Of a stretch of DNA of 64,000 bases, positions 1 through 64,000 are shown in pieces. Location: contig JACPNX010000038.1 in the NCBI GenBank assembly GCA_016185275.1, positions 1 through 64,000 of the forward strand, written 5' to 3'. Numbering within the stretch: position 1 is the stretch's first letter; every line of letters begins with the position of its first letter. Below the pieces are notes generated by a model. The model had not been told where the DNA came from, did no database searches, and was given only the letters and a program-made list of their open reading frames with translations. The DNA comes from Actinomycetota bacterium. Its GTDB lineage: Bacteria; Actinomycetota; Acidimicrobiia; Acidimicrobiales; Iamiaceae. The position numbers and the translations under genes are program-made.

Positions 1-62
1 CTGTCGTCCACGCCGACAGACTCGGCGCGCGCGTCCAGAGAATCGTGGATAGTCGTGGTCAC
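1..62 (-). CDS. Unknown protein, N-terminal fragment only
   Basis: A GTG at 62-60 opens a minus-strand frame that stays open to the window edge, beginning M-T-T-T-I-H-D-S-L-D-A-R-A-E-S-V-G-V-D-D. A strong Shine-Dalgarno sequence, GGAGGAG (complement of 72-78), sits 9 nt upstream, which is the main reason to believe it. About 20 residues are visible and I recognise no family. Confidence 0.5.
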   Translation of the reverse strand, partial: MTTTIHDSLDARAESVGVDD

Positions 63-283
63 TTCGGGGATCTCCTCCCCGCCCTCTCAGCTCAATGAAT
101 CGACTGCTCGACCCGCCTCAGCTGAGGTTGACACAGAGGGAAGGGAGCAGGGCGCGAGTGGCTACACGTCGACTTCGGCGTGGAGCTGACGCCGTTCTAC
201 TGCGAAGGCATGCGGGTTCCGGTCGGCCCAGGCCGGGGCGGGTGGCGGAACCCCGGCGAAACGCTGCCCACCAAGCGGGCAGT
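63..283. other. Intergenic region upstream of the edge gene
   Basis: This stretch lies between the stop of the AlkB-like gene and the start of the edge gene, both on the minus strand, so it should carry the edge gene's promoter. I see a perfect 12-bp palindrome CCTCAGCTGAGG at 116-127, about 55 nt before that start codon, and no convincing -10/-35 pair. The palindrome could be an operator; that is a guess. Confidence 0.4.
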
Positions 284-1012
284 TCATCGGGCGTCCGCTG
301 CGTCCTCATCGACCTCGTACGGGGTCCGCTCGCGGAAGGTCAGGCTCATCCGCGGCCCGGTCACCCGGGCCAGCTTGGGCACGCAGTGCTGCCAGGTGCG
401 CTGGCAGGTGCCGCCCATGACCAGCAGGTCGCCGCCGCACAGGTCCAGGCGCACCGACGGCGCCCGCGTGCCGGCGTCAGGGGCGGGCCGCAGGAGGAAC
501 CGCCGTGGCTCGCCGAGCGACAGCACGGCGACGGTCGACACGGGAACCCGCCGGAGGTGGCGATCTCCGTGCCAGGCCACGCTGTCGCGCCCGTCGCGGT
601 AGAGGTTGGCGCCAAGTGCATCGAAGTGGACGCCGTAGCGCCGGTCGAGCAGGTCGCCCATCCGGGCGACGACGGCCGGAAGTCCCGGCGTCGCGGGACC
701 GTCGTCCCACCACGCGGTCAGGCGCGGCTCGGGCAGCAACCGGTCGTACATGCGCACCTCGCGCCGCTGCCAATGGACCTCCGCGACGAGGTGGGTGAAC
801 AACGTGTCCGACCCGGCCAGCCAGCCGGGCACGACCTCGATCCACGCGGCATCCCCGAGGTCGCGCCGCTCGGCGCTCGAGAACGAGGCGTCCGCCTCAG
901 GGGCGCCCGCGGCGAGCAGGGATCCCTGGAAGGCCGGCACCACACGGTCGACGGAGCCGAGGCTTCCGGTGGCAGCTCGAGGAGGGTCGGAGCGCTCCGC
1001 GGCCGTTCCCAT
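284..1012 (-). CDS. AlkB-like 2-oxoglutarate/Fe(II)-dependent dioxygenase
   Basis: 242 aa. The double-stranded beta-helix iron ligands are visible: H148-x-D150 (in WHGDRH), H209 in TWQHCVPK, and the 2-oxoglutarate-binding R221 followed by R227 in GPRMSLTFR. The segment M-Y-D-R-L-L-P-E-P-R-L-T-A-W-W near residue 88 is the substrate loop typical of bacterial AlkB-like proteins. Family members oxidatively demethylate alkylated bases in DNA or RNA; the substrate here is not shown. It stands alone rather than beside ada. A TATCAT hexamer 6 nt before the ATG suggests a leaderless transcript. Confidence 0.88.
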   Translation of the reverse strand: MGTAAERSDPPRAATGSLGSVDRVVPAFQGSLLAAGAPEADASFSSAERRDLGDAAWIEVVPGWLAGSDTLFTHLVAEVHWQRREVRMYDRLLPEPRLTAWWDDGPATPGLPAVVARMGDLLDRRYGVHFDALGANLYRDGRDSVAWHGDRHLRRVPVSTVAVLSLGEPRRFLLRPAPDAGTRAPSVRLDLCGGDLLVMGGTCQRTWQHCVPKLARVTGPRMSLTFRERTPYEVDEDAADAR

Positions 1013-1018
1013 GGCCAG

Positions 1019-1024
1019 ATGATA
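1019..1024 (-). promoter_or_regulatory. -10 hexamer of the AlkB-like gene (leaderless)
   Basis: TATCAT on the minus strand, separated from the ATG at 1012 by 6 nt, so transcription would begin at or next to the start codon. No clear -35 element is seen. Confidence 0.5.
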
Positions 1025-1082
1025 GATCCCGAACGCCCGTTCGTCGACGTCGCGACACCGCCGGTTGGATCGAGTCGACCCG

Positions 1083-1844
1083 TCAGCCCGGCCCGTACTG
1101 GCTCACGCAGGCCTGGCCCCGGTTGGTCCGCCCGTACTCGACCGCGGTGGCGCGCTGGGCCAGGGTGCCGTGCTTCTCCTTGGTCCCGAAGTCGTTGGAG
1201 GCCAAGGCGATCGACTGGTTGAGCTCCTGCTCGTCGCCGGGCTCCTCGGTGAGCTGGCCGGCGTCGATCTCGTCCTGGAGGAAGGCGCCGGCGAAGCAGT
1301 CGGCTTGGAGCTCGATGTTCGGGTTGTCGGGCACACCGAGGTTCGCCTGGGCGCTGTGCCCCCACTCGTGGGCGAGCACGAAGTAGGTGAAGGTGTCGCC
1401 GATCTTCTGGTTCTGCTCGTAGAACCAGTCGATGGCCACGAGCACGGTGTTGTCGCTGCCGCAAAAGGCCGCGTTGGGCCCGGTGACCGGCCGGCCGCCA
1501 CACGTGACCGTGGACGAGCCGTCGGCCAGGTACGTCTCGACGGCCTGGGGGGGTTGGTAGCCGTCGACCTTGCCCGCCCAGTAGTCGTCAAGGGTCTGGG
1601 TGAGCGACTCCAGGTCGGCCTGCATCTTCTTCAGGACGGGGTCGTTGGCCACGTCCGGGTTGCTGGTTCCGGGTGCCGTGGTCGACGAACCGGTCGTCGT
1701 GGACGACCGGGGGTACGTCGACCCGGCCGCCCCCGGACCGCCGCCGGCCGCGGTGGCCCGCTCGGCTCCGCTCGTGGAGACCCCACAGCCGCCGAGGGCG
1801 GCGGCCATGACGACCGACAGAGCCGCCATCCGTCGCACGCTCAT
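1083..1844 (-). CDS. Lipoprotein neutral zinc metallopeptidase (YpfJ-like)
   Basis: 253 aa. A short signal peptide ends in a lipobox (AALGGC, Cys20), so the protein should be anchored on the outer face of the cytoplasmic membrane, followed by a Ser/Thr/Pro/Gly-rich linker to about residue 65. The catalytic part carries HEWGH at 159-163 (zinc ligands and catalytic Glu) and a downstream ELQADCFAGAF segment that supplies the third ligand, the signature of the putative neutral zinc metallopeptidase family (PF04228). Cysteines near 115 and 128 may form a disulfide. The ATG at 1844 has an excellent GGAGGAAGG ribosome site. Substrate unknown. Confidence 0.85.
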   Translation of the reverse strand: MSVRRMAALSVVMAAALGGCGVSTSGAERATAAGGGPGAAGSTYPRSSTTTGSSTTAPGTSNPDVANDPVLKKMQADLESLTQTLDDYWAGKVDGYQPPQAVETYLADGSSTVTCGGRPVTGPNAAFCGSDNTVLVAIDWFYEQNQKIGDTFTYFVLAHEWGHSAQANLGVPDNPNIELQADCFAGAFLQDEIDAGQLTEEPGDEQELNQSIALASNDFGTKEKHGTLAQRATAVEYGRTNRGQACVSQYGPG

Positions 1845-1972
1845 GCCTTCCTCCTCGCCGCCCCGTCGCGGCCCGTCGGCCCGGCCCGGTGACGAACGCT
1901 AGCCGCGCCGCCCCGGCGTTCCCGGGGCACTCGTACGGACGGGTTCTCGAAGGGCCGCCGCACCGGGCCACC

Positions 1973-1978
1973 TACGAT
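1973..1978 (+). promoter_or_regulatory. -10 hexamer of proS (leaderless)
   Basis: TACGAT ends 8 nt before the proS ATG at 1987, and no Shine-Dalgarno sequence is present between them. This fits transcription starting at the start codon. Confidence 0.55.
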
Positions 1979-1986
1979 CGCCGACC

Positions 1987-3393
1987 ATGGCCAAGGCTCC
2001 AATCATCACGCCCCAGGCGCAGGACTTCCCCCGCTGGTACCAGGACGTGCTGGCCAAGGCCGAGCTGGCGGACAACGGCCCCGCCCGCGGCACGATGGTG
2101 ATCCGGCCCTACGGCTATGCCATCTGGGAGCGGATGGTGGCCGAGGTCGACGCCCGCATCAAGGCCACCGGCGCCGAGAACGCCTACTTCCCGCTGTTCA
2201 TCCCCGAGTCGTACCTCCAGCGGGAGGCCGAGCACGTCCAGGGCTTCAGCCCGGAGCTGGCCGTCGTCACCCACGGCGGCGGCAAGGAGCTCGAGGAACC
2301 CCTGGTCGTGCGGCCGACCAGTGAGACGGTGATCGGCGAGTTCATGGCCAAGTGGGTGCAGAGCCACCGCGACCTGCCGCTGCTGCTCAACCAGTGGGCC
2401 AACGTCGTGCGCTGGGAGCTGCGGCCGAGGCTGTTCCTGCGCACGACGGAGTTCCTGTGGCAGGAGGGGCACACCGCCCATGCCACCGAAGCCGACGCGG
2501 CCGCGTACGCCCGCCGCATCCTCCACGACGTCTACGAGGACTTCATGGTGTCGGTGCTGGCCATCCCCGTGGTCGTCGGTCGCAAGACCAGCGACGAGCG
2601 CTTCGCCGGAGCCACCAACACGATGACGTGCGAAGCGCTCATGGCCGACGGCAAGGCCCTCCAGATGGGCACGAGCCACGAGCTCGGCCAGAACTTCGCG
2701 CGGGCCTTCGGGATCGCCTTCCAGGACGAGTCGGGTACCGAGCAGACGGCGTGGACCACCTCCTGGGGCGTGTCCACCCGCATGATGGGCGGCCTCGTCA
2801 TGGCGCACGGCGACGACGCCGGCCTGCGCCTGCCTCCGAACGTCGCGCCGATCCAATGCGTCGTGCTCCTGATCCGTGACGAGTCCGGAGCGGGGGAGCG
2901 CGCCGCGCTGATCGCCGAGGCGCTGCGCACCGCGGGGGTGCGGGTGCGACTGGACGACCGGGTCGACCAGTCGTTCGGTCGCCGGGCGACCGAGTGGGAG
3001 CTGAAGGGCGTGCCGGTGCGGGTGGAGGTGGGGCCCAGGGACCTGGCCGAGGAGCAGGCGGTGGTCGTGCGCCGCGACACCAACACCAAGTCGACGGTGC
3101 CGCTCGCCGGGCTCGCCGCGGCGGTGGCGGATCTGCTCGGCGCGGTCCAGTCGTCGCTGCTCGACGAGGCGCGGGCTCGCCGGGACACGGCCACCGTGGA
3201 TGTGAGCGACCTCGACGGGGTCGTCGCCGCCGGCCGGTCCGGGTTCGCGCGGGTGCCCTGGCCGGTGGTGCGCGACGAGGGTGCGGCGCTGCGGGCCGAG
3301 GCGCTGACCGTGCGCTGCCTGCAATCGGTCGACGGGGGCGTCGCCTCCGACGAGGGCGACGACACGGCGGCCTACGTGGCGCGGGCCTACTGA
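1987..3393 (+). CDS. proS: Prolyl-tRNA synthetase, short archaeal/eukaryal-like type
   Basis: 468 aa class II synthetase that charges tRNA-Pro with proline. Motif 2 is seen in the QWANVVRWELRPRLFLRTTEFLWQEGHTAHA region (residues about 135-165), preceded by the class-defining VVRPTSETVIG; motif 3 lies around GLVMAHGDDAGLRLPPNVAP. The C-terminal anticodon-binding domain follows. The protein lacks the roughly 180-residue editing insertion of the long bacterial ProS, so it belongs to the short ProS type 3 group found in archaea, eukaryotes and some bacteria. The ATG start is fixed by the leaderless-type promoter. Confidence 0.95.
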   Translation: MAKAPIITPQAQDFPRWYQDVLAKAELADNGPARGTMVIRPYGYAIWERMVAEVDARIKATGAENAYFPLFIPESYLQREAEHVQGFSPELAVVTHGGGKELEEPLVVRPTSETVIGEFMAKWVQSHRDLPLLLNQWANVVRWELRPRLFLRTTEFLWQEGHTAHATEADAAAYARRILHDVYEDFMVSVLAIPVVVGRKTSDERFAGATNTMTCEALMADGKALQMGTSHELGQNFARAFGIAFQDESGTEQTAWTTSWGVSTRMMGGLVMAHGDDAGLRLPPNVAPIQCVVLLIRDESGAGERAALIAEALRTAGVRVRLDDRVDQSFGRRATEWELKGVPVRVEVGPRDLAEEQAVVVRRDTNTKSTVPLAGLAAAVADLLGAVQSSLLDEARARRDTATVDVSDLDGVVAAGRSGFARVPWPVVRDEGAALRAEALTVRCLQSVDGGVASDEGDDTAAYVARAY

Positions 3394-3416
3394 ACCCGCA
3401 GCCCGCGGCCCGGGGA

Positions 3417-4178
3417 TCAGCGCATCGCCTCCTCGATGTCGCCGAGCAGGCGGAAGCCCCAGGCGTCAACGGACGTGGGGATCGAGGCCACGCGCGGCGA
3501 GGAGCCGTCGGAGCGAGCGATGATCAGCGACGTGATCTGCGCAGGTCGGTACGTCGCGTCGGTGCCAGCTCGTCTCCCGACCACCACCAAGACCTCCGCC
3601 CCTGTCGGCGCTACGCCAATGAGCGGAGCGACGTAGGTGGCCTCGGCCTGACTCTGCACGTCGACCGGCCCGGCGAACACTGGGATGTCGACTCGCACCT
3701 CGGTGCCTGGAGCCGGTGCCGAACCGGAGGTGGAGCGTGCCGAGGTCACCGCGATGCGAAGAGCCACCGTCACCGTCTGTTGGGGCGGCACGCTCGGGAG
3801 TCCGGCTGGCGCGAACGACATCGCGTACCGGTTGCCGACCTCGGCGGCCACGATCGTGCCTCGGATCAGGCCGCTTCCAGCCGCAAAGGCCGACCGTGGT
3901 GAGGCAGGCATGGAGTAGTCGGCACCGGCGTAGTAGGGAGCGGCGGCCAGCCGTGTCGTGAACGGGTCGATCAGGTCGCTACCGTCGCTGGCTGCCGTCC
4001 CGCTGGTTGAGGCCGTCGAGGTTCCCGCCCGGGCCCGCACCCGTGGTTCTGCGCGCACCTCACTCCCGCCACAAGAGGTCAGCGCGAGTAGCGAAGCGAG
4101 AGCTGTCATCGCGAGAACTCGAGACCCGTATGGCGAAGTGCCACCCTGCAGATGTCGGACATCACGAATGGCGTGCAT
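3417..4178 (-). CDS. Hypothetical lipoprotein
   Basis: About 253 aa. A hydrophobic stretch ends in the lipobox L-A-L-T-S-C, so an exported, lipid-anchored protein is expected. The rest is Ser/Thr/Ala/Val-rich with beta-strand-like segments and one clear V-T-V-A-L-R-I-A-V-T-S block; no family is recognised. The start is uncertain: ATG codons lie at 4211, 4178 and directly before the hydrophobic core. I take 4178 because it gives an arginine-containing n-region. It is convergent with proS with a 23-bp gap. Codon use is slightly less GC-biased than in the neighbours. Confidence 0.6.
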   Translation of the reverse strand: MHAIRDVRHLQGGTSPYGSRVLAMTALASLLALTSCGGSEVRAEPRVRARAGTSTASTSGTAASDGSDLIDPFTTRLAAAPYYAGADYSMPASPRSAFAAGSGLIRGTIVAAEVGNRYAMSFAPAGLPSVPPQQTVTVALRIAVTSARSTSGSAPAPGTEVRVDIPVFAGPVDVQSQAEATYVAPLIGVAPTGAEVLVVVGRRAGTDATYRPAQITSLIIARSDGSSPRVASIPTSVDAWGFRLLGDIEEAMR

Positions 4179-4333
4179 CGATGCGGCTCCCGTGGTGACC
4201 AACGTACGCATCCAGCCGAGCTTGGTCCCGCAGAGCCGGTTCGCGGTCGAGGTCGTCGAGTCGACGGTTGCTGGCCTCGTCGACGTGGCGGTGGACCCGT
4301 TCGACCGTGAGCCGGTCGGCGGCGAAGGGCCGC

Positions 4334-4339
4334 TATGAT
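4334..4339 (+). promoter_or_regulatory. Candidate -10 hexamer for the rimP-nusA-infB operon
   Basis: TATGAT, about 90 nt before the rimP GTG. It is close to TATAAT, but I find no good -35 element at 16-18 nt. If used, it makes a leader of about 85 nt containing two hairpins (4346-4359 and 4363-4385). Confidence 0.35.
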
Positions 4340-4362
4340 CGCCAAGCCCCTCCCGGGGCGGA

Positions 4363-4388
4363 GGCGTGGGCCCCTAGCCCACGCCTTT
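4363..4388 (+). terminator. Leader hairpin with T-run before rimP
   Basis: Perfect 8-bp stem GGCGTGGG (4363-4370) / CCCACGCC (4378-4385), 7-nt loop, then TTT. A smaller hairpin GCCCC/GGGGC (4346-4350 and 4355-4359) sits just before it. The geometry is that of an intrinsic terminator, but it lies inside the putative rimP leader, so it may act as an attenuator rather than the end of a transcript. Confidence 0.5.
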
Positions 4389-4429
4389 CGTTCGCATGAC
4401 CGCTGCCGACCCGAACCAGGAGGTGACCC

Positions 4430-4951
4430 GTGAGCATCGCCGATCAGGTGCGCGACCTCGTCGCGCCCGCGGTCGGAGACGCCGGGTTCGCCCTGTGGGA
4501 CGTGGAGTTCAGCGGCGGGATGCTGCGCGTGTTCGTCGACCGCTCCGAAGGGACGGGCCTCGACGACCTCGGCCGGCTCACCCAGCGGCTCTCGCGCCTG
4601 CTGGACGAGCACGACCCGATTCCCGGTCGGTACCTGCTCGAGGTCTCCAGCCCCGGCGTCGAGCGGAACCTGCGCACCGCCGAGCACTACCGCCGCTCGG
4701 TCGGCGAGACCGTCTCGGTCAAGACCCGTCCCGACGTCGAGGGCGAGCGCCGCCGCACCGGCGTGCTCCTCGTGGCCGACGACGAGGGCTTCGTCGTGCG
4801 CCCCGAGCCCGGCGGGCCCGAGCAGCGGCTCGCGTACACCGACGTCGAGCGCGCCCGCACCGTGTTCGCCTGGGGTCCCGGCCCCAAGCCCGGCGCGCCG
4901 ACACCCCGGGCCAAGCAGGCCACCAAGAGGAAGAAGGCAGCCACGTCATGA
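4430..4951 (+). CDS. rimP: Ribosome maturation factor RimP
   Basis: 173 aa; needed for 30S subunit assembly. The N-terminal half matches RimP (L-W-D-V-E-F, V-D-R, Y-L-L-E-V-S-S-P-G-V-E-R, with the family signature around residue 65) and a small SH3-like C-terminal domain follows. The tail is lysine-rich. The GTG start has a full AGGAGG 6 nt upstream. The stop overlaps the nusA ATG (ATGA), the usual rimP-nusA coupling. Confidence 0.93.
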   Translation: MSIADQVRDLVAPAVGDAGFALWDVEFSGGMLRVFVDRSEGTGLDDLGRLTQRLSRLLDEHDPIPGRYLLEVSSPGVERNLRTAEHYRRSVGETVSVKTRPDVEGERRRTGVLLVADDEGFVVRPEPGGPEQRLAYTDVERARTVFAWGPGPKPGAPTPRAKQATKRKKAATS

Positions 4952-6309
4952 GCCGCAGCATGGACATGATGGAGGCCCTGCAGGCGCTGGCCGCCGACAA
5001 GGGCATCTCCCCAGAGACCCTCATGGGCGCGCTGGCCGATGCCCTCGAATCGGCCTACAAGCGCATGCCGGGCGCCAAGGAGTACGCCTGGGTCACCATC
5101 GACCCCGACACGTTCGACATCCGGGTGACGGCCCAGGACCTCGACGAGGACGGCGAGCCCTACGGTCCCGAGCTCGACGTCACGCCCGACAACTTCGGCC
5201 GTATCGCCGCGCAGACCGCCCGCCAGGTGATGATGCAGCGCCTGCGCGAAGTCGACCGGGAGATGAAGTACGAGGAGTACGCCGGCCGCGAGGGCGACAT
5301 CGTCACCGGCATCATCCAGCAGAGCGACGCCCGCTACACGTTGCTCGACCTCGGCCGCGTCGAGGCTCTGCTCCCGCAGGCCGAGCAGGTCCCGCACGAG
5401 CGCCCTGCGCCGAACACGCGCCTCAAGGCCTACATCGTCGAGGTGCGCAAGACCGCCAAGGGTCCTCAGATCGTCGTCAGCCGCACCCACCCCGGGCTCA
5501 TCAAGCGGCTGTTCGAGCTCGAGGTGCCCGAGATCGCCGACGGCATCGTCGAGATCAGGGCCTGCGCCCGCGAGCCCGGGCACCGCACGAAGATCGCGGT
5601 GTGGTCGAACGATCCCAACGTCGACCCGGTCGGCGCCTGCGTCGGTGCCCGCGGCGCCCGGGTGCGCATGGTCGTCACCGAGCTGCACGGCGAGAAGATC
5701 GACATCGTGCCGTTCTCCGAGGACGCGCCCGACTTCGTGGCGAAGGCGTTGTCACCGGCGCGGGTCAAAGAGGTGCGCATCCACGAGTACGACGGTCGGG
5801 CCGAGGTGATCGTGCCCGACTTCCAGCTCTCGCTGGCCATCGGCAAGGAGGGCCAGAACGCCCGCTTGGCCGCCCGGCTGACCGGGTGGCGGGTGGACAT
5901 CAAGAGCGAGACCCAGCTCGCGGAGGAAGAGGCGTTCCAGAACCAGGACTGGGCCGAGGGCGAGTGGGTCACCGACGACGCGACCGGCGAGCAGCGCTGG
6001 GTGCCCGCCGACGGCGGCGACGCGCTCTCCGCCGAGGAGTGGGAGCACGCCGCCGAGGCCCCCGACGAGACCACGCAAGCCGGCGGGCCCGGCTCCGAGA
6101 GCTCAGCCGCCGCGAGTGGCGCTGAGGCGAGCGAGGCTGCTCCCGCCGAGCCTGGAGCCACTCGCGGCGACGCCGCCCCGGACGACACGGTCGCCGATGC
6201 TGGCGGAGCGGACGACGGTGCGCGTCCGGTCGGCGCCGGCGAGGCCACCGCGGAGGCGGATGGCGCGGTGCCGGCCGAGTCGGCCGCGGGCGAAGGCCAA
6301 GGGTCGTAG
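4948..6309 (+). CDS. nusA: Transcription termination/antitermination factor NusA
   Basis: 453 aa. Domains in order: RNA-polymerase-binding N-terminal domain (about 1-125), S1 domain (about 130-200, beginning GDIVTGII), then two KH domains (GACVGARGARV and later AIGKEGQNARLAARLTGW). After residue 330 comes an acidic, alanine-rich low-complexity tail instead of the E. coli-type acidic repeats. NusA modulates pausing and termination. Translation is probably coupled to rimP through the ATGA overlap. Confidence 0.95.
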   Translation: MSRSMDMMEALQALAADKGISPETLMGALADALESAYKRMPGAKEYAWVTIDPDTFDIRVTAQDLDEDGEPYGPELDVTPDNFGRIAAQTARQVMMQRLREVDREMKYEEYAGREGDIVTGIIQQSDARYTLLDLGRVEALLPQAEQVPHERPAPNTRLKAYIVEVRKTAKGPQIVVSRTHPGLIKRLFELEVPEIADGIVEIRACAREPGHRTKIAVWSNDPNVDPVGACVGARGARVRMVVTELHGEKIDIVPFSEDAPDFVAKALSPARVKEVRIHEYDGRAEVIVPDFQLSLAIGKEGQNARLAARLTGWRVDIKSETQLAEEEAFQNQDWAEGEWVTDDATGEQRWVPADGGDALSAEEWEHAAEAPDETTQAGGPGSESSAAASGAEASEAAPAEPGATRGDAAPDDTVADAGGADDGARPVGAGEATAEADGAVPAESAAGEGQGS

Positions 6310-6575
6310 CCGAGCCGCGCCGGACGTGCATCGGCTGCCGGCGGACGGCGCCGGCCCGCGAGCTCACGCGGTTGGTGCGAACTCCGGAGGGATCGCTGGC
6401 CGTGGGCCGTACACTGCCGGGTCGGGGTGCGTGGCTCTGCGCCACGTCTCCTTCGTGCTTCGACGCCGCCACTCGACGCAAGGCCTTCGGCCGGGCGCTG
6501 CGGGCACCGGTCGACGAGCGCGCGTTGTCCGCCGCGCGGATCCAGCTCTACGGGACCACGGCCCCGGAGCGCTGA
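6309..6575 (+). CDS. ylxR: YlxR-like RNA-binding protein (DUF448), start codon not found
   Basis: The frame encodes R-T-C-I-G-C-R-R-T-A-P-A-R-E-L-T-R-L followed by G-R-G-A-W-L-C and R-K-A-F-G-R-A-L-R, a clear match to the YlxR family of small proteins encoded between nusA and infB. The frame opens after a TGA at 6123, but no ATG, GTG or TTG occurs before 6372, and a start there would remove the conserved CxxC motif. The coordinates start just after the nusA stop and are approximate. Possible explanations are a non-canonical start, a -1 shift at the end of nusA, or a sequence error. Confidence 0.75.
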   Translation, partial: AEPRRTCIGCRRTAPARELTRLVRTPEGSLAVGRTLPGRGAWLCATSPSCFDAATRRKAFGRALRAPVDERALSAARIQLYGTTAPER

Positions 6576-6686
6576 GCCCGCCACCGAGGGCGGCACTTTC
6601 GTACTGGTCTCCGACCCGTGCGAGACTGGATATCCCGTGCCCAGGCCGGGCACACACGATGGCAACCCGAAGGGGCGAGTAGGCAC

Positions 6687-9600
6687 TTGGCAGCCAAGAT
6701 CCGCGTCCACGAGCTGGCGAAGGAGCTCGGTCTCACCAACAAGGAGGCCCTCGACCTCTGTGGGGGGCTGGGCATCGGGGTGAAGACCCACTCGTCGAGC
6801 ATCGAGGACGCGCAGGCCGACCGTGTTCGCCGCAAGGCCGAGCGTGAGGGGCTCAAGCGCGACCAGCAGCCGGAGGAGCCCGCGGTCGCGTCGAAGCAGA
6901 AGACGGCCAAGGGCCCGCGCGGCGCCGCCGCCGAGACCACTCCGGCCGACGCTGCGCCGGCCGACGCTGCGCCGGCCAACGCTGCGCCGGCCAACGCTTC
7001 GCCGGGTGAGGCGCACGAGGTGGCCGTGCCCTCCGCCGTCGCCGCTGCGCCGGCTTCCACGGAGGCCCCGCGGCCGGACGCCGCTGAGGCGCCCACCACG
7101 GGCGCCCCGGCTGGCCAGGCACCCCCGGCCGAGCCGGGGGTCACCGACCGCCCGGCCACCTCCGCCCCGCAGGCGCCGGTCGAGCGTCCCGCCGCCGCCG
7201 ACCTGCCCGCGGAGCGCCCCGCGGCGGCTGCGTCCGCCGTTCCCCCGGCCGCTCCCGCGGCCCCCGCCGTTCCCCCGGCCCAAGCGCCGGCCGAGCGACC
7301 CGCGGCCTCCGCGCCGGCGCCCGCGGCCGCGCCGTCCGAGCCGTCCCCGACGGCGCGGGCGGCCTCGGTCCGCAAGGCCATCACCTCGAGCGGAAGCGAG
7401 CACCCGCCCCGCCCGCTGCGGCGCGAGGCCGAGGGGTCCGACGCCGAGCGCGTCGGAGTCCGGCCCGGCGGCGGCCCCCTGGCCCCCGCGGCCCGCGGTC
7501 CGGTCTCGCCCGGTGGCGCCTTCCCGCGCACGGCGCCTCCCGGCGCCAGTGGTCCGGGCCGTAGCACCGGCCCGTCCGGCCCGCCCGGGTCCGCACCGGG
7601 CTCGAGTGGTTCCGGCGGAGCTCCTGGATCGGCGGCCCCGGCCAGCGCCGGTCCCGGCCCCATCGGCGCCCGCCCGTCCGGCCCGCCTCCCGCCGCCCGC
7701 CGGTCGCCGGTGTCCTCCAGCGGCAAGCCGATCCCGCCGCCGCCCGGACCCCCGAAGTCCTCCAGTGGCAAGCCGATCCCGCCGCCGCCCGGCATGGGCG
7801 GGCGCGGCGCTCCCGCCGGGCGTGGCCCCGGGGGCGGCGGCGTCGGGGCGCGCCCCGGCGGTCCTGCCGGTCGCGGGCGACCGCCGATGGGTGGCCCGCG
7901 CACGTCCGTGCCCGGTGCCGGCGTCGGCGGCCCTCCTGGCCGGGGTCCCGGCGGTCCCGGTGGAGGTCCGGGCGGTTTCGGGGGACCCGGCGGTGGTCCG
8001 GGCGGCAGGCCGGGCGGTCCGCCCGGGCGGCGCCCGCCTCAGCGCCGCAAGAGCCGTCGGCGCCGCAGCCGTGAGGAGCTGCAGCCGATGGACATGCCGG
8101 CGTACACGCCGGCCGATGCCGCCGTTCCCGAAGGCGAGGTCGTCGTCCAGCGCGGCTCGACGCCGCAGGACCTCGGTCCCAGGTTGAACCGCACGGCGGC
8201 CGACGTCGTGCGCTTCCTGCTCCAGCAGGGCGAGATGGTGACCGCCACGCAGTCGCTGAGCGACGAGATGATCGAGCTGTTCGCGGCCGACATCGGCGCC
8301 CGCGTGCGCCTGGTCGACCCCGGCGAGGAGCAGGAGGTCGAGCTGCAGAAGGTGCTCGGCGCCGACCAGCTCGCCGATGACGCGGACGACCCCGACGCCG
8401 TCGAGCGCGCCCCGGTCATCACCGTCATGGGCCACGTCGACCACGGCAAGACGAAGCTGCTCGACCGCATCCGCAACGCCAACGTGGTGGCCGGCGAGGC
8501 CGGTGGCATCACCCAGCACATCGGCGCGTACCAGGTCGAGAAGAACGGTCGGAAGATCACCTTCATCGACACGCCGGGCCACGAGGCCTTCACCGCCATG
8601 CGCGCCCGCGGCGCCGAGGTCACCGACATCGTGATCCTCGTCGTGGCCGCCGACGACGGCGTCATGCCCCAGACCCTCGAGGCGCTCGACCACGCCCGGG
8701 CCGCCGGCGTACCGATCGTCGTCGCCATCAACAAGGTCGACAAGGAGGGCGCGGACCCGCAGAAGGTCATGGCTCAGCTGGCCGAGCGCGACCTCGTCCC
8801 CGAGGCGTGGGGTGGCGACACGATCATGGTGGAGGTGTCCGCCCTCGAGGGCCTGGGCATCGACGACCTGCTCGAGAACCTCCTTGTGGTGGCCGACGTC
8901 GAGGAGCTGCAGGCCAACCCGAGCGGCCGTGCGCGCGGCGTCGTGCTCGAGGCCCACCTCGACACCGGTCGCGGCCCGGTCGCCACCGTGCTCGTCGAGC
9001 GCGGCCTGCTCAAGGTGGGCGACCCGCTCGTGGCCGGTCCCGCCTGGGGCCGTGTCCGGGCGCTGATCGACGACCGTGGCCAGCACGTCAAGTCGGCCGG
9101 TCCCTCGACCCCGGTGGAGGTGCTCGGCCTGTCCGACGTCGCCAACGCCGGCGACGACTTCATCGTCGCCCTCGATGACCGCACCGCCCGCAACGTGGCC
9201 GAGCAGCGCGAGCACTACCACCGGATCGCCAACATCTCGGGCTCGTCGGCGGCCACGTCGGGCGGCGCCCGCCTCGAGGACATCTTCGAGCAGATCCAGG
9301 CCGGCGAGACGGCCACGCTGAACCTGATCGTCAAGGCCGACGTGAACGGCTCGCTCGAGGCGGTCACGCAGAGCCTGCGCAAGCTCGAGCGCGAGGACAT
9401 CAAGCTCTCGTTCGTGCTGCGCGGCGTGGGCGGCATCAGCCAGTACGACATCCAGCTCGCGGCGGCATCGAACGCCACGATCATCGGCTTCAACGTGCGG
9501 CCCGACCGCAAGGCCAGGGAGCTGGCCGAGGCGGAGCACGTCGAGATCCGGACCTACGAGATCATCTACCAGCTCCTCGAAGACGTCGAGGCGGCCATGG

Positions 9601-9920
9601 TCGGCATGCTCGCTCCGGAGTTCGAAGAGGTCGTCACCGGCGACGCCGAGGTGCGCGAGGTCTTCCGGGTGCCCCGGGTCGGGGCGGTGGCCGGCTGCTA
9701 CGTCACCAACGGCACGATCACCCGAGGCTCGAAGGTCCGCTTCCTGCGCGAGGGCACGATCATCTGGAAGGGCACGATCACGTCGCTCAAGCGCTTCAAG
9801 GACGACGTGCGCGAGGTGCAGGCCGGCTACGAGTGCGGCATCGGCCTGTCCGACTTCCAGGACCTCAAGCCCGGGGACGTGATCGAGACGTTCGAGGAGC
9901 GGGAGATCCCGCGGACCTGA
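6687..9920 (+). CDS. infB: Translation initiation factor IF-2
   Basis: 1077 aa from a TTG at 6687, chosen because it yields the actinobacterial IF-2 start ([14 protein letters not shown]); a GTG at 6618 would add an unlikely extension. After the N-terminal subdomain comes a very long Ala/Pro/Gly-rich linker (about residues 60-460) with a four-copy 15-bp tandem repeat. The GTPase core follows: G1 GHVDHGKT, G3 DTPGHEAF, G4 NKVD, then domains II-IV that bind fMet-tRNA and the 50S subunit. The weak AGGGG site is about 11 nt upstream. Part of the nusA operon. Confidence 0.95.
6942..7001 (+). repeat. 15-bp in-frame tandem repeat in infB (4 copies)
   Basis: Four consecutive copies of CCGGCCGACGCTGCG with single-base changes, encoding P-A-D-A-A or P-A-N-A-A units in the disordered IF-2 linker. 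Confidence 0.85.
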
Positions 9921-9934
9921 CGGTCCTCCGGCTG

Positions 9935-10225
9935 GTGCACGTCCTCGCCCTCCGCATGGACCTGCGCCTCCCCGGCGCGCACAGCCTGAAGGAGAAGCGG
10001 GCGCAGATCACGCCGATCGTCGAAGGGGCGCGGCGGCGGCACCGGGTGGCCGCCGCCGAGGTCGGCGCGCAGGACGCGCACCACCGGGCCGTCCTCGGCT
10101 TCGCCACCGTCTCGGGCTCCGCCCGCCACGCCGGCGAGGTGCTCGATGCGGTGGAGCGCTTCGTCTGGTCGTTCCCCGAGATCGAGGTGCTCGGCTCCGA
10201 GCGCACCTGGGCCGAAGACGCCTGA
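9935..10225 (+). CDS. ylxP: YlxP-like protein (DUF503)
   Basis: 96 aa, the normal length for DUF503. It begins V-H-V-L-A-L-R-M-D-L-R-L-P-G-A-H-S-L-K-E-K-R and contains the conserved H-S-L-K-E-K-R box and a C-terminal E-I-E-V-L-G-S-E-R. In Gram-positive bacteria this gene sits between infB and rbfA, as it would here without the phosphatase insertion. GTG at 9935 starts 14 nt after the infB stop; no good ribosome site is visible, suggesting coupled translation. Molecular function is poorly defined. Confidence 0.85.
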   Translation: MHVLALRMDLRLPGAHSLKEKRAQITPIVEGARRRHRVAAAEVGAQDAHHRAVLGFATVSGSARHAGEVLDAVERFVWSFPEIEVLGSERTWAEDA

Positions 10226-10253
10226 CGCCGGGCTCGTCGCGGCATGGACCCGG

Positions 10254-10307
10254 ACCGCGGCGCCGGGCATCGCGCACCGCACCGCGGCGCCGGGCACCGC
10301 GCACTGC
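10254..10307 (+). repeat. Tandem 27-bp direct repeat between convergent genes
   Basis: Two adjacent 27-nt copies (10254-10280 and 10281-10307), each beginning ACCGCGGCGCCGGGCA and identical at 25 of 27 positions. They lie between the ends of ylxP and the reversed phosphatase gene. Each copy contains the self-complementary CGGCGCCG and could fold. Confidence 0.85.
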
Positions 10308-10357
10308 GCACGCGACCCGCGCCCCACGGGCGACCGGCCGGCACCGGGTCGTCGCCG

Positions 10358-12103
10358 CTAGGAGAACGGGCGCGGCGGGGCGTCGAGGTCGACCGCGACG
10401 GGCAGGCCCGAGGCGTCGCGCTGCTCGGCCCTGAGCACCACGACGGCGAGGTCGTCGTGCACGGCGTCGCCGCCGTGGGCCAGAACCGCGGCCTCGATGG
10501 CGCCGACCAGCTCGGCCGCGGTGCGGCCCCGGCGCCCGGCCAGCAGAGCCCGGAGGCGCTCGTCGCCGAACTGCTCGCCGGTGGCGTCGCGCGCCTCGGT
10601 CACGCCGTCGGTGTAGAGCACGAGGGCCTCGCCGGGGGCCAGGCGCAGGCGCCGGTCGCGGAAGCGCGCGGTCGCCAGGATGCCGAGCAGCAGGCCGTGG
10701 TCGCCGGCCGGCTCGGGGCACCCCGGCACGCCCACCAGGTAGGGGAGCGGGTGGCCGGCGCTGGACACCCGCAGCGTGATCCCGTCGTGGTCGATGTCGA
10801 GGACGACGACCGCGGCCGACAGGAACGCCTCGACGTCGTCGCCTTGGCCGATGATGGCCTGGTTGACGACCCGCATCATGTCGGCGGGGGAGCGGTGTCC
10901 CACCGCGGCGGCCCGGATGGCGTGGCGGGCGAGGGCGGTGAGCGCCGCCGCCTCGGGCCCCCGGCCCCGGGCGTCTCCGATGGCGACCACCCACCGGCTG
11001 TCGCCGAGCGGGAACACGTCGTAGAAGTCGCCCCCCACACGGCCCTCGCCCGCGGCGTGGTACGCCGTCGCCACCTCGAGCCCCGGGATGGCCGGCGGCA
11101 TCGGCGGCAGCAGGCTCGCCTGCAGGGCGCGGGCCAGCGCCAGCAGGTCGGCCCTCGCCGCGGCCACCTCGGCCCGGGCCCGCTCCCGCTCGATGATCTG
11201 GCCGACGAGGGTCCCCACCCCGGCCAGGGCCACCATCGCCCCCGTGTCGATGGCGCGGGGACGGCGCACGAACAGCTCGATGACGCCCTCGACCTCGCCC
11301 CCACAGTGGACCGGGAACGCGACCGCGCTGCGCAACCCGTGGCGCTCGGCGACGGCCCGGCGCACGAACCTCGGGTCGTAGGCGATGTCGTCGAACCAGA
11401 CGGGCTCGCCCGACGCGACGACCGTGCCCGGCATGCCTTCGCCCGTGTGCAGCGCCCGCGCCGCGAGGTCGTCCACGATCGCCTCGAGGCCGGGACGGGA
11501 CCAGCCGCTGACCGGCTCCCCTCCATCGGGCCCGATCTGCCACGCCACGCCGACATCCCACCCGAGCACCTCGCCGATAGCGGGCAGCACCACCTCACCG
11601 GCGTCGGCCATGGTCAGCATGGTGTCGGCGAGGGCGAGCTGCGTGGCGATCCGGCGCGTCACGTCCATGTAGCGCACCGTCGCCTCCTGGCGCTCCAGGC
11701 CGATGCGGTCGGTCAGGTCCCGGAGGGCGCCGACGATGACGCGGCCGCGGCTCGTCTCGTGCGCGCTGAGCGTCAGGTCCACGGGCAGCTCGGTGCCGTC
11801 GGCGCGCAGCAGGAGGAGCTGCACCGGCCCGTGACCGAGGAACCGGGGCCGACCCGTGGCCAGGTAGTGCCCGAAGCCCTGCTGGTGGGCGGTGCGGTAC
11901 CGCTCGGGGATGAGGTCGATCAACGGCCCCCCGACCATCGCGCCGGGGGGCCGCTGCGCCATCCGCTCGGCCGCCGGGTTGACGTACACGATCGTGCCGG
12001 CCTCGTCGACGACGACGATCGCGTCGCTGAGGCTGGCCAGCAGCGACCGCTCGTCGAGGGCGTCGAGCGCCGCGTCCTGGCTGGTTGCGGCGGGCTCGGG
12101 CAT
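10358..12103 (-). CDS. PAS-GAF-SpoIIE (PP2C-like) protein serine phosphatase
   Basis: 581 aa, soluble. A PAS domain occupies about 20-135 (L-L-A-S-L-S-D-A-I-V-V-V-D-E-A-G-T-I), a GAF domain about 150-310 and a SpoIIE/RsbU-type phosphatase domain about 340-565. The phosphatase metal-binding motifs are present: G-G-D-F-Y-D-V, I-G-D-A-R-G-R-G, S-A-G-H-P and Y-T-D-G-V-T-E-A. Such proteins sense a small-molecule, redox or light cue and dephosphorylate an anti-sigma-factor antagonist to release a sigma factor; no such partner is encoded nearby. The gene is inverted within the infB-rbfA cluster. Confidence 0.88.
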   Translation of the reverse strand: MPEPAATSQDAALDALDERSLLASLSDAIVVVDEAGTIVYVNPAAERMAQRPPGAMVGGPLIDLIPERYRTAHQQGFGHYLATGRPRFLGHGPVQLLLLRADGTELPVDLTLSAHETSRGRVIVGALRDLTDRIGLERQEATVRYMDVTRRIATQLALADTMLTMADAGEVVLPAIGEVLGWDVGVAWQIGPDGGEPVSGWSRPGLEAIVDDLAARALHTGEGMPGTVVASGEPVWFDDIAYDPRFVRRAVAERHGLRSAVAFPVHCGGEVEGVIELFVRRPRAIDTGAMVALAGVGTLVGQIIERERARAEVAAARADLLALARALQASLLPPMPPAIPGLEVATAYHAAGEGRVGGDFYDVFPLGDSRWVVAIGDARGRGPEAAALTALARHAIRAAAVGHRSPADMMRVVNQAIIGQGDDVEAFLSAAVVVLDIDHDGITLRVSSAGHPLPYLVGVPGCPEPAGDHGLLLGILATARFRDRRLRLAPGEALVLYTDGVTEARDATGEQFGDERLRALLAGRRGRTAAELVGAIEAAVLAHGGDAVHDDLAVVVLRAEQRDASGLPVAVDLDAPPRPFS

Positions 12104-12289
12104 TCCCGCCTACCTACCCCGCGCCCATCGGCCCGCCGCCGGCCCCCGGCCGTGCCCACCCGCGCCGGCGCCGGCGCCGGCTCGCGCCCACGCCGCCGGC
12201 CGTGGCTCCGGCCGTGCCTCCGGCCGGGCGCCGTCGCGTTCGCGGTGGGCGGGCTCCGGCGCGCGCCGGTGGGCCGAGGGCGCGCGACC

Positions 12290-12670
12290 ATGGCGGCCAT
12301 GCAGCACCGCCGAACGAAGCGGGACTATCCCCGCACGGCCAGGCTCAACGCGCTCCTCCAGGAGATCCTGGCCGACGCGCTCGAGCGCTTCGACGACGAG
12401 CGGCTCGAGCTGGTCACCGTGACGTCGGTGGCATGCGAGGCGGACCTGCGCCACGCCGTCGTCTACGTCGACTCCCTCGGCGGACCGGACGAGGACGAGG
12501 TCCTCCTGGAGGCGCTGGGCGAGGTACGGCCGCGACTGCAGGGCGCCATCGCGGACCAGGCCCGCCTGAAGCGCACGCCGGAGCTGTGGTTCTCGGTGGA
12601 CGAGGTCGTCCGCAGCGCCAACCGCATCGAGGAGGTGCTGCGCCGGCTGCACGAGCCCGGCGGAAGCTGA
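12290..12670 (+). CDS. rbfA: 30S ribosome-binding factor RbfA
   Basis: 126 aa; binds the 30S subunit during 16S rRNA 5'-end maturation and cold adaptation. The KH-like fold is recognisable from R-L-N-A-L-L-Q-E-I-L-A-D-A-L, V-T-V-T-S-V-A-C-E-A-D-L-R-H-A-V-V-Y and the terminal L-W-F-S-V-D. ATG at 12290 has CGAGGG 9 nt upstream; a second ATG at 12299 is possible. It is divergent from the phosphatase gene across 186 bp, so it needs its own promoter. Confidence 0.92.
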   Translation: MAAMQHRRTKRDYPRTARLNALLQEILADALERFDDERLELVTVTSVACEADLRHAVVYVDSLGGPDEDEVLLEALGEVRPRLQGAIADQARLKRTPELWFSVDEVVRSANRIEEVLRRLHEPGGS

Positions 12671-12722
12671 CGGCGGCGCCGAGCGGTCGAGGTCCGCCCG
12701 CATCCACGATCGAACCATGGGC

Positions 12723-12740
12723 CGGCACGGTACCGTGCCG
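12723..12740. promoter_or_regulatory. Perfect 18-bp palindrome upstream of the transsulfuration genes
   Basis: CGGCACGGTACCGTGCCG reads the same on both strands. It lies 53 nt after rbfA and 74 nt before the cystathionine beta-synthase ATG, where an operator for a dimeric regulator of sulfur amino-acid genes would be expected. It could also form a hairpin ending the rbfA message. Confidence 0.5.
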
Positions 12741-12814
12741 AGCGACCGGACCGCGCAGCATGCTCGGCCCGACGGCGGGGTTCTGGTCACCCCGCGGCGA
12801 GGAGGCTCACGACG

Positions 12815-14242
12815 ATGACCGATCTGCCCATCGACGCCGACCACGACCTCCCGGACGAACCGCAGATCGCCGGATCCCTGCTGGACCTCGTGGGCAACAC
12901 GCCGCTCGTGCGTCTGGCCCGGGTCGGGGCCGGCCTCGCCGCGCCGGTGGTCGCCAAGCTCGAGACGACCAACCCGGGAGGCAGCGTCAAGGACCGGCCG
13001 GCGGTGGCGATGATCGACGCCGCCGAGCGCGAGGGCCTGCTGCGGCCCGGCGGCACCATCGTCGAGCCGACGTCGGGCAACACCGGCGTGGGCCTCGCCA
13101 TCGTCGCCGCCCAGCGCGGCTACCGGTGCGTGTTCGTGGTGACGGACAAGGTCGCTCCCGAAAAGATCGACCTGCTGCGCGCCTACGGCGCGGAGGTCGT
13201 GGTGTGCCCGGTCGCCGTCGCGCCGGAGGACCCGCAGTCGTACTACTCGACCGCCGAGCGACTGGTCCGGGAGATCCCGGGCGCGTTCCGTCCCAACCAG
13301 TACGAGAACGAGTGGAACCCCTGGGCCCACGAACACTCGACGGGGCCGGAGATCTGGCGCCAGACGGCAGGCCGGATCACCCACTTCGTGTCGGGCATCG
13401 GCACGGGAGGCACGATCACCGGTGTGGGCCGCTACCTCAAGCGGGTCAAACCGGCGGTGCGCGTCGTCGGCGCCGACCCGGCCGGCTCGGTGTACTCGGG
13501 CGGCTCGGGCCGGCCGTACCTGGTCGAAGGCATCGGCGAGGACTTCTGGCCGAGCACCTACGACCCGTCGCTGGTCGACGAGGTGGTCGCGGTGACCGAC
13601 GAGGACTCGTTCCTCATGGCCCGGCGCGTGACGTGCGAGGAGGGCCTGCTGATCGGCGGCTCCGGTGGGACCGCGGTCGCGGCGGCCCTGCAGATCGCGG
13701 CCAGGGCTCGACCCGACGATCTCGTCGTGGTGCTCGTGCCCGACTCGGGACGTGGCTACCTGAGCCGCGTCTTCGACGACGAGTGGATGGCCGGCTACGG
13801 GTTCCTCCGCACGAGCGAGCACACCGTGGCCGACCTGCTCGAGGCCCGCAGCAGCGCCATCCCGCCACTCGTGTACGTCCATCCGGCCGACACGGTCCGC
13901 GAGGCGGTGCGGGCCATGCGCAAGCACAGCGTGTCGCAGCTTCCGGTGGCCAAGGGTGAGATGCCGTTGGCCGCCGCCGAGGTGGTGGGCGCGGTGAGCG
14001 AGCTGTCGTTGATGGACCTGGCCTTCCGGGACGCGTCGGTCCTCGACCGGCCGGTCGAGGAGGTGATGGGCCCGCGGCTGCCGACGGTCGGCATCGGCCA
14101 GGGTCTGGAGCTGGCCGTCGAGCTGCTCGAGCGCGCGCCCGCGGTCCTGGTCCTGGCCGGGGGGCGGCCCGGAGCGGTGCTGAGCCGCACCGACGTCCTC
14201 GGCTTCCTGGCTCCGGCCACCGACGGCGAGGTGTCGGCGTGA
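12815..14242 (+). CDS. cbs: Cystathionine beta-synthase with C-terminal CBS pair
   Basis: 475 aa. PLP-dependent fold II enzyme: Schiff-base Lys59 in PGGSVKDRP, phosphate-binding T-S-G-N-T-G-V-G-L-A near residue 90, and GIGTGGTITGVGRYLK near 190. A C-terminal pair of CBS domains (about 345-465) is present, as in cystathionine beta-synthase rather than plain cysteine synthase. It condenses homocysteine with serine (or O-acetylserine) to cystathionine, the first step of reverse transsulfuration. ATG has GGAGG 9 nt upstream. The stop overlaps the next gene (GTGA). Confidence 0.88.
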   Translation: MTDLPIDADHDLPDEPQIAGSLLDLVGNTPLVRLARVGAGLAAPVVAKLETTNPGGSVKDRPAVAMIDAAEREGLLRPGGTIVEPTSGNTGVGLAIVAAQRGYRCVFVVTDKVAPEKIDLLRAYGAEVVVCPVAVAPEDPQSYYSTAERLVREIPGAFRPNQYENEWNPWAHEHSTGPEIWRQTAGRITHFVSGIGTGGTITGVGRYLKRVKPAVRVVGADPAGSVYSGGSGRPYLVEGIGEDFWPSTYDPSLVDEVVAVTDEDSFLMARRVTCEEGLLIGGSGGTAVAAALQIAARARPDDLVVVLVPDSGRGYLSRVFDDEWMAGYGFLRTSEHTVADLLEARSSAIPPLVYVHPADTVREAVRAMRKHSVSQLPVAKGEMPLAAAEVVGAVSELSLMDLAFRDASVLDRPVEEVMGPRLPTVGIGQGLELAVELLERAPAVLVLAGGRPGAVLSRTDVLGFLAPATDGEVSA

Positions 14243-15411
14243 ACGGCGACGACCTCGGCCGGTTCGGCTTCGAGACCCGTGCCATCCACGCCGGCCAGCC
14301 CCCCGACCCGGCCACCGGCGCCGTCGTCGCCCCGATCACGTTGTCGACGACCTTCGCCCAGACCGCGGTGGGCCGGCACTCGGGATGGGAGTACGGCCGC
14401 TCCGGGAACCCCACCCGCGACGCGCTCGAGACCTGCCTCGCCTCGCTCGAGGGCGCGCGCCACGGGCTGTCCTTCGCCAGTGGCTTGGCGGCGGAGGACG
14501 CGGTGCTGCGCCTCCTCGCCCACGGCACCGGCGTGGTGCTCGGCGCCGACGCCTACGGCGGCACCTTCCGGTTGCTCGACCGGGTGCACCGTGCGGAGGG
14601 CCACGCGCTCTGGCCCGTCGACCTCACCGACGCCGCGCGCCTCGACCGGGACTGGCCGGAAGGGGCGGGCATGGTCTGGGTCGAGACCCCGACCAACCCG
14701 CGCCTCGACGTCATCGACATCGAGGCGCTGGCCGAGCTGGCCCACCGGCACCGGGCGCTGGTGGTCGTCGACAACACCTTCGCCACGCCGTACCTGCAGC
14801 AGCCGCTCGCCCTCGGCGCCGACATCGTGGTCCACTCGGTCACCAAGTACCTGGGCGGGCACTCCGACGTCGTCGGTGGATTCGTGGCGGTCGACGATGA
14901 CGACCTCGCCGGCCGGCTCCGGTTCACCCAGAACGCAGTGGGAGCGGTGCCCTCGCCCTTCGACTGCTTCCTCGTGCTGCGGGGTGTCAAGACCCTCGCC
15001 GTGCGCATGGAGCGAGCCTGCGCCAACGCCGCGGTGGTGGCCGAGGCGCTGCGGGCGCACCCCGCCGTCGAGCGGGTGCTGTGGCCCGGTTTCGGGGACC
15101 ACCCCGGCTTCGACGTGGCCAAGCGCCAGATGCGCGCCGCGGGCGCCATGGTGTCGTTCACCGTGCGGGGCGGCGAGGCGGCCGCCCTCGAGGTCGCGGC
15201 GGGCACCGAGGTGTTCACGCTGGCCGAGTCACTCGGGGCCGTCGAATCGCTGATCGAGCATCCCGGGCGGATGACCCACGCTTCGGTCGCCGGTTCGGCC
15301 CTCGAGGTGGACCCCGCGCTCGTGCGGCTCTCGGTCGGCATCGAGAGCGGCGAGGACCTCGTGGCCGACATCGCCGCCGCGCTCGACCGCCTGGGCGCCA
15401 CCGGATCGTGA
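14239..15411 (+). CDS. Cystathionine gamma-synthase/gamma-lyase family enzyme
   Basis: 390 aa, Cys/Met-metabolism PLP family (fold I). Schiff-base Lys203 lies in SVTKYLGGHSDVVGG; Y-G-R-S-G-N-P-T near residue 52 and E-T-P-T-N-P near 149 bind substrate and cofactor. Sequence alone does not separate MetB (gamma-synthase) from gamma-lyase. Its GTGA overlap with cystathionine beta-synthase favours gamma-lyase, which completes homocysteine-to-cysteine conversion. Its own stop overlaps truB by a second GTGA. Confidence 0.88.
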   Translation: MNGDDLGRFGFETRAIHAGQPPDPATGAVVAPITLSTTFAQTAVGRHSGWEYGRSGNPTRDALETCLASLEGARHGLSFASGLAAEDAVLRLLAHGTGVVLGADAYGGTFRLLDRVHRAEGHALWPVDLTDAARLDRDWPEGAGMVWVETPTNPRLDVIDIEALAELAHRHRALVVVDNTFATPYLQQPLALGADIVVHSVTKYLGGHSDVVGGFVAVDDDDLAGRLRFTQNAVGAVPSPFDCFLVLRGVKTLAVRMERACANAAVVAEALRAHPAVERVLWPGFGDHPGFDVAKRQMRAAGAMVSFTVRGGEAAALEVAAGTEVFTLAESLGAVESLIEHPGRMTHASVAGSALEVDPALVRLSVGIESGEDLVADIAAALDRLGATGS

Positions 15412-16376
15412 GCGCCGCGGACGAGGATCGGCCGGCGCCGCCGCCCGACGGGGTGGCGGTCGTGGACAAGCCGGCCGGCTGGACGTCGCACGACGTCGTG
15501 GCGAAGGCGCGCGGCCTGCTGGGCACCCGCAAGGTCGGGCACAGCGGCACGCTCGACCCCGACGCCACGGGCGTGCTCGTGCTCGGAGTCGGCCGGTCCA
15601 CCCGGCTGCTGCGCTTCCTGTCCGGTCTGGGCAAGGCCTACACCGGCGAGGTGGTGCTCGGGGTGGAGACGTCGACGCTCGACGCCGCGGGTGAGGTGGT
15701 TGCCGTGCACGACATGGCCGGCACCGGCATCGCCGACGTCCGCGGCGCCGCGGCCGGTTTCGTCGGGGACATCGAGCAGGTGCCGCCGATGGTGTCGGCG
15801 CTCAAGGTCGGGGGCCGGCGCCTGCACGAGCTGGCCCGCGAGGGCAAGGAGGTCGAGCGGGCGCCGCGACCGGTGCACATCGAACGGTTCGACGTCGAAG
15901 CGACCAGCGACCCGCTCGTGTTCCGGGTCGCCATCGAGTGCTCCTCGGGCACCTACGTGCGCAGCCTGGCGGCCGACCTCGGCCGGGCGCTCGGTGGTGG
16001 CGCCCACCTGCGCGCCCTGCGCCGCACGTCGGTCGGGCGCTTCACGCTGGCCGACGCGGTCGCGCTCGACGGGCTCGATCCCAGCCGGGTCCTCCCGCCC
16101 GCCGAGGCCGTCCGCCACCTCGAGCGTGTGCCCGTCGACGACGACGTCGCCGCGGCCGTCGGGCACGGCAAGGTGCTGCCCCTCGGCGCGCTCGGCGGGG
16201 CCGGCGGGGCCGGCGGGCTCGGCGCCGGCCCGTGGGCGGTGGTCGACGGCCGCGGCCGCCTCCTCGCCGTCTACGAGGCGCACCGGGCGGGCACGGCCAA
16301 GCCCGCGGTGGTCGTCGCACCGACCACGTCGCCCGCCGCCTCTACGGATGGGTGGCACCGGGAGACCGACCGGTAG
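15408..16376 (+). CDS. truB: tRNA pseudouridine(55) synthase
   Basis: 322 aa; makes pseudouridine 55 in the T-psi-C loop of tRNAs. Catalytic Asp50 is in GHSGTLDPDATGVL, preceded by V-V-D-K-P-A-G-W-T-S-H-D; later S-G-T-Y-V-R-S-L-A-A-D-L-G is the family box. The C-terminal PUA-like part has a glycine-rich stretch near residue 265. GTG at 15408 overlaps the preceding stop, so its translation is coupled to a sulfur-metabolism gene, an odd arrangement. Confidence 0.94.
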   Translation: MSAADEDRPAPPPDGVAVVDKPAGWTSHDVVAKARGLLGTRKVGHSGTLDPDATGVLVLGVGRSTRLLRFLSGLGKAYTGEVVLGVETSTLDAAGEVVAVHDMAGTGIADVRGAAAGFVGDIEQVPPMVSALKVGGRRLHELAREGKEVERAPRPVHIERFDVEATSDPLVFRVAIECSSGTYVRSLAADLGRALGGGAHLRALRRTSVGRFTLADAVALDGLDPSRVLPPAEAVRHLERVPVDDDVAAAVGHGKVLPLGALGGAGGAGGLGAGPWAVVDGRGRLLAVYEAHRAGTAKPAVVVAPTTSPAASTDGWHRETDR

Positions 16377-16379
16377 CGT
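16374..16379 (+). promoter_or_regulatory. -10 hexamer of ribF (leaderless)
   Basis: TAGCGT, whose first three bases are the truB stop codon, ends 7 nt before the ribF GTG at 16387. A separate leaderless ribF transcript is likely in addition to readthrough. Confidence 0.5.
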
Positions 16380-16386
16380 CGGGCCC

Positions 16387-17340
16387 GTGGAGGTGATCCG
16401 GTTCCCGGGGCGGGGCCCGCGCCCCGAGGGCGGCACCGCGGTCACGATCGGCGCCTACGACGGTGTGCACCTGGGCCACCGAGAGGTGATCCGTCAGGTG
16501 CGCGAGCGAGCCGCCGAACGGCGGTTGCGCTCCGCGGTGGTCACCTTCGACCGGCATCCCGCCATGGTCGTGCGGCCCGAGTCGGCCCCGCTGCTGCTCA
16601 CGGATCTCGACCAGAAGCTCGAGCTTCTCGCCGGCACCGGGGTCGAGTACACGGTCGTCGTCACCTTCGACGGCGACCGGGCGGCCGAGCCCGCCGAGGA
16701 GTTCGTCGAGGAGGTGCTCGTCGGTTGCCTGCACGCCAGGGCCGTCGTGGTCGGCGACGACTTCCACTTCGGTCACGAGCGCAAGGGCAACGTCGACCTG
16801 TTGCGGCGCATCGGCGAGGACCGCGGCTTCGACGTGTCCGGAGTCGCGCTCGTCGGTCCTGACGGCACGCCGGCCGGCGAGGCGGGGCGGGTGTCGTCCA
16901 CCGCGATCAGGCGGGCGCTGCGGGCGGGCGAGCTCGACCGGGCCAACGCCATGCTCGGGCGCCCGCACGAGGTCAGAGGCCTCGTGAGCCCCGGCGACCG
17001 GCGCGGTCGCGAGCTCGGCTTCCCGACGGCCAACGTGGCCGTCCCGGGCGACATCCTGCTGCCGGCGGACGGCATCTACGCCGGCTGGTTCGTGCGCCTC
17101 GACGGGACGACGTTGCCTGCGGCCATCAGCCTCGGCCGGCGGCCCACGTTCTACGAGGAGGCGCACGCCTCGTTGCTCGAGGCCCACGTCCTGGACTTCG
17201 ACGGCGACCTCTACGGCGAGCACGTCGCGGTGCGCTTCGTGGGGCGGCTGCGGGGCGAGGAGCGGTTCGAGTCGGTCGACGCGCTGGTGGCCCAGATGGT
17301 GCGCGACTGCGACCGGGCCCGCGCGCTCCTGGCGGGCTGA
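16387..17340 (+). CDS. ribF: Bifunctional riboflavin kinase/FAD synthetase
   Basis: 317 aa; converts riboflavin to FMN and then FAD. The N-terminal FMN adenylyltransferase domain shows T-I-G-A-Y-D-G-V-H-L-G-H (nucleotidyltransferase HxGH-type motif) and a later V-S-S-T-A-I-R (ISSTxIR box). The C-terminal riboflavin kinase domain has R-G-R-E-L-G-F-P-T-A-N and the family motif G-I-Y-A-G-W. The truB-ribF order is conserved widely. A second GTG two codons inside is a possible alternative start. Confidence 0.94.
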   Translation: MEVIRFPGRGPRPEGGTAVTIGAYDGVHLGHREVIRQVRERAAERRLRSAVVTFDRHPAMVVRPESAPLLLTDLDQKLELLAGTGVEYTVVVTFDGDRAAEPAEEFVEEVLVGCLHARAVVVGDDFHFGHERKGNVDLLRRIGEDRGFDVSGVALVGPDGTPAGEAGRVSSTAIRRALRAGELDRANAMLGRPHEVRGLVSPGDRRGRELGFPTANVAVPGDILLPADGIYAGWFVRLDGTTLPAAISLGRRPTFYEEAHASLLEAHVLDFDGDLYGEHVAVRFVGRLRGEERFESVDALVAQMVRDCDRARALLAG

Positions 17341-17395
17341 CCGCCCGGTCACGAGGGTGCGCGCCGCGCGCCCTGTGAGAAGCCATGCTGTGTCG

Positions 17396-18640
17396 GTGAC
17401 GACCTCCGAGGCCCGGGCGCGCCACGCGAGGCAGCGCGAGGACGCTCCCCACCTCGAGGCGGCGCTCGACGCCGCCCTCGACGCCGCCCTCGACGCCGGC
17501 GTCGGCGGCGTGCTCGGCAGCGCCAGACCGCACGTCGTCGAGATCGTCCCCGACCCGCTCAGCGACCCGGCCCCGGTCGTCGGGCCCACCGACGTCCCCA
17601 CCGCCGCGTCGCGCATCGGCGGCCCGCGCCTGGCCCGGCGCCTGGTCACGCTCGACGACGGCCACCAGGTCGGCGTGGCGGTGTGCGGCCGGGGTGTGCC
17701 GCTCGTGCTCGTCCACGGCTTCACCGCCGAGGGGATCCTCTACGCCCAGACGCTCTCGCGCCTGGTGGGGATGGGATACAAGGTCGTCGCCATCGACGTG
17801 GCCGGACACGGCGCCACCCTCGGCCTGCCGACCGGCGGCGGCTCGCTGTCGTCGTACTCGCAGCTGCTGGCCCGGGTCGTCGACGTCCTCGGCATCCGGC
17901 GGGCGGTGTTCATGGGCCACTCGATGGGGGGCCGGTTGGTCACGGAGCTGGCGGCGGCGGAACCCGGCCGGGTGATTGCCGTGGTGCTGCTCGACGCCAT
18001 CGTGGGTGACACCTGGGACCGCATGGTGGGCCTGTTCCGCGTGGCCCCGCCGCTGCTGGCCGCCGTGGGTGCGGTCCTCGCGCTGGACACGCTGTCGACC
18101 GTGCCGCTGTTCCGCGACCCGCGCCAGGCCCGCAAGCTGGCGCGGCTCGTCGGCCCGACGCTGATCGGGCACGGGCGGTCGCCGTGGCGCATGATCGGAC
18201 CCGGCGTGTCGATCATCCGGTCGCGGCCGTCGGGCCGGCTCCTCGACGGGATCGCCGCCCACGGCCTGCCCCTGGTGGTGATCCACGGTGACCGCGACCT
18301 CGCCGTGCCGCGGCCCACCGCCCGCTCGGCCGCCGCCCGCGGGCGGGGTGAGCTGGTCGTGGTGCGCCACGCCACCCACTCGTGGCTCCTCAAGGATCCG
18401 GAGGCACTGCCGGCCATCTTCGCCGAGCTGCACAAGGGGATCCTCGGTTCCGCCCGCCGGGCGGCGCTGGAGGCGGCGGGGGTCGACCCCGAGCGAGCCG
18501 AGCGCGACGACGAAGAGGCGGCGTTCCTGGCTCCCGGTTCGCTCGTGGGCCGCATCACCCCACCGATGCCGGGCGGCGGCGGCGCCCGGCCGCTGCGGCG
18601 CCGGCCCCGGTACCGCTGGGTCACCAGCCGCCCCCGGTAG
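17396..18640 (+). CDS. Alpha/beta hydrolase
   Basis: About 414 aa. The core (about 75-340) has the oxyanion-hole V-H-G-F, nucleophile elbow G-H-S-M-G-G, an acidic region H-G-D-R-D-L-A-V-P and a terminal H-A-T-H-S-W-L-L with the likely catalytic His. The N-terminal 75 residues are unusual and include a 12-bp tandem repeat encoding A-L-D-A; the C-terminal tail is basic. No lid motif identifies a substrate. GTG codons at 17357 and 17390 are alternative starts. It sits between ribF and rpsO without an obvious link to translation. Confidence 0.8.
17462..17497 (+). repeat. 12-bp in-frame tandem repeat (3 copies)
   Basis: GCGCTCGACGCC followed by two copies of GCCCTCGACGCC, encoding A-L-D-A three times in the N-terminal extension of the hydrolase. 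Confidence 0.8.
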
Positions 18641-18836
18641 CCGCGCCCGCCACACGCCCCGGTGCGACGCCGTTGTGGGCCCCCGCGGCGCCCGCTGCTA
18701 CCCTGACCTGCCGGCGCCCCGAGGGTGCCGCCGCTTCTGGCTGCGCGACGGGCTTCGCCCGGCGGGCCGAGAAGCAGGGTCAGACACCCACACCGGCCGC
18801 GCCGACACTGGCGGGCCGGCACCACGAAAGGCATGC

Positions 18837-19109
18837 ATGTCCGAGATCACCGACCGGGCCAAACCCGGGGTCATCACCGAGCACCGTCTCCACGAGACGG
18901 ACACCGGCTCCCCGGAGGTCCAGATCGCGTTGCTCACGCAGCGGATCAACCACCTCACCGACCACCTGCGGGTCCACAAGAAGGACTTCCACAGCCGTCG
19001 GGGCCTGCTCATGCTCGTCGGTCGTCGCCGCCGCCTGCTCGACTACGTCCGCAAGAACGACGTCGAGCGGTACCGGGCGATCATCGCCAAGCTCGGTCTG
19101 CGTCGCTAG
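18837..19109 (+). CDS. rpsO: 30S ribosomal protein S15
   Basis: 90 aa, standard length. The sequence has the family signature H[25 protein letters not shown] and the rRNA-binding [12 protein letters not shown]. It binds the central domain of 16S rRNA early in assembly. ATG at 18837 has AAAGG about 5 nt upstream. The 196-bp gap after the hydrolase probably holds its promoter, with a TACCCT at 18699-18704 as a weak candidate. The rpsO-pnp order is conserved. Confidence 0.95.
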
Positions 19110-19125
19110 CAGAACAGCACTTCCC

Positions 19126-19154
19126 CGAGGGGCGGCCCACCCGGCCGCCCCTCG
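19126..19154 (+). terminator. Perfect 12-bp hairpin between rpsO and pnp
   Basis: Stem CGAGGGGCGGCC (19126-19137) with GGCCGCCCCTCG (19143-19154) and a 5-nt loop, 17 nt after the rpsO stop. No T-run follows, so it is either an actinobacterial terminator without a U-tract or a ribonuclease processing site as found in the same place in E. coli. Confidence 0.7.
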
Positions 19155-19264
19155 CCGCAACCAAGCCAACATCGCGGACCGGTCAGTTGCCGGTCGCCCT
19201 CGCCCCGGCCGGTGACCGCCGTCGGGACGTCGCCGACCGGGAACTGGCCCGCAGCCGCACGAGT

Positions 19265-19290
19265 CGGGGCGTCAACGCCCCGAAAAGGAG
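19265..19290 (+). promoter_or_regulatory. Hairpin abutting the pnp ribosome-binding site
   Basis: Stem CGGGGCG (19265-19271) / CGCCCCG (19276-19282) with TCAA loop, followed immediately by AAAAGGAG (19283-19290), 8 nt before the pnp ATG. The position suits control of pnp translation or message stability. Confidence 0.5.
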
Positions 19291-19298
19291 TGCACGAG

Positions 19299-21728
19299 AT
19301 GGCCGAGCCCATCACCGTGTCGGGTCCCGTCTCCGGGACCGACAAGACCCTGACCCTGTCCACCGGCCTGCTGGCCCCGCAGTCGCAGGGCGCCGTCGTC
19401 GTCAAGATCGGCGGAACGCAGGCCCTCGTCACCGCCAACGCGGAGAAGCACACCCGCGAGGGCATCGACTTCTTCCCGCTGACGGTCGACGTCGAGGAGA
19501 AGATGTACGCCGCCGGGAAGATCCCCGGCTCGTTCTTCCGCCGGGAGGGCCGCCCGACCGACCAGGCCGTGCTCACCTGCCGGCTGATCGACCGCCCGCT
19601 GCGCCCCAGCTTCACCACCGGCTACCGCAACGAGACCCAGGTCGTGGCCACGATCATCGGCGCCGACCAGGAGAACCCGCACGACGTCATCGCCATCAAC
19701 GGCGCGTCGGCGGCGCTCATGCTGTCCGGCCTGCCCTTCGAGGGGCCGATCGGCGCCGTCCGGCTGGCCTACAGCCAAGAGGGGGAGTGGATCCCGCACC
19801 CGACCTACGAGGAGGGCGACGAGTCGACCTTCCAGATCGTCGTGGCCGGGCGCCGTGCCGGTGACGACATCGCCATCATGATGGTCGAGGCCGGCGGCAG
19901 CGAGAAGGCGTGGTCCTACTACGAGGCCGGAGCGCCGAAGGTGACCGAGGAGGTCATCGCCGACGGGCTCGAGGCGTGCAAGCGCTGGATCCGCGAGGCC
20001 ATCGAGCTGCAGGACGAGCTGGTCGCTCGCGCCGGCCGGCGCGAGCCGATCGAGTGGGAGAGCCAGCTCGACTACGGCGACGACGTCGCCGGTCGGGTGG
20101 CCGAGCTGGGTCGTGACCGCCTGGCGGAAGCGAACCGCATCGTCGACAAGTCCGAGCGCAACGCGGCGAACGACGAGGCGCGCGACGCGATCCTCGCCGA
20201 GCTGTGCGGCGACGGCGCCGAGCTGGCCGGGCGCGAGCGCGAGGTGCGTGCCGCCATCCGTGGCCTCACCAAGAAGGTGATCCGCGAGCGCGTCATCCGC
20301 GAGGGCGTCCGCATCGACAACCGGGGCCCTTCCGACCTGCGGCCGGTCTCGGCCCAGGTCGGCGTGCTCGAGACGGCGCACGGCAGCGGCCTGTTCCAGC
20401 GGGGCGAGACGCAGGTGCTCAACGTGCTGACCCTCGGCATGCCGAAGATGGACCAGCTCCTCGACACGCTGGGCGTCGAGCACAAGAAGCGCTACATGCA
20501 CCACTACAACATGCCGCCGTACTCCAACGGCGAGACCGGCCGCATCGGCGGCACGAAGCGCCGCGAGGTCGGGCACGGCCTGCTCGCCGAGCGGGCGCTC
20601 CTGCCGGTCATCCCGCCACTCGACGAGTGGCCCTACACGCTGCGGCTCGTGTCCGAGGTGCTGTCGTCGAACGGTTCGACGTCGATGGGTTCGGTGTGCG
20701 CCTCCACGCTGTCGCTCATGGACGGCGGCGTGCCGATCAAGGCGCCCGTGGCCGGCATCGCGATGGGCCTGATCTACGAGGACGGCGAGTACGTCACCCT
20801 CACCGACATCCTCGGAGCCGAGGACGCGTTCGGCGACATGGACTTCAAGGTGGCCGGCACGGCCGACTTCGTGACCGCCCTCCAGCTCGACACGAAGATC
20901 GAGGGCCTGCCCGCCGAGGTGCTCGCCGCCGCGCTCGGCCAGGCGCGCGACGCCCGCCTGACGATCCTCGAGGTGATGCGCGAGGCGATCGCCGAGCCGC
21001 GGCCCGAGGTGGGCAGCACGGCGCCGAAGCTCATCAGCTTCGAGATCCCGATCGACAAGATCGGCGAGGTCATCGGCCCGAAGGGCAAGGTCATCAACGC
21101 CATCCAGGCCGAGACCGGCGCCGACATCAGCGTCGACGACGACGGCACGGTGGGCACGGTCACGATCGGCTCGCCCGACCGCGGTGCGGTGCAGGAGGCC
21201 GAGCGCCAGATCCGGCTGATCCTCAACCCGCCCCAGGCGGAGGTCGGCCAGACCTACAGCGGCCGCGTCGTGAACATCACCAAGTTCGGCGCCTTCGTGA
21301 ACATCCTCCCGGGCCGCGACGGCCTCGTCCACATCTCGAAGCTGGGCGGTGGCAAGCGCATCGACCGGGTCGAGGACGTGCTCGAGCTCGGCCAGGAGCT
21401 GGCGGTCACCGTCGACGACGTCGACCCGGGCGGCAAGGTGTCGCTCAGCCCCGCCGGTGCGCTCGAGGTCCGCGAGGGCGGCGGCGGCAGTGGCGGCAGT
21501 GGCGGCGGCAGCGACGCCGAGGAGGTCTCGTTCGAAGACGCCTTCGACGCCGAGGTCCGCGAGGAGTTCGGCGAGCTCGGCCCGGAGTCGGGCGGCGTCC
21601 CGGCCGAGGCCCGCGCCGGTGGTCGGGAGCGCGACCGCGGCGAGCGCGGTCGGGGTCCCGGAGCCGGTGGTGCCGGTGGCGGCCAGCGCCGGCGGCGTCG
21701 CCCCGGCGGCGACCGCGGCGACCGGTAA
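19299..21728 (+). CDS. pnp: Polyribonucleotide nucleotidyltransferase (PNPase)
   Basis: 809 aa; phosphorolytic 3'-5' exoribonuclease. Two RNase PH-like domains are seen (first around F-F-P-L-T-V-D-V-E-E-K-M-Y-A-A-G-K-I-P-G; second around F-Q-R-G-E-T-Q-V-L-N-V-L-T-L-G and S-N-G-S-T-S-M-G-S-V-C-A-S-T-L), then a KH domain (I-G-P-K-G-K-V-I-N-A-I) and an S1 domain (G-R-V-V-N-I-T-K-F-G-A-F-V-N). A glycine/acidic linker and an Arg/Gly-rich tail of about 40 residues follow, which could bind RNA or partner proteins. Strong AAAAGGAG site. Confidence 0.96.
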   Translation: MAEPITVSGPVSGTDKTLTLSTGLLAPQSQGAVVVKIGGTQALVTANAEKHTREGIDFFPLTVDVEEKMYAAGKIPGSFFRREGRPTDQAVLTCRLIDRPLRPSFTTGYRNETQVVATIIGADQENPHDVIAINGASAALMLSGLPFEGPIGAVRLAYSQEGEWIPHPTYEEGDESTFQIVVAGRRAGDDIAIMMVEAGGSEKAWSYYEAGAPKVTEEVIADGLEACKRWIREAIELQDELVARAGRREPIEWESQLDYGDDVAGRVAELGRDRLAEANRIVDKSERNAANDEARDAILAELCGDGAELAGREREVRAAIRGLTKKVIRERVIREGVRIDNRGPSDLRPVSAQVGVLETAHGSGLFQRGETQVLNVLTLGMPKMDQLLDTLGVEHKKRYMHHYNMPPYSNGETGRIGGTKRREVGHGLLAERALLPVIPPLDEWPYTLRLVSEVLSSNGSTSMGSVCASTLSLMDGGVPIKAPVAGIAMGLIYEDGEYVTLTDILGAEDAFGDMDFKVAGTADFVTALQLDTKIEGLPAEVLAAALGQARDARLTILEVMREAIAEPRPEVGSTAPKLISFEIPIDKIGEVIGPKGKVINAIQAETGADISVDDDGTVGTVTIGSPDRGAVQEAERQIRLILNPPQAEVGQTYSGRVVNITKFGAFVNILPGRDGLVHISKLGGGKRIDRVEDVLELGQELAVTVDDVDPGGKVSLSPAGALEVREGGGGSGGSGGGSDAEEVSFEDAFDAEVREEFGELGPESGGVPAEARAGGRERDRGERGRGPGAGGAGGGQRRRRRPGGDRGDR

Positions 21729-21733
21729 GCGCC

Positions 21734-23002
21734 GTGCCCGCCCCCTGGCGGGGGGCGCCTGAAGTCGTGCACGACACCCGGACCCCGTCGGGGGTCCGGG
21801 TCGTGTGCGAACCCATGCGCGAGGTCGGCTCCGTGACCCTCGGCGTGCACGTCGGGGTGGGCGGCCGCGACGAGCCCGACGCGCTGGCGGGTGCCTCGCA
21901 CTTCCTCGAGCACCTGCTGTTCAAGGGCACCGACCGGATCGACGCCCGCACGCTGGCCGCGTCGGTCGACGCCCGCGGCGGTGAGATGAACGCCTACACC
22001 GCCAGGGAGCACACCGCCTTCCACCTGCGCGTCCCGGCCCGCGAGCTCGAGTTCGCGGTGGACCTGCTGGCCGAGGTGATCACCCGGCCGTCGCTCTCGC
22101 CCGACGACGTCGAGTCCGAGCGCGACGTGATCCTCGACGAGCTGGCGCTGTCCGAGGACGAGCCGGAGGACCGGGTGCACTCGCTGTGCATCGAAGCGCT
22201 GTTCCCGGGCCACCCGCTCGGGCGCGAGGTGCTCGGCACGACGGACTCCATCACCGCCATGCGGCGCGACGCCGTGGTCCGCTTCCACGCCGAGCACTAC
22301 GGCCCGGCCAACCTGGTGGTCGCGGCGGCCGGGCGGCTCGATCCCGGGGAGCTGAACGAGCGCGTCGAGGCGGCGTTCGGCGGCTCCCCGCACGGTGCGC
22401 AGGTGCCGGCCCGGTCGGGTCCGGCCGCGCCGCCACTGCCGCGTGCCGCGCTGCGCCGGAGCACCGAGCAGGTCCACGTCTGCTACGGCTGGCGCAGCCT
22501 CCCCGCGGAGCACCCCGACCGGTTCGCGCTGGCCGTGCTCGACCATGTCCTCGGCAGCGGCATGTCGAGCCGGCTCTTCCACGAGATCCGGGAGCGGCGG
22601 GGCCTCGCCTATTCGGTGTACTCGTCGCGTTCGTCGCACAGCGACGCGGGGGCCTTCCTGGTCTACGCAGGCTGCCTGCCCGACCGGTTCGCCGAGCTGC
22701 GGGCCGTGCTCGACGGCGAGCTCGACCACCTGTGCGCGCACGGCATCAGCGCCGAGGAGCTGGACGTGGCCAAGGGTTACCTCGGGGGCTCGCTCGTGCT
22801 CGGCCTCGAGGACAGCGCCAGCCGCATGAGCCGCCTGGGCGAGGGCGTCATGAGCCGCGGCCGCGTGGTGCCGCTCGACGAGGTGCTCGACGGCATCGCC
22901 GCCGTCCGCCTCGACGACGTGGCCCGCGTGGTCGCGAGCGTGGTCGCCGGTCCCCGCACCGTTGCCGTCGTGGGGCCACTGGCGGCGGCAGACCTCGCCT
23001 GA
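21734..23002 (+). CDS. M16-family zinc peptidase (processing-peptidase-like)
   Basis: 422 aa. The inverted zinc motif HxxEH appears as H-F-L-E-H-L-L-F-K-G-T near residue 56, with the distal zinc-binding Glu expected in E-R-D-V-I-L-D-E. The second half contains the R-G-L-A-Y-S-V-Y-S motif seen in active M16B subunits. Members degrade short peptides or process proteins. The GTG follows the pnp stop by 5 nt, an arrangement conserved in Gram-positive bacteria, and translation is probably coupled. Confidence 0.88.
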   Translation: MPAPWRGAPEVVHDTRTPSGVRVVCEPMREVGSVTLGVHVGVGGRDEPDALAGASHFLEHLLFKGTDRIDARTLAASVDARGGEMNAYTAREHTAFHLRVPARELEFAVDLLAEVITRPSLSPDDVESERDVILDELALSEDEPEDRVHSLCIEALFPGHPLGREVLGTTDSITAMRRDAVVRFHAEHYGPANLVVAAAGRLDPGELNERVEAAFGGSPHGAQVPARSGPAAPPLPRAALRRSTEQVHVCYGWRSLPAEHPDRFALAVLDHVLGSGMSSRLFHEIRERRGLAYSVYSSRSSHSDAGAFLVYAGCLPDRFAELRAVLDGELDHLCAHGISAEELDVAKGYLGGSLVLGLEDSASRMSRLGEGVMSRGRVVPLDEVLDGIAAVRLDDVARVVASVVAGPRTVAVVGPLAAADLA

Positions 23003-23157
23003 CGGAGCGGTTCCTCGGCGACCGCGGCGACCGCGGCGACCTCGACGACCTGGGCGACCTCGGCAACCGCGGCGGCAGGGGAGTCCGTCGGGAGACGGGT
23101 CGGCGGCAGGCGGGCGGGCGGCGCGCGAGGCTGCGCGTACCCGACGAAGGAGGCGCC

Positions 23158-23490
23158 ATGGCGACCCTCGACACGCTCGAGAACCTCGTCCCCGAGCGGA
23201 CGTCCGTGCGGCCCGCCGGAGCAGCGACGGGGCCCGACCCGCGACCGGACCCCGCGCCCATGCCGGAGCCGCTCACTCCGGGCAGCCCGCAGCCCGGCGA
23301 ACCGATGCCCGGGGCGCCGCCCGGCCCGGTGCCTGACCCGGACCCGCTGGTGAACCCCCCCGGCCCCGAGCGGGGCCCCGACCCGCTCGTGACCCCGCCG
23401 GCTCCACCCCCGTCGCCGGCGCCCTCTGCGGCCGCCGTCGGGGACGACCCGATCACCGGATCCGAGCCTCGCGCTCATCGCCGCGCATGA
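23158..23490 (+). CDS. Short proline-rich hypothetical protein
   Basis: 110 aa. After about 20 ordinary residues (M-A-T-L-D-T-L-E-N-L-V-P-E-R) the sequence is dominated by Pro, Gly, Asp and Ala with P-D-P and P-G-P repeats, so it is likely disordered. Similarity searching by eye gives no family. What supports it is an excellent GAAGGAGG ribosome site 5 nt before the ATG. The stretch just upstream (about 23010-23070) is made of GGCGACCGC-like 9-mers. It overlaps nothing and ends 40 nt before dapB. Confidence 0.55.
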   Translation: MATLDTLENLVPERTSVRPAGAATGPDPRPDPAPMPEPLTPGSPQPGEPMPGAPPGPVPDPDPLVNPPGPERGPDPLVTPPAPPPSPAPSAAAVGDDPITGSEPRAHRRA

Positions 23491-23518
23491 CCCCCGGAGC
23501 CGGCGCCGGGCACAGCGG

Positions 23519-23524
23519 TAGCGT
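23519..23524 (+). promoter_or_regulatory. -10 hexamer of dapB (leaderless)
   Basis: TAGCGT ends 6 nt before the dapB GTG at 23531; no ribosome site lies in between. Confidence 0.5.
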
Positions 23525-23530
23525 GGCCCG

Positions 23531-24328
23531 GTGACGCTGCGGGTCGGGGTCTTCGGGGCCGCGGGGCGCATGGGCGCCGAGGTGTGCCGAGCCGTCAGCC
23601 TCGATCCGCAGCTCGACCTCGTCGCCGCGCTCGACCCGCACCACGCCGGTCTGGACCTGCGCCAGGTGACGGGGCTCGACACCGACCTCCACGTGGTCGG
23701 GGACCCGAGCGTGCTGGAGGCGGCGGCCGTCGACGTGGCGGTCGACTTCACCGAGATCGCGGCGGCCCGGGCCAACCTCGACTGGTGCGCGGACCACGGC
23801 GTCCATGCCGTCGTCGGCACCACCGGGTTCACGGACGCCGACCTCGCGCACGTCGGCGCGCGGTTCGGCGACGCCGGCACGGGGTGCGTCATCGCGCCCA
23901 ACTTCGCCATCGGCGCCGTGCTGATGATGCGCTTCGCGGAGCTGGCGTCGCCGTGGTTCGACACCGCGGAGGTGATCGAGCTGCACCACGACGCGAAGCT
24001 CGACGCGCCCTCCGGAACGGCGATGACGACCGTGGAGCGCATGGCGGCCGCCTCGTCGACGTGGGCCCCCGACCCGACCCGTGACGAGGTCGTCGCCGGA
24101 GCACGGGGGGCCGAGGCGGCGCCGGGGATCAGGGTCCACTCCGTGCGCCTCCGCGGCCTGGTCGCCCACCAGGAGGTGCTGCTCGGTACGACGGGCCAGT
24201 CGCTCACGATCCGGCACGACTCCTATGACCGCACGTCGTTCATGCCCGGGGTGCTGCTGGCCATCAAGGAGGTGCCCGACCGGCCCGGTCTCACGATCGG
24301 GCTCGAGCCGATCCTCGGCCTGGATTGA
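23531..24328 (+). CDS. dapB: 4-hydroxy-tetrahydrodipicolinate reductase
   Basis: 265 aa. NAD(P)H-dependent reductase of the diaminopimelate/lysine pathway. The Rossmann loop G-V-F-G-A-A-G-R-M-G is at 6-15; the substrate-binding E-L-H-H-D-A-K-L-D-A-P-S-G-T-A contains the catalytic His pair and Lys; V-V-G-T-T-G-F and A-P-N-F-A-I-G are family boxes. It is not in an operon with dapA, which lies 7 kb downstream. The 3' end faces the SDR gene. Confidence 0.95.
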   Translation: MTLRVGVFGAAGRMGAEVCRAVSLDPQLDLVAALDPHHAGLDLRQVTGLDTDLHVVGDPSVLEAAAVDVAVDFTEIAAARANLDWCADHGVHAVVGTTGFTDADLAHVGARFGDAGTGCVIAPNFAIGAVLMMRFAELASPWFDTAEVIELHHDAKLDAPSGTAMTTVERMAAASSTWAPDPTRDEVVAGARGAEAAPGIRVHSVRLRGLVAHQEVLLGTTGQSLTIRHDSYDRTSFMPGVLLAIKEVPDRPGLTIGLEPILGLD

Positions 24329-24354
24329 CGGCGCGGCCGTCCAGGTTGCCCGCC

Positions 24355-24452
24355 GCGGGATCAGCGCCGGCGTCGGGTCGGGCGGGCGGCGGATCAGTGG
24401 TCGGCGTCGGGTCGGGCTGCCGCGGGATCAGCGGCCGGCGTCGGGGTCGGGC
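24355..24452. repeat. 33-34-bp tandem repeat over the SDR 3' end (3 copies)
   Basis: Three imperfect copies anchored on GGATCAG at 24358, 24391 and 24425, each followed by a GGCGTCGGG-rich segment. The third copy contains the end of the SDR gene including its stop (24428-24430), so the other two look like duplications of that 3' end into the gap toward dapB. Confidence 0.8.
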
Positions 24453-25198
24453 TCGCGGCGGTGGACCCGCTGGGCCAGGTACTGGTCCCGGGCGCACAGC
24501 ACGAGCTCGTCGACATTCACGTGGCTCGGCCGGCTCACCGCCCAGGCGATCGCGTCGGCCACGTCGTCCGCGGTGAGCGGCGTCATGCCCTCGTAGACGG
24601 CCGACGCACGCCCCTCGTCCCCGCCGAAGCGCACGAGCGAGAACTCCGTCTCCACGAAGCCCGGGTCGATCTCCGTCACGCGGATCGGGCGGCCGAGCAG
24701 CTCCTGGCGCAGGACACGGGTGAACGCCCTCGCCCCGTGCTTGGCCGCGTTGTACCCCGCGCCGCCGGCGTACGGATCGAAGCCGGCGATGGAGCCGACG
24801 ACCACCACGTGCCCGTCGCCGCCGGCCTCGAGCGCGGGCAGCAGGGCGCGGGTCATGCGGGCCACGCCGAGCACGTTCGCCTCGTACATCCAGCGCCAAC
24901 CGTCCTCGTCGAAGCGCTCGATCGGATCACGACCGAGCGCACCGCCCGCGTTGTTGACGAGCAGGCGGCAGTAGGGAACCTCGGCGCAGAAGGCTTCGAC
25001 CGACGCGGTGTCGGTCACGTCGAGCGGGAGCGCCCGGGCGCCGATGACCTCGGCGACCTCCCGCAAGCGGTCCAGCCGGCGGGCGCCGACCACGACGTCC
25101 CACCCGTCCGCGGCGAGCCGGCGGGCGGTGGCCGCGCCGATGCCGCTGCTCGCACCGGTGACGACGGCGGTGCCGTTGCCCGGCTCCGCGCCCGTCAC
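24428..25198 (-). CDS. SDR-family oxidoreductase (YdfG-like)
   Basis: 256 aa. Classical short-chain dehydrogenase/reductase: T-G-A-S-S-G-I-G (14-21) binds the cofactor, N-N-A-G at 82-85, catalytic Ser136, Tyr149 and Lys153 (Y-N-A-A-K). The sequence near G-A-R-R-L-D-R-L and the L-F/L-V-R-F region after D-P-G-F-V-E-T-E-F-S resembles the NADP-dependent serine/3-hydroxy-acid dehydrogenase group. Substrate is not certain. Its GTG start overlaps the stop of the membrane protein gene upstream (GTGA), so the two form a small operon. Confidence 0.87.
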   Translation of the reverse strand: MTGAEPGNGTAVVTGASSGIGAATARRLAADGWDVVVGARRLDRLREVAEVIGARALPLDVTDTASVEAFCAEVPYCRLLVNNAGGALGRDPIERFDEDGWRWMYEANVLGVARMTRALLPALEAGGDGHVVVVGSIAGFDPYAGGAGYNAAKHGARAFTRVLRQELLGRPIRVTEIDPGFVETEFSLVRFGGDEGRASAVYEGMTPLTADDVADAIAWAVSRPSHVNVDELVLCARDQYLAQRVHRREPDPDAGR

Positions 25199-26034
25199 GC
25201 CGGCTCCTCCGCCACGCCGGCCGGACCCGCCGACTCCGACGAGGTGTGGCGCGAGGGGCGCGCGGCGCCGTCGCCGCCGGCACGCTCGCCGGCCCGGCTC
25301 GCCGCGGGCTCACCGCCGGCGCCATCAGGGCGGGGCGGCACCGGCTCGGCGGCATCACCGATGGCCTCGCCCTCCAGCCCCCGCAGCACCTCGATGTCGT
25401 CCTGGCCGGACCGCCGGTCGCGCCAGATGGTGAAGGCCAGCAACGCCGTGCTGAGCACGAACAGCGGCAGGCGCCGGGCGGCGATGAAGCCCTGCACCGC
25501 GTTCAGCGGATCGCTGAACACGTCGCCGACGAACCAGAGCAGAGTCAGCCGGCCGACGGTCCCACCCACGTTCAGGGCGGCGAAGACCGGCACGGACATG
25601 CCACTCGCCCCTGCGAACAGGCAGATGAAGTTGTTCGGCGCCAGCGCCACGAGCGGGTAGCTGGCCGTGCCGAACCAGCGCTCCGCGGTGCGGAACATCG
25701 GCCCGTAGGTGGGGGACTTGCGCTCCGTCCAGCGCACGGCGGCGTCGCCGTACCAGCGGCCCAGCACGAAGAAGAGCGGGTCCGAGATGACCAGGCGGAC
25801 CAGGCCGATCCCGAAGAACGACCACCAGTCGAGGTACCGCTGCGTGAGGACGAGGTTGCGGTTGCGGGCGTTGAGCAGGATGAGCAGCGCAGGGTGGCGG
25901 TCGAACAGGTAGGAGGCCAGCGAGTCGCCGATCCACGCGGCCGCCGTGAAGGCGATCACCGCCCCGATGGCCAGGTTGCGCGCCCCGTGGCTGGGCGGCC
26001 CGGCGCGTTCGGACGTCCGGCCGGGGGCGCTCAC
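25195..26034 (-). CDS. DedA/VTT-like integral membrane protein
   Basis: 279 aa. Several hydrophobic segments (about 22-38, 75-95, 140-165, 170-190, 205-225) surround P-L-V-A-L-A-P-N-N-F-I-C-L-F-A-G-A-S-G-M and F-A-A-L-N-V-G-G-T-V-G-R, reminiscent of the F/Y-xxx-R-xxPGxR...AGxxxM and G-xxxW boxes of DedA/VTT lipid scramblase-like proteins but divergent. The C-terminal 70 residues are Pro/Ala/Gly-rich and cytosolic. I chose the GTG at 26034; upstream in-frame sequence is low-complexity Arg/Pro. Function is inferred only from fold resemblance. Confidence 0.6.
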   Translation of the reverse strand: MSAPGRTSERAGPPSHGARNLAIGAVIAFTAAAWIGDSLASYLFDRHPALLILLNARNRNLVLTQRYLDWWSFFGIGLVRLVISDPLFFVLGRWYGDAAVRWTERKSPTYGPMFRTAERWFGTASYPLVALAPNNFICLFAGASGMSVPVFAALNVGGTVGRLTLLWFVGDVFSDPLNAVQGFIAARRLPLFVLSTALLAFTIWRDRRSGQDDIEVLRGLEGEAIGDAAEPVPPRPDGAGGEPAASRAGERAGGDGAARPSRHTSSESAGPAGVAEEPA

Positions 26035-26235
26035 CCGGCCAGTCTTGCCGGGTTCCGGGCTGTGCGCGGTCCTCCGCGGTGGGCGGTGCCACGATCGGTT
26101 CCGGGTGGTGCGCCGTCCCCGGCGCCGTCCCGGCTCGGCCGAATGGCGCCGGTGGCTCGGCCGCACCGCGCGCCACCGGCGTGCGGCCGCGTGGCGAGGG
26201 CCCGGTGCGGCTGCTGGCGCGATGCCCGCCGGCCC

Positions 26236-26241
26236 TAGCAT
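26236..26241 (+). promoter_or_regulatory. -10 hexamer of the SURF1 gene (leaderless)
   Basis: TAGCAT ends 7 nt before the ATG at 26249, without an intervening ribosome site. Confidence 0.5.
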
Positions 26242-26248
26242 TGCGGCG

Positions 26249-27166
26249 ATGTACCGGTTCGCTCGGCGGCCCCGCTGGATCGTCTCCCACCTGATCGTGC
26301 TGGTCATCGCCGTGCTGTTCATCCGGCTGGGGTTCTGGCAGCTCGACCGGCTGCACTACAAGCGCGACCGCAACACCCTGTGGCGCTCGCAGATGGCGTT
26401 GCCGGTACGGCCGGTGGAGACGTTGCTGCGCCCGGGCGAGTCCGACGCGACCGTCCACGCCGACCAGCTCCGGGTCGTCACCGCGACCGGCACCTACCTG
26501 CCGGGCTCGCAGGTGCTCGTCCGGGGCCGCACGCTGAACGACGTCCCGGGCTCGTGGGTGCTGGCCGCCTTGCGCCTGCCCGACGGTCGCATCGTCCCTG
26601 TCGTGCGGGGCTGGATGGCCAACGACGGTCGCTACGACGCGGTGCCCCGCGGCCTCGATCCTCCTGCAGGCCAGGTGACCGTCACGGGCTGGCTGCGCCC
26701 GCCCGAGCACCGCGGCCGCTTCGGTGCGGTCATCCCCGCGGACGGTCGCTTGACGAGCATCGCCCGGGTCGACGTCGCCCGCTACGGCCGCCAGATGGGC
26801 GCGCCCGTCCTTCCGGCCTGGGTGCAGCTGCGGGCCGAGCAACCCTCCACCCGCCCGGCCCCCACGCCCCCCAGGCCCCTGGCGCCGCCCGACCCCACCG
26901 ACCAAGGTCCGCACTTCTCCTATGCCATCCAGTGGTTCTCGTTCGCGGCGATCGGGCTGATCGGGTACCCGTTGATCCTGCGCCGCAAGGCCCGCGACGA
27001 GGCCACGGGGTCGGCGGGCGGGTTCCGCGGTCGCCTCGACCCGGCCGGACCCGACCCGGACGGACCGGACCCTCACGACGTGCGCGAGCCGGGCGATCCC
27101 CGGCTCGACGCGGTGAGCGGCGCGGAGCCGGTCGGGCCCGGGCGACCGGCCTCGCCGGCGCCGTAG
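26249..27166 (+). CDS. SURF1-family protein
   Basis: 305 aa. One N-terminal transmembrane helix (about 11-28) ending in L-G-F-W-Q-L-D-R-L-H-Y-K, the hallmark opening of SURF1, a periplasm-facing domain with V-R-G-R-T-L-N-D-V-P-G-S-W-V-L and V-R-G-W, and a second helix (about 230-247) after H-F-S-Y-A-I-Q-W-F-S-F-A. SURF1 helps insert haem a or otherwise mature aa3-type cytochrome c oxidase, implying an aerobic host. The tail is Asp/Pro/Gly-rich. Confidence 0.88.
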   Translation: MYRFARRPRWIVSHLIVLVIAVLFIRLGFWQLDRLHYKRDRNTLWRSQMALPVRPVETLLRPGESDATVHADQLRVVTATGTYLPGSQVLVRGRTLNDVPGSWVLAALRLPDGRIVPVVRGWMANDGRYDAVPRGLDPPAGQVTVTGWLRPPEHRGRFGAVIPADGRLTSIARVDVARYGRQMGAPVLPAWVQLRAEQPSTRPAPTPPRPLAPPDPTDQGPHFSYAIQWFSFAAIGLIGYPLILRRKARDEATGSAGGFRGRLDPAGPDPDGPDPHDVREPGDPRLDAVSGAEPVGPGRPASPAP

Positions 27167-27168
27167 CG

Positions 27169-27795
27169 GTGGACGACGGTCCCCGCGGCCGCATCCTGCG
27201 GGCCACGGTGACGGCCATCGGCCGGTACGGGATCGCCAAGACAACCATGGAGGACGCGGCCCGGGAGGCGGGCGTCGGCCGGGCCACGGTGTACCGGCAC
27301 TTCCCCGGCGGTCGCGAGCAGCTCATCCGGGAGACGATCACGTTCGAGGTGGCGAGGTTCTTCGCCCGCCTCGCCGACCAGGTGGCCGGTGCGCCCGACT
27401 TCGCGACCCTGCTCGAGCGGGGCCTGCGCTTCGCCCACCGTGCGGTCGAGGAGCACGAGGTGCTCCAGAAGGTGGTGGACACCGAGCCGGAGCGCCTCCT
27501 GCCACAGCTCACCGAGAGCGCGCCGATCGTCCACGCCGTCCTGCGCGCCTACCTGGAACCGCTGCTGGCGCAGGAGCGCCTGGCCGAGGGGGTGGCCGCC
27601 CCGGAGGCCGCGGACTGGTTGGCACGCCAGGTGCTGTCGTTCATCGTGGGTGCCGGTCGGTGGAACCTCGACGACCCGGAGCAGGTGCGCACGCTCGTCC
27701 GTCGCCACCTCCTCGCCGGCGTGCTCGCCGACGCCGGTGGCGCGCCGTCGCCGGCCGATCCCGAGGTCGCGGTCGCCGCAGCAGGCCCGGAGTAG
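27169..27795 (+). CDS. TetR-family transcriptional regulator (paralog 1)
   Basis: 208 aa. Helix-turn-helix around residues 25-50: T-T-M-E-D-A-A-R-E-A-G-V-G-R-A-T-V-Y-R-H-F, followed by P-G-G-R-E-Q-L. The ligand domain ends W-L-A-R-Q-V-L-S-F-I-V-G-A and T-L-V-R-R-H-L-L. It aligns over its whole length with the second TetR protein 1.1 kb downstream (same F-P-G-G-R, N/T-E-P-x-x-L-L-P and T-L-V-R-R boxes), so the two arose by duplication. GTG starts 2 nt after the SURF1 stop. Confidence 0.85.
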   Translation: MDDGPRGRILRATVTAIGRYGIAKTTMEDAAREAGVGRATVYRHFPGGREQLIRETITFEVARFFARLADQVAGAPDFATLLERGLRFAHRAVEEHEVLQKVVDTEPERLLPQLTESAPIVHAVLRAYLEPLLAQERLAEGVAAPEAADWLARQVLSFIVGAGRWNLDDPEQVRTLVRRHLLAGVLADAGGAPSPADPEVAVAAAGPE

Positions 27796-27798
27796 GGT
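27793..27798 (+). promoter_or_regulatory. -10 hexamer of the small membrane protein gene (leaderless)
   Basis: TAGGGT, overlapping the TetR stop codon, ends 6 nt before the ATG at 27805. Confidence 0.5.
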
Positions 27799-27804
27799 GC
27801 GGCC

Positions 27805-28143
27805 ATGCGTACGGGGGTCGGGTGGATCATCGCGGCGCTGATCGCGGGCGTGGCTCTGGGCGTCGGGCTGAGCAACGCGCTGCCCGAGCGGACGACCGTG
27901 CCTGCGGCGCGCCGCTTCCTCTGCGACGGTGATGCCACGTGGGCGAACCCCAGCCAGAACCCACTTCCGACCATCACCTGCACCGGCGGTCAGGACAACG
28001 GCGACAACGTGACCTCCTACGCGTCGGCCATCGTCATCGTCATCTCGGTGGCCGTCATCGGTGTGCTGACCGCGGTCGTGCTGCGCCTCACGGGCCCGCG
28101 TCGCCGGCGCATGATGGCCGGTCCCCGCATGCCCCCCCACTGA
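27805..28143 (+). CDS. Small two-helix membrane protein, unknown
   Basis: 112 aa. A first helix or signal anchor (about 6-25, W-I-I-A-A-L-I-A-G-V-A-L-G-V-G-L) is followed by an outer segment of about 45 residues containing two cysteines (R-F-L-C-D-G and I-T-C-T-G-G, perhaps a disulfide), a second helix (about 73-95) and a basic cytosolic tail (P-R-R-R-R-M-M). No family recognised. It sits between two TetR genes and has its own leaderless-type promoter. Confidence 0.6.
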   Translation: MRTGVGWIIAALIAGVALGVGLSNALPERTTVPAARRFLCDGDATWANPSQNPLPTITCTGGQDNGDNVTSYASAIVIVISVAVIGVLTAVVLRLTGPRRRRMMAGPRMPPH

Positions 28144-28260
28144 GCCGCCGCGCGCCCGCAGCCGGGGTGCCGACCCCCCGCCCCGCCCCGCTCCGCCCCG
28201 CCCCGCCTCGGCGCCGCCCGGGGGAAGCGTGACGCACTTCACCGGGACAGCGCCTTGTCG

Positions 28261-28292
28261 CTGAGACACTGAGGCTCGTACTGTCTCAGTGT
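28261..28292. promoter_or_regulatory. Overlapping inverted repeats: likely TetR auto-operator
   Basis: CTGAGACA (28261-28268) pairs with TGTCTCAG (28282-28289), and shifted by a few bases ACACTGAG (28266-28273) pairs with CTCAGTGT (28285-28292). The repeats cover the -10 hexamer TACTGT (28279-28284) and the GTG start codon at 28291 of the second TetR gene. A bound repressor would block both polymerase and, in a leaderless message, the start itself. Confidence 0.75.
28279..28284 (+). promoter_or_regulatory. -10 hexamer of the TetR-diiron operon (leaderless)
   Basis: TACTGT ends 6 nt before the GTG at 28291 and is embedded in the inverted repeats of the proposed operator. Confidence 0.55.
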
Positions 28293-28938
28293 GACGCCAG
28301 AGGACGCGGTGCGGGGCCGGCTGCTCGACGCCTCGCTGCGCTGCGTCGCCGCCCGCGGCGTGCGGGGCACCACCCTGGCCGATGTGGCCGCCGAGGCCCC
28401 CTGCGCCCGGGCCACGCTCTACCGGTGCTTCCCCGGCGGTCGAGCCGGGCTGTTCCAGGCGCTCGGGGAGCGCGAGCTCGGCCGCTTCGTCGACGCGGTG
28501 TGCGAGCCGCTGGCGGGCGCGCTCGACACCGAGGACGCGCTCACCACGGTGCTGTGCGGCGCCGCCCGTGCCCTGCAGGAGCACACGGCCTTCCAGTACG
28601 TCTTCCGCAACGAGCCCGACGTGCTGCTGCCGTACCTCGGGTTCAAGCAGGTGGACCGGCTGTACCGGGCCGTCTCGGTGCTCGCCGGCCCGCACCTCGC
28701 GCCCTTCGTCGGCCAGGACCAGGCGGGCTGGGCGGCCGAGTGGCTGGCCCGCACCGTGACGTCGTACGTGTTCTTCGCCTCCGGCGACGTCGACCTCACC
28801 GACGCCGACCAGGCCCGCACCCTCGTCCGGCGCTTCCTCCTGCCCGCCCTCGATCCGGCCGCGGCCGGTGCCGATGAGGGCAGGGACCGACCGTCTCACC
28901 GCCGTGCCTCCATGCAACCGACCCTCCAAGGGAGCTGA
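28291..28938 (+). CDS. TetR-family transcriptional regulator (paralog 2)
   Basis: 215 aa. The HTH is G-T-T-L-A-D-V-A-A-E-A-P-C-A-R-A-T-L-Y-R-C-F, again followed by P-G-G-R. The ligand-binding half keeps the boxes shared with the paralog at 27169 (R-N-E-P-D-V-L-L-P-Y-L, T-L-V-R-R-F-L-L). The promoter lies within an inverted repeat, so auto-repression is likely, and the diiron protein gene starts 1 nt after its stop; it should control that gene. Tandem placement and shared length suggest the two regulators sense related ligands. Confidence 0.87.
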   Translation: MTPEDAVRGRLLDASLRCVAARGVRGTTLADVAAEAPCARATLYRCFPGGRAGLFQALGERELGRFVDAVCEPLAGALDTEDALTTVLCGAARALQEHTAFQYVFRNEPDVLLPYLGFKQVDRLYRAVSVLAGPHLAPFVGQDQAGWAAEWLARTVTSYVFFASGDVDLTDADQARTLVRRFLLPALDPAAAGADEGRDRPSHRRASMQPTLQGS

Positions 28939-28939
28939 C

Positions 28940-30061
28940 ATGTCCTCCACCGAAGACCTCATCGGTCGCGCCGAGGTGAACGACCTCGAGTCGATCCTCG
29001 CCATCACCAACATCGACGCCGAGGCCACGGTCCGCTCGGTGGCCGACCACGCCGACGCCATCTTCACGTGGGACTACGAAAAGGGCGCCCGCCCCGCCCT
29101 CAACAAGCTGTACGAGAAGGCGAAGACCTCGCAGTGGAACGGCGAGACCGACCTTCCCTGGGACACCGAGGTCGACCAGGAAGCGGTGGTGATGAACAAC
29201 GCCGCGGCGAACTCCACCGGTCTCGACGACGGCATGGACGTGGCCGGCACGCCGTTCGAGAAGTTCAGCGACGCCGACTGGATCAGGGTCGGTGTGGAGT
29301 CGCAGAACTGGACGCTCTCGCAGTTCATGCACGGCGAGCAGGGCGCGCTGCTGTGCACCGCGAAGATCGTCGAGACGGTGCCGTGGATCGACGCCAAGTA
29401 CTACGCGGCGACGCAGGTGATGGACGAGGCCCGCCACGTCGAGGTGTTCGCCAAGTACCTCGACACCAAGCTGTCCGGGCACTATCCGATCAACGCCCAC
29501 CTCGGCCTGTTGCTCGACGACATCGTGGCCGACAGCCGCTGGGACATGACCTATCTCGGCATGCAGATCATGGTGGAGGGCCTCGCCCTGGCCGCGTTCG
29601 GCTTCATCCACCAGCTCACCACCGAGCCGCTCCTCAAGCAGCTCCTGCGCTACGTGATGAGCGACGAGGCCCGCCACGTCGCCTTCGGCGTGCTGTCGCT
29701 GAAGGAGTACTACGGCGAGCTGAGCGGCCCTGAGCTCAAGGAGCGCCAGGAGTTCGCGTTCGAGGCCGCCGTGCGCATGCGCGACCGCTTCTTGCAGCAG
29801 GAGGTGTGGGAGCGCATGGGCATGCGCCCGAAGGACGTCATCCCGCTGGTCATGCAGTCGCCTCAGCGGCAGCTCTTCCAGCAGATGCTGTTCACCAAGA
29901 TCGTCCCGAACTGCAAGAAGCTCGGCCTGCTCGACGCCAACGACAAGTGGCTGCGGCGGCGCTTCGAGGAGCTCGGCGTGATCCAGTTCGAGGACCTCGC
30001 CGACACCGGCGAGGAGTACGAGATGTTCGCCCTCGCCCAGGGCGACCAGCGCAGCGCGTAG
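28940..30061 (+). CDS. Ferritin-like diiron oxygenase-type protein
   Basis: 373 aa, mostly helical. A complete diiron ligand set is visible: Glu133 (H-G-E-Q-G-A), Glu163 with His166 (M-D-E-A-R-H), Glu213 (M-V-E-G) and Glu243 with His246 (S-D-E-A-R-H), spaced as in ferritin-like oxidases such as ribonucleotide reductase R2-like and AurF-like N-oxygenases. No radical-tyrosine assignment is attempted and the substrate is unknown. ATG at 28940 has AAGGGAG close upstream. It is co-transcribed with the TetR gene. A strong hairpin (30087-30112) follows. Confidence 0.82.
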   Translation: MSSTEDLIGRAEVNDLESILAITNIDAEATVRSVADHADAIFTWDYEKGARPALNKLYEKAKTSQWNGETDLPWDTEVDQEAVVMNNAAANSTGLDDGMDVAGTPFEKFSDADWIRVGVESQNWTLSQFMHGEQGALLCTAKIVETVPWIDAKYYAATQVMDEARHVEVFAKYLDTKLSGHYPINAHLGLLLDDIVADSRWDMTYLGMQIMVEGLALAAFGFIHQLTTEPLLKQLLRYVMSDEARHVAFGVLSLKEYYGELSGPELKERQEFAFEAAVRMRDRFLQQEVWERMGMRPKDVIPLVMQSPQRQLFQQMLFTKIVPNCKKLGLLDANDKWLRRRFEELGVIQFEDLADTGEEYEMFALAQGDQRSA

Positions 30062-30086
30062 CAACGGCGCGGCGCGCAGGGGGACA

Positions 30087-30112
30087 CGGGGGGCCGCTCC
30101 GGCGGCCCCCCG
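30087..30112 (+). terminator. Terminator-like hairpin after the diiron gene
   Basis: Perfect 11-bp stem CGGGGGGCCGC (30087-30097) / GCGGCCCCCCG (30102-30112) with a TCCG loop, 26 nt after the stop. No T-run follows. Confidence 0.75.
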
Positions 30113-30131
30113 TCGCGGCCGCCCTCCTCCA

Positions 30132-30243
30132 GTTCTGAGTGCACATCCCGTCGTCACGCGGCAGCCGATGTGATCAGAACGGGGCTTGCCGGGTTTCGAT
30201 CATCGATCCCGTCGGACGACGGCCCTTCCCGCACTCAGAACGG
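30132..30243. repeat. Cluster A of CCGTTCTGAGTGCG-type elements
   Basis: Three copies in 112 bp: GTTCTGAGTGC at 30132-30142 (plus), the variant GATCAGAACGGG at 30172-30183 (minus form of CCCGTTCTGATC) and CGCACTCAGAACGG at 30230-30243 (perfect minus copy). The same element family recurs 23 kb away at 53679-53804. The stretch is less GC-rich than its surroundings and holds no gene. Confidence 0.75.
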
Positions 30244-30258
30244 AGGACGCCGCGCCGG

Positions 30259-30264
30259 TAACGT
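30259..30264 (+). promoter_or_regulatory. -10 hexamer of the winged-helix-like gene (leaderless)
   Basis: TAACGT ends 7 nt before the GTG at 30272, which therefore is the preferred start; the last repeat element of cluster A ends 15 nt upstream of it. Confidence 0.5.
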
Positions 30265-30271
30265 CTCGCGG

Positions 30272-30928
30272 GTGGCCCGATCCGCCGACGCGGTGCGCCT
30301 GAGGGTGCTCCACGCCCTCCGGCTCGCGGGCTTGGCCGACACCGCGGCGGTGGCCGCCCGGGCGGGGCTGGCCGAGGCCGTTGCGTTGCAGGTGCTCGAG
30401 GCAGCGGCGAGCCGCGACGAGGTGCGCCGCCGCGAGGGTCGCCTCGCCGGATGGATCCTGACGTCGGCGGGGCGAGCCGCGGCCGAGGCGATGCTCGCCG
30501 CGGAGCTGGACCGGACGGGGGCGCGGCCCCGGGTCGAGCGCGCCTACGGGCGGTTCCTCGAGCTCAACCCCGAGCTGCTCGCGGCCTGCACCGCCTGGCA
30601 GGTCCGTGATCCGGCGCGCGGTGCCCTCAACGATCACACCGATGCGCGCTACGACTCGGCGGTGGTCGACCGGTTGGCGGCGGTACACGACTGGGTCCGG
30701 CCGATCTGCGTCGACCTCGCGGCCGCGCTCGACCGGTTCGCCGGCTACGAGTCCCGCATGGCCAGGGCCCTGGCCCGGGTCCGGGCCGGCGAGACCGAGT
30801 GGTTCGCCCGGCCGCTGGTGGACTCGTACCACACCGTGTGGTTCGAGCTCCACGAGGACCTGCTGGCCACGCTGGGCGTGGCCCGCGAGTCGGAGTCGGA
30901 GACGGGCTCGGGTCCGATCCGGAGCTGA
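30272..30928 (+). CDS. Possible winged-helix regulator, unknown
   Basis: 218 aa, soluble. The first 80 residues (V-R-L-R-V-L-H-A-L-R-L-A-G-L-A-D-T-A-A-V-A-A-R-A-G-L, then a basic R-R-R-E-G-R-L-A-G-W-I-L-T-S-A-G-R) have the helix-turn-helix-plus-wing look of MarR-like proteins. The rest is helical and contains L-E-L-N-P-E-L-L and W-F-E-L-H-E-D-L-L. I cannot name a family. The start is set by the leaderless-type promoter rather than a possible upstream ATG at 30170. Confidence 0.65.
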   Translation: MARSADAVRLRVLHALRLAGLADTAAVAARAGLAEAVALQVLEAAASRDEVRRREGRLAGWILTSAGRAAAEAMLAAELDRTGARPRVERAYGRFLELNPELLAACTAWQVRDPARGALNDHTDARYDSAVVDRLAAVHDWVRPICVDLAAALDRFAGYESRMARALARVRAGETEWFARPLVDSYHTVWFELHEDLLATLGVARESESETGSGPIRS

Positions 30929-30952
30929 GCGCCGGCCGCCAGCCGTTCCGCC

Positions 30953-31198
30953 TCAGTGGCGCAGGGCCTCGAGCGGCTCGATGCGGGCGGCTCGCCGCGC
31001 CGGGTAGGCCCCGGCGACGAGGCCGGTCACCAGGCCGGCCGCGGGACCGGCGGCGAGCGTCCAGGGCGCGATCACCGTGGACCACGACCGGCTGAGCGAC
31101 ACGACCACGACGACGATCACCCCGAGGCTCGCCCCGGCCACGCCGCCCGCGGCCGACAGGGCTCCGCACTCGCACAGGAACAGCGCGCCGATGATGGG
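30953..31198 (-). pseudogene. C-terminal remnant of a MacB/FtsX-like ABC permease
   Basis: About 80 residues match only the end of a MacB-type permease: P-I-I-G-A-L-F-L-C-E-C-G-A-L-S-A-A-G-G, a hydrophobic segment, then G-A-Y-P-A-R-R-A-A-R-I-E-P-L-E-A-L-R, the classic C-terminal signature. The rest of the permease and any ATPase partner are missing; upstream sequence in this frame is Arg/Pro noise. It is a decayed end of a once longer gene. Confidence 0.7.
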
Positions 31199-31263
31199 AC
31201 CAGGGCCACGGCCACAGATGCCACCGTGGTGGCGGCGACGGCCGCGCAGATGCGCAGGTTCAT
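31117..31263 (-). CDS. Short secreted-like frame overlapping the permease remnant
   Basis: 48 aa from an ATG at 31263 with a GGGAG ribosome site: M-N-L-R-I-C-A-A-V-A-A-T-T-V-A-S-V-A-V-A-L-V-P, a good signal-peptide-like start, then Cys-rich and Arg-rich sequence. It overlaps the remnant in another frame. It may be the 5' end of a different exported-protein gene joined to the permease tail by a deletion, rather than a working gene. Confidence 0.3.
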   Translation of the reverse strand: MNLRICAAVAATTVASVAVALVPSSARCSCASAEPCRPRAAWPGRASG

Positions 31264-31449
31264 CTCTCTCCCTCTCAAGGGCCACCGAATCGCTCGAAGC
31301 AGCCTGCGGACGGTCGGCGGGGGCGCCCGCACGGTGCCCGGCCGGAGTGTCCCACCGGGACCCCGGTGCCGCAAGCATCCGGTTGGGGGAGGGCTCCCCG
31401 TTGCCGGCGACGGCGCGCGCCCGGCGCCCGATGAGCAAGGATCAGGGCC

Positions 31450-32346
31450 ATGACCGCACGGTTCGGACGAGTCCTCACGGCGATGGTCACGCCGTTCACC
31501 GAGTCCGGGGCGGTCGACCTCGACGGCGCCGTGCGCCTGGCCCGCTGGCTGGTCGAGCAGGGCAACGAAGGCCTGGTCGTCACCGGCACCACGGGCGAGG
31601 CGCCGACGCTCACCGACGACGAGAAGGTCGAGCTGTGGCAGGCGGTCGCCCAGGCGGTCGACGTACCGGTCATCGCCGGCACCGGATCGAACGACACGCG
31701 CCACACGGTCCACATGACCGAGGCCGCGTCGGCCACCGGGGTGACCGGCGTGCTCGTGCAGACGCCGTACTACAACCGGCCCTCGCAGGCCGGCATCGAG
31801 GCCCACGTCCGAGCCGTCGCTGCGTCGACCGACCTGCCCGTGGTCGTCTACGACATCCCGATCCGCACCGGGCGCAAGATCGCCACCGAGGTGCTCGTGC
31901 GCCTCGCCGCGGAGGTGCCGAACCTCGTGGCCCTCAAGGACGCCGCGGCCAACCCGGCGGAGACGGCCCGGCTGATCGCGGCTGCGCCCCCCTCGTTCGA
32001 GGTCTACAGCGGCGACGACGGCTTCACACTGCCCCTGCTCGCGGTCGGCGCGGTCGGCGCCATCGGCGTGGCCACCCACTGGGCCGCCGGACCGAGCCGT
32101 GAGCTGTTCGACGCCTGGGAGGCCGGCGACCATCGCAAGGCCCGGGAGGTGAACGCCACGCTGATCGACTCCTACCGGTTCGAGACCAGCGACGACGCCC
32201 CCAACCCCGTCCCGACCAAGGCCATCCTGCGGGTGCTCGGCCAGCCCGCCGGTCCCTGCCGGGCGCCGATGGGGCCCGAGCCGCCCGCCCTCGAGGACCA
32301 TGCCCGCCAGGTCGCCCTCGGGCTCGGCCTGCCTCTCGCCACCTGA
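31450..32346 (+). CDS. dapA: 4-hydroxy-tetrahydrodipicolinate synthase
   Basis: 298 aa TIM-barrel aldolase condensing pyruvate with aspartate semialdehyde, the committing step to lysine. Schiff-base Lys163 (A-L-K-D-A), catalytic Tyr134 (V-V-Y-D-I-P), Thr46/Thr47 (G-T-T-G-E) and Tyr108 (Q-T-P-Y-Y-N-R-P) are all present. ATG at 31450 has AAGGA 8 nt upstream. rnj follows after 53 nt, the usual actinobacterial dapA-rnj order. Confidence 0.95.
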   Translation: MTARFGRVLTAMVTPFTESGAVDLDGAVRLARWLVEQGNEGLVVTGTTGEAPTLTDDEKVELWQAVAQAVDVPVIAGTGSNDTRHTVHMTEAASATGVTGVLVQTPYYNRPSQAGIEAHVRAVAASTDLPVVVYDIPIRTGRKIATEVLVRLAAEVPNLVALKDAAANPAETARLIAAAPPSFEVYSGDDGFTLPLLAVGAVGAIGVATHWAAGPSRELFDAWEAGDHRKAREVNATLIDSYRFETSDDAPNPVPTKAILRVLGQPAGPCRAPMGPEPPALEDHARQVALGLGLPLAT

Positions 32347-32399
32347 CCGCCCGCTCGTCACCCGACGGCGACCCCGCCCCCATTCAGGAGCCCAGCCCC

Positions 32400-34067
32400 A
32401 TGGCCCCACCCGTCCACGTCACCTTCCTCGGAGGTCTCGGTGAGATCGGCCGCAACTGCGCGGCCGTCGAGATCGAGGGGCGGATCATGCTGCTCGACTG
32501 CGGGCTGATGTTCCCCGACGCCGAGATGCTCGGCGTCGACCTCGTGCTGCCCGACTTCACGTGGCTGCGCGAGCAGGGCGACCGAATCGAGGGCTGCATC
32601 GTCACCCACGGCCACGAGGACCACATGGGCGGCCTGTCGTTCCTGCTGCGCGAGCTGTCGTTCCCGATCATCGGCTCGGAGCTGACGCTCGGCCTCGCCC
32701 GCAACCGCATCGAGGAGGCGGGCCTGCTCGAGCGCACCGAGATGATCCCCGTGGCCGACGGCGAGCGCCGGCGCTTCGGGCCGTTCGACTGCGAGTTCAT
32801 CCCCGTCACCCACTCCGTGCCCCACGGGTTCGCCACCGCCTTCCACACGCCGCAGGGCACGATCCTGCACACCGGCGACTTCAAGCTCGACCTCACGCCG
32901 GTCGACGGACGCCTCACCGACCTGGCCACGATGGGGGCGATCCGGCGCGACGAGGGCATCCGGCTGCTGCTGTCGGATTCCACCAACGCCGACGACCACG
33001 GTCACTCGCGATCCGAGCGGTCGGTGGGCCGGGTGCTCCAGGAGCTGTTCCACGCCCACGCCGGCCGCCGCATCGTGACCGCCTGCTTCGCCAGCCACAT
33101 CCACCGGATCCAGCAGATCGCCGACGCCGCCGTGGCGACGGGCCGCACCGTCGCCACCGTCGGCCTGTCGATGAAGAAGAACGTGCGCCTGGCCCGCGAG
33201 ATGGGACTGCTGCGCATCCCCGACGCCCGGCTGGTCGACATCGACGACGTCGGTGACCGGGCCCCCGGCGAGGTCTGCATCATCTCGACCGGCAGCCAGG
33301 GCGAGCCGATGTCGGCGCTCACGCTCATGGCGTCGCGCAGCTCCAAGTGGCTCGAGATCGGCCCGGACGACACCGTGATCCTGTCGTCGCACCCCATACC
33401 GGGCAACGAGATGAACGTGTCGAAGGTGATCGACGGCCTCATCCGGCTCGGCGCGCAGGTGGTGCACTCGGGCGTCTCCGATGTGCATGCCACCGGCCAC
33501 GCCAAGCAGGAGGAGCTCAAGACGCTGCTGTCGATCACCGGACCCGAGTGGTTCGTCCCGGTGCACGGTGAGTACCGCCACCTCATGGCCCACGCCGGTC
33601 TGGCCCGAGAGATGGGGGTGGACGGCGATCGGGTGCTCGTGTGCGAGGACGGCGACCGCCTCCGCCTCGACGAGGACGGCCTGCACCGGGACGGCTCGGT
33701 CCCCGCGGGCTACCTGTACGTCGACGGCTCCGGCATCGGCGACGTGGGCCACGGCGTGCTGCGCGACCGTCGGGTGCTGGCCGAGGAAGGCGTCGTCGTG
33801 GTGATCGCCACCGTCGACGTCAAGGCGGCCTCGATCCTGACCGGACCCGAGGTCATCACCCGCGGCTGGGTGCACGCGCAGGAGGCCGAGTCACTGCTGG
33901 AGGAGTGCCGCCAGGCCATCGAGCAGGAGATCAAGGAGTTCCTCACCGCGGAGGGCTGGCACGACCTGGAGGCGCTCCAGCGCGTGGTGCGCCGCGCCAC
34001 GGGGCGCTTCGTGAGCGCCCGCACCCGCCGCCGTCCCATGATCGTGCCGGTGGTGATGGAGGTCTAG
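32400..34067 (+). CDS. rnj: Ribonuclease J
   Basis: 555 aa metallo-beta-lactamase/beta-CASP nuclease with 5'-3' exo- and endonuclease activity on RNA. The zinc motif HGHEDH is at 70-75; further ligands are in V-T-H-S-V-P-H and H-T-G-D-F-K; the beta-CASP part has S-D-S-T-N-A-D and S-G-V-S-D-V-H-A-T-G-H-A, and a C-terminal oligomerisation domain follows. With PNPase and a dapA neighbour it forms the expected actinobacterial RNA-decay set. ATG with CAGGAG about 10 nt upstream. Confidence 0.94.
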   Translation: MAPPVHVTFLGGLGEIGRNCAAVEIEGRIMLLDCGLMFPDAEMLGVDLVLPDFTWLREQGDRIEGCIVTHGHEDHMGGLSFLLRELSFPIIGSELTLGLARNRIEEAGLLERTEMIPVADGERRRFGPFDCEFIPVTHSVPHGFATAFHTPQGTILHTGDFKLDLTPVDGRLTDLATMGAIRRDEGIRLLLSDSTNADDHGHSRSERSVGRVLQELFHAHAGRRIVTACFASHIHRIQQIADAAVATGRTVATVGLSMKKNVRLAREMGLLRIPDARLVDIDDVGDRAPGEVCIISTGSQGEPMSALTLMASRSSKWLEIGPDDTVILSSHPIPGNEMNVSKVIDGLIRLGAQVVHSGVSDVHATGHAKQEELKTLLSITGPEWFVPVHGEYRHLMAHAGLAREMGVDGDRVLVCEDGDRLRLDEDGLHRDGSVPAGYLYVDGSGIGDVGHGVLRDRRVLAEEGVVVVIATVDVKAASILTGPEVITRGWVHAQEAESLLEECRQAIEQEIKEFLTAEGWHDLEALQRVVRRATGRFVSARTRRRPMIVPVVMEV

Positions 34068-34159
34068 CTGGAGGTCTCCGGGCGGGCTGGCCGGCACGCT
34101 CGCGGGCGCGGGCCGCCTCCGCTGTGGGCGATGTGGCCACTGGTACCGTTGTGGCCGCT

Positions 34160-36835
34160 GTGGCTGACACCCGAGGGACCGCATCGCGGAACACGAAGGC
34201 GCGCTCGGGCGGCTCGGCCCGGGGCTCCACGGGCCGACCGAAGGGCGACACGGTGCCGGCGCGCGCCGGCCGGGCCCCCGCACGCAGCGCCGGCCGGGGG
34301 GCGACCCGGCCGTCAGGGCGCCGCGGTTCGGCCGCATCGCCCGGGCTGGTGCGCAGGAGCGGTTCGGCGCTGGCCCGCGCCACCGACGGCCACCGGGCCG
34401 ACCTCGCCGGCATGGTCTCGATCGCGGTGGGCATCCTCACCGGTTTCGGCGTCTACCTCGACGCCGCGGGACCGTTCGGGCGCGCCGCGGCGACGGCTGC
34501 GGGGACGGCGGTCGGCGCGGCCCGGGTCGTCGTGCCTCCGGCGCTCGTGCTCGCGGGTCTGCTGCTCATCCGGGGCCGCCGGCCGGCGCCGGTGCTAGCC
34601 GACGACGTGGAACCGGAGCCGAGTGAGGTCGACGGCGGAGCGCGCCTAGCCCTGGGCGAGACGCTCGTGGCGGTGGGGGCGATGGGCCTGCTCGGCCTGA
34701 CCCGGGGTGCACCCGGCACCGACTCGCCGGTGGTCGAGCTGCGGCGCGCCGGCGGCTATGTCGGCGCCGCCATCGCGACTCCGCTGCGCTCGCTGCTGGC
34801 CACGGGCGGAGCGACCGTGGCGTTCCTGCTCGTCGTGTGCGGTGGACTCGTGCTCGTCACGCGCACCGATCTGCGCCAGGCCGCAGCCCGCATCGCGGCG
34901 GGCGTACGGCCCGCCGCACGGTCGCTGCGCAACGCCTTCGCCTCGCTGTTCACCGTGGGCGGCCAGGGCACGAGCGACGCCGACGCCATCGACCTCCGTG
35001 ACGGCTCTGCGCTGGTCGGCGGGGCCGACGCCGACCGCCCGTTCTTCTACGACCAGGACGCCGAGCGCGACGGCGGCGGGGCCGGGCTCGGGCCACGGGG
35101 CCGGACGCGTGGCCGGCCGAGGGTGTCGCTGCCCGGAGATGTCGAGCCCGAGCCGAAGCAGCTCGAGATCGCGCTGGGCCCGTCGGGCCAGGCGTCGCCC
35201 TGGAAGCTGCCGCCCCTCAACCTGCTGGACCGGTCGGGGGCCCAGGCGGTCGACCGGGCCACCGTCGAGGAGACGGGCCGCAACCTCGAGCACGCGCTGG
35301 CCGAGCACGGCGTCGAGACCCGCCTGGTCGGCATGACCGTCGGGCCCACCGTGACCCGCTACGAGCTCGAGCTGGGCCCGGGTGTGAAGGTCGCCCGCGT
35401 GACGGTGCTGCACAAGGACATCGCCTACGCGCTGGCCGCCATCGACGTGCGCATCCTGGCTCCGATCCCGGGCCGGTCGGCCATCGGCGTGGAGGTCCCC
35501 AACCGGGATCGGCGACCGGTGACGCTCGGCGACCTGCTCGGCTCGGCCGAGGCGCGTGCCGCCACCCACCCGCTGGAGGTCGGTGTCGGCAAGGACATCG
35601 CCGGCCGGGCCGTCATGATGAACCTGGCCACCACGCCGCACCTGCTGATCGCGGGCGCCACCGGGGCGGGCAAGTCCAGCGGTCTCAACTGCATGCTGAC
35701 CTCGATCCTCATGCGCACCTCGCCCGACGAGGTGCGGCTGATCCTCATCGACCCCAAGCAGGTCGAGATGGGCCAGTACCAGCGCCTGCCCCACCTGCTC
35801 ACGCAGCCCGTCACCGACCCGAAGAAGGCGGCCAACGCGCTGGCCTGGGCCGTGCGCGAGATGGAGCGGCGCTACGACCTGCTGGCCGAGGTGGGCTTCC
35901 GCGACCTGACCGGCTACAACGCCGCCTTCGACCGGGGTGAGCTGGCCGCGGAGCCCGGCTCGACGGCCAACTACGAGCGCCTGCCCTACATCGTCATCGT
36001 GGTCGACGAGCTCAACGACCTGATGATGGTGGCGGCCCGCGACGTGGAGGAGTCGATCACCCGCATCGCCCAGAAGGCCCGGGCCGTGGGCATCCACCTG
36101 ATCCTGGCCACGCAACGGCCGAGCGTGAACGTGATCACCGGGGTCATCAAGGCCAACATCCCGGCCCGCATGGCGTTCGCCGTGTCGAGCCTCACCGACT
36201 CCAGGGTCATCCTCGACCAGCCCGGCGCCGAGCGCCTGCTCGGCCGGGGCGATCTGCTCCTCCTGCCCGGTGGCACCAGCGTGCCGCAGCGCATCCAGGG
36301 GGCGTGGGTGAGCGAGGAGGAGGTGCGCAAGATCGTGGCCTTCTGGCGGCGCCAGACGCCGACCGCTCCGGTCGACGACGCGCCCGAGGTGGTGGCCGAG
36401 ACCGGCGACGGGCGCGGCGACGGGCGCGGCGACGGGCGCGGGTCGGGCGCCCCGGTCGGCTCGGTCGGCTCGGTCGGCTCGGTCGGCTCGGTCGGCTCGG
36501 TCGGCTCGGTCGGCGGCGCGCCGCCCGCGCCGTTCGACGACGACATCACCTCAGCGCGGTCCGGCGCCGGCTTCGGTTCCGGCGCGGGCGACGACGACGA
36601 CGACGAGGCGCTCGTGCGCCAGGCCATGGAGCTGGTCGTGCGCAGCCAGCTCGGGTCGACGTCGATGCTGCAGCGCAAGCTGCGAGTCGGCTTCGCCCGG
36701 GCCGGCCGGCTCATGGATCTGCTCGAGCAGCGCGGCGTGGTGGGGCCGTCGGAGGGCTCCAAGGCGCGGGCCGTCCTCATGACCGTCGACGAGCTCGACG
36801 CGGCCGGCTCGGCGTCGACCTCGTGGACGCCGTAG
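34160..36835 (+). CDS. ftsK: DNA translocase FtsK/SpoIIIE
   Basis: 891 aa. A basic disordered N-terminus (about 1-75), about four transmembrane segments (near 80-95, 110-140, 160-178, 215-235), a linker, then the motor: Walker A G-A-T-G-A-G-K-S-S, Walker B I-V-I-V-V-D-E-L-N-D-L, and A-T-Q-R-P-S-V-N-V-I-T-G. A long repetitive linker (12-bp and 9-bp tandem repeats) leads to the C-terminal gamma winged-helix domain (S-M-L-Q-R-K-L-R-V-G-F-A-R-A-G-R-L-M-D-L-L) that reads KOPS-like sites. It moves chromosome ends at the division septum. GTG at 34151 is an alternative start; TACCGT at 34144-34149 is a possible -10. Confidence 0.94.
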   Translation: MADTRGTASRNTKARSGGSARGSTGRPKGDTVPARAGRAPARSAGRGATRPSGRRGSAASPGLVRRSGSALARATDGHRADLAGMVSIAVGILTGFGVYLDAAGPFGRAAATAAGTAVGAARVVVPPALVLAGLLLIRGRRPAPVLADDVEPEPSEVDGGARLALGETLVAVGAMGLLGLTRGAPGTDSPVVELRRAGGYVGAAIATPLRSLLATGGATVAFLLVVCGGLVLVTRTDLRQAAARIAAGVRPAARSLRNAFASLFTVGGQGTSDADAIDLRDGSALVGGADADRPFFYDQDAERDGGGAGLGPRGRTRGRPRVSLPGDVEPEPKQLEIALGPSGQASPWKLPPLNLLDRSGAQAVDRATVEETGRNLEHALAEHGVETRLVGMTVGPTVTRYELELGPGVKVARVTVLHKDIAYALAAIDVRILAPIPGRSAIGVEVPNRDRRPVTLGDLLGSAEARAATHPLEVGVGKDIAGRAVMMNLATTPHLLIAGATGAGKSSGLNCMLTSILMRTSPDEVRLILIDPKQVEMGQYQRLPHLLTQPVTDPKKAANALAWAVREMERRYDLLAEVGFRDLTGYNAAFDRGELAAEPGSTANYERLPYIVIVVDELNDLMMVAARDVEESITRIAQKARAVGIHLILATQRPSVNVITGVIKANIPARMAFAVSSLTDSRVILDQPGAERLLGRGDLLLLPGGTSVPQRIQGAWVSEEEVRKIVAFWRRQTPTAPVDDAPEVVAETGDGRGDGRGDGRGSGAPVGSVGSVGSVGSVGSVGSVGGAPPAPFDDDITSARSGAGFGSGAGDDDDDEALVRQAMELVVRSQLGSTSMLQRKLRVGFARAGRLMDLLEQRGVVGPSEGSKARAVLMTVDELDAAGSASTSWTP
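36404..36439 (+). repeat. 12-bp in-frame tandem repeat in ftsK (3 copies)
   Basis: Three perfect copies of GGCGACGGGCGC encoding G-D-G-R units in the linker between motor and gamma domain. Confidence 0.85.
36454..36513 (+). repeat. 9-bp in-frame tandem repeat in ftsK (6 copies plus a partial)
   Basis: Six perfect copies of GGTCGGCTC followed by a partial one, encoding a V-G-S repeat. Nine-base steps keep the frame, so copy number can change without breaking the gene. Confidence 0.9.
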
Positions 36836-36883
36836 CGGCACAGTCCTACGAGCGCCGGATGGGGCAGATCGAAGGAGACGTCA

Positions 36884-37387
36884 ATGGCTCGAGCGCCATT
36901 TGCACGGTACGGCCGGAGCGGCGAAGCGAAGGCCCGGTTCCGTCTCCTCACGATGATCGCCGGGCTGGCCGGCGCCACGACGCTGACGGTGTTCGGCGTT
37001 GCCGCCGCCGGATCAGACGCCGCCCCCTCGACTGGTCGGCTCCCGGCCTCGGCACGAGGAGCGAACGGCGTTCTCAACGTCGAAGCGCTTCCGGATCTCG
37101 TGGCGGTTGAGGACGGCCGGCAGGTCGTCGTCGGCTACGCGAAGAAGGGCGACCTGTATCCCTCCGGCGGCGGGAACGTGCCTCGAAATCCGGCAGAGGC
37201 GTCCGCGTCCAGTGGGCCGGGGAGTGGAGTGGTCAGCGTCTGGGATCGAACGGGCACCCGCCTGCGGGGGCACCTCTATCCCGACGGCGTGGGTTACCTC
37301 TCTCTGGGCGAGGAGGCAGCCGGGGGTGTCAGCCCCGCGTCGCCGCCGGTGGCCGAAGCCCCTGCGACAACGGTCGCCGGGAGCTGA
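36884..37387 (+). CDS. Hypothetical exported or membrane-anchored protein
   Basis: 167 aa. A basic n-region (R-Y-G-R-S-G-E-A-K-A-R-F-R) precedes a hydrophobic helix (about 21-42, L-L-T-M-I-A-G-L-A-G-A-T-T-L-T-V-F-G-V-A-A-A); the outer part contains V-S-V-W-D-R-T-G-T-R-L-R-G-H-L-Y-P-D-G-V-G-Y-L-S-L, suggestive of a small beta domain, and a Pro/Ala tail. No family recognised. ATG at 36884 has a strong GAAGGAGA site. It follows ftsK by 48 nt. Base composition is a little less GC-rich than its neighbours. Confidence 0.65.
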   Translation: MARAPFARYGRSGEAKARFRLLTMIAGLAGATTLTVFGVAAAGSDAAPSTGRLPASARGANGVLNVEALPDLVAVEDGRQVVVGYAKKGDLYPSGGGNVPRNPAEASASSGPGSGVVSVWDRTGTRLRGHLYPDGVGYLSLGEEAAGGVSPASPPVAEAPATTVAGS

Positions 37388-37456
37388 GCGGGTGCTGGCT
37401 GCACCGGCCTGATCCGGCTGGCACACCTCCCGTGCCGAGGTCGCGCGTGGGCTGAC

Positions 37457-38326
37457 CTACCGCACGCCCAGTGCGGGCGCCAGACGACGCCAGGCGTCGC
37501 GCGGGAGCCCGGTGCGGTCGTCGGTCAGGACCTGGACGCACACGTGGTCGGCTCCGGCGTCGCGATGCTCCTGGACGCGCGCCCGGACGGCCTCTTCGTC
37601 GCCCCACGCCACGAGGTGGTCGACGAGGCGGTCGCTGCCGCCGTTGCGCAGGTCGTCCTCGGTGAACCCGTTGCGGAGGTGGTTGCGGTCGTAGTTGGGC
37701 AGCCCGAGGTATGTCGCCAGGTGGAACCGGGCCACCCGCCGGGCCTCCGAGGGATCGGCCTCGAGCACGACGGGCTGCTCCGGGCACAGCAGCGGACCGT
37801 CGCCGAGGGTCGCCCGGGCCCGGGCGGTGTTGACGGGGGGAGCGAGGTAGGGATGGGCGCCCCGGGCCCGCTCGCGAGCGAGCTCGAGCATCTTCGGGCC
37901 GAGGGCGGCGAGGACCCGCTCGTCGCGGGGCACCGGCGGTGCGGCGGCGTCGAGCTCGTCGAGGTACTCACGCATCCGGGTGAGCGGCTTGCGGTACCGG
38001 CCCGGTTCCTGGCTGTCGATCAGGGGTGCGTGGCTGACGCCGAGGCCGAGCATGAGCCGCCCAGGGTGATCGGCGAGGAGCTCGGCTCGGGCGGACGCGG
38101 TTTCGGCCGGTGTGTGCATCCAGAGGTTGAGGATGCCGGTGGCGACGACCATGCGCGTCGTCGCCCCGAGCAGGTTGACCAGGGCCGCGAACACGTCGCC
38201 GCCGACATCGGGGATCCACACGGCGGTGTACCCGAGCTCGTCGAGCTCGGCGGCAGCGTCGGCCGCCTGTGCGGCGTCGCCGTAGCGCAGGCCGCTGCTC
38301 CAGATGCCGGTGCCAGTCAGGTCCAT
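37457..38326 (-). CDS. LLM-class F420-dependent oxidoreductase
   Basis: 289 aa TIM-barrel of the luciferase-like monooxygenase family. It opens G-I-W-S-S-G-L-R-Y-G-D-A-A-Q-A-A-D-A-A-A-E-L-D-E-L-G-Y-T-A-V-W-I-P-D, has V-A-T-G-I-L-N-L-W and R-L-M-L-G-L-G-V-S-H, features of the short actinobacterial F420-type subgroup. The cofactor is more likely F420 than FMN by family, but the sequence does not prove it; the substrate is unknown. It stands alone on the minus strand. ATG at 38326 was preferred over an upstream low-complexity extension. Confidence 0.82.
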   Translation of the reverse strand: MDLTGTGIWSSGLRYGDAAQAADAAAELDELGYTAVWIPDVGGDVFAALVNLLGATTRMVVATGILNLWMHTPAETASARAELLADHPGRLMLGLGVSHAPLIDSQEPGRYRKPLTRMREYLDELDAAAPPVPRDERVLAALGPKMLELARERARGAHPYLAPPVNTARARATLGDGPLLCPEQPVVLEADPSEARRVARFHLATYLGLPNYDRNHLRNGFTEDDLRNGGSDRLVDHLVAWGDEEAVRARVQEHRDAGADHVCVQVLTDDRTGLPRDAWRRLAPALGVR

Positions 38327-38653
38327 GAGTCGAGCCTGCCCGCCGGGTGACGGCGGCGTCCAGGGCGGTCGTTGATCGAGCCCCAGTTGGTGATCGAGCT
38401 GGAATGGTGACGGTGGACGACTCGAGCCCCGTCGGCCAGCGACGGACGTCGAAGCCGAGGGCGCACGACCATCACGCCCCCTGGGGAAGATCGGTGCGGG
38501 TTCGTGGGCGACCGATCGCAACGCCCTCCGCTGGTAGGAGGTTTGCGTCTGGAGTTCGGTGGCCAGCGGAACGACCACCTTCACCAGCCACGGCGGCCGT
38601 CGAGTGGTCAGCCGACAGCCCACGGTCGCACCAGGGCGGTTGCGGAGCGCCGG
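38327..38653. other. Gene-free 327-bp stretch
   Basis: It lies upstream of the LLM oxidoreductase and downstream of the ABC permease operon, both on the minus strand. I find no convincing small gene or hairpin terminator. A near-repeat TGATCGAGC occurs twice 20 nt apart at about 38373-38400, 50-75 nt before the oxidoreductase start, and could be a binding site. Confidence 0.4.
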
Positions 38654-39496
38654 TCACGGCTTGAGCAGCAGGTCGAGGCGGCGGGCCACGACCCGCAACC
38701 CGATGAAGCCGGCGCCGGCGAGGTAGGCGATCCGCACGAGAAGCGTCCAGCGCACGTCGCCCAGCGTGAGGCTGCGCATGAGGTCGACGCCTTGGTAGAG
38801 CGGCGTGACCTGCACGACCCAGCGCAGTGCCGGGGGGTACGTCGACAACGGATAGAAGGTGGCCGAGAACAGGAACAGCGGCATGGTGGCCAGGATCACC
38901 AGGTCGAAGTCGGTCCACGACCGCATGTACGTGGTGGCCGCCATGCCCATGCCCGCGAAGCCGAAGCCGATCAGCAGAACCGCGGGCACGACCAGCACCG
39001 CCCACCACGACTGCACGAGCCCGCCGGCCACCATCACCCCGAGGAAGGCGGTGCCGTAGGCCGCGCCGCGCAGCAGGGCGAAGCCGATGTCGCCGAGGGC
39101 CACGTCGAGCGGCTCGAGCGGGGTGGCGAGCACGGCGTCATAGATCTTGGCGTACTTGAGCTTGAAGTACAGGTTGAACGTCGACTCGTAGACGGCGCCG
39201 TTCATGGCCGATGCCGCCAGCAGGGCGGGTGCCACGAACGTGGTGTACGGGATCAGCGCACCGGTCGGGCCGCGCACCGCACCGACGAGACCGCCGATGC
39301 CGACCGAGATCGAAAGGAGGTAGAAGATCGGCTCGAAGAGACCCGACAACATGAGCGGCCAGATGCGCCGGGCGACGAGCACGTTGCGCTCGAGCATCCG
39401 AGCGCCGGGCCGCAGCCCGACCAGGGGACCGGTGATCCGCCCGGCCAGGCCGATGCCGGCGGCCGGAGCCGGCGCTGGAGGCGCGGGTGCGCTCAC
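38654..39496 (-). CDS. ABC-2-type transporter permease (first of two)
   Basis: 280 aa, about six transmembrane segments after a Pro/Ala-rich N-terminus. The ABC-2 permease signature is in F-L-F-S-A-T-F-Y-P-L-S-T-Y-P-P-A-L-R-W-V-V-Q-V-T-P-L-Y-Q-G-V-D-L-M-R, the DrrB/NodJ-like box. GTG overlaps the stop of the second permease (GTGA). It forms an exporter with the ATPase at 40329-41267; the cargo is not deducible. Confidence 0.87.
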   Translation of the reverse strand: MSAPAPPAPAPAAGIGLAGRITGPLVGLRPGARMLERNVLVARRIWPLMLSGLFEPIFYLLSISVGIGGLVGAVRGPTGALIPYTTFVAPALLAASAMNGAVYESTFNLYFKLKYAKIYDAVLATPLEPLDVALGDIGFALLRGAAYGTAFLGVMVAGGLVQSWWAVLVVPAVLLIGFGFAGMGMAATTYMRSWTDFDLVILATMPLFLFSATFYPLSTYPPALRWVVQVTPLYQGVDLMRSLTLGDVRWTLLVRIAYLAGAGFIGLRVVARRLDLLLKP

Positions 39497-40329
39497 GTGA
39501 TCAGCCGGCGTTCGAACGTGAGGCGCGCCACGAACAGGCCGACGCCCGCATAGGCGAGCAGGACCGCCACGTGCAGCGCCCACGCCAAGGGCCGGGGATG
39601 GCCGAGCGTGGCGCCGCGGGCGACCTCCACGCCGTGCCACAGCGGCGTCACCCATGCCACCGGTCGCAGCCACGCCGGGAGCTGGCTGATCGGGAAGAAC
39701 GAGCCCGAGAACAGGAACAGCGGCTGGATCACGAAACGGCTCAGCGCGGCGAAGCCCTGGTCGGACTCGCGGGTGGCGGCGAAGGCCATGATCGGGCAGG
39801 CGAAGGCCAGCGCGGTGAGCACCGCGACGGGCACGGCGACCACGGCCCAGGGCGAGACGACGGCTCCGAAGACCGTGATGATGGCGAGGAAGACGGTCGC
39901 CACCGACGCGGCCCGCACGGCGAGGAACCACACGTGGGCCATGACGACGTCGAACGGCGACACCGGCGTGGCGATCATGGCGTGGAAGGTCTTCAGCCAC
40001 TTGATCCCGGCCATGATCGGCCACATGGACTCCTGTGCCGCCACCTGCATGACCGTGGCGGCCAGCAGCCCGGGCGCGATGAAGCCGAGGTAGCTGACGT
40101 CGCCGAGGCGCTGCGCAGCCTGGCCCCGGTCGACCAGCCGCCCGAGGCCGACCCCCATGGCCAACAGGAACAGCACCGGGGTGAGGAACGACGAGACGAT
40201 CGTGCCCATCCAGGTGCGCCGGTACGCGATGAGCAGGCCCTCGAAAACCCGGCGGGCGGGCGGAGGGAACACGAGATCGGCCGCGCCGCGGGCCCGGCGC
40301 GCCGCGATGGGCGCAGATGCCGTCGCCAT
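39493..40329 (-). CDS. ABC-2-type transporter permease (second of two)
   Basis: 278 aa, about six transmembrane segments, with F-L-F-S-G-S-F-F-P-I-S-Q-L-P-A-W-L-R-P-V-A-W-V-T-P-L-W-H-G-V-E-V-A-R, a close relative of the same box in the first permease; the two are paralogs and probably form a heterodimer. ATG overlaps the ATPase stop by one base (TGATG). Confidence 0.87.
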   Translation of the reverse strand: MATASAPIAARRARGAADLVFPPPARRVFEGLLIAYRRTWMGTIVSSFLTPVLFLLAMGVGLGRLVDRGQAAQRLGDVSYLGFIAPGLLAATVMQVAAQESMWPIMAGIKWLKTFHAMIATPVSPFDVVMAHVWFLAVRAASVATVFLAIITVFGAVVSPWAVVAVPVAVLTALAFACPIMAFAATRESDQGFAALSRFVIQPLFLFSGSFFPISQLPAWLRPVAWVTPLWHGVEVARGATLGHPRPLAWALHVAVLLAYAGVGLFVARLTFERRLIT

Positions 40330-41267
40330 CAGTCGACCAGTGTCCGGCCGGTCAGGTGCAAGAAGACGTCCTCGAGGGTGCTGCGGCGGACCACCACCTG
40401 ATCGGGGACCACGCCGAGGTCGTGCACGGCGGCGACGAGCGCGTCGCCGTCGTCGGCGTAGAGCAGCAGCCGGTCGGGCAGCACCTCGTTGCGCTCGACC
40501 AGCCCGGCCAGCTTGTCCACGGCGACCTCGTGCTCGCCGGACCGGAACCGCAGCTCCACGACCTCCCGGGTGGAGTACCGCGCGATCAGCTCGCGCGGCG
40601 AACCCTCGGCCTTGATGCGGGCCTGGTCCATCACGACGAGGCGATCGCAGAGCTGCTCGGCCTCGTCCATGTAGTGCGTGGTCAGCACGAGCGTCACGCC
40701 CGACTGCTTGAGCCGGTACAGCCGGTCCCACAGGACATGGCGGGCTTGCGGGTCGAGCCCGGTGGTGGGCTCGTCGAGCAGCAGCAGCTCGGGCTCGTTC
40801 ACGAGGGCCCGGGCGATCGTGAGGCGGCGCTTCATGCCGCCCGAGAGCGGTTCCACCTTGTCGGCCCGGCGATCGGTGAGCTGCACGAAGTCGAGCAGCT
40901 CGTCGGTGCGGCGACGGATCACGGATCGGGGCAGACCGAAGTAGCGGCCGTACACCTGCAGGTTCTCGTCGACGGTTAGCTCGAGGTCGAGCGTGTCGTC
41001 CTGGGGGACGACCCCGAGCCGTCCCCGGATGGCGGGACCGTCGCGGTCGGGGTCGAGGCCGAGCACCCGCAGCTCGCCGCCGGAGCGGTGCGACACGGCG
41101 CCGATCATCCGCATGGTCGACGACTTGCCGGCGCCGTTGGGCCCGAGGAACCCGAACGCTTCGCCGCGCTCCACGGTGACGTCGATGCCGTCGACCGCGG
41201 TGAAGGTGCCGAAGCGCTTGCACAGGGCGCGCGCCTCGACGAGCGGGCGGGACGGGTCGGCGGGCAT
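40329..41267 (-). CDS. DrrA/NodI-like ABC transporter ATP-binding protein
   Basis: 312 aa. Walker A G-P-N-G-A-G-K-S-S, Q-loop V-V-P-Q-D-D-T-L-D-L-E-L-T-V, signature L-S-G-G-M-K-R-R, Walker B L-L-L-L-D-E-P-T-T-G-L-D-P-Q-A-R, H-loop T-H-Y-M-D-E-A-E. The C-terminal extension is of the DrrA/NodI drug and lipid exporter type. First gene of a three-gene operon with two permeases. ATG at 41267 is 9 nt after a TACCGT hexamer. Confidence 0.9.
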   Translation of the reverse strand: MPADPSRPLVEARALCKRFGTFTAVDGIDVTVERGEAFGFLGPNGAGKSSTMRMIGAVSHRSGGELRVLGLDPDRDGPAIRGRLGVVPQDDTLDLELTVDENLQVYGRYFGLPRSVIRRRTDELLDFVQLTDRRADKVEPLSGGMKRRLTIARALVNEPELLLLDEPTTGLDPQARHVLWDRLYRLKQSGVTLVLTTHYMDEAEQLCDRLVVMDQARIKAEGSPRELIARYSTREVVELRFRSGEHEVAVDKLAGLVERNEVLPDRLLLYADDGDALVAAVHDLGVVPDQVVVRRSTLEDVFLHLTGRTLVD

Positions 41268-41276
41268 GGCGGATGC

Positions 41277-41282
41277 ACGGTA
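41277..41282 (-). promoter_or_regulatory. -10 hexamer of the ABC exporter operon
   Basis: TACCGT on the minus strand, 9 nt before the ATPase ATG. Confidence 0.45.
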
Positions 41283-41620
41283 CCGGCCGGGTGTGACAGC
41301 CACCCGACCTGTTTGCGTACCGGGCGGGTCCGTCAGGGGCGCACGACGGCGATCCCGCGGCAGCCCGCGCACCGCGACGGCGTCGTCACGCATCTCGATG
41401 TCCACCCCCGAACCCCCGAGGTGCAGGCCGTGCACCGAGAGCCTCGTCGCCCCCGCGGGCAGTGCGGGCCGAGCCAGGGTGGCGCGATGAGAGCGACGTG
41501 CACAGGCGGCTCCATCGTGGCTCGCGGTCCCTGCGGCTTCCCGGGCGACGGTGGGGTGAACCCCGCGCGGGCCTCGACGAGGCCCCGCCGGTCGCTTGGG
41601 TCGCTCCATCGGCCGGTCGG

Positions 41621-41626
41621 TACCCT
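41621..41626 (+). promoter_or_regulatory. -10 hexamer of rimO (leaderless)
   Basis: TACCCT ends 6 nt before the rimO GTG at 41633, with no ribosome site between. Confidence 0.55.
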
Positions 41627-41632
41627 CGTCGG

Positions 41633-43033
41633 GTGCCCCGTCGCTTCTGGCTCGAGACCCTCGGGTGCCCGAAGAACCAGGTCGACTCGGACAAGCTCGC
41701 CGGCCGGCTGGCGGCTGGCGGCGCCGTGCCCGCCGATCGCCCGGACGAGGCGGAGCTGGTCGTCGTCAACACCTGCGCGTTCATCGAAGAGGCCCGCCAG
41801 GAGTCGGTCGACACGATCCTGGCGCTGGCCGGCGCGCGCGCGGACGGGGCACGGCTCGTGGTGACCGGCTGCCTGGCCGAGCGCTACGGCGACGAGCTGG
41901 CCGCAGCGCTGCCGGAGGTGGACCTCGTGGCCGGCTTCGGCCGGGAGGTCGATCTCGATGCCGCCGCCTCGCCCGCCCCCGCCGCCAAGGCCGGCGCGCT
42001 GGCCCCGGCCGGCTCGGCAGGCTCGGCCGGCGCGCCCGTCCCGGTCTCGATCGGCCGCCGCCCGGTCCCCGCCGTGCCCGAGTTCGATCTGCTGAACCTG
42101 CCACGGCCGAAGGCCACCGCGCCGTGGGCCTACGTGAAGGTGGCCGAGGGTTGCGACCGCGCCTGCGGGTTCTGCGCCATCCCTTCGTTCCGCGGCCCGC
42201 AACGGTCGCGCCCGCTCGGCGCCGTGCTGGGCGAGATCGAGGCGCTCGAGGTCGCCGAGGTCGTGCTGGTCGCCCAGGACCTCGCGTCCTACGGACGCGA
42301 TCAAGGGGTCGGTGAGCGCGGCATCGTCCCCTTGGTGCAGGCCGCGTCGGCGCTCGTCCCACGGGTCCGGTTGCTGTACCTGTATCCGAGCGACCTCACC
42401 GGCGCGCTCGTCGATGCGGTCTGCGCGACGGGTGTGCCGTACTTCGACCTGTCCCTCCAGCACGTCTCGCGCCCCCTGCTGCGCCGCATGCGCCGCTGGG
42501 GCGACGGCGACCGGTTCCTCCAGCGGGTCCGCGCCATCCGGGCGCAGGAGCCCGAGGCGGCGTTCCGGTCGAGCTTCATCGTCGGCTATCCCGGCGAGAC
42601 CGAGGCCGACCACGACCGGCTGCTGCACTTCGTCGAGGAGGCGCAGCTCGACTGGTGCGGCTTCTTCGCGTTCTCCGAGGAACCGGGCACGTACGCGGCC
42701 GGACTGGACGGAGCGGTCGACGGGGCGCTTGTGCGGGAGCGGCTCGGCGAGCTGCGCGAGCTCCAGGACGGGATCACCGCTCGCCGGCGCAACGATCTGG
42801 TGGGTCGCCGGGTCGAAGTGCTCGTGGACGAACCCGGTGTGGGCCGCACCCATCGAGAAGCGCCCGAGATCGACGGCATCGTCGAGGTCCCGGACGATCT
42901 CCCGACCGGCACGTTCGCGTCGCTGGTGGTGAGCGCAGCCTGGGGGACCGATCTCGTCGCCGCCCCGCTCGGTGTGGCGCCGGAAGCGGCCGGTGTGGCC
43001 CGCGCCGCGGCCGGGCAGGGGGCGGCGCGGTGA
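41633..43033 (+). CDS. rimO: Ribosomal protein S12 methylthiotransferase
   Basis: 466 aa radical-SAM enzyme that methylthiolates Asp88 of S12. N-terminal UPF0004 domain: L-G-C-P-K-N-Q-V-D-S and N-T-C-A-F, T-G-C-L-A with the three cluster cysteines; radical-SAM motif C-D-R-A-C-G-F-C-A-I-P; C-terminal TRAM domain with V-L-V-D-E-P. The C-P-K-N form distinguishes RimO from MiaB (encoded 5.6 kb downstream). An Ala/Gly-rich insertion lies near residue 110-140. The stop overlaps pgsA (GTGA). Confidence 0.94.
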   Translation: MPRRFWLETLGCPKNQVDSDKLAGRLAAGGAVPADRPDEAELVVVNTCAFIEEARQESVDTILALAGARADGARLVVTGCLAERYGDELAAALPEVDLVAGFGREVDLDAAASPAPAAKAGALAPAGSAGSAGAPVPVSIGRRPVPAVPEFDLLNLPRPKATAPWAYVKVAEGCDRACGFCAIPSFRGPQRSRPLGAVLGEIEALEVAEVVLVAQDLASYGRDQGVGERGIVPLVQAASALVPRVRLLYLYPSDLTGALVDAVCATGVPYFDLSLQHVSRPLLRRMRRWGDGDRFLQRVRAIRAQEPEAAFRSSFIVGYPGETEADHDRLLHFVEEAQLDWCGFFAFSEEPGTYAAGLDGAVDGALVRERLGELRELQDGITARRRNDLVGRRVEVLVDEPGVGRTHREAPEIDGIVEVPDDLPTGTFASLVVSAAWGTDLVAAPLGVAPEAAGVARAAAGQGAAR

Positions 43034-43641
43034 GACAGGCACCCGTTCCGCTGCCCGAGGACCGCTACGGCCCCTCGGCGCTGCTCACCCCGGCCAACGC
43101 CGTCACCGTCGTCCGGCTCGTGCTGTCACCGGCCCTGCTGGTCCTCATCCTGCGCGACCCGTCGTCGTGGACGGCGGTCAGCATGTGGATCGCGCTGGCC
43201 GTCACGGACGGCGTGGACGGTCACCTCGCCCGCCGGTTCGGCACCACCCGCTCGGGTGCGTTCCTCGACCCGCTGGCCGACAAGGTCCTCGTGCTGAGCG
43301 CCATGTTCGCCCTCGTGGCCGCCGAGCGGTTCTGGGTGCTGCCCGTCGGCCTCATCGCCGCCCGTGAGCTCGCGATGTCGCTGTACCGCACGAGGCTGGG
43401 CCGCATGGGCCTGGCCGTGCCGGCGCGGACGCTTGCGAAGGTGAAGACCACGGCGCAGGAGGCCGCGGTCGGCTTCGCGCTGCTGCCGCTCACGGTCGAC
43501 CACCCATGGGTGGCCGTCACGGCGTTGTGGTGCGCCGTCGCCCTGACGCTCGCCAGCGGCGCGCAGTACCTCTTCGACGGGCGCAGCGCGGCGACGACCC
43601 TCGGTCATCGCGGACCGGCCATCGCGCTGGCCGAGGACTGA
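43030..43641 (+). CDS. pgsA: CDP-alcohol phosphatidyltransferase (phosphatidylglycerophosphate synthase)
   Basis: 203 aa integral membrane enzyme. The CDP-alcohol motif D-G-V-D-G-H-L-A-R-R-F-G-T-T-R-S-G-A-F-L-D-P-L-A-D-K matches DGx2AR-x8-Gx3Dx3D. About five to six hydrophobic segments. PgsA makes phosphatidylglycerophosphate from CDP-diacylglycerol; pgsA next to rimO and cinA is the common actinobacterial order, which supports the assignment over other CDP-alcohol transferases. Confidence 0.9.
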   Translation: MRQAPVPLPEDRYGPSALLTPANAVTVVRLVLSPALLVLILRDPSSWTAVSMWIALAVTDGVDGHLARRFGTTRSGAFLDPLADKVLVLSAMFALVAAERFWVLPVGLIAARELAMSLYRTRLGRMGLAVPARTLAKVKTTAQEAAVGFALLPLTVDHPWVAVTALWCAVALTLASGAQYLFDGRSAATTLGHRGPAIALAED

Positions 43642-43710
43642 CCGAAGGTCCACCGGCGCGTGGATCCGCACGGTCGCCCGGCGCCGCGCGCCCTGCCGAT
43701 CTCGCGCCCG

Positions 43711-43716
43711 TAGGGT
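43711..43716 (+). promoter_or_regulatory. -10 hexamer of cinA (leaderless)
   Basis: TAGGGT ends 7 nt before the ATG at 43724. This places the start at 43724 rather than at a GTG three codons upstream, which overlaps the hexamer. Confidence 0.55.
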
Positions 43717-43723
43717 GCCGGCC

Positions 43724-45064
43724 ATGCGCTGCGAGGTGATCGCCGTCGGGACGGAGCTCCTGCTGGGGCAGATCGTCGACACGAACTCGTCGTGGATCGG
43801 CGAGCAGCTCGCGCTGGCGGGAGTCGACTCGCACTTCCAGACGAAGGTGGGCGACAACGTCGAACGGATCGCCTCGGTGCTGCGCATCGCCCTCGACCGC
43901 AGCGACGCGGTGATCGTGTGTGGCGGCTTGGGCCCGACCCACGACGACGTCACCCGCGAGGCGATCGCCGAGGTGATGGGCGTGGGCCTCGTGCGCGACG
44001 CGTCGGTGGTGGCCCGCATCGAAGCCATGTTCTCGGCGCGCGGGCGGCGCATGCCGGACAACAACCTCCGCCAGGCCGACATCCCCGAGGGCGCCGCGGC
44101 CATCGACCATCCCCAGCCGGGCACCGCTCCCGGGCTCGTGTGCCCCATCGCGTGGCCCGGCGGCGGCGAGGGCGACGAGGGCGCCAGCGGCCCCGGCGGG
44201 GCCGGCGAGCGCACCGTCGACAAGGTGGTCTACGCGGTGCCCGGCGTGCCCCACGAGATGCGCGCCATCGTCGAGCAGGTGATCGTGCCGGACCTGCGCC
44301 GGCGGGCCGGAGACACCTCGGTCATCCTCAGCCGCACACTGCGCACGTGGGGCGAGAGCGAGTCGGGTCTCGCCGAGCGCCTCGCCGAGCGCATCCGCCA
44401 GCTCGACGAGATCGGCAACCCGACGCTGGCGTTCCTCGCCAGCGGCGTCGAGGGGCTGAAGGTGCGCGTCACCGCCAAGGGACCCGACGAGGCGTCGTGC
44501 AAGGAGGTGCTCGGTCACGAAGAGCTCGTGCTGCGGGCGTTGCTCGGCGATCTCGTGTTCGGCGTCGACGACGAGACGATGGAGATCGCGGTCGGCGCCC
44601 TCCTCGACGCCAACCGCCTGTCCCTCGGTCTGGCCGAGTCGGTGACCGGAGGGCTGGTCGGCGCCCGGCTGACCGCGGCTCCCGGCGCGTCGGCGTGGTT
44701 CCGAGGATCCATCGTGTCCTATGCCAGCGAGGTCAAGTTCGACCTGCTGGACGTGCCGGAGGGACCGGTGGTCACGGCCGAGGCGGCCGAGGCCATGGCC
44801 GCAGGGGCCCGCCGTGTGCTCGACGCCGACGTCGGTCTGTCCGTCACCGGGGTGGCCGGTCCCGCGGCCCAAGACGGCGAGGAGCCCGGCACCGTCTACG
44901 TCGGCCTGGCGCTCGGCGACCAGGTCGAGTCCGTGAGGTTGCGCCTGCCCGGCGACCGCGAGCGGGTCCGCCAGTTCGCCTGCATCTCCGCGCTCGACGT
45001 GCTCCGGCACCGGCTGTCGGGTTCGTCGCGGGGCGGTCACCTCGGCGAGCGCACGAAGGCGTAG
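43724..45064 (+). CDS. cinA: CinA-like protein with nicotinamide-nucleotide amidohydrolase domain
   Basis: 446 aa. The N-terminal MoaB/MogA-like COG1058 domain starts C-E-V-I-A-V-G-T-E-L-L-L-G-Q-I-V-D-T-N and has C-G-G-L-G-P-T-H-D-D-V-T-R-E. A 20-residue Gly/Ala/Asp insertion lies near 145-165. The C-terminal PncC domain has A-E-S-V-T-G-G-L-V-G-A-R-L-T and the S-Y-A-S-E-V-K and T-G-V-A-G-P boxes; this domain deamidates NMN to NaMN in pyridine-nucleotide recycling. cinA-recA is a conserved neighbourhood in Gram-positives. Confidence 0.92.
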   Translation: MRCEVIAVGTELLLGQIVDTNSSWIGEQLALAGVDSHFQTKVGDNVERIASVLRIALDRSDAVIVCGGLGPTHDDVTREAIAEVMGVGLVRDASVVARIEAMFSARGRRMPDNNLRQADIPEGAAAIDHPQPGTAPGLVCPIAWPGGGEGDEGASGPGGAGERTVDKVVYAVPGVPHEMRAIVEQVIVPDLRRRAGDTSVILSRTLRTWGESESGLAERLAERIRQLDEIGNPTLAFLASGVEGLKVRVTAKGPDEASCKEVLGHEELVLRALLGDLVFGVDDETMEIAVGALLDANRLSLGLAESVTGGLVGARLTAAPGASAWFRGSIVSYASEVKFDLLDVPEGPVVTAEAAEAMAAGARRVLDADVGLSVTGVAGPAAQDGEEPGTVYVGLALGDQVESVRLRLPGDRERVRQFACISALDVLRHRLSGSSRGGHLGERTKA

Positions 45065-45211
45065 CCGCGCTGGGCCGATCGGAGCCGGGCCGGTCCGGGA
45101 GGTCACCGTCGTCCGGTCCCACCTCGACCGTGCCGGAGCCCGCTATGAGGTCGTCGGTCGGGGTTCGCTCGGCGGTGCTCCCGAGGCCCACGCCGCGGGG
45201 GATGCTTGAAG

Positions 45212-45225
45212 CGAACGAGCGTTCG
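45212..45225. promoter_or_regulatory. LexA (SOS) box of recA
   Basis: CGAACGAGCGTTCG fits the Gram-positive/actinobacterial LexA consensus CGAACRNRYGTTCG at every position. It lies 183 nt before the recA GTG, in the expected place for LexA repression. Confidence 0.85.
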
Positions 45226-45310
45226 GAACTACAGTCGTGTCGTTCCGCCGCCGGCGGGGCACCGGCTCGCCGAGCCCGATGGGTGCGCCCGTCGGGCCGG
45301 TCCCCGGGCG

Positions 45311-45333
45311 CTGTCACACCCCCTCCGTAGGGT
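45311..45333 (+). promoter_or_regulatory. RecA-NDp-like (PafBC-type) promoter of recA
   Basis: CTGTCACAC (45311-45319), exactly 8 nt, then TAGGGT (45328-45333). This matches the TGTCR core and spacing of the mycobacterial LexA-independent damage promoter TTGTCRGTG-N8-TANNNT, though the trailing GTG is CAC here. It would give a leader of about 70 nt. Confidence 0.6.
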
Positions 45334-45407
45334 CGTGGCCATTCGGATCGCTGCGCCGGAACGCAGCCCCCACGATCGAACGAACGGACCTGACGAAAGG
45401 ACCTCCG

Positions 45408-46457
<1,050 letters not shown>

Positions 46458-46465
46458 TCGCTCGG

Positions 46466-46509
46466 GCCGCGGCCGGCGGGGACACCCACACCTCCCCGTC
46501 GGCCGTGGC
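46466..46509 (+). terminator. Strong hairpin after recA
   Basis: A 17-bp stem (46466-46482 with 46493-46509), fully paired in RNA with two G-U pairs, and a 10-nt loop, 8 nt after the recA stop. There is no T-run, as usual in such GC-rich genomes. Confidence 0.8.
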
Positions 46510-46612
46510 TCCGGGCTCGCTGGTTTGCGGGCCTGCGCTCGGGGTCCCGCCCAAAAGGGACGATCCACGCCCAGGAGGCAGGGGGGCGGCGCAGGGTGGC
46601 GAATCTGTTGCC

Positions 46613-47101
46613 GTGCGCCCAGCCGAGCCCGAGACGCTCAAGGTCTCCACGAAGTCGAGCCCGAACTCGGTGGCCGGCGCCATCGCCGGGGCCGTTCGGG
46701 AGGTCGGCGCGGCGCGCCTCCAGGTGGTCGGTGCCGGTGCCCTCAACCAGGCGGTGAAGGCAGTGGCCATCGCTCGCGGCTACCTGGCCGCCGCGGGGAT
46801 CGACCTCGTGTGCGTCCCGACGTTCGCCGACATCGAGATCGACGGCGAGGACCGCACCGCGCTGCGGCTCGACATCGAGGACCGCTTCCACCGGGTGCCG
46901 GACGCCCGTTCGGATGCCGAACCCGCATCCCGCCGCGGGGCGGTTGGGCAGGGACCGGCCGGCACCCGATCGCCCGGCACGGCCGGCTCCCCGGAGGTCG
47001 TCGACCTGCGCCAGCCGCCCAGCCGACCGGGTGTCGGTCGATCTGCGGCCGGCCCGTCGCTGGTGCCGCCGCAGGCCACCTCGCGGTCGAGCGTGAGCTA
47101 G
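46613..47101 (+). CDS. SpoVS-family protein
   Basis: 162 aa. The first 85 residues are a close match to stage V sporulation protein S: L-K-V-S-T-K-S-S-P-N-S-V-A-G-A-I-A-G, then G-A-G-A-L-N-Q-A-V-K-A-V-A-I-A-R-G-Y and I-D-G-E-D-R-T-A. SpoVS-like proteins are small Alba-like folds that bind nucleic acids and occur in many non-sporulating bacteria. A disordered Pro/Gly/Ser/Arg tail of about 75 residues is added here. The GTG start is not well fixed by a ribosome site. It occupies the slot between recA and miaB. Confidence 0.85.
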   Translation: MRPAEPETLKVSTKSSPNSVAGAIAGAVREVGAARLQVVGAGALNQAVKAVAIARGYLAAAGIDLVCVPTFADIEIDGEDRTALRLDIEDRFHRVPDARSDAEPASRRGAVGQGPAGTRSPGTAGSPEVVDLRQPPSRPGVGRSAAGPSLVPPQATSRSSVS

Positions 47102-47179
47102 CTAGCGCCGAGCGAGCGCCCTTCCCTCCGAGCCCGGTGACTCCGGGGCGTCCCCGCCGGGCGCGGCAGCGCCAGCCCG

Positions 47180-47185
47180 TAGGCT
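47180..47185 (+). promoter_or_regulatory. -10 hexamer of miaB (leaderless)
   Basis: TAGGCT ends 8 nt before the miaB GTG at 47194. Confidence 0.5.
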
Positions 47186-47193
47186 GACCGACC

Positions 47194-48612
47194 GTGGACC
47201 GGCGGTACTGGGTGCGCACCTACGGGTGCCAGATGAACGAGCACGACTCCGAGCGCATCGCCGGGCTGCTCGAGGCCGACGGTCTGGTGCCCGCGGCGAG
47301 CGAGGCCGAAGCCGACGTCGTCGTGCTCAACACCTGCTGCATCCGGGAGAACGCCGACAACAAGCTCTACGGGGCGCTCGGGCATCTCAAGGCCCGCAAG
47401 ACCCTCGAGCCGGGACTGCGGATCGTCGTCGGTGGTTGCCTCGCGCAGAAGGACCGCGACCTCATCCGCGAACGCGCACCCCACGTCGACGTCGTGTTGG
47501 GCACGCACAACGTGCACCGGACCGCCACACTGCTCCGCCGGGCCGCCGAGAGCGGCCCGATCACCGAGATCCTCGAAGCGGCCGCCGCCGACGACGCGGC
47601 GGCGTTCCCTTCTGCACTGCCCGCCCGTCGCGAGCTGGGCCACGCCGCCTGGGTGACCATTCAGATCGGCTGCGACAACGCGTGCGCGTTCTGCATCGTC
47701 CCCGCCGTCCGGGGACCGGAGATCAGCCGCCCCTTCGACGACCTCGTGGCCGAGGTGGAGGCTCTGGCCGCCGACGGTGTCACGGAGGTGACCCTGCTCG
47801 GGCAGAACGTCAACTCCTACGGCCGCGACCTCACGCTGGCCGAGCGGCGAGCGGGCTCCGACGGTGTCCGCGTCCGCCCGCTCTTCGCCGAGCTGCTGCG
47901 CGCCATCGGGAGCGTGGAAGGCATCCGCCGGGTCCGCTTCACCAGTCCCCATCCGAAGGACCTGCGGCCCGAGACCATCGAGGCGATGGCCGCAACCCCG
48001 GCGGTGTGCGAGCACCTGCACCTCCCGTTGCAGGCGGGGAGCGACCGCACGCTGGCCGCGATGCACCGCGGCTACACCGCGGAGCGCTACCTCGAACGGC
48101 TCGCCGCCGCCCGCGCCGCCATCGCCGACCTCGCGGTCACCACCGATCTGATCGTCGGCTTTCCGGGCGAGACGGAGGCCGACTTCGAGTGCACGCTCGA
48201 GGTCGTGGCGGAGGCGGCCTACGACTCGGCGTACACCTTCATCTTCTCGCCCCGGCCGGGCACCGAGGCGGCGGCCATGGAGGACCGGTTCGTGCCCGCC
48301 GACGTCGTGGCCGACCGGTTCGAGCGCTTGCGCGTCGTCGTCGAACGATCGGCGCGCGCCCGCCATGAGGATCGGGTCGGTCGCGTCGAGGAGATCGTGG
48401 TCGAGGGACCATCCCGCAAGGATCCGGCCGTGCTCACGGGCCGAACGCGCCAGAACAAGCTCGTCCACGTCGCGACGGCGGACCCGCTGCGGCCGGGCAC
48501 CTACGCGTCGGCGCGCATCACGGCGGCAGGCGCGCACCACCTGCGCGGCGACCTGCTGGCCGTCACCGCTCCCGCCCGGCACCGCACCCGCATCCCGGTC
48601 ACGGCGGGCTGA
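47194..48612 (+). CDS. miaB: tRNA-2-methylthio-N6-dimethylallyladenosine synthase
   Basis: 472 aa radical-SAM methylthiotransferase acting on i6A37 of tRNA. N-terminal cluster cysteines in T-Y-G-C-Q-M-N, N-T-C-C-I-R-E-N-A and G-C-L-A-Q; radical-SAM C-D-N-A-C-A-F-C-I-V-P; L-P-L-Q-A-G-S and G-F-P-G-E-T boxes; C-terminal TRAM domain. The C-Q-M-N form marks it as MiaB. Its substrate is made by MiaA, encoded 6.7 kb downstream after two unrelated operons that interrupt the usual miaB-miaA order. Confidence 0.95.
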   Translation: MDRRYWVRTYGCQMNEHDSERIAGLLEADGLVPAASEAEADVVVLNTCCIRENADNKLYGALGHLKARKTLEPGLRIVVGGCLAQKDRDLIRERAPHVDVVLGTHNVHRTATLLRRAAESGPITEILEAAAADDAAAFPSALPARRELGHAAWVTIQIGCDNACAFCIVPAVRGPEISRPFDDLVAEVEALAADGVTEVTLLGQNVNSYGRDLTLAERRAGSDGVRVRPLFAELLRAIGSVEGIRRVRFTSPHPKDLRPETIEAMAATPAVCEHLHLPLQAGSDRTLAAMHRGYTAERYLERLAAARAAIADLAVTTDLIVGFPGETEADFECTLEVVAEAAYDSAYTFIFSPRPGTEAAAMEDRFVPADVVADRFERLRVVVERSARARHEDRVGRVEEIVVEGPSRKDPAVLTGRTRQNKLVHVATADPLRPGTYASARITAAGAHHLRGDLLAVTAPARHRTRIPVTAG

Positions 48613-48670
48613 TCCGGCCCGGACGCGCGCTGGAGGGGCGCGGGATGGGGGCTGGACGGCAGGCGGGTGG

Positions 48671-48790
48671 GCGCTCGGTGCCGGCAGCGCGCCCGGGGGC
48701 GCGCCCGGCGGCGCGCTCGATGCCGGCGGCGCGCCCGGCGGCGCGCTCGGTGCCGGCGGCCCGCCCGGCGGCCCGCCCGGCACCAGCCGG
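48671..48790. repeat. About 30-bp GC-rich tandem repeat between convergent genes
   Basis: About three and a half copies of a unit beginning GCGCTCGGTGCCGGC and containing GCGCGCCCGGCG; two copies (48711-48740 and 48741-48770) are exactly 30 bp apart. It fills the gap between miaB and the ABC permease and can fold extensively, so it may serve as a two-way terminator. Confidence 0.8.
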
Positions 48791-48800
48791 CACCCGGTGC

Positions 48801-50033
48801 TCAGGAGCGCCCGGCCAGCGCCTCGCGCAGCGAGAGACGCGATCCGAAGCGCAACGCGCCCCCCTCGTAGGCGCGGGCGGCCAGGCGAACCATGCCGGCG
48901 ATCGAGGCGACGGCGATGAGGACGGCCGCGACGACCTGCCAGGCGGGTACCCCGCCGGCGGCGGTGCGCAACGGCATCACCAGCGGAGCGGAGAAGGGCA
49001 GCAGCGACATGACCACGGCGACGGTGCTCGAAGGATCCTCGACCGCGAAGACCGACACCGCGAACGACACGATGAGCAGCACGGTCAACGGCGCCGTGGT
49101 GTTCTGGACCTCCTCCTGCCGGCTGACCAGCGCCCCGGCGACCGCGAACGCGCAGGCGTAGAACGCGTAGCCGAGCACGAACCACGCCATGACCCCCAGC
49201 GCGGCGAGGAGCCAGCCCGGGGGCAGATCGATCGTGCCGGCGGCGGTGGCCGCGCTCAGGCCGACGACGACGTAGAGCAGGAGCTGCCCGAGGCCGAGCG
49301 CGCCGATCCCGACGATCTTGCCGGTCAGCAGCTCACGGGCCCGGACGCGGGCGAGGAGCACCTCGACCACCCGGGACGACTTCTCCTCCACGACACCGCT
49401 GGCCACCGCGACGCCGTAGCCGATCAGCTGCCCGTAGAGCAGGAACGAGGCGACGCGGCTGAGGGTGTTGCGTCGCTCACCGGCCGAGCTGGGGCCGCGC
49501 AGTGCGACGACTCGCAGCCCCGCCGGGTCCGTGAGCGACCGAGCGGTCCGGGGAGTGACATCTCCGGCGGCCACCGCTCGCGCCACCTCGGCCGACTGGG
49601 CGGCGGCCCGCACGACGGCAGCCAGCGCATCGGGCAGCCGGCGGTCGACGATGATCCGGTTGCCCGAGATGGCGGCGTCGACGTCACCCCGGACCGCCGC
49701 GCGCGCCGCGGCCTCGGAGCCGACCGACGTGACCGCGAGGCGTACCTCCGGCGCCCGCTGGTCGACCGCCCGCAGGGCCTCCGCGATGGCCTCGGGCGAC
49801 GGGCCGCCGTCGTCGCCGGCTGCGGCACCACGACCGTCGCCTGCTGAGGCGGCGCCGCGCACCACCGCGACCCGGTAGTGCGCGGGGCCGTTGCCGCCGA
49901 GGACGCTGGGCAGCACGGCCACCGCCAGCACGATGGCCAGCATGAGCGCCGTCGACACGTGCAGCGACCGGGCGCGAAGGCGCGTGACGACCTCACGGCC
50001 GGCGATCAGGCGTACGTCGAGCCAGCCGGTCAT
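48801..50033 (-). CDS. ABC-2 transporter permease (NatB-like)
   Basis: 410 aa. One N-terminal helix (about 25-45), a large external domain of about 130 residues, then five to six helices with Y-G-Q-L-I-G-Y-G-V-A-V-A-S-G-V-V-E-E-K-S-S-R-V-V-E-V-L-L, the box typical of NatB/YhaP-type Na+ or antibiotic exporters. ATG overlaps the ATPase stop (ATGA), giving a two-gene exporter. Cargo unknown. Confidence 0.85.
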   Translation of the reverse strand: MTGWLDVRLIAGREVVTRLRARSLHVSTALMLAIVLAVAVLPSVLGGNGPAHYRVAVVRGAASAGDGRGAAAGDDGGPSPEAIAEALRAVDQRAPEVRLAVTSVGSEAAARAAVRGDVDAAISGNRIIVDRRLPDALAAVVRAAAQSAEVARAVAAGDVTPRTARSLTDPAGLRVVALRGPSSAGERRNTLSRVASFLLYGQLIGYGVAVASGVVEEKSSRVVEVLLARVRARELLTGKIVGIGALGLGQLLLYVVVGLSAATAAGTIDLPPGWLLAALGVMAWFVLGYAFYACAFAVAGALVSRQEEVQNTTAPLTVLLIVSFAVSVFAVEDPSSTVAVVMSLLPFSAPLVMPLRTAAGGVPAWQVVAAVLIAVASIAGMVRLAARAYEGGALRFGSRLSLREALAGRS

Positions 50034-50941
50034 GCCGTCACCACCTCCCGGTACAGCTCGGCGAGTGAGGGGACGTCCTCGGCGAAGTGGCGGACCGTGC
50101 CGACCGCTCGCGCCGCGTCGAGAAGCGCGCCGAGCGGCGCCGCGCCGCCCCCGTCGGCCAGCTCGACGAGAACCGTCCCGTCGGCGTCGGTGCGCCACGC
50201 CCGCGCTCCCGAGACGTCGGCCAGCGCCTGCGCCAGAGCGGGTGGGTCCCCGTCCACGCCGATCCGCCACCGCCGCGGCCCCGCCCCGCGGAGCCCGGCG
50301 ATCGTGCCGTCGGCCACGACGCGCCCGGCCTCGAGGATGACGACGCGGTCGCAGATCTGCTCGACCAGCTCCAGCTGGTGGCTGGAGAACAGCACCGACG
50401 CTCCCCGGCCGGCTTCGGCGCGCAACACGCCGGCCATCACGTCGACCCCCAGAGGGTCGAGCCCGCTGAACGGCTCGTCGAGCACGAGCAGGTCGGGCCG
50501 GTGCAGCAGGGCGGCCGCGAGCTGGACGCGCTGCTGGTTGCCGAGCGACAGCGCCTCGACGTTGTCGCGACCGCGCTCGCCCACGCCCAGGCGATCGGCC
50601 CACTCGCGAGCCTGCTCCCGGGCCTCGACGGTCGCCATCCCCGCGAGGCGACCGAGGTACACGAGCTGGTCGAGCACCCGCATCTTCGGGTACAGCCCGC
50701 GCTCCTCGGGCATGTAGCCGAACCGGCGCCGTCGTGTCTGCGAGGTCGGCGGCGAGCCGCCCCAGAGCACGGTCCCCGCGTCGGGGACCAGGAGGGCCAT
50801 GATCGCCCGCATGGCCGTGGTCTTGCCGGCGCCGTTGCGCCCGACGAAGCCCACGATGGACCCGCCGGGCACGGTGAAGTCGACCGCGTCGAGCGCCGGC
50901 TGGCCGGCGTAGGCGTGCGAGAGCGCATGGATGTCGAGCAT
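50030..50941 (-). CDS. ABC transporter ATP-binding protein (NatA-like)
   Basis: 303 aa from ATG 50941. Walker A V-G-R-N-G-A-G-K-T-T, Q-loop region Y-M-P-E-E-R-G-L-Y-P-K-M, signature L-S-L-G-N-Q-Q-R-V (variant of LSGGQ with Leu and Asn), Walker B L-L-V-L-D-E-P-F-S-G-L-D-P, H-loop S-S-H-Q-L-E. The E-E-R-G-L-Y and S-x-G-N-Q-Q features are typical of NatA/YhaQ ATPases. A GTG at 50962 with AGG nearby is an alternative start. Pairs with the permease at 48801-50033. Confidence 0.88.
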   Translation of the reverse strand: MLDIHALSHAYAGQPALDAVDFTVPGGSIVGFVGRNGAGKTTAMRAIMALLVPDAGTVLWGGSPPTSQTRRRRFGYMPEERGLYPKMRVLDQLVYLGRLAGMATVEAREQAREWADRLGVGERGRDNVEALSLGNQQRVQLAAALLHRPDLLVLDEPFSGLDPLGVDVMAGVLRAEAGRGASVLFSSHQLELVEQICDRVVILEAGRVVADGTIAGLRGAGPRRWRIGVDGDPPALAQALADVSGARAWRTDADGTVLVELADGGGAAPLGALLDAARAVGTVRHFAEDVPSLAELYREVVTA

Positions 50942-51008
50942 CGGCTGGTCGGTGTAGCCCACATCGACCTGCGTCGACAGATCGCGGCTGCTGCGGTGCG
51001 ACTCCGGG

Positions 51009-52289
51009 CTACAGCACCGTCTGGCCCGGGCCCGCGCGGAACAGGTCGAGCTCCGTGTAGGCCTTGCCGAGGACCGCGGCCGGATCGGCGCCGAGCCAAC
51101 GGGCGAGCACCGACGCGTAGACCCGGCGGAAGTCGACGGTCGTCTTCAGGTCGCCGCGGGTGTCGAGGTCGGTGAGCGAGGGACGCGTGCCGTAGAGGCC
51201 GCCCTTGACGTTCGGTCCGAGCACGAACATCGTGCTGGCCCCGCCGTGGTCCGTCCCCCTGGAGCTGTTCTGCTCGACGCGGCGACCGAACTCGGAGTAG
51301 GTGACGATCACGACCTGGTCCGCCCACACCGGGTCGAGGGTGGTGAAGAAGCGGGAGATGGCCCGGTCGAGGTCGGTCAGGACACCCGCGTGGGCGTTGA
51401 GCTGGTCGTCGTGGGTGTCGAACGACCCGAACGAGGCCGACACCACCTTCACGCCGAGGTTCAGGTTGATGAGCCGGGCGGCGAGGTCGAGCTGCGGGGT
51501 CAGCACCCCGCTCGGAGGGGTCGCTCCGGATGGGAACAGCGGCGCCACGGTGGATGCCCGGTTGATCGCCGCGGTGTCGTTGGCCGCCAGCGCGTCGCCC
51601 CACGGCCCGAGCCCCGTCGGCGCCGCGCCGTAGGCGGCGATGCTCCAGAACATCCGCCGCTCCCACTCCTGTGCCCGGTTGGCGCCGAACGGCTGGCCCG
51701 ACGCCGGCAGCGCGGTCACCGCGGCACGGGTGCCGACCACCTGGAGGGGGATCGACGATCCGAGCACGACGCCGCGCAGACCGTCGCTGCCGTCGGCCAG
51801 CGTGTCGAGGTAGCGGCCGATCCAGCCGGTGCTCCGGTCCGTGCCCGACGAGGTCCCGGCCATCCAGGTGGCCGTCGAGGAGAAGTGGCTGAGGTCGCCG
51901 TCGGTCTTGCCGGCGCCCTGCACGATGGCCAACCGACCCTGGTCCCACTGCGCCTTGAGCCCGGTGAGGGCGGGGTGCAGGCCGAGGCCGCGGGCCAGCG
52001 GCAGGGCCGCCGGTGCGAGGTTGATCTGCGGCCGTACCGCCCGGTACGCCGCGTCGGTCATCGGGATGACGGTGTTCAGGCCGTCGTTGCCGCCGACGAG
52101 CTGGACGAGCACGAGGATCGGGTCGGCGGGGCCGAGCGGTTCGGCGGCGCGGGCGATGCCGCCGAGAGGCCCGTTGAGCAGTGTGGCGGTGCCGCCGGTG
52201 GCCAGCGCGGCCTGGAGGAAGCGCCGCCGGGAGAGGGAGAGCCCTTCCGTCGCGCCTGTGCGCACCGGGTGGCTGGCGTCGGCGGTCAT
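51009..52289 (-). CDS. DUF1501 protein, Tat-exported
   Basis: 426 aa. A twin-arginine signal S-R-R-R-F-L-Q-A-A-L-A-T-G-G near residues 20-33 predicts export of a folded protein. The mature part has the DUF1501 boxes V-Q-L-V-G-G-N-D-G-L-N, S-H-F-S-S-T-A-T-W and T-Y-S-E-F-G-R-R-V-E-Q-N-S-S-R-G-T-D-H-G-G, a metal-dependent alkaline-phosphatase/sulfatase-like fold by family knowledge. Activity is unknown. It is translationally coupled (ATGA) to the DUF1800 gene, its constant partner. Confidence 0.88.
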   Translation of the reverse strand: MTADASHPVRTGATEGLSLSRRRFLQAALATGGTATLLNGPLGGIARAAEPLGPADPILVLVQLVGGNDGLNTVIPMTDAAYRAVRPQINLAPAALPLARGLGLHPALTGLKAQWDQGRLAIVQGAGKTDGDLSHFSSTATWMAGTSSGTDRSTGWIGRYLDTLADGSDGLRGVVLGSSIPLQVVGTRAAVTALPASGQPFGANRAQEWERRMFWSIAAYGAAPTGLGPWGDALAANDTAAINRASTVAPLFPSGATPPSGVLTPQLDLAARLINLNLGVKVVSASFGSFDTHDDQLNAHAGVLTDLDRAISRFFTTLDPVWADQVVIVTYSEFGRRVEQNSSRGTDHGGASTMFVLGPNVKGGLYGTRPSLTDLDTRGDLKTTVDFRRVYASVLARWLGADPAAVLGKAYTELDLFRAGPGQTVL

Positions 52290-53596
52290 GCGAGCAGTGC
52301 CTCCGGCGACAGGGCGACGAGCGGGATGCCGTTGGGACGGATCGACCACGACGGCGCGCCCGGCTGCTTCAAGCCGTTGGCCCAGTTGGTCACGATGGTG
52401 CGGGTCCGGGGGGACGGCGACTCGATGCCGAAGGTGGCGAGCAGCGTGCCGGCGATCTCGGCCGGCGTCTTCGCCGGCAGGTCGGCGAAGAGCCGGTAGG
52501 GACCGCTGTCGTCGGTGGCGAGCCAGCGGACGTAGCCGGCGAAGGAGCCCCGTGCCCACAGCCCGCTCGTGGAGATCCAGTAGGCGTTGGGCTTCCAGCC
52601 CGAAACGTTCGGTGGTGCGAACGGCACGTGACCCATCGCCCCCACGAACCAGTCGGGATGCGCGTCGGCGGCGCTGATCCCCAGCGAGCGCAGGATCAGC
52701 ACGATCCACTCGATCGGGCTGCGGACCAGCCCGCCGCGCACGGCCGGCGAGCGGAACTCCGGGTGCAAGAAGATGGCCCGCACCAGGGCCTTGAGGTCCT
52801 GGCGGGCGGCGCCGAAGGCCTTGGCCAGGTCGGCGACGATCGTCGCCGAGGGGTCCGGGGTGGCGAGGAAGGACCAGAGCTCGGCCGCGATGAAGCGCGC
52901 CGACACGAAGCGCTTCGACCCGCGGATGATCTCGGTGATGGTCTCCGGACCGTTCCAGGCCCTGGTGATGCCGAACAGCGTCTTGTCGCCCGCATCGTGG
53001 CGGTCCGGGTGGAACTCGTAGCTCGTGCCCGCGCGGTCGAGGCCGTGACCGGTCCAGGCGCGCGCCATGGCGATCACGTCCGCCTCGCCGAAGGTGTGGT
53101 TGCCCATGGTGAACATCTCCATGAGCTCGCGGGCGAAGTTCTCGTTCTCGACGCCGGCCACGTTCGTGGCGTTGTCGAGGTAGACGAGCATGGCGGGGTG
53201 GACGGCCATCGCCTGGGCGAGGTCGTGGAAGTCGCCCAGCGCCCGTTGGCGGTACAGGTCGATCTGGTCGAAGAGCAGCTCGATCGGCACCTTGTCGGTG
53301 CTGCTCGCGAAGTGACCGTGCCAGAACAACGTGAGCTTCTCGACGATCGGTGCCGGTGTGGTCCTCATCCGCTCGATCCACCACTGCGTGCACGCGACCC
53401 AGCGGGTGTACGCGTCCTTGGCCGGATCGGTCAGCTCCGCGGGCGGGACCACGGGCGGCGCGGCCGAGGTGTCGAGCACCCGCTCGACCGCGTCCGCCCA
53501 CGTGGCGGCGGTGGCCAGGTCGTCGATCTCGGCGAGCGTCCCGCCGAAGCCGGCCCGGCGCAGCAGCAGGGCGGCATCGGCGCGGGGGATGGCCAT
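52286..53596 (-). CDS. DUF1800 protein
   Basis: 436 aa. It begins A-L-L-L-R-R-A-G-F-G-G, the family start, and carries W-H-G-H-F, N-F-A-R-E-L-M-E-M-F-T-M-G, A-R-A-W-T-G-H-G and P-P-N-V-S-G-W, the diagnostic DUF1800 boxes. ATG at 53596 has GGAGG 5 nt upstream, preferred over an upstream GTG. The DUF1800-DUF1501 pair is widespread but its job is not established; it may be a cell-surface complex. First gene of the pair; promoter lies in the repeat-rich region upstream. Confidence 0.88.
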   Translation of the reverse strand: MAIPRADAALLLRRAGFGGTLAEIDDLATAATWADAVERVLDTSAAPPVVPPAELTDPAKDAYTRWVACTQWWIERMRTTPAPIVEKLTLFWHGHFASSTDKVPIELLFDQIDLYRQRALGDFHDLAQAMAVHPAMLVYLDNATNVAGVENENFARELMEMFTMGNHTFGEADVIAMARAWTGHGLDRAGTSYEFHPDRHDAGDKTLFGITRAWNGPETITEIIRGSKRFVSARFIAAELWSFLATPDPSATIVADLAKAFGAARQDLKALVRAIFLHPEFRSPAVRGGLVRSPIEWIVLILRSLGISAADAHPDWFVGAMGHVPFAPPNVSGWKPNAYWISTSGLWARGSFAGYVRWLATDDSGPYRLFADLPAKTPAEIAGTLLATFGIESPSPRTRTIVTNWANGLKQPGAPSWSIRPNGIPLVALSPEALLA

Positions 53597-53678
53597 CGGT
53601 CCTCCATCGGCGACCGGGTGCACGCTCTGAAGCGCTTACCGGCAGGTAGGCCGCCCCGATCGACCGCGCTGGTGTCAT

Positions 53679-53804
53679 CCGTTCTGAGTACCCGGGACGT
53701 CGTCCGGGGCAGGGATTCGCACTCAGTTCGGACGTCCGGGCCGGCCCTGCGGTTCTGGATGCGTACGCGGCCCAGTGGCGTCGGGATCTGCGATCAGAAC
53801 GGGC
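53679..53804. repeat. Cluster B of CCGTTCTGAGTGCG-type elements
   Basis: Four copies in 126 bp: CCGTTCTGAGTA at 53679-53690, CGCACTCAGTTCGG at 53718-53731 (minus), CGGTTCTGGATGCG at 53750-53763, and GATCAGAACGGG at 53792-53803 (minus, the second subtype). The same two subtypes occur at 30132-30243. It lies between divergent DUF1800 and miaA units and holds no gene. Confidence 0.75.
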
Positions 53805-53842
53805 ACGCATCCCTCGCAGGAGCACCTGGGAGACTGCGGGCG

Positions 53843-53920
53843 ATGACCACCGTCGACCCTCCCGGGATCACCGAGCTCCTGCTGCTGCTGCTCGTCGGGG
53901 CGCTCGGTGTGCGGCGGTGA
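53843..53920 (+). CDS. Short leader-like peptide overlapping miaA
   Basis: 25 aa from ATG 53843 to TGA 53920: M-T-T-V-D-P-P-G-I-T-E-L-L-L-L-L-L-V-G-A-L-G-V-R-R. Its stop overlaps the miaA GTG (GTGA), so ribosomes finishing it could start miaA. GGGAG lies about 10 nt upstream. The run of six leucines is either a tiny membrane helix or a feature of a leader peptide. It may simply be chance, but the coupling geometry is the one used throughout this window. Confidence 0.45.
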   Translation: MTTVDPPGITELLLLLLVGALGVRR

Positions 53921-54996
53921 GGTCGGGCCACGCTGCTCCGGTCGGACCTCGGCACCTCGCCATCGTCGGCCCGACCGCTTCGGGCAAGTCGGCGCTGGCC
54001 CTCGCCGTGGCCCGGCGCCGTCCCGAGCTCGAGATCGTGAGCGTGGACTCGATGCAGGTGTACCGGGGGATGGACATCGGCACCGCCAAGCCGTCCGCCG
54101 CCGAGCGGGCGGAGGTCCGCCACCACCTCCTCGACGTCGTGGACCCCTGGCAGGAGTTCGCCGTGGCCGAGTACCAGCGCGCCTTCCGGGCCGCGCTCGC
54201 CGACATCGAAGCCCGCGGCCGCCGCGCCCTGCTCGTGGGCGGGACCGGCCTGTACCTGCGCGCCGTGATCGACGACCTCGCCATCCCGGGGCAGTACCCC
54301 GACGTGCGCGCCCGGCTCGAGGCCGATCCCGACACCGCGGGCCTGCACCGCCGGCTGACCGAGCTCGACCCGGTGGCCGCCGGGCGGATGGAGCCGACCA
54401 ACCGCCGGCGGGTCGTCCGGGCGCTCGAGGTGACCATCGGGTCCGGCCGACCGTTCTCGTCCTACGGGCCCGGGCTCGACGCCCACCCGCCCAGCCGCTT
54501 CCTGCAGGTCGGCGTCGACCTGCCCCGCGACGTGGTGGCCGAGCGCATCGAGCGCCGCTACGGCGAGCAGCTCGCCGCGGGCTTCGTCGAGGAGGTGCGC
54601 GCCCTGACCGCGCTGGCCCGGCCCCTGTCGCGCACCGCCGCGCAGGCCCTCGGCTACAGGGAACTGCTGGGCCACGTTCGCCGCGGTGTACCCCTGGACG
54701 ACGCGGTCGAGCTCGCGGTCCGCCGCACCCGGCGCTTCGCGCGCCGCCAGCGCGCCTGGTTCGGCCGCGACCCGCGGATCCGCTGGCTCGGGGTCGCTGC
54801 CGACCCGCTCGAGGCGCTCGACGCCGCCGACCGCCTCGCCGGCGCGGTGCTCGCCGGCACGGACGACGGCACGGACGACGGCACGGGCGACGGCACGGAC
54901 GCCGGCACGGACGCCGGCACCGGCGACGGCACGGACGACGTGGCCGAATCGCAGGAGGAGACGAGCGCCGCGGCTGCGAGACTGGCACGGCCATGA
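53917..54996 (+). CDS. miaA: tRNA dimethylallyltransferase
   Basis: 359 aa; adds the isopentenyl group to A37 of tRNAs reading U-starting codons, making MiaB's substrate. P-loop G-P-T-A-S-G-K-S at 18-25, then D-S-M-Q-V-Y-R-G-M-D-I-G-T-A-K-P and L-V-G-G-T-G-L-Y. The C-terminal 45 residues are an extra Gly/Thr/Asp-rich tail from a 12-bp tandem repeat. The stop overlaps dapF (ATGA). Confidence 0.95.
   Translation: MRSGHAAPVGPRHLAIVGPTASGKSALALAVARRRPELEIVSVDSMQVYRGMDIGTAKPSAAERAEVRHHLLDVVDPWQEFAVAEYQRAFRAALADIEARGRRALLVGGTGLYLRAVIDDLAIPGQYPDVRARLEADPDTAGLHRRLTELDPVAAGRMEPTNRRRVVRALEVTIGSGRPFSSYGPGLDAHPPSRFLQVGVDLPRDVVAERIERRYGEQLAAGFVEEVRALTALARPLSRTAAQALGYRELLGHVRRGVPLDDAVELAVRRTRRFARRQRAWFGRDPRIRWLGVAADPLEALDAADRLAGAVLAGTDDGTDDGTGDGTDAGTDAGTGDGTDDVAESQEETSAAAARLARP
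54856..54939 (+). repeat. 12-bp in-frame tandem repeat in miaA (7 copies)
   Basis: Seven consecutive copies of GGCACGGACGAC with single-base variants, encoding G-T-D-D, G-T-G-D and G-T-D-A units at the C-terminus. Confidence 0.9.
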
Positions 54997-55868
54997 CCAC
55001 CGCCGCACCCGTCGCCCTCGCCAAGCACCACGGACTCGGCAACGACTTCCTCGTCGCGCTGGGCACGGCCGGCGACCTGGTGGGCATCGGCGCCGGCGAG
55101 GCGCGGCGCTGGTGTGATCGGCGCCGCGGCATCGGTGCCGACGGGCTGCTGCTCGGCGTGCTGGGCGAGCCGGATTGGGACCTCGTCATGCGCCTGCACA
55201 ACGCCGACGGCTCGGTGGCCGAGATGAGCGGCAACGGGATCCGCTGCCTGGCCCATGCCGAGCTCCGCCGCCGGGGCGCGCCGGAGGAGCTGACGCTGCG
55301 CGTCCTCACCGGGGGAGGGCCGCGCACCGTGGACGTGCGGCCCTCGCCGTCGGCACGCGCCACCGAGGTCGAGGCCAGTGTCGACATGGGCGAGGCCCGG
55401 CCCGGGCCGGCCCCGACCGGCGACGAGCCGCTGCCGGGGAGCGTTGCGCCCGCCGCCTCGGGCTGCGGCGCCGCGCTCGGACTGCGCATCAAGGAGGAGG
55501 CGACGGTCGACGTCGGCAACCCGCACCTGGTGCGCTGGGTCGAGGGCGACCTCGACGCGCTGGACTGGGTCGAGCGCTCCGCCGCGGACTCGGCCCGCTT
55601 CCCCGGAGGCGTCAACGTCCACTGGATGCAGCCCACGGCGGGCGACCCGGGTGCGCTCGACCTGCGCGTCTGGGAGCGCGGCGTCGGCCCCACGGCGGCG
55701 TGCGGCACGGGAGCCGTGGCGGCGGCGTGGGCCGCGCGCCGCTGGGGAGTGGTCGGCGAGCGGGTCGTCGTGCACATGCCGGGGGGCGACGTGGAGGTGG
55801 CGCTCGGAGATCGCCTCACGCTGTCCGGTCCGTCGGTGTTCGTGGCCGACGTGGTCGTGCCGCGGTGA
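54993..55868 (+). CDS. dapF: Diaminopimelate epimerase
   Basis: 291 aa; converts LL- to meso-diaminopimelate for lysine and peptidoglycan. Both catalytic cysteines are present, Cys85 in S-G-N-G-I-R-C and the second in A-A-C-G-T-G-A-V. The N-terminus has K-H-H-G-L-G-N-D-F. ATG overlaps the miaA stop and its own stop overlaps hflX (GTGA); miaA-dapF-hflX is a conserved actinobacterial order. Confidence 0.95.
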   Translation: MTTAAPVALAKHHGLGNDFLVALGTAGDLVGIGAGEARRWCDRRRGIGADGLLLGVLGEPDWDLVMRLHNADGSVAEMSGNGIRCLAHAELRRRGAPEELTLRVLTGGGPRTVDVRPSPSARATEVEASVDMGEARPGPAPTGDEPLPGSVAPAASGCGAALGLRIKEEATVDVGNPHLVRWVEGDLDALDWVERSAADSARFPGGVNVHWMQPTAGDPGALDLRVWERGVGPTAACGTGAVAAAWAARRWGVVGERVVVHMPGGDVEVALGDRLTLSGPSVFVADVVVPR

Positions 55869-57331
55869 GCGGCGACCCGCCGGTGCGGCCGGGACCGTCC
55901 GCGCCGTTCGGGCCCGAAGGCGGGCAGGTCCGGCCCGACGGCGCCGACGGCGCGCACGGTGCGGACGGCGCGGACGGCGCGCACGGTGCGGACGGCGCGG
56001 ACGGCTCCCACCGCGGCGGCTTCGGCGACTTCGGCGGCGAGCGCGGGGCGTTCATCGAGCGCACCTTCCGGGAGCGGATCGTCCTCGCCGGCGTCACCCT
56101 CCCTCCATCCACGGACGAGGACACGGAGGCCAGCCTCGACGAGCTGACGCAGCTGGTCGACACTGCGGGCGCCGACGTCCTCGAGCGGGTCGTGCAGCGC
56201 CGCCGGGCTCCCGACCCCGCCACCTTCGTGGGCCGGGGCAAGGCCGAGGAGCTGCGCGACGTCGCCGTCGCCCTCGACTCGGACACGGTCGTGTTCGACG
56301 ACGAGCTGACCCCGGCCCAGCAGTTCAACCTGGAGAAGGTGCTCGGCCGCACGGCCATCGACCGCACCGCCGTGATCCTCGACATCTTCGCCCAGAACGC
56401 GTCGAGCCAGGAGGGCAAGGCACAGGTCGAGCTGGCGCTCCTCCGCTACCGCCTGCCCCGCCTGCGGGGCCGCCGCGGCACGCTGAGCCAGCAGGCGGGC
56501 GGGATCGGTACCCGCGGCCCGGGCGAGACCCAGCTCGAGGTCGACCGGCGCCGCATCCTGCGCCGCATCCACAAGCTCGAAGCGGACCTGCGCGAGATCA
56601 GCCAGCACCGCGACGTGCAGGCCAAGGCCCGGCACCGGAGCCGGGCGCAGCGGGTCGCCATCGTCGGCTACACGAACGCCGGCAAGTCGACCCTGCTGAA
56701 CCGCCTCACCGGCGCCGGCGTGCTCGTCGAGGACCGCCTCTTCGCCACGCTCGACGCCACGACCCGGCGCCTCCAGCTTCCCGGCGGCGAGGCGGTGCTG
56801 CTGACCGACACCGTCGGCTTCGTGCGCAAGCTGCCCCACCAGCTCGTCGAGGCGTTCACCAGCACGCTGCGGGTGGCAGCCGACGCGCATCTCCTCGTCC
56901 ATGTCGTCGACGCGTCGTCGGCCGATCCCGACGGTCAGATCGCGGCGGTCCGCGACGTGCTGGTCGAGATCGGTGCGGCGGAGGTCCCCGAGCTGCTCTG
57001 CTTCAACAAGGCCGATCGCGTCGCGCCGCACGACGCCGACCGGCTGGTCGAGCGCCACCCCGGTTCGGTCGCCATCTCGGCGACCACGGGCGCGGGCGTC
57101 GAGCACCTGCTGCACACCGTCGGCGACCGCGTCCGGTCGGCCACCGCGCCCGTCGAGCTGCTGGTGCCGTTCGAGCGGGGCGACGTGCTCGCCGAGGTCC
57201 ACCGCGAGGGTGAGGTCCTGTCCGAAGCGGCGACCGACGGCGGCATGCGCCTGCGCGTGCGTCTCGACGAGGCGGCGGCCGGTCGGCTCGCGGCGTGGGC
57301 CGTCGACGGAGCGCGCCCGAGCGGCGGGTAG
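55865..57331 (+). CDS. hflX: Ribosome-associated GTPase HflX
   Basis: 488 aa. After a collagen-like N-terminal stretch of G-A-D and G-A-H triplets (about 27-55, from a 27-bp repeat) comes the HflX N-terminal domain (F-V-G-R-G-K-A-E-E-L, F-D-D-E-L-T-P-A-Q-Q-F-N-L-E), the G-T-R-G-P-G-E-T-Q-L-E linker, and the GTPase: G1 G-Y-T-N-A-G-K-S-T, G3 D-T-V-G-F, G4 N-K-A-D. HflX splits or rescues stalled ribosomes. Confidence 0.94.
   Translation: MSGDPPVRPGPSAPFGPEGGQVRPDGADGAHGADGADGAHGADGADGSHRGGFGDFGGERGAFIERTFRERIVLAGVTLPPSTDEDTEASLDELTQLVDTAGADVLERVVQRRRAPDPATFVGRGKAEELRDVAVALDSDTVVFDDELTPAQQFNLEKVLGRTAIDRTAVILDIFAQNASSQEGKAQVELALLRYRLPRLRGRRGTLSQQAGGIGTRGPGETQLEVDRRRILRRIHKLEADLREISQHRDVQAKARHRSRAQRVAIVGYTNAGKSTLLNRLTGAGVLVEDRLFATLDATTRRLQLPGGEAVLLTDTVGFVRKLPHQLVEAFTSTLRVAADAHLLVHVVDASSADPDGQIAAVRDVLVEIGAAEVPELLCFNKADRVAPHDADRLVERHPGSVAISATTGAGVEHLLHTVGDRVRSATAPVELLVPFERGDVLAEVHREGEVLSEAATDGGMRLRVRLDEAAAGRLAAWAVDGARPSGG
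55952..56005 (+). repeat. 27-bp in-frame tandem repeat in hflX (2 copies)
   Basis: Two perfect 27-nt copies starting GCGCACGGTGCGGACGGC, themselves built of 9-nt G-A-H/G-A-D units, giving a collagen-like GXX tract. Confidence 0.85.
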
Positions 57332-57334
57332 CCT
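57329..57334 (+). promoter_or_regulatory. -10 hexamer of the prephenate-dehydratase-like gene
   Basis: TAGCCT, starting in the hflX stop codon, ends 9 nt before the ATG at 57344. Confidence 0.4.
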
Positions 57335-57343
57335 CGGCCGGCC

Positions 57344-58303
57344 ATGCGATCGGCCGTGCTGCTCCATCTCACCTCCGAACGGGTGCCGTCCCAGCTCGCC
57401 GTCGGGCGCCTCACCACCGTCGTGCCCAGCGAGGTGCTGGCCATGGCGACGGTCGGGGAGATCCTCGAGACGGTCGAGCACACACCGGGCTGCGTGGGGC
57501 TCCTCCCGGTCGAGGACTCCTTCGAGGGCGAGGACACCGCGGTGCTCGACCGGCTCGTGTTCGAGACGTCCGGGGTGTTCGTGTGCGAGGAGGTGGTCGT
57601 CTCCGAATCGCTCGGCGCCTTCCGGCTCCGCGCCGAGACGCCCGAGCAGCTGCGCACCGCCGTGAGCCACCCCCGCGCCATCGAGCACTCGCACCGGTTC
57701 GTGCGCGAGCACGGTCTGGCCACCCGCTTCGTCGGCTCCATCGACGAGGCCTGCAAGCTGGTGGCCGAGTCGGGCGACCCGACGCTCGTCGCGCTGGCGC
57801 CGTCCGATGCCGCCGAGCGGGCCGGTCTGGTCCCGGTGGCGACGTCCGTGGTGGACGTGCCCGACGCCCGGACGCGGCTCTTCCTCGTGAGCCAGGACGT
57901 CGCCGAACCGACCGGGCGGGACAAGACCACGCTGGTGCTGACCCAGCCCACCGACCGGTCGGGCAGTCTCGTGCGCTACCTGCAGGCGTTCTCCGCTCAC
58001 GACGTGAACCTCGTCAGCCTCCACAGCCGGCCCATCGCGCGCGCGGCCGGCTCCTACTGCTTCCTCGCCACCGCCGAGGCCCACGTCCACGACGCCACCA
58101 TGCGCGGCGCCATCGAGGCGCTGTGGGAGGCCGGCGCCCACATCAAGCTGCTCGGGTCGTACCCCGAGTGGGAGGGGGAGCAGGTGCTGGCGCCGTTCGA
58201 CGTCGCCCCGCTGGCGTCGGTGGGTCCGGACTCGCCGGATGAGGCGCGGTCGCGGCTCCTGCGCGCGGACGGCGCTCCGGCGCCAGCCGGGTCGCGCACC
58301 TGA
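57344..58303 (+). CDS. Degenerate prephenate-dehydratase-like protein with ACT domain
   Basis: 319 aa, colinear with the PheA encoded directly downstream but changed at key points. The opening Y-L-G-P-E-G-T-F is absent (V-L-L-H-L-T-S-E-R here), the P-I-E-N-S box is P-V-E-D-S, and the catalytic T-R-F is T-R-L. The C-terminal ACT domain is well kept (D-K-T-T-L-V-L, S-L-H-S-R-P, S-Y-C-F-L). It probably lacks normal dehydratase activity and may be a regulatory partner of PheA or have a new substrate. The gene pair overlaps in function and is 10 nt apart. Confidence 0.75.
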   Translation: MRSAVLLHLTSERVPSQLAVGRLTTVVPSEVLAMATVGEILETVEHTPGCVGLLPVEDSFEGEDTAVLDRLVFETSGVFVCEEVVVSESLGAFRLRAETPEQLRTAVSHPRAIEHSHRFVREHGLATRFVGSIDEACKLVAESGDPTLVALAPSDAAERAGLVPVATSVVDVPDARTRLFLVSQDVAEPTGRDKTTLVLTQPTDRSGSLVRYLQAFSAHDVNLVSLHSRPIARAAGSYCFLATAEAHVHDATMRGAIEALWEAGAHIKLLGSYPEWEGEQVLAPFDVAPLASVGPDSPDEARSRLLRADGAPAPAGSRT

Positions 58304-58313
58304 GCAGGCGCCG

Positions 58314-59168
58314 GTGACCGTCGTCGAGTACCTCGGGCCGGAGGGCACCTTCGCCCACGCCGCCACCGACCTCCTGCGCACGGTGGGCCACGACGGCCCC
58401 GCGCCCTCGGTGGACCTCGTCCCGCGAGCCACCGTGGCCGAGATCATCCACGACGTCGACGACGGTCGCTGCGACCACGGGCTGGTGCCCATCGAGAACT
58501 CCGTGGACGGCGGCGTCACCGGCACCATCGACGTCCTCGTGTTCGAGACGGAACGGGTGCGCCTCCGCGAGGAGGTCGTCGTGCCGGTGTCGTTCGGCGC
58601 GCACCGCCGCGCCGAGTTCGCCGACCAGCCGATGACCACCGTGCTCAGCCATCCCGTCGGCCTGGCCCAGTGCCGGCGCTTCGCGGCCCGTCACGGCCTG
58701 GACGTGCGGTCGACCGACTCCACCGCCGAGGCGTGCCGCGCCGTCGCCGCCTCGGCCGATCCGGGCCTCGTCGCGGTCGCCTCGGCCAAGGCCGCGGCGC
58801 TGGCCGGACTCGTCACGGTCGAGCACGGCGTCGAGGACCATCCCGGTGCATCGACGCGCTTCGCGCTCGTGTCGTGCGCGGGCGTCGGGCCCACCGGCGA
58901 CGACAAGACCACGATCGTCGTGATCCCGCCCTCGGAAGGCGTCGGTGTGCTGCTCGGCATCCTCCAGCCCATCTCCGAGGCCGGCGTGAACATCTCGAAC
59001 ATCACCAGCCGGCCGCTGCGGCCGCGTCTGGGCGAGTACTGCTTCGTGCTCACCCTCGACCGCCACGAGACCGACCCGGGGGTCGTCGAGGCGCTGGCCC
59101 GGCTGCGGGGTTCGGGCTGCACGGTGCGCCCCCTCGGCTCGTATCCCGCGTGGCGGGGCGAGCGGTGA
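58314..59168 (+). CDS. pheA: Prephenate dehydratase
   Basis: 284 aa; converts prephenate to phenylpyruvate. Y-L-G-P-E-G-T-F near the N-terminus, L-V-P-I-E-N-S-V-D-G-G-V, and catalytic T-R-F in A-S-T-R-F-A-L-V. The ACT domain (about 200-280) with N-I-S-N-I-T-S-R-P is the phenylalanine feedback site (the E-S-R-P box reads T-S-R-P). GTG start; stop overlaps tyrA (GTGA). Confidence 0.94.
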   Translation: MTVVEYLGPEGTFAHAATDLLRTVGHDGPAPSVDLVPRATVAEIIHDVDDGRCDHGLVPIENSVDGGVTGTIDVLVFETERVRLREEVVVPVSFGAHRRAEFADQPMTTVLSHPVGLAQCRRFAARHGLDVRSTDSTAEACRAVAASADPGLVAVASAKAAALAGLVTVEHGVEDHPGASTRFALVSCAGVGPTGDDKTTIVVIPPSEGVGVLLGILQPISEAGVNISNITSRPLRPRLGEYCFVLTLDRHETDPGVVEALARLRGSGCTVRPLGSYPAWRGER

Positions 59169-60298
59169 CCCGGCCACGCCGCGAGCCCGGTGTCGACGCA
59201 AGCCCCGGTGCGAGCCTGCCGACGCTCGGTCTCGTCGGCCTGGGTCTGATCGGCGGCTCGGTGGCGCGCCGCTGGCGGGCCGAGGGCGGTGAGGTCGTCG
59301 GCTACGCCCGGAGTACCGCGACGCGCGCGGGTGCCGGCCGGGCCGGGGTGTGGCTGGCCGACTCAGTGGCCGAGGTGGTGGGCGCGGCCGACATCGTCGT
59401 CCTCGCGGTGCCGCTTCCGGCCCTGGCGGAGGTGCTCGACCAGGTGGCGCTGGCGGTGAGCGAGCTCGACGACACGCCCACCATCACGGACGTCGGCTCG
59501 GTCAAGGGACCGATCGCGCTGCGGGCCCGGCGGGTGCTGCCCCAGCCGTCGGTCTTCGTACCCGGCCACCCGATGGCCGGCACCGAGGACGCCGGCTGGG
59601 AGGCATCCGACGAGGCGCTGTTCGAGGCCACCACGTGGGCCCTCGCCGTCGACGAGCCGGTCGACCTGGACCGCTGGGTGGCGGTCGCCCGGCTCGTCCT
59701 GGCACTGGGCGCACGGGTCGTCCCGGTGGCCGTCCACGATCACGACGAGGCGGTGGCCCTCACCAGCCACCTGCCTCACGTGTTCGCCGCGGAGCTGGCG
59801 GGGCGGGTTGCCGGTGAGCCGCTCGCGGCTGCGCTGGCCGGCGGATCGTTCCGTGACGCCACCCGCGTCGTGCGGGGCACGGCCTCGGGCCTGGGCGCCG
59901 AGCTGGTCTGGGCCAACCGGGGCGACGTCGCGGAACGTCTCGACGGCCTCGTGGCCGACCTGGCCGGGCTGCGCGACGCGCTGCGGGCCGACGACGAGGG
60001 AGCGGTGCGCGCGCTGTTCGCGGCGCCGGCCGGCGCCGGGGTCGACGCGTCCGGCGTCGACGCGTCCGGGGTCGACGCGACCGGGGTCGACGCCACCGGG
60101 GTCGAGGCGAGCGAGCTCGAGCCCGTCGAGCTTCCGCTGGAACGCGGAGCCCTCCTCGCGCTGGGCCGGCGCGGCGGGCGGGTGGTCGGCATCGTGGAGC
60201 GGCGTCCGGGACCGTACGCGGGGGGCGGCGGGCCCGCTGGGCACCACGGGCCGGCGGACACGACCGTGCTGGCGGCGGCCCCCAGGGCTGTCCGATGA
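59165..60298 (+). CDS. tyrA: Prephenate dehydrogenase
   Basis: 377 aa; NAD(P)-dependent oxidative decarboxylation of prephenate (or arogenate) toward tyrosine. Rossmann L-V-G-L-G-L-I-G-G-S-V, D-V-G-S-V-K, and G-H-P-M-A-G-T-E with the substrate-binding His. After residue 285 comes a 15-bp-repeat segment (G-V-D-A-S units) and a divergent C-terminus rather than a clear ACT domain. Coupled on both sides by 4-nt overlaps (pheA and dapC). Confidence 0.92.
   Translation: MTRPRREPGVDASPGASLPTLGLVGLGLIGGSVARRWRAEGGEVVGYARSTATRAGAGRAGVWLADSVAEVVGAADIVVLAVPLPALAEVLDQVALAVSELDDTPTITDVGSVKGPIALRARRVLPQPSVFVPGHPMAGTEDAGWEASDEALFEATTWALAVDEPVDLDRWVAVARLVLALGARVVPVAVHDHDEAVALTSHLPHVFAAELAGRVAGEPLAAALAGGSFRDATRVVRGTASGLGAELVWANRGDVAERLDGLVADLAGLRDALRADDEGAVRALFAAPAGAGVDASGVDASGVDATGVDATGVEASELEPVELPLERGALLALGRRGGRVVGIVERRPGPYAGGGGPAGHHGPADTTVLAAAPRAVR
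60038..60112 (+). repeat. 15-bp in-frame tandem repeat in tyrA (5 copies)
   Basis: Five copies of GGGGTCGACGCGTCC with variants, encoding G-V-D-A-S, G-V-D-A-T and G-V-E-A-S. Confidence 0.9.
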
Positions 60299-61416
60299 GC
60301 CGCTTCGAGCCGCCGCCGTTGGTCTGGGAGACGCTCGGCGACCTGCGGGCGCGGGCCGAGGCCCACCCGGGCGGACCGATCGACCTCACGATCGGCACCC
60401 CGGTCGATGCTCCGCCCCGGTTCGTGGTCGACGCGCTGGCGCGCTCGGGGACCGAGCGGGGGTACCCGCCGTCGATCGGGTCGGCCGCCTTCCGCGAGGC
60501 GGCCGCGGGCTGGATGCAGCGGCGGCTCGGCGTGGCCGTCGACCCGGCCCTCGTCGCCGCCACCATCGGGTCGAAGGAGCTGGTGGCCGGCCTGCCGCAC
60601 TGGCTGCGCCTCCGGGACCCCGGCCGCGACACCGTGCTGTTTCCCGCCACCAGCTACCCGACCTACGAGATGGGTGCCCGCCTGGCGTCGTGCCGCGCCG
60701 TCGCCGTGCCCCGCCGGCCCGACGGTGCCCTCGACCTCGACGCCGTGCCCGCCGCCGAGGCCGCTCGGGCCCTGTGCCTGTGGTCGAACAGCCCGGGCAA
60801 CCCGACCGGCCAGCTCGACGACCTGGCCGCAGCCGCGGCCTGGGGCCGCGAGCATGGAGTGCCGGTGCTGTCCGACGAGTGCTACGCCGAGCTCACGTGG
60901 TCGGGCCGGCCCCGCACCGTCCTCGAGCACGGCGTCGACGGCGTCCTCGCCGTGCACTCGCTGTCGAAGCGCTCGAACCTCGCCGGGGTCCGGGCCGGCT
61001 TCTACGCGGGTGACGCCGAGCTCGTCGCCTATCTGTCGCAGCTCCGCAAGCACGCCGGGTTCATGGTCCCCGGTCCCGTGCAGGCCGCCGCCGCGGCGGC
61101 GTTGGCCGACGACGACCACGTCGACGAGCAGCGGGCCCGCTACCGCGCCCGCCTGGAGGCGGCCGTCGCGGCGCTGCGCGCCCTCGGCCTCGGGGCCACG
61201 ATGCCCGGCGGGGCGTTCTACCTGTGGGTGCCGGCGCCCGCCGGCGACGGCGACGCGCTCACCCGCTGGTTCGCGTCCGCAGCCGGCGTCCTCGTCACCC
61301 CGGGCCGGACGTACGGGCCGGACGGCGCCGGCTTCGTGCGGCTCGCCCTCGTGCAGCCCGACGACGTCGTGGCGGATCTCGTCGAACGCCTCGGCGCGGC
61401 ACGGGGGCCCGCATGA
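60295..61416 (+). CDS. dapC: PLP aminotransferase, probable succinyl-diaminopimelate transaminase
   Basis: 373 aa fold I aminotransferase. Opening F-E-P-P-P-L-V-W-E-T-L-G-D-L-R-A-R-A-E-A-H-P-G-G-P-I-D-L-T-I-G-T-P-V matches actinobacterial DapC; S-N-S-P-G-N-P-T-G binds PLP, the Schiff-base Lys is in S-L-S-K-R-S-N-L-A-G-V-R. With dapD close downstream the succinylase route fits. It is coupled to tyrA, so a role as aromatic aminotransferase (phenylpyruvate/hydroxyphenylpyruvate) cannot be excluded. Confidence 0.82.
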   Translation: MSRFEPPPLVWETLGDLRARAEAHPGGPIDLTIGTPVDAPPRFVVDALARSGTERGYPPSIGSAAFREAAAGWMQRRLGVAVDPALVAATIGSKELVAGLPHWLRLRDPGRDTVLFPATSYPTYEMGARLASCRAVAVPRRPDGALDLDAVPAAEAARALCLWSNSPGNPTGQLDDLAAAAAWGREHGVPVLSDECYAELTWSGRPRTVLEHGVDGVLAVHSLSKRSNLAGVRAGFYAGDAELVAYLSQLRKHAGFMVPGPVQAAAAAALADDDHVDEQRARYRARLEAAVAALRALGLGATMPGGAFYLWVPAPAGDGDALTRWFASAAGVLVTPGRTYGPDGAGFVRLALVQPDDVVADLVERLGAARGPA

Positions 61417-61464
61417 GCGCGGCGCCCGCATGAGCGCCCAACCCGCACGGCGGCGCCGATGGAC

Positions 61465-61470
61465 CACAAT
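61465..61470 (+). promoter_or_regulatory. -10-like hexamer of the first membrane protein of the pair
   Basis: CACAAT ends 6 nt before the GTG at 61477. It is a weaker match (not TANNNT) but has the leaderless spacing used elsewhere in the window. Confidence 0.35.
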
Positions 61471-61476
61471 GGCGCG

Positions 61477-62586
61477 GTGAGCCACGATCCGGATCAGGTG
61501 AGGCCGCGGGCACGCGCGTACCTCGTTCCCGTCGTCGTCTTCCTCGCCGCCACCACCATCGCCGTCGTGTTCCTCGTCAACGGCTTCACCGGATGGAAAC
61601 GCACGATCGACGGCCTGGCGCGGGTGCCGGTCCGGGGCGGGGGAGTCGTGAACTTCGACGAGCCGGGCGGTTACACGATCTTCTACGAGACCACCGGCGC
61701 TGAGCCCGCGTCCGTGGTGCTTGTGGCCATCACCCGAGTCGCGGACGGCCGGCTCGTACCGGTGCGGGGGTACGACAGCGGCAACAGCTACAACCTCAAC
61801 GGTCGGGAGGGCACGGCCATCAGGACCGTGCGGATACCGGCGGCCGGCCGCTACAGGGTGAGGGTCGAAGGGGTGAGCGTCGACGAGTTTTCGTCCGCCT
61901 CCCTGGCCATCGGCCGCAACCCCAACGGCGTCCTGGCGCGAGGCATCGGGTTGTTCGTGCTCGTCGGCGGGCTCGGATTCGTCGTCGGGCTCGTGCTGTC
62001 CATCGTGATCGGCGTCAAGCGTGGACGCAGCAAGCGCCGGATCCGCGCGGCCCAGCTGGGCGCCGCTGGAGGTCCCGCCTGGGCAGTGGCCGGGCCCGGG
62101 GGCCCGCCGGGCTACGCGACGCCGCCCGGCGACGGTGCTCCGCGGCCGGGCTACGGCGTCCCCGCGGTGGCCGGGGCGCCCGGCTACGGTGCCCCGCCGC
62201 CGTACGCCACCCCGCCCGGCTATGGGCCTCCGCCCGGCTACGGCGCTCCGCCGCCGTATGCCGCGCCGCCGCCCGGCTACGGCGCTCCGCCCGGCTACTC
62301 GCCGCCGCCCGGATACGCGCCGCCGCCTGGGTACGGCCCGCCCCCGGGTGTCGGTGCGCAACCGGCGTACGGCCCGCCCCCGGGTCCCACCCCACCCGAG
62401 GGCTCGTCGGGCGCAAGCGAGGCGACACCCTGGCCCGGCGCGCCGCGGAGCGGTCCGGGCTCGGCCGGGACGGATGTGCCGTGGGCTCCGCCCGGCCCGC
62501 CGCGGGGCGTGCTCCGTCCAGAAGGCGACCGGGGTCCTGGGGGCGACGCCGACCCGAACGGCAGCACCGCTTCGCCGCGCGACTGA
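61477..62586 (+). CDS. Membrane protein of unknown family, Pro/Gly/Tyr-rich tail (pair member 1)
   Basis: 369 aa. A first helix (about 15-36), an outer domain of about 110 residues rich in beta-strand-like segments (G-G-Y-T-I-F-Y-E-T-T-G, R-T-V-R-I-P-A-A-G-R-Y-R-V-R-V-E-G), a second helix (about 145-170, L-F-V-L-V-G-G-L-G-F-V-V-G-L-V-L-S-I-V-I-G-V), a basic patch, then about 180 residues of P-P-G-Y-G repeats. It resembles the next gene in layout. GTG 61477 is chosen over an ATG at 61459 by promoter spacing. No family is recognised. Confidence 0.75.
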   Translation: MSHDPDQVRPRARAYLVPVVVFLAATTIAVVFLVNGFTGWKRTIDGLARVPVRGGGVVNFDEPGGYTIFYETTGAEPASVVLVAITRVADGRLVPVRGYDSGNSYNLNGREGTAIRTVRIPAAGRYRVRVEGVSVDEFSSASLAIGRNPNGVLARGIGLFVLVGGLGFVVGLVLSIVIGVKRGRSKRRIRAAQLGAAGGPAWAVAGPGGPPGYATPPGDGAPRPGYGVPAVAGAPGYGAPPPYATPPGYGPPPGYGAPPPYAAPPPGYGAPPGYSPPPGYAPPPGYGPPPGVGAQPAYGPPPGPTPPEGSSGASEATPWPGAPRSGPGSAGTDVPWAPPGPPRGVLRPEGDRGPGGDADPNGSTASPRD

Positions 62587-63368
62587 TGACCGCTGCTCCG
62601 CCGCTCGCCATCTCCCGCCGGCCGCCGTCGATGCCGTCGGGATGGGGCTACGCAGGAGCGGTCGCGATGGCGGTCCTGGGCGTCGTCGCCCTCGTGATCA
62701 GCATCGTGATCGGCGTGGGCACGGCGCGCGACCGCCTCCGGGACCGCACCACGCTGGGACTCGGCCAGGAGGGGACCGTCACGGTCACCAGCCCGGCGGC
62801 GTACACCATCTACTACGTCGGTCCCGTCGTGGCCCGCTCCCGGGCCGATCTGCCGAGCCTGCGCAGCCGGCTGTCGCTCCGCATCAGCGGTCCCGACGGC
62901 GCCACGGTCCCCACTCGTCCCTACGAGGCCTGGAACGAGCGCTCGGCCGGCATGGGCCAGGCCGTCGCCGTGCGCACCGTGCGCTTCGCGTCGCGGGGCG
63001 ACTACCTCGTCCGGGTGGGCGGGCTGGAGGGCGTTCCCGACGAGGACGCATACGTGGCCTTCACCGAAAGCGGAGAAGGGGCGCTGGCGCGCTGGGCTCT
63101 CACCGGGGTCGCGGCCGCGGCGGTCGGCGTCGCGCTGGGGATCCTGTGGGCGATCCTCCTCGCCGGAGCGCGCCGCCGGGCGCAGCGGGCGGCGGGCGAG
63201 CCAGGGCCATGGGGACCACCCCCTGGTGGCGGGCCGCGAGCTCCGTGGCCGGGGCCGGCGGGGCCGCTTCCCGATGGCGTGGGCTGGGGACCCGCCGGCC
63301 CGGTCGTCGTGCCGCCGGTGCCGGCCGGCTACGAAGCGAGCCACGCCGGTTCGAGCCCGGGCCGGTAG
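62586..63368 (+). CDS. Membrane protein of unknown family (pair member 2)
   Basis: 260 aa. Helix one (about 22-45, G-A-V-A-M-A-V-L-G-V-V-A-L-V-I-S-I-V-I-G-V), outer beta-like domain with A-A-Y-T-I-Y-Y-V-G and R-T-V-R-F-A-S-R-G-D-Y-L-V-R-V-G-G matching the partner at equivalent places, helix two (about 165-188), basic patch, Pro/Gly-rich tail of about 60 residues. ATG overlaps the stop of the partner by one base (TGATG), so the two are made together and may form a complex. Confidence 0.75.
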   Translation: MTAAPPLAISRRPPSMPSGWGYAGAVAMAVLGVVALVISIVIGVGTARDRLRDRTTLGLGQEGTVTVTSPAAYTIYYVGPVVARSRADLPSLRSRLSLRISGPDGATVPTRPYEAWNERSAGMGQAVAVRTVRFASRGDYLVRVGGLEGVPDEDAYVAFTESGEGALARWALTGVAAAAVGVALGILWAILLAGARRRAQRAAGEPGPWGPPPGGGPRAPWPGPAGPLPDGVGWGPAGPVVVPPVPAGYEASHAGSSPGR

Positions 63369-63404
63369 GGCGCCCTCGCGCGGCTCGCGGCGCAGCCGGC
63401 TCGG

Positions 63405-63410
63405 TAGCGT
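63405..63410 (+). promoter_or_regulatory. -10 hexamer of dapD (leaderless)
   Basis: TAGCGT ends 7 nt before the GTG at 63418. Confidence 0.5.
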
Positions 63411-63417
63411 GCACGGC

Positions 63418-64000
63418 GTGACCACCCCCCTTGAACCCGTTCCGGGCGTTGGCGGAGACTCCGCCGCCGGTGCGACCGCCGCGATGCCGGAGCCCGAGAC
63501 GGTGGGGCCGGAGTCACCGCCCCGGTCGTCCGATGGTCCCGGCGCGTGGGGCGTCGCCCTGGTCACGCAGGTCGCCGGAGGTGGGCCGGTGCTCGACGCC
63601 TGGTTCCCGATGCCGCGCCTCGGGCTCGACGCCGAGGGCCGGGCGCTGGCAACAGCGTCCGGTCTGCCCGGCGGCGAGTCGGCGTGGGCCACGGTCGAGG
63701 CGGCCGCGGCGGGTGCGGCGGTGGGTGTCGACCTCGCCGGCCTCGTCGGCGTGGACGAACGCCGCGGCGTCGAGGTGAGCGCGGCGGTGGCCGTCATCGC
63801 GTCGCTCGCCGACCCTCCGCTCGACGCCGTCGACGCCTACCTGCGCCTCCACCTGCTGTCGACCCGCCTGATCCGGCCGCACGGCTGCAACCTCGACGGT
63901 CTGTTCGGTGTGCTGAGCAACGTGGTGTGGACGTCCGCCGGTCCCTGCCCCGTCGAGGGGTTCGAGGCGACGAGGGGCCGGCTGGTCGCTTCGGGCCACC
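63418..64000 (+). CDS. dapD: Tetrahydrodipicolinate N-succinyltransferase, N-terminal part
   Basis: 194 codons, cut by the window end. After about 45 Pro/Glu-rich residues the sequence follows actinobacterial DapD: W-G-V-A-L-V-T, V-L-D-A-W-F-P-M-P-R-L-G, D-A-Y-L-R-L-H-L-L-S-T-R-L-I-R-P-H-G-C-N-L-D-G-L-F-G-V-L-S-N-V-V-W-T-S-A-G-P-C. The left-handed beta-helix with the active site is beyond the edge. It succinylates tetrahydrodipicolinate ahead of DapC. GTG start is set by the leaderless promoter. Confidence 0.88.
   Translation, partial: MTTPLEPVPGVGGDSAAGATAAMPEPETVGPESPPRSSDGPGAWGVALVTQVAGGGPVLDAWFPMPRLGLDAEGRALATASGLPGGESAWATVEAAAAGAAVGVDLAGLVGVDERRGVEVSAAVAVIASLADPPLDAVDAYLRLHLLSTRLIRPHGCNLDGLFGVLSNVVWTSAGPCPVEGFEATRGRLVASGH

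Follow-up and report, generated by a model that had tools for sequence, protein, structure and literature searches.

A conserved split operator and a putative TetR-autorepressed switch ahead of an orphan R2-fold di-metal oxidase in environmental actinobacteria

What do two tandem TetR-type regulators control when they are encoded directly ahead of a diiron oxidase, and on which class of compounds might that oxidase act? The question is raised by a locus on contig JACPNX010000038.1, within the 64,000-nt stretch of DNA analysed here (the window), in which all of the features described below lie on the forward strand. A SURF1 gene (cytochrome oxidase assembly; 26249..27166; Pfam SURF1, 8.8e-39) is followed after 2 nt by the gene for TetR1 (27169..27795; 208 aa; TetR_N, 1.4e-11). 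Further downstream lie the gene for TetR2 (28291..28938; 215 aa; GTG start; TetR_N, 6.1e-9) and, its ATG 1 nt past the TetR2 stop, the gene for an R2-fold di-metal oxidase (28940..30061; 373 aa). No recognised description of this gene set was found in the literature surveyed, the coverage of which excluded most subscription papers. The order SURF1-TetR1-TetR2-diiron gene is kept throughout an order of environmental actinobacteria that is widespread and poorly cultivated, and the enzyme is present in 44 of 61 sampled genomes of this order. The first-pass annotation had named, as an outcome that would refute it, that both regulators, the oxidase and a small membrane protein never occur together elsewhere. 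Of 63 named-genome loci, 44 have TetR1 alongside TetR2 and the diiron gene; only the membrane protein fails this check, having turned up at no other locus examined. The locus sets used for neighbours (tblastn), operator information and the TetR1-TetR2 gap comprise the named contigs L062-L141 plus further genomes, duplicates included, and the orthologue starts, taken from tblastn, are approximate. SURF1 is found upstream of the TetR1 and TetR2 genes in many loci and probably represents ancestral synteny outside the switch. Downstream lies a conserved ORF without a Pfam family (30272..30928; 218 aa). In 27 locus records, the window's own and some duplicates counted, a homologue lies within 400 nt 3' of the diiron gene; this frequent neighbour is probably separate from the unit.

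TetR1 and TetR2 had been recognised as a pair from the start, and the pairing holds: they are 39% identical across 202 aligned columns, and both score above the Pfam TetR_N cut-off. By their sequences they are old paralogues. They fall into separate clades (SH-aLRT 98) in a tree that retains two doubtful rows, L061, in which the same protein stands for both regulators, and L018, the TetR1 of which has a long branch; TetR1 is the slower-evolving paralogue. The predicted model of TetR2 (pLDDT 91.5) is helical, with fold matches of Z 12-14.7, and its recognition helix carries a Cys directly before A-R-A-T. Its best profile match in the PDB is AlkX of Dietzia (5ydp, 3.3e-16), and its top fold matches are Rv3249c and AlkX, rows within Z 1 being tied and QacR and FadR ranking close. 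These ties, with QacR (a drug binder) and FadR near AlkX, constrain the inducer class only weakly.

Ahead of TetR2 lies a predicted operator, TGAGAC-N15-GTCTCA (28262..28288), with half-sites two helical turns apart, which ends 2 nt 5' of the gene. It is preceded by a -35-like TTGTCG (28255..28260; family consensus TTGACG/TTGACA, with at least four of the six positions of TTGACA in 64 of 75 distinct loci), and its right half-site is overlapped by a -10-like TACTGT (28279..28284; TAnnnT in 72 of the 75), so that it sits between the -35 and the start codon. Two overlapping repeats over the -10 and the GTG had been reported initially, and only the outer one is conserved. This outer inverted repeat, CTGAGACA/TGTCTCAG at 28261-28289, spans TACTGT and ends beside the GTG at 28291. 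The inner repeat, ACACTGAG/CTCAGTGT (28266-28273, 28285-28292), exists, but neither its inner nor its outer positions are conserved and we rejected it as a second operator; beyond the outer half-sites and the promoter hexamers, information in the multi-locus operator set does not exceed 0.6 bit. GAGAC-N15-GTCTC was the top dyad upstream of TetR2, found in 52 of 82 loci against a shuffled maximum of 3; the outer repeat is not due to chance. The mismatch count covered the 80 named loci only, 73 of which had 850 nt upstream (7 were dropped), and missed the divergent TetR1 of L076; among loci with a TetR gene directly upstream, the operator showed no mismatch in 30 of 60 and at most two in 54 of 60. 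Aquihabitans sp. G128 (L081), a cultivable relative, also carries the operator. Of 1,458 papers matching TGAGACA, none of the 15 listed concerns an operator of this kind.

The occurrence of the operator is nearly unique per genome. The exact pattern with the TA of the -10 occurs 26 times in 61 related genomes, 25 times beside a TetR2-like gene, and a control pattern was absent (0 occurrences). In its own genome the only exact copy is at this promoter, and we rejected a wide regulon of the exact site; allowing up to two mismatches, the same genome gave 28 matches, against 11 for a reversed control. One locus, L139, carries the operator 99 nt ahead of the diiron gene with no TetR gene adjoining, and the best TetR candidate elsewhere in that genome has no operator next to it. 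In 71 of the 75 distinct loci, 0-5 nt separate the operator from an in-frame start codon 3' of it, suggesting that the mRNA is probably leaderless; transcription +1 is predicted at or adjoining the TetR2 GTG.

We consider it fairly probable that the locus forms an autorepressed, acyl-responsive oxidation switch in which TetR2 controls the tetR2-diiron operon. TetR2 would bind TGAGAC-N15-GTCTCA of its own leaderless operon and, since the operator fills the space from the -35 to the start codon, would keep RNA polymerase from its own gene and from the oxidase gene. Release would come from a small hydrophobic molecule, of which a long-chain fatty acid, an acyl-CoA or a related oxidation substrate or product is the likeliest, and the R2-fold enzyme then made would hydroxylate or desaturate compounds of that class. 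Binding, repression, inducer, substrate and the role of TetR1 are what we infer here. The earlier proposal of a ligand-induced oxidation system controlled at a TetR operator thus survives in part: gene order, operator and predicted leaderless promoter are conserved, but the membrane protein is not. Knowing the inducer of TetR2 would reveal on which class of substrates this orphan oxidase acts, and the single-site, self-contained operator offers a direct handle.

The acyl-type ligand is proposed by analogy with AlkX. DNA binding by AlkX is lowered by palmitate (PMC9430723); C10-C24 fatty acids are given for it, together with a long operator read by a dimer or a pair of dimers (PMC8784404). The AlkX system of Dietzia (Rv3249c in M. 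tuberculosis) resembles the present one in that a TetR repressor adjoins the gene of a diiron oxygenase that it controls, there an alkane hydroxylase. Among solved structures, AlkX is closest to TetR2 in profile searches, although the two share only about 23% of residues when aligned by fold. In the AlkX system, however, the enzyme is the membrane protein AlkB (alkB/alkW1-rubredoxin) and alkX lies downstream of the enzyme genes, whereas here a soluble R2-fold protein is encoded downstream of TetR2. Nor does TetR2 adjoin alkB and rubredoxin genes; its neighbours are SURF1, TetR1 and the R2-fold gene. TGAGAC-N15-GTCTCA was not evident in the three AlkX-type loci examined (L221-L223), and we rejected operator identity with AlkX; TetR2 is thus not AlkX itself.

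The 20-bp spacing of the half-sites points to a pair of adjacent dimers, or to TetR2 cooperating with TetR1. A spacing of about 20 bp is also seen in QacR-type operators, where two TetR dimers occupy one long site. QacR is itself among the top fold matches of TetR2, but it controls an efflux pump and is not known to repress itself. One alternative to TetR2 acting alone is that TetR1 and TetR2 act jointly, each on one operator half, as two homodimers or as a heteromer, so that the diiron gene answers two ligands. Their adjacency in 44 of 63 loci and the distance between the half-sites are compatible with joint action. So is the lack of a conserved dyad within 200 nt upstream of TetR1, where the best candidate, in 4 of 60 loci, was no better than shuffled and was rejected as an operator of its own. 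Half-site variation points the same way. We compiled 78 loci with a best operator of at most three mismatches and an accepted left half, dropping the others; the TetR2 helix residue was unread in 5, and the TetR1 residue was unread, or TetR1 absent, in 22. In variant operators the left half stays TGAGACA and the right half changes, a pattern that a plain homodimer does not explain. The right half GTCTC is kept in 42 of 46 loci with a Cys or Tyr at the TetR2 helix residue and in 8 of 27 with an aliphatic one, leaving as exceptions eight aliphatic-type loci that retain GTCTC and four C/Y-type loci that lose it. The TetR1 residue could be read in 56 of the 78 loci and, constant like the left half, is aliphatic in all of these; a TetR1 match is present in most loci with altered right halves. 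Given kinship, however, the covariation is not significant, since each trait changed 7 times and only 2 pairs fall on supported branches; the independent clades are few and the MAGs incomplete. Moreover, genomes without a clear TetR1 retain a perfect palindrome with TetR2, which argues that TetR2 alone may suffice, and TetR1 may have a regulon of its own. We therefore regard joint action as unlikely. Its more specific form, a gate in which the duplicated regulators share a split operator, the TetR2 helix and its half-site having changed together, and in which the oxidase needs two signals, seems to us rather improbable. As the operator binder, a choice that the first-pass annotation had left open, TetR2 is favoured over TetR1. 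Operators whose half-site differs along with the TetR2 helix provide a natural series for the study of repressor-operator co-change.

The diiron protein bears the ligands first assigned to it, E133, E163, H166, E213, E243 and H246, exactly as numbered, and all six are invariant in 42 aligned homologues (the two alignments comprise 42 and 51 chosen rows; the second omits L129, and several row ends were shortened at a stop codon). Fold and ligand set are computed; the metal itself is presumed. Among the fold families listed, the protein matches the R2 helical core (4m1h, Z 22.6, 262 residues, rmsd 3.1), with the ligand pattern E, ExxH, E, ExxH. This fold and pattern are shared with class I ribonucleotide reductase R2, but the enzyme scores 18.9 bits with Pfam Ribonuc_red_sm, below the cut-off of 33.6, and no large-subunit gene was among the genes read beside the diiron gene. 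The radical Tyr of class I R2, seven residues past the first ExxH Glu, corresponds to an invariant F170, which alone does not exclude R2, since class Ic also has Phe. R2lox likewise shares the fold (7qbp and 7qbk, Z 22.4) and the ligands, but the NCBIfam R2lox model gives 34.7 bits, below its cut-off of 194, and the crosslinked V72 and Y162 presumably correspond, by sequence offset only, to A136 and M208, both invariant. R2lox binds a fatty acid (PMC4118035).

Could the protein instead be an N-oxygenase of the AurF type, the amine that it oxidises being the signal for TetR2? Pfam AurF (PF11583) is above its gathering score (32.1 against 29.6 bits), and 42 of 42 homologues match at E 0.001. However, the seventh metal ligand of AurF, a His at the fourth position ahead of the last ExxH Glu, is replaced by a nearly invariant V239. 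No named N-oxygenase was among the PDB profile matches at E 0.01 and CmlI ranked 47th by fold, and we hold this reading to be quite unlikely. Least probable of all are iron or oxidative-stress regulators with a storage- or peroxidase-type ferritin-like protein, which the superfamily ligand set and the adjoining SURF1 would suit, since the fold is that of R2/R2lox across about 250 residues and the TetR repressors nearest TetR2 by sequence are those of lipid metabolism. The enzyme lacks residues diagnostic of R2lox, radical-bearing R2 and AurF, and our searches returned no function for it. The same genome encodes a paralogue, 53% identical, in the order acyl-CoA dehydrogenase-TetR-diiron gene, followed by an AMP-binding (acyl-CoA ligase-like) gene. 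This speaks for the acyl reading, but the acyl-gene context belongs to the paralogue and not to the present locus.

Two further elements had been assigned to the unit. The membrane protein, a 112-aa ORF (27805..28143) between the regulators with Cys40 and Cys59 between two hydrophobic segments and no Pfam match, had been suggested to take part. Tblastn over 141 loci recovered homologues at own-genome loci only, and among 61 genomes a strong match occurred only at its own locus, with three weak ones elsewhere (E 6e-4 to 0.009). Its absence beside TetR2 in every other genome examined leaves the role unsupported; most TetR1-TetR2 gaps are too short for it, and we rejected it as a component, judging it from sequence to be a genome-specific insertion outside the system. 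The terminator said to close the unit did not stand as an intrinsic U-tract terminator: the terminator scan returned none, and the hairpin found there (30086..30113) lacks a T-run. It has a perfect 12-bp G+C stem and a 4-nt loop, the segment 30060-30125 folds at -46.8 kcal/mol (z -2.04), and it is possibly a U-less terminator.

The locus appears to be a regulatory unit that is conserved and self-contained and whose oxidase is an orphan. A TetR autorepressor ahead of an oxygenase is a known principle; new are the subfamily of the enzyme and an operator that is split and adjoins the start codon. This operator, TGAGAC-N15-GTCTCA (28262-28288), was sought in related loci. Of all dyads within 200 nt upstream of TetR2, GAGAC-N15-GTCTC was by far the most frequent, occurring in 52 of 82 loci as compared with at most three in five shuffles. 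A TetR gene was found directly 5' of the diiron gene in 60 of 73 named loci (those of 80 with 850 nt upstream). The 12-base site was exact in 30 of the 60 and present with up to two mismatches in 54, a match expected by chance in about 1% of 230-nt stretches (arithmetic, uniform bases). The exact pattern together with the TA of the -10 element occurred 26 times in 61 genomes and 0 times in the control. TetR2-like genes adjoined 25 of these sites; the sole exception, in genome G053, had surroundings without any queried gene. The genome carrying the window has the exact site once. In loci L017, L046, L066 and L013, an extra TGAGAC-like half-site precedes the operator by about 17 bp.

Alignment anchored on the operator placed TTGACG or TTGACA directly 5' of the left half-site, and TAnnGT overlapping the right one. 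Of 75 distinct loci, 71 had an in-frame start codon 0-5 nt after the operator, 72 had TAnnnT, and 64 matched at least four of the six TTGACA positions. In the window, TTGTCG (28255-28260) is separated by an 18-nt spacer from TACTGT (28279-28284), which overlaps the right half-site, and TetR2 starts with the GTG at 28291; with this spacing, the +1 would be expected to fall on the start codon. A standard scan of the window, tuned to the sigma-70 consensus, found no promoter.

We favor TetR2 as the reader of the operator, because its gene stands behind the site and because the right half-site varies with a residue of its recognition helix. GTCTC was kept in 42 of 46 loci with C/Y preceding S/G/A-R-A-T in the helix, but in only 8 of 27 with V/I/L/M at that position (Fisher p 6.6e-8). 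Shared descent may explain this association, since only seven changes per trait were counted on a tree from which the DNA-binding part had been left out, with two pairs of changes on supported branches. Alternatively, TetR1 and TetR2 could share the operator, each reading one half, because loci whose right half has changed to TGTTCCA or TGTAACA still have TGAGACA on the left, which a homodimer does not predict. The corresponding TetR1 residue was aliphatic wherever read. The palindrome is retained, however, in genomes G061-G065, G069 and G070, which yielded no clear TetR1, and this again favors TetR2. Locus L061 has a symmetric TGGAACA/TGTTCCA form; the TetR assignment there is unsure. In locus L139, the operator lies 99 nt upstream of a diiron gene without an adjoining TetR, an arrangement suggesting that regulation is aimed at the enzyme; no operator was found near the best TetR elsewhere in that genome.

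The window is in contig 30 of a 3.44 Mb assembly, and the named loci matching it belong to the Acidimicrobiia/Acidimicrobiales. The gene order is SURF1, TetR1 (27169-27795), a small membrane ORF (27805-28143), TetR2 (28291-28938), the diiron gene (28940-30061), a conserved ORF without known family, and two genes that, from their sequences, we take to be dapA and RNase J. The membrane ORF was not found beside the TetR1-TetR2 pair in the other loci examined. TetR1 also occurs in 44 of the 63 loci having TetR2. A tree of 148 rows, two of them doubtful (L061, the same protein as both TetRs, and the long-branched TetR1 of L018), places the two regulators (39% identity, 202 columns) in separate old groups with SH-aLRT 98; the duplication therefore probably took place before these families radiated. 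The diiron protein had homologues in 44 of 61 genomes, and 12 of 80 genomes sampled across the phylum gave an enzyme match, own genome included in both; close relatives were found within the class only, and other families of the phylum yielded more distant ones. At L066:5001-7223, tandem diiron genes, the second about 59% identical to that of the window, lie between TetR2 and a dapA-like gene. Contigs L071, L075, L077, L078, L095 and L116 have Acidimicrobiia-like sequence under the title Bifidobacterium breve, a name that looks wrong for these records. The ORF following the diiron gene (30272-30928, 218 aa) is conserved and without Pfam family. The gap before it holds an inverted repeat, GTTCTGAGTGC (30132-30142) and GCACTCAGAAC (30231-30241), spaced by 88 nt, and an additional GATCAGAACG near 30172; except for one weak CTCAGAG, these words were not seen in other loci with that downstream neighbor.

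In the 373-aa enzyme, E133, E163, H166, E213, E243 and H246 are exactly where the first-pass annotation had placed the diiron ligands, and all six are invariant in 42 aligned homologues. Its model (pLDDT 87.6) matched R2 and R2lox structures in tied rows (4m1h, Z 22.6, 262 residues; 7qbp, Z 22.4, 244 residues). Pfam assigns the enzyme to AurF slightly over cut-off, and the AurF model was matched by 42 of 42 homologues. Counted from the ligands, the crosslink positions of R2lox are occupied by A136 and M208, the radical-tyrosine position of R2 by F170, and the extra-histidine position of AurF by V239. A passage of PMC4118035 gives the R2lox crosslink residues as V72 and Y162. We file the enzyme as a putative di-metal oxidase with the R2 fold, belonging to an uncharacterised subfamily.

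If the switch is real, an acyl or long-chain inducer is our best guess, with perhaps an even chance of being right, on several observations taken together. The best match of the TetR2 profile was Dietzia AlkX (3.3e-16, covering positions 4-162 of the 181 in the profile), followed by FadR of Bacillus halodurans and by Rv3249c; the fold matches were headed by Rv3249c (Z 14.7) and AlkX (13.8), with QacR and archaeal FadR close behind. A fatty acid bound to R2lox is described in a passage of PMC4118035. Ahead of the diiron paralogue in the same genome (53%) stand genes for an acyl-CoA dehydrogenase and for a TetR from a different subfamily, and an AMP-binding enzyme gene lies downstream. Distant cousins of the enzyme in L224, L227 and L228 have a TetR gene directly upstream (two of these TetRs were checked); none was seen before those in L225 and L226. 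TetR genes of other subfamilies stand directly 5' of diiron paralogues or cousins in L182, L131 and L140, as well as in L224, L227 and L228, and the pairing of a TetR with an oxidase may thus have arisen or been exchanged repeatedly.

Follow-up and report, generated by a model that had tools for sequence, protein, structure and literature searches.

The window analysed in this study, a stretch of 64,000 nt from the family Iamiaceae of the order Acidimicrobiales (GTDB), carries two adjacent genes for membrane proteins, here named MemA and MemB. MemA (61477..62586, plus strand; 369 aa) starts with GTG at 61477, with an in-frame alternative ATG at 61459, and stops with TGA at 62584-62586. The ATG of its paralogue MemB (62586..63368, plus strand; 260 aa) occupies 62586-62588 and overlaps this stop codon by one base. 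A gene for succinyldiaminopimelate transaminase, dapC, is located 60 bp upstream of MemA (60295..61416, plus strand; TIGR03539 DapC_actino, E 2.5e-103, slightly under the cut-off). Downstream of the pair lies the start of dapD (63418..64000, plus strand; TIGR03535 DapD_actino above cut-off); this gene continues as far as position 64542 of the genome contig, and the next gene is dapE (TIGR01900 above cut-off). The coordinates and the NCBIfam matches of the neighbours agree with the initial annotation, which had described a one-base-overlap pair between dapC and dapD. Further upstream, two prephenate-dehydratase-like genes (57344-58303 and 58239-59168) stand in tandem before tyrA; the relatives L031-L034 and L038 likewise have both, and the second copy is 35-43% identical to the main copy of the window.

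The two proteins share 32% identity over 107 aa (BLASTP, E 3e-8), and a search of the whole genome with MemA retrieved no paralogue other than MemB. Both display the previously described order of a first transmembrane helix (TM1), an outer beta domain, a second transmembrane helix (TM2), a basic patch and a Pro/Gly tail, which is rich in Tyr in MemA and short in MemB. The two sequence boxes reported for the pair were also recovered, as YTIFYE in MemA and YTIYYV in MemB, and as RTVRIPAAGRYRVRV and RTVRFASRGDYLVRV, respectively. An AlphaFold model of MemA built on a 16-sequence alignment (mean pLDDT 85.5) consists of a helix at residues 13-45, nine strands within residues 48-146 and a helix at residues 149-197. 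These correspond, on the plus strand, to TM1 (61513..61611), a predicted extracytoplasmic jelly-roll of residues 46-147 (61612..61917), and TM2 together with the basic patch KRGRSKRR (61921..62067). The outer domain is thus about 102 residues long in the model, slightly shorter than the 110 or so first proposed, and reached a pLDDT of 88.3 and a pTM of 0.82 when modelled alone.

The topology was deduced from the charges flanking the helices in 70 members of the family. On average, the net charge amounts to +2.0 on the N-terminal side of TM1 and +4.2 on the C-terminal side of TM2, against -0.6 and +0.1 on the flanks next to the domain. According to the positive-inside rule, this pattern places both the N- and the C-terminus in the cytosol with the jelly-roll outside between the two helices, an assignment that is well supported by computation. 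An independent sign comes from an Ilumatobacter-like branch (L085, L099, L103, L105, L111, L117, L118, L232, L234 and L236), whose outer domains possess a cysteine pair consistent with an extracytoplasmic disulfide; the pair is absent from MemA and MemB. The most strongly conserved columns of the outer domain hold Gly, Tyr/Phe and hydrophobic residues, in addition to one Arg (70%) and one Glu (58%), and no conserved residue set of a catalytic type was found in its alignment columns, which suggests a structural or binding domain rather than an enzyme. In relatives, both the domain (dN/dS 0.07-0.14) and the tail (0.11-0.46) behave as coding sequence subject to purifying selection; the tail evolves faster than the core yet remains constrained.

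A family absent from annotation libraries

Judged from sequence comparison, MemA and MemB belong to a large actinobacterial family that is unnamed in Pfam, NCBIfam, PDB and the literature searched. The whole TM-domain-TM core matches our family profile A4 in both proteins (MemA, E 5e-52; MemB, E 9e-40); since both sequences are included in this profile, the independent link between them is the BLASTP match of MemB from MemA alone, given above. Matches were found in 20 of 61 genomes in a related-genome search. Profile searches recovered members from 53 of the 248 genomes covered for the order, 18 of 119 for the class and, at E<=1e-4, 57 of 396 for the phylum, the weakest of the last being uncertain; all genome counts are lower bounds because a first-look filter limits the sensitivity. 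Outside the order, members with E<1e-10 are distributed over about eleven families. Searches of the plasmid collection with MemA and with the SHOCT-tailed member discussed below found no relative.

The initial annotation knew of no described family covering the pair, and the Pfam, NCBIfam and PDB searches bear this out. Pfam, NCBIfam and, for 16 members, PADLOC returned only weak matches that were helix-driven or PPC-like; the profile search against PDB sequences and the fold searches gave no strong match to a characterised family, and literature searches retrieved no description of one. Several candidates were discarded: L023 and L030 are chance matches within peptidases, ACE/ACE2 and MHC chains in the profile search against PDB sequences are chance matches driven by the helices, and a defence role found no support in PADLOC, the only resource consulted for it. 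The family is a new entry for annotation across Actinomycetota, probably including mycobacteria.

Within this family, MemB is a duplicate. Its clade comprises seven sequences, all from the family of the window (SH-aLRT 100). MemA and MemB occur in tandem in five genomes (the window and L031-L034), and in L038 and L044 only MemB stands next to dapC, by which an obligate MemA-MemB pair is rejected. Together, the clade, the tandems and the lone copies point to one duplication with occasional loss instead of an obligate two-component unit. The original view of the pair as a unit is thus not sustained, as most relatives are single-copy. Other tandem pairs of family members were found in L168 and L228.

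The best fold resemblances of the domain are to OX40L/TNF, C1q-type, CBM6, CBM27, collagen-binding and subtilase PPC-like domains, though no jelly-roll match reached E<0.001 with either the MemA model or the isolated domain. Three methods point weakly to PPC-like domains. With Pfam, 7 out of 70 relatives had weak PPC (PF04151) matches, the best at E 4.4e-4, and MemA and MemB had none; L146, for which alone the full score was displayed, obtained 16.9 bits where the cut-off is 25.9. In the profile search against PDB sequences, PPC-like domains appeared at E 0.011-0.026, and in the fold search subtilase PPC-like domains and the collagen-binding domains of ColG/ColH reached TM-scores of 0.39-0.48, none with E<0.001. 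The weak likeness to the PPC-like and collagen-binding-like jelly-rolls of the subtilases KP-43 and SubHal and of clostridial collagenases would lie in a small beta-sandwich with a G-x-Y strand motif. In those systems, however, the domain ends a secreted enzyme, whereas in MemA and MemB it is held between two membrane helices.

Linkage to dapC

Linkage was counted in loci of the order that had been found by family homology (L031-L050 and L141-L180) and include at least 1.5 kb of upstream DNA. The dapC gene lies upstream on the same strand in 34 of these 52 loci, with a gap of at most 150 bp in 32, although such counts are not independent events and the linkage may be inherited. In the closely linked loci the gap can be as short as a few bases and reaches about 150 bp at most; it exceeds 1 kb in L143 and L157, and no linked member is in opposite-strand arrangement with dapC. 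By comparison, dapD is found upstream of dapC (L036, L037, L039-L042 and L049), downstream on the opposite strand (L032-L034, L044 and L142) or downstream and co-directional as in the window. This variation leaves dapC as the constant partner, so that the conserved link to peptidoglycan-precursor genes suggested at the outset holds for dapC but not for dapD. As a separate observation near dapE, a mycosin-like subtilase gene (L050:10029-11390, genome contig C30, minus strand; TIGR03921 below cut-off) is located downstream of dapE in L050 and is followed by lexA.

Four loci of the order fetched later follow the same trend, with L232, L234 and L235 linked and L233 not; L236, too short to be judged, was left out of this count. 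No link to dapC was seen in the four loci from families of the same class outside the order (L228-L231), nor in any of 20 loci taken from other parts of the phylum. The distribution was also viewed from dapC itself, since a single-sequence pattern scan of the named genomes had returned no family member. A family gene is present at 14 of the best 80 dapC loci in these genomes, which are mostly labelled Acidimicrobiales, Acidimicrobiia or Actinomycetota. Such patchiness, seen also in the 53 of 248 genomes of the order, argues that the family is not needed for diaminopimelate synthesis.

The repeatable link to a wall-precursor gene within one order suggests that expression keeps pace with diaminopimelate, and hence with wall synthesis. 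The strongest rival to a functional connection is an operon passenger, that is, a general envelope or stress protein whose place behind dapC reflects ancestry and shared expression, without any functional relation to diaminopimelate. The absence of any common neighbour gene among members away from dapC would be expected of such a passenger, as would the way in which linked members cluster on the tree, where only about eight changes of the linked state are needed, in keeping with an inherited position; moreover, tyrA, dapC and the other dap genes are co-linear within the family of the window anyway. The link has, however, outlasted rearrangement of dapD, dapE and tyrA and divergence to about 20-30% identity, and its persistence through both argues for more than inheritance. 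We regard a passenger as rather unlikely, though it deserves more weight than the remaining alternatives, a tether of DapC and a channel.

Cytosolic tails

The predicted cytosolic tail of MemA (62068..62583, plus strand) is 173-180 aa long and rich in Pro, Gly and Tyr, with Pro and Gly making up 55% of the last 173 aa. The initial annotation gave about 180 residues of P-P-G-Y-G repeats, which agrees with the length of the whole tail; repeats of this type are confined to residues 207-312 or so (about 100 aa), and the rest is non-repetitive Pro/Gly/Ser sequence. A DNA motif for PGYGx(P/A) occurs seven times in the whole genome, five of them inside the MemA gene, and a reversed control gave no occurrence; a stricter PGYG pattern gave no matches. 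Similar tails are frequent in relatives: among the 46 complete members linked to dapC, 34 combine a tail length of 20 aa or more with a Pro+Gly content of 35% or higher, a count including a few duplicate rows because L051 and L143 are one locus. Other linked members possess Ser/Pro/acidic tails (L048 and L105). In the homologue L150 a Pro-rich stretch is at the N-terminus, still on the cytosolic side. The dapC-linked L146 and L158 display very long tails of 430 and 526 aa, respectively, that look helical or coiled-coil and are not Pro-rich.

Recognised domains replace the tail elsewhere in the family. SHOCT (PF09851) was found above cut-off at the C-terminus of L201, L203 and L205, and DUF2510 (PF10708) above cut-off at the end of the dapC-unlinked L164 and L170, which thereby resemble DUF2510 membrane proteins of Actinomycetota; a DUF2510-like motif of the type WYxDP..RYWDG was read by eye in L229-L231. 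Neither domain was detected by Pfam in MemA or MemB. In profile searches the SHOCT-tailed proteins match the TM - beta domain - TM core (E as low as 3e-19), but they have no Pro/Gly tail and no dapC, dapD or dapE nearby. Their shared neighbours include genes for an alcohol dehydrogenase, a metallo-beta-lactamase-fold protein and an Hsp70-like protein, with DUF3145 near L201 and L203, and from these we take the three loci to be probably mycobacterial. For the SHOCT domain itself a role in binding partners has been suggested, and the first time it was tested for oligomerisation the result was negative (PMC3581485).

Two further proteins of the genome of the window combine a MemA-like TM helix, basic patch and PPGYG repeats, presumably on the cytosolic side, with outer domains unrelated to that of MemA. 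One is lipoprotein-like (L227:919-1701; G000:C39 near 43434), with the basic patch RRSGKRKR, a MemA-like PGYG tail and no Pfam match. The other is a putative metallopeptidase (L221:3-1829; G000:C7 near 158616; DUF6782-like below cut-off), whose PGYG-rich N-terminal region lies beside RRRRSR and a TM helix. The PGYG tail is thus not specific to the function of MemA and, considering also the swapped modules, is a portable cytosolic element. The replacement of the Pro/Gly tail by SHOCT, DUF2510 or long helical regions favours an adaptor role over a condensate-specific one; condensate formation by the MemA tail is speculative.

The tails also bear on a second alternative, in which they would bind DapC (and DapD/DapE) and hold these enzymes at the membrane near later wall-precursor enzymes, as in a metabolon. 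The closeness of dapC as the fixed neighbour and the survival of this linkage through moves of dapD and dapE would suit such a tether. Yet the tails of linked members differ beyond recognition (Pro/Gly, acidic Pro/Ser or long helical), many Acidimicrobiales dapC loci lack a family gene, and homologues occur far from dapC; a tether is accordingly improbable.

Proposed role

Tentatively, and on less than even terms, we favour MemA and MemB as two-helix plasma-membrane adaptors whose jelly-roll binds the envelope and whose exchangeable tail recruits cytosolic partners, with co-expression alongside dapC. The jelly-roll would not catalyse but bind a ligand in the envelope, be it peptidoglycan, a different glycan or a protein; the tail may bring soluble partners to the place of this ligand on the membrane, and co-expression with dapC could couple the amount of adaptor to the supply of diaminopimelate and thereby to wall growth. 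MemA and MemB might then be specialised duplicates performing the same job with different tails. A constant outer domain of a binding type, combined with cytosolic modules that can be exchanged, is in keeping with an adaptor in the membrane or an envelope sensor, and module swapping (SHOCT, DUF2510, long helical regions) is the pattern expected of adaptors. A binding role is also supported by the resemblances in fold and profile, most of which are to binding domains (CBM6, collagen-binding, subtilase PPC-like and TNF/C1q). Counting against the adaptor reading are the patchy distribution, the lack of a dapC link outside the order and the PGYG tails on unrelated proteins. The cell-envelope scaffold guessed in the initial annotation would also be plausible.

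A more far-reaching version, a new class of envelope-to-cytosol coupling in which the jelly-roll would read the state of the wall and the low-complexity tail would cluster wall-precursor synthesis, including DapC, beneath it, has a slim chance of being right. On present evidence the MemA/MemB family is a well-bounded unknown, not a new kind of machinery. Very unlikely is an oligomeric two-helix channel or sensor resembling the PAC/TMEM206-type proteins, which also combine two helices with a beta-rich outer domain: human PAC is the best fold match of the whole model (E 4e-3, with several PAC/ASOR chains listed), but this whole-chain match is not significant (TM-score 0.28, 9% identity, rmsd 22.5), and PAC is missing from the matches listed for the outer domain alone, so that it rests largely on the shared two-helix layout.

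With its unchanging core and varied cytosolic parts (Pro/Gly tail, SHOCT or DUF2510), the family offers a natural series for learning the roles of such small cytosolic modules. A few members depart further from the common layout. The unlinked L152 and L156 possess an additional hydrophobic segment and an extra domain weakly similar to DUF6993, below cut-off, and in L218:1954-3753 a CAAX-type (Rce1-like) protease domain is joined to the family core in a single open frame.
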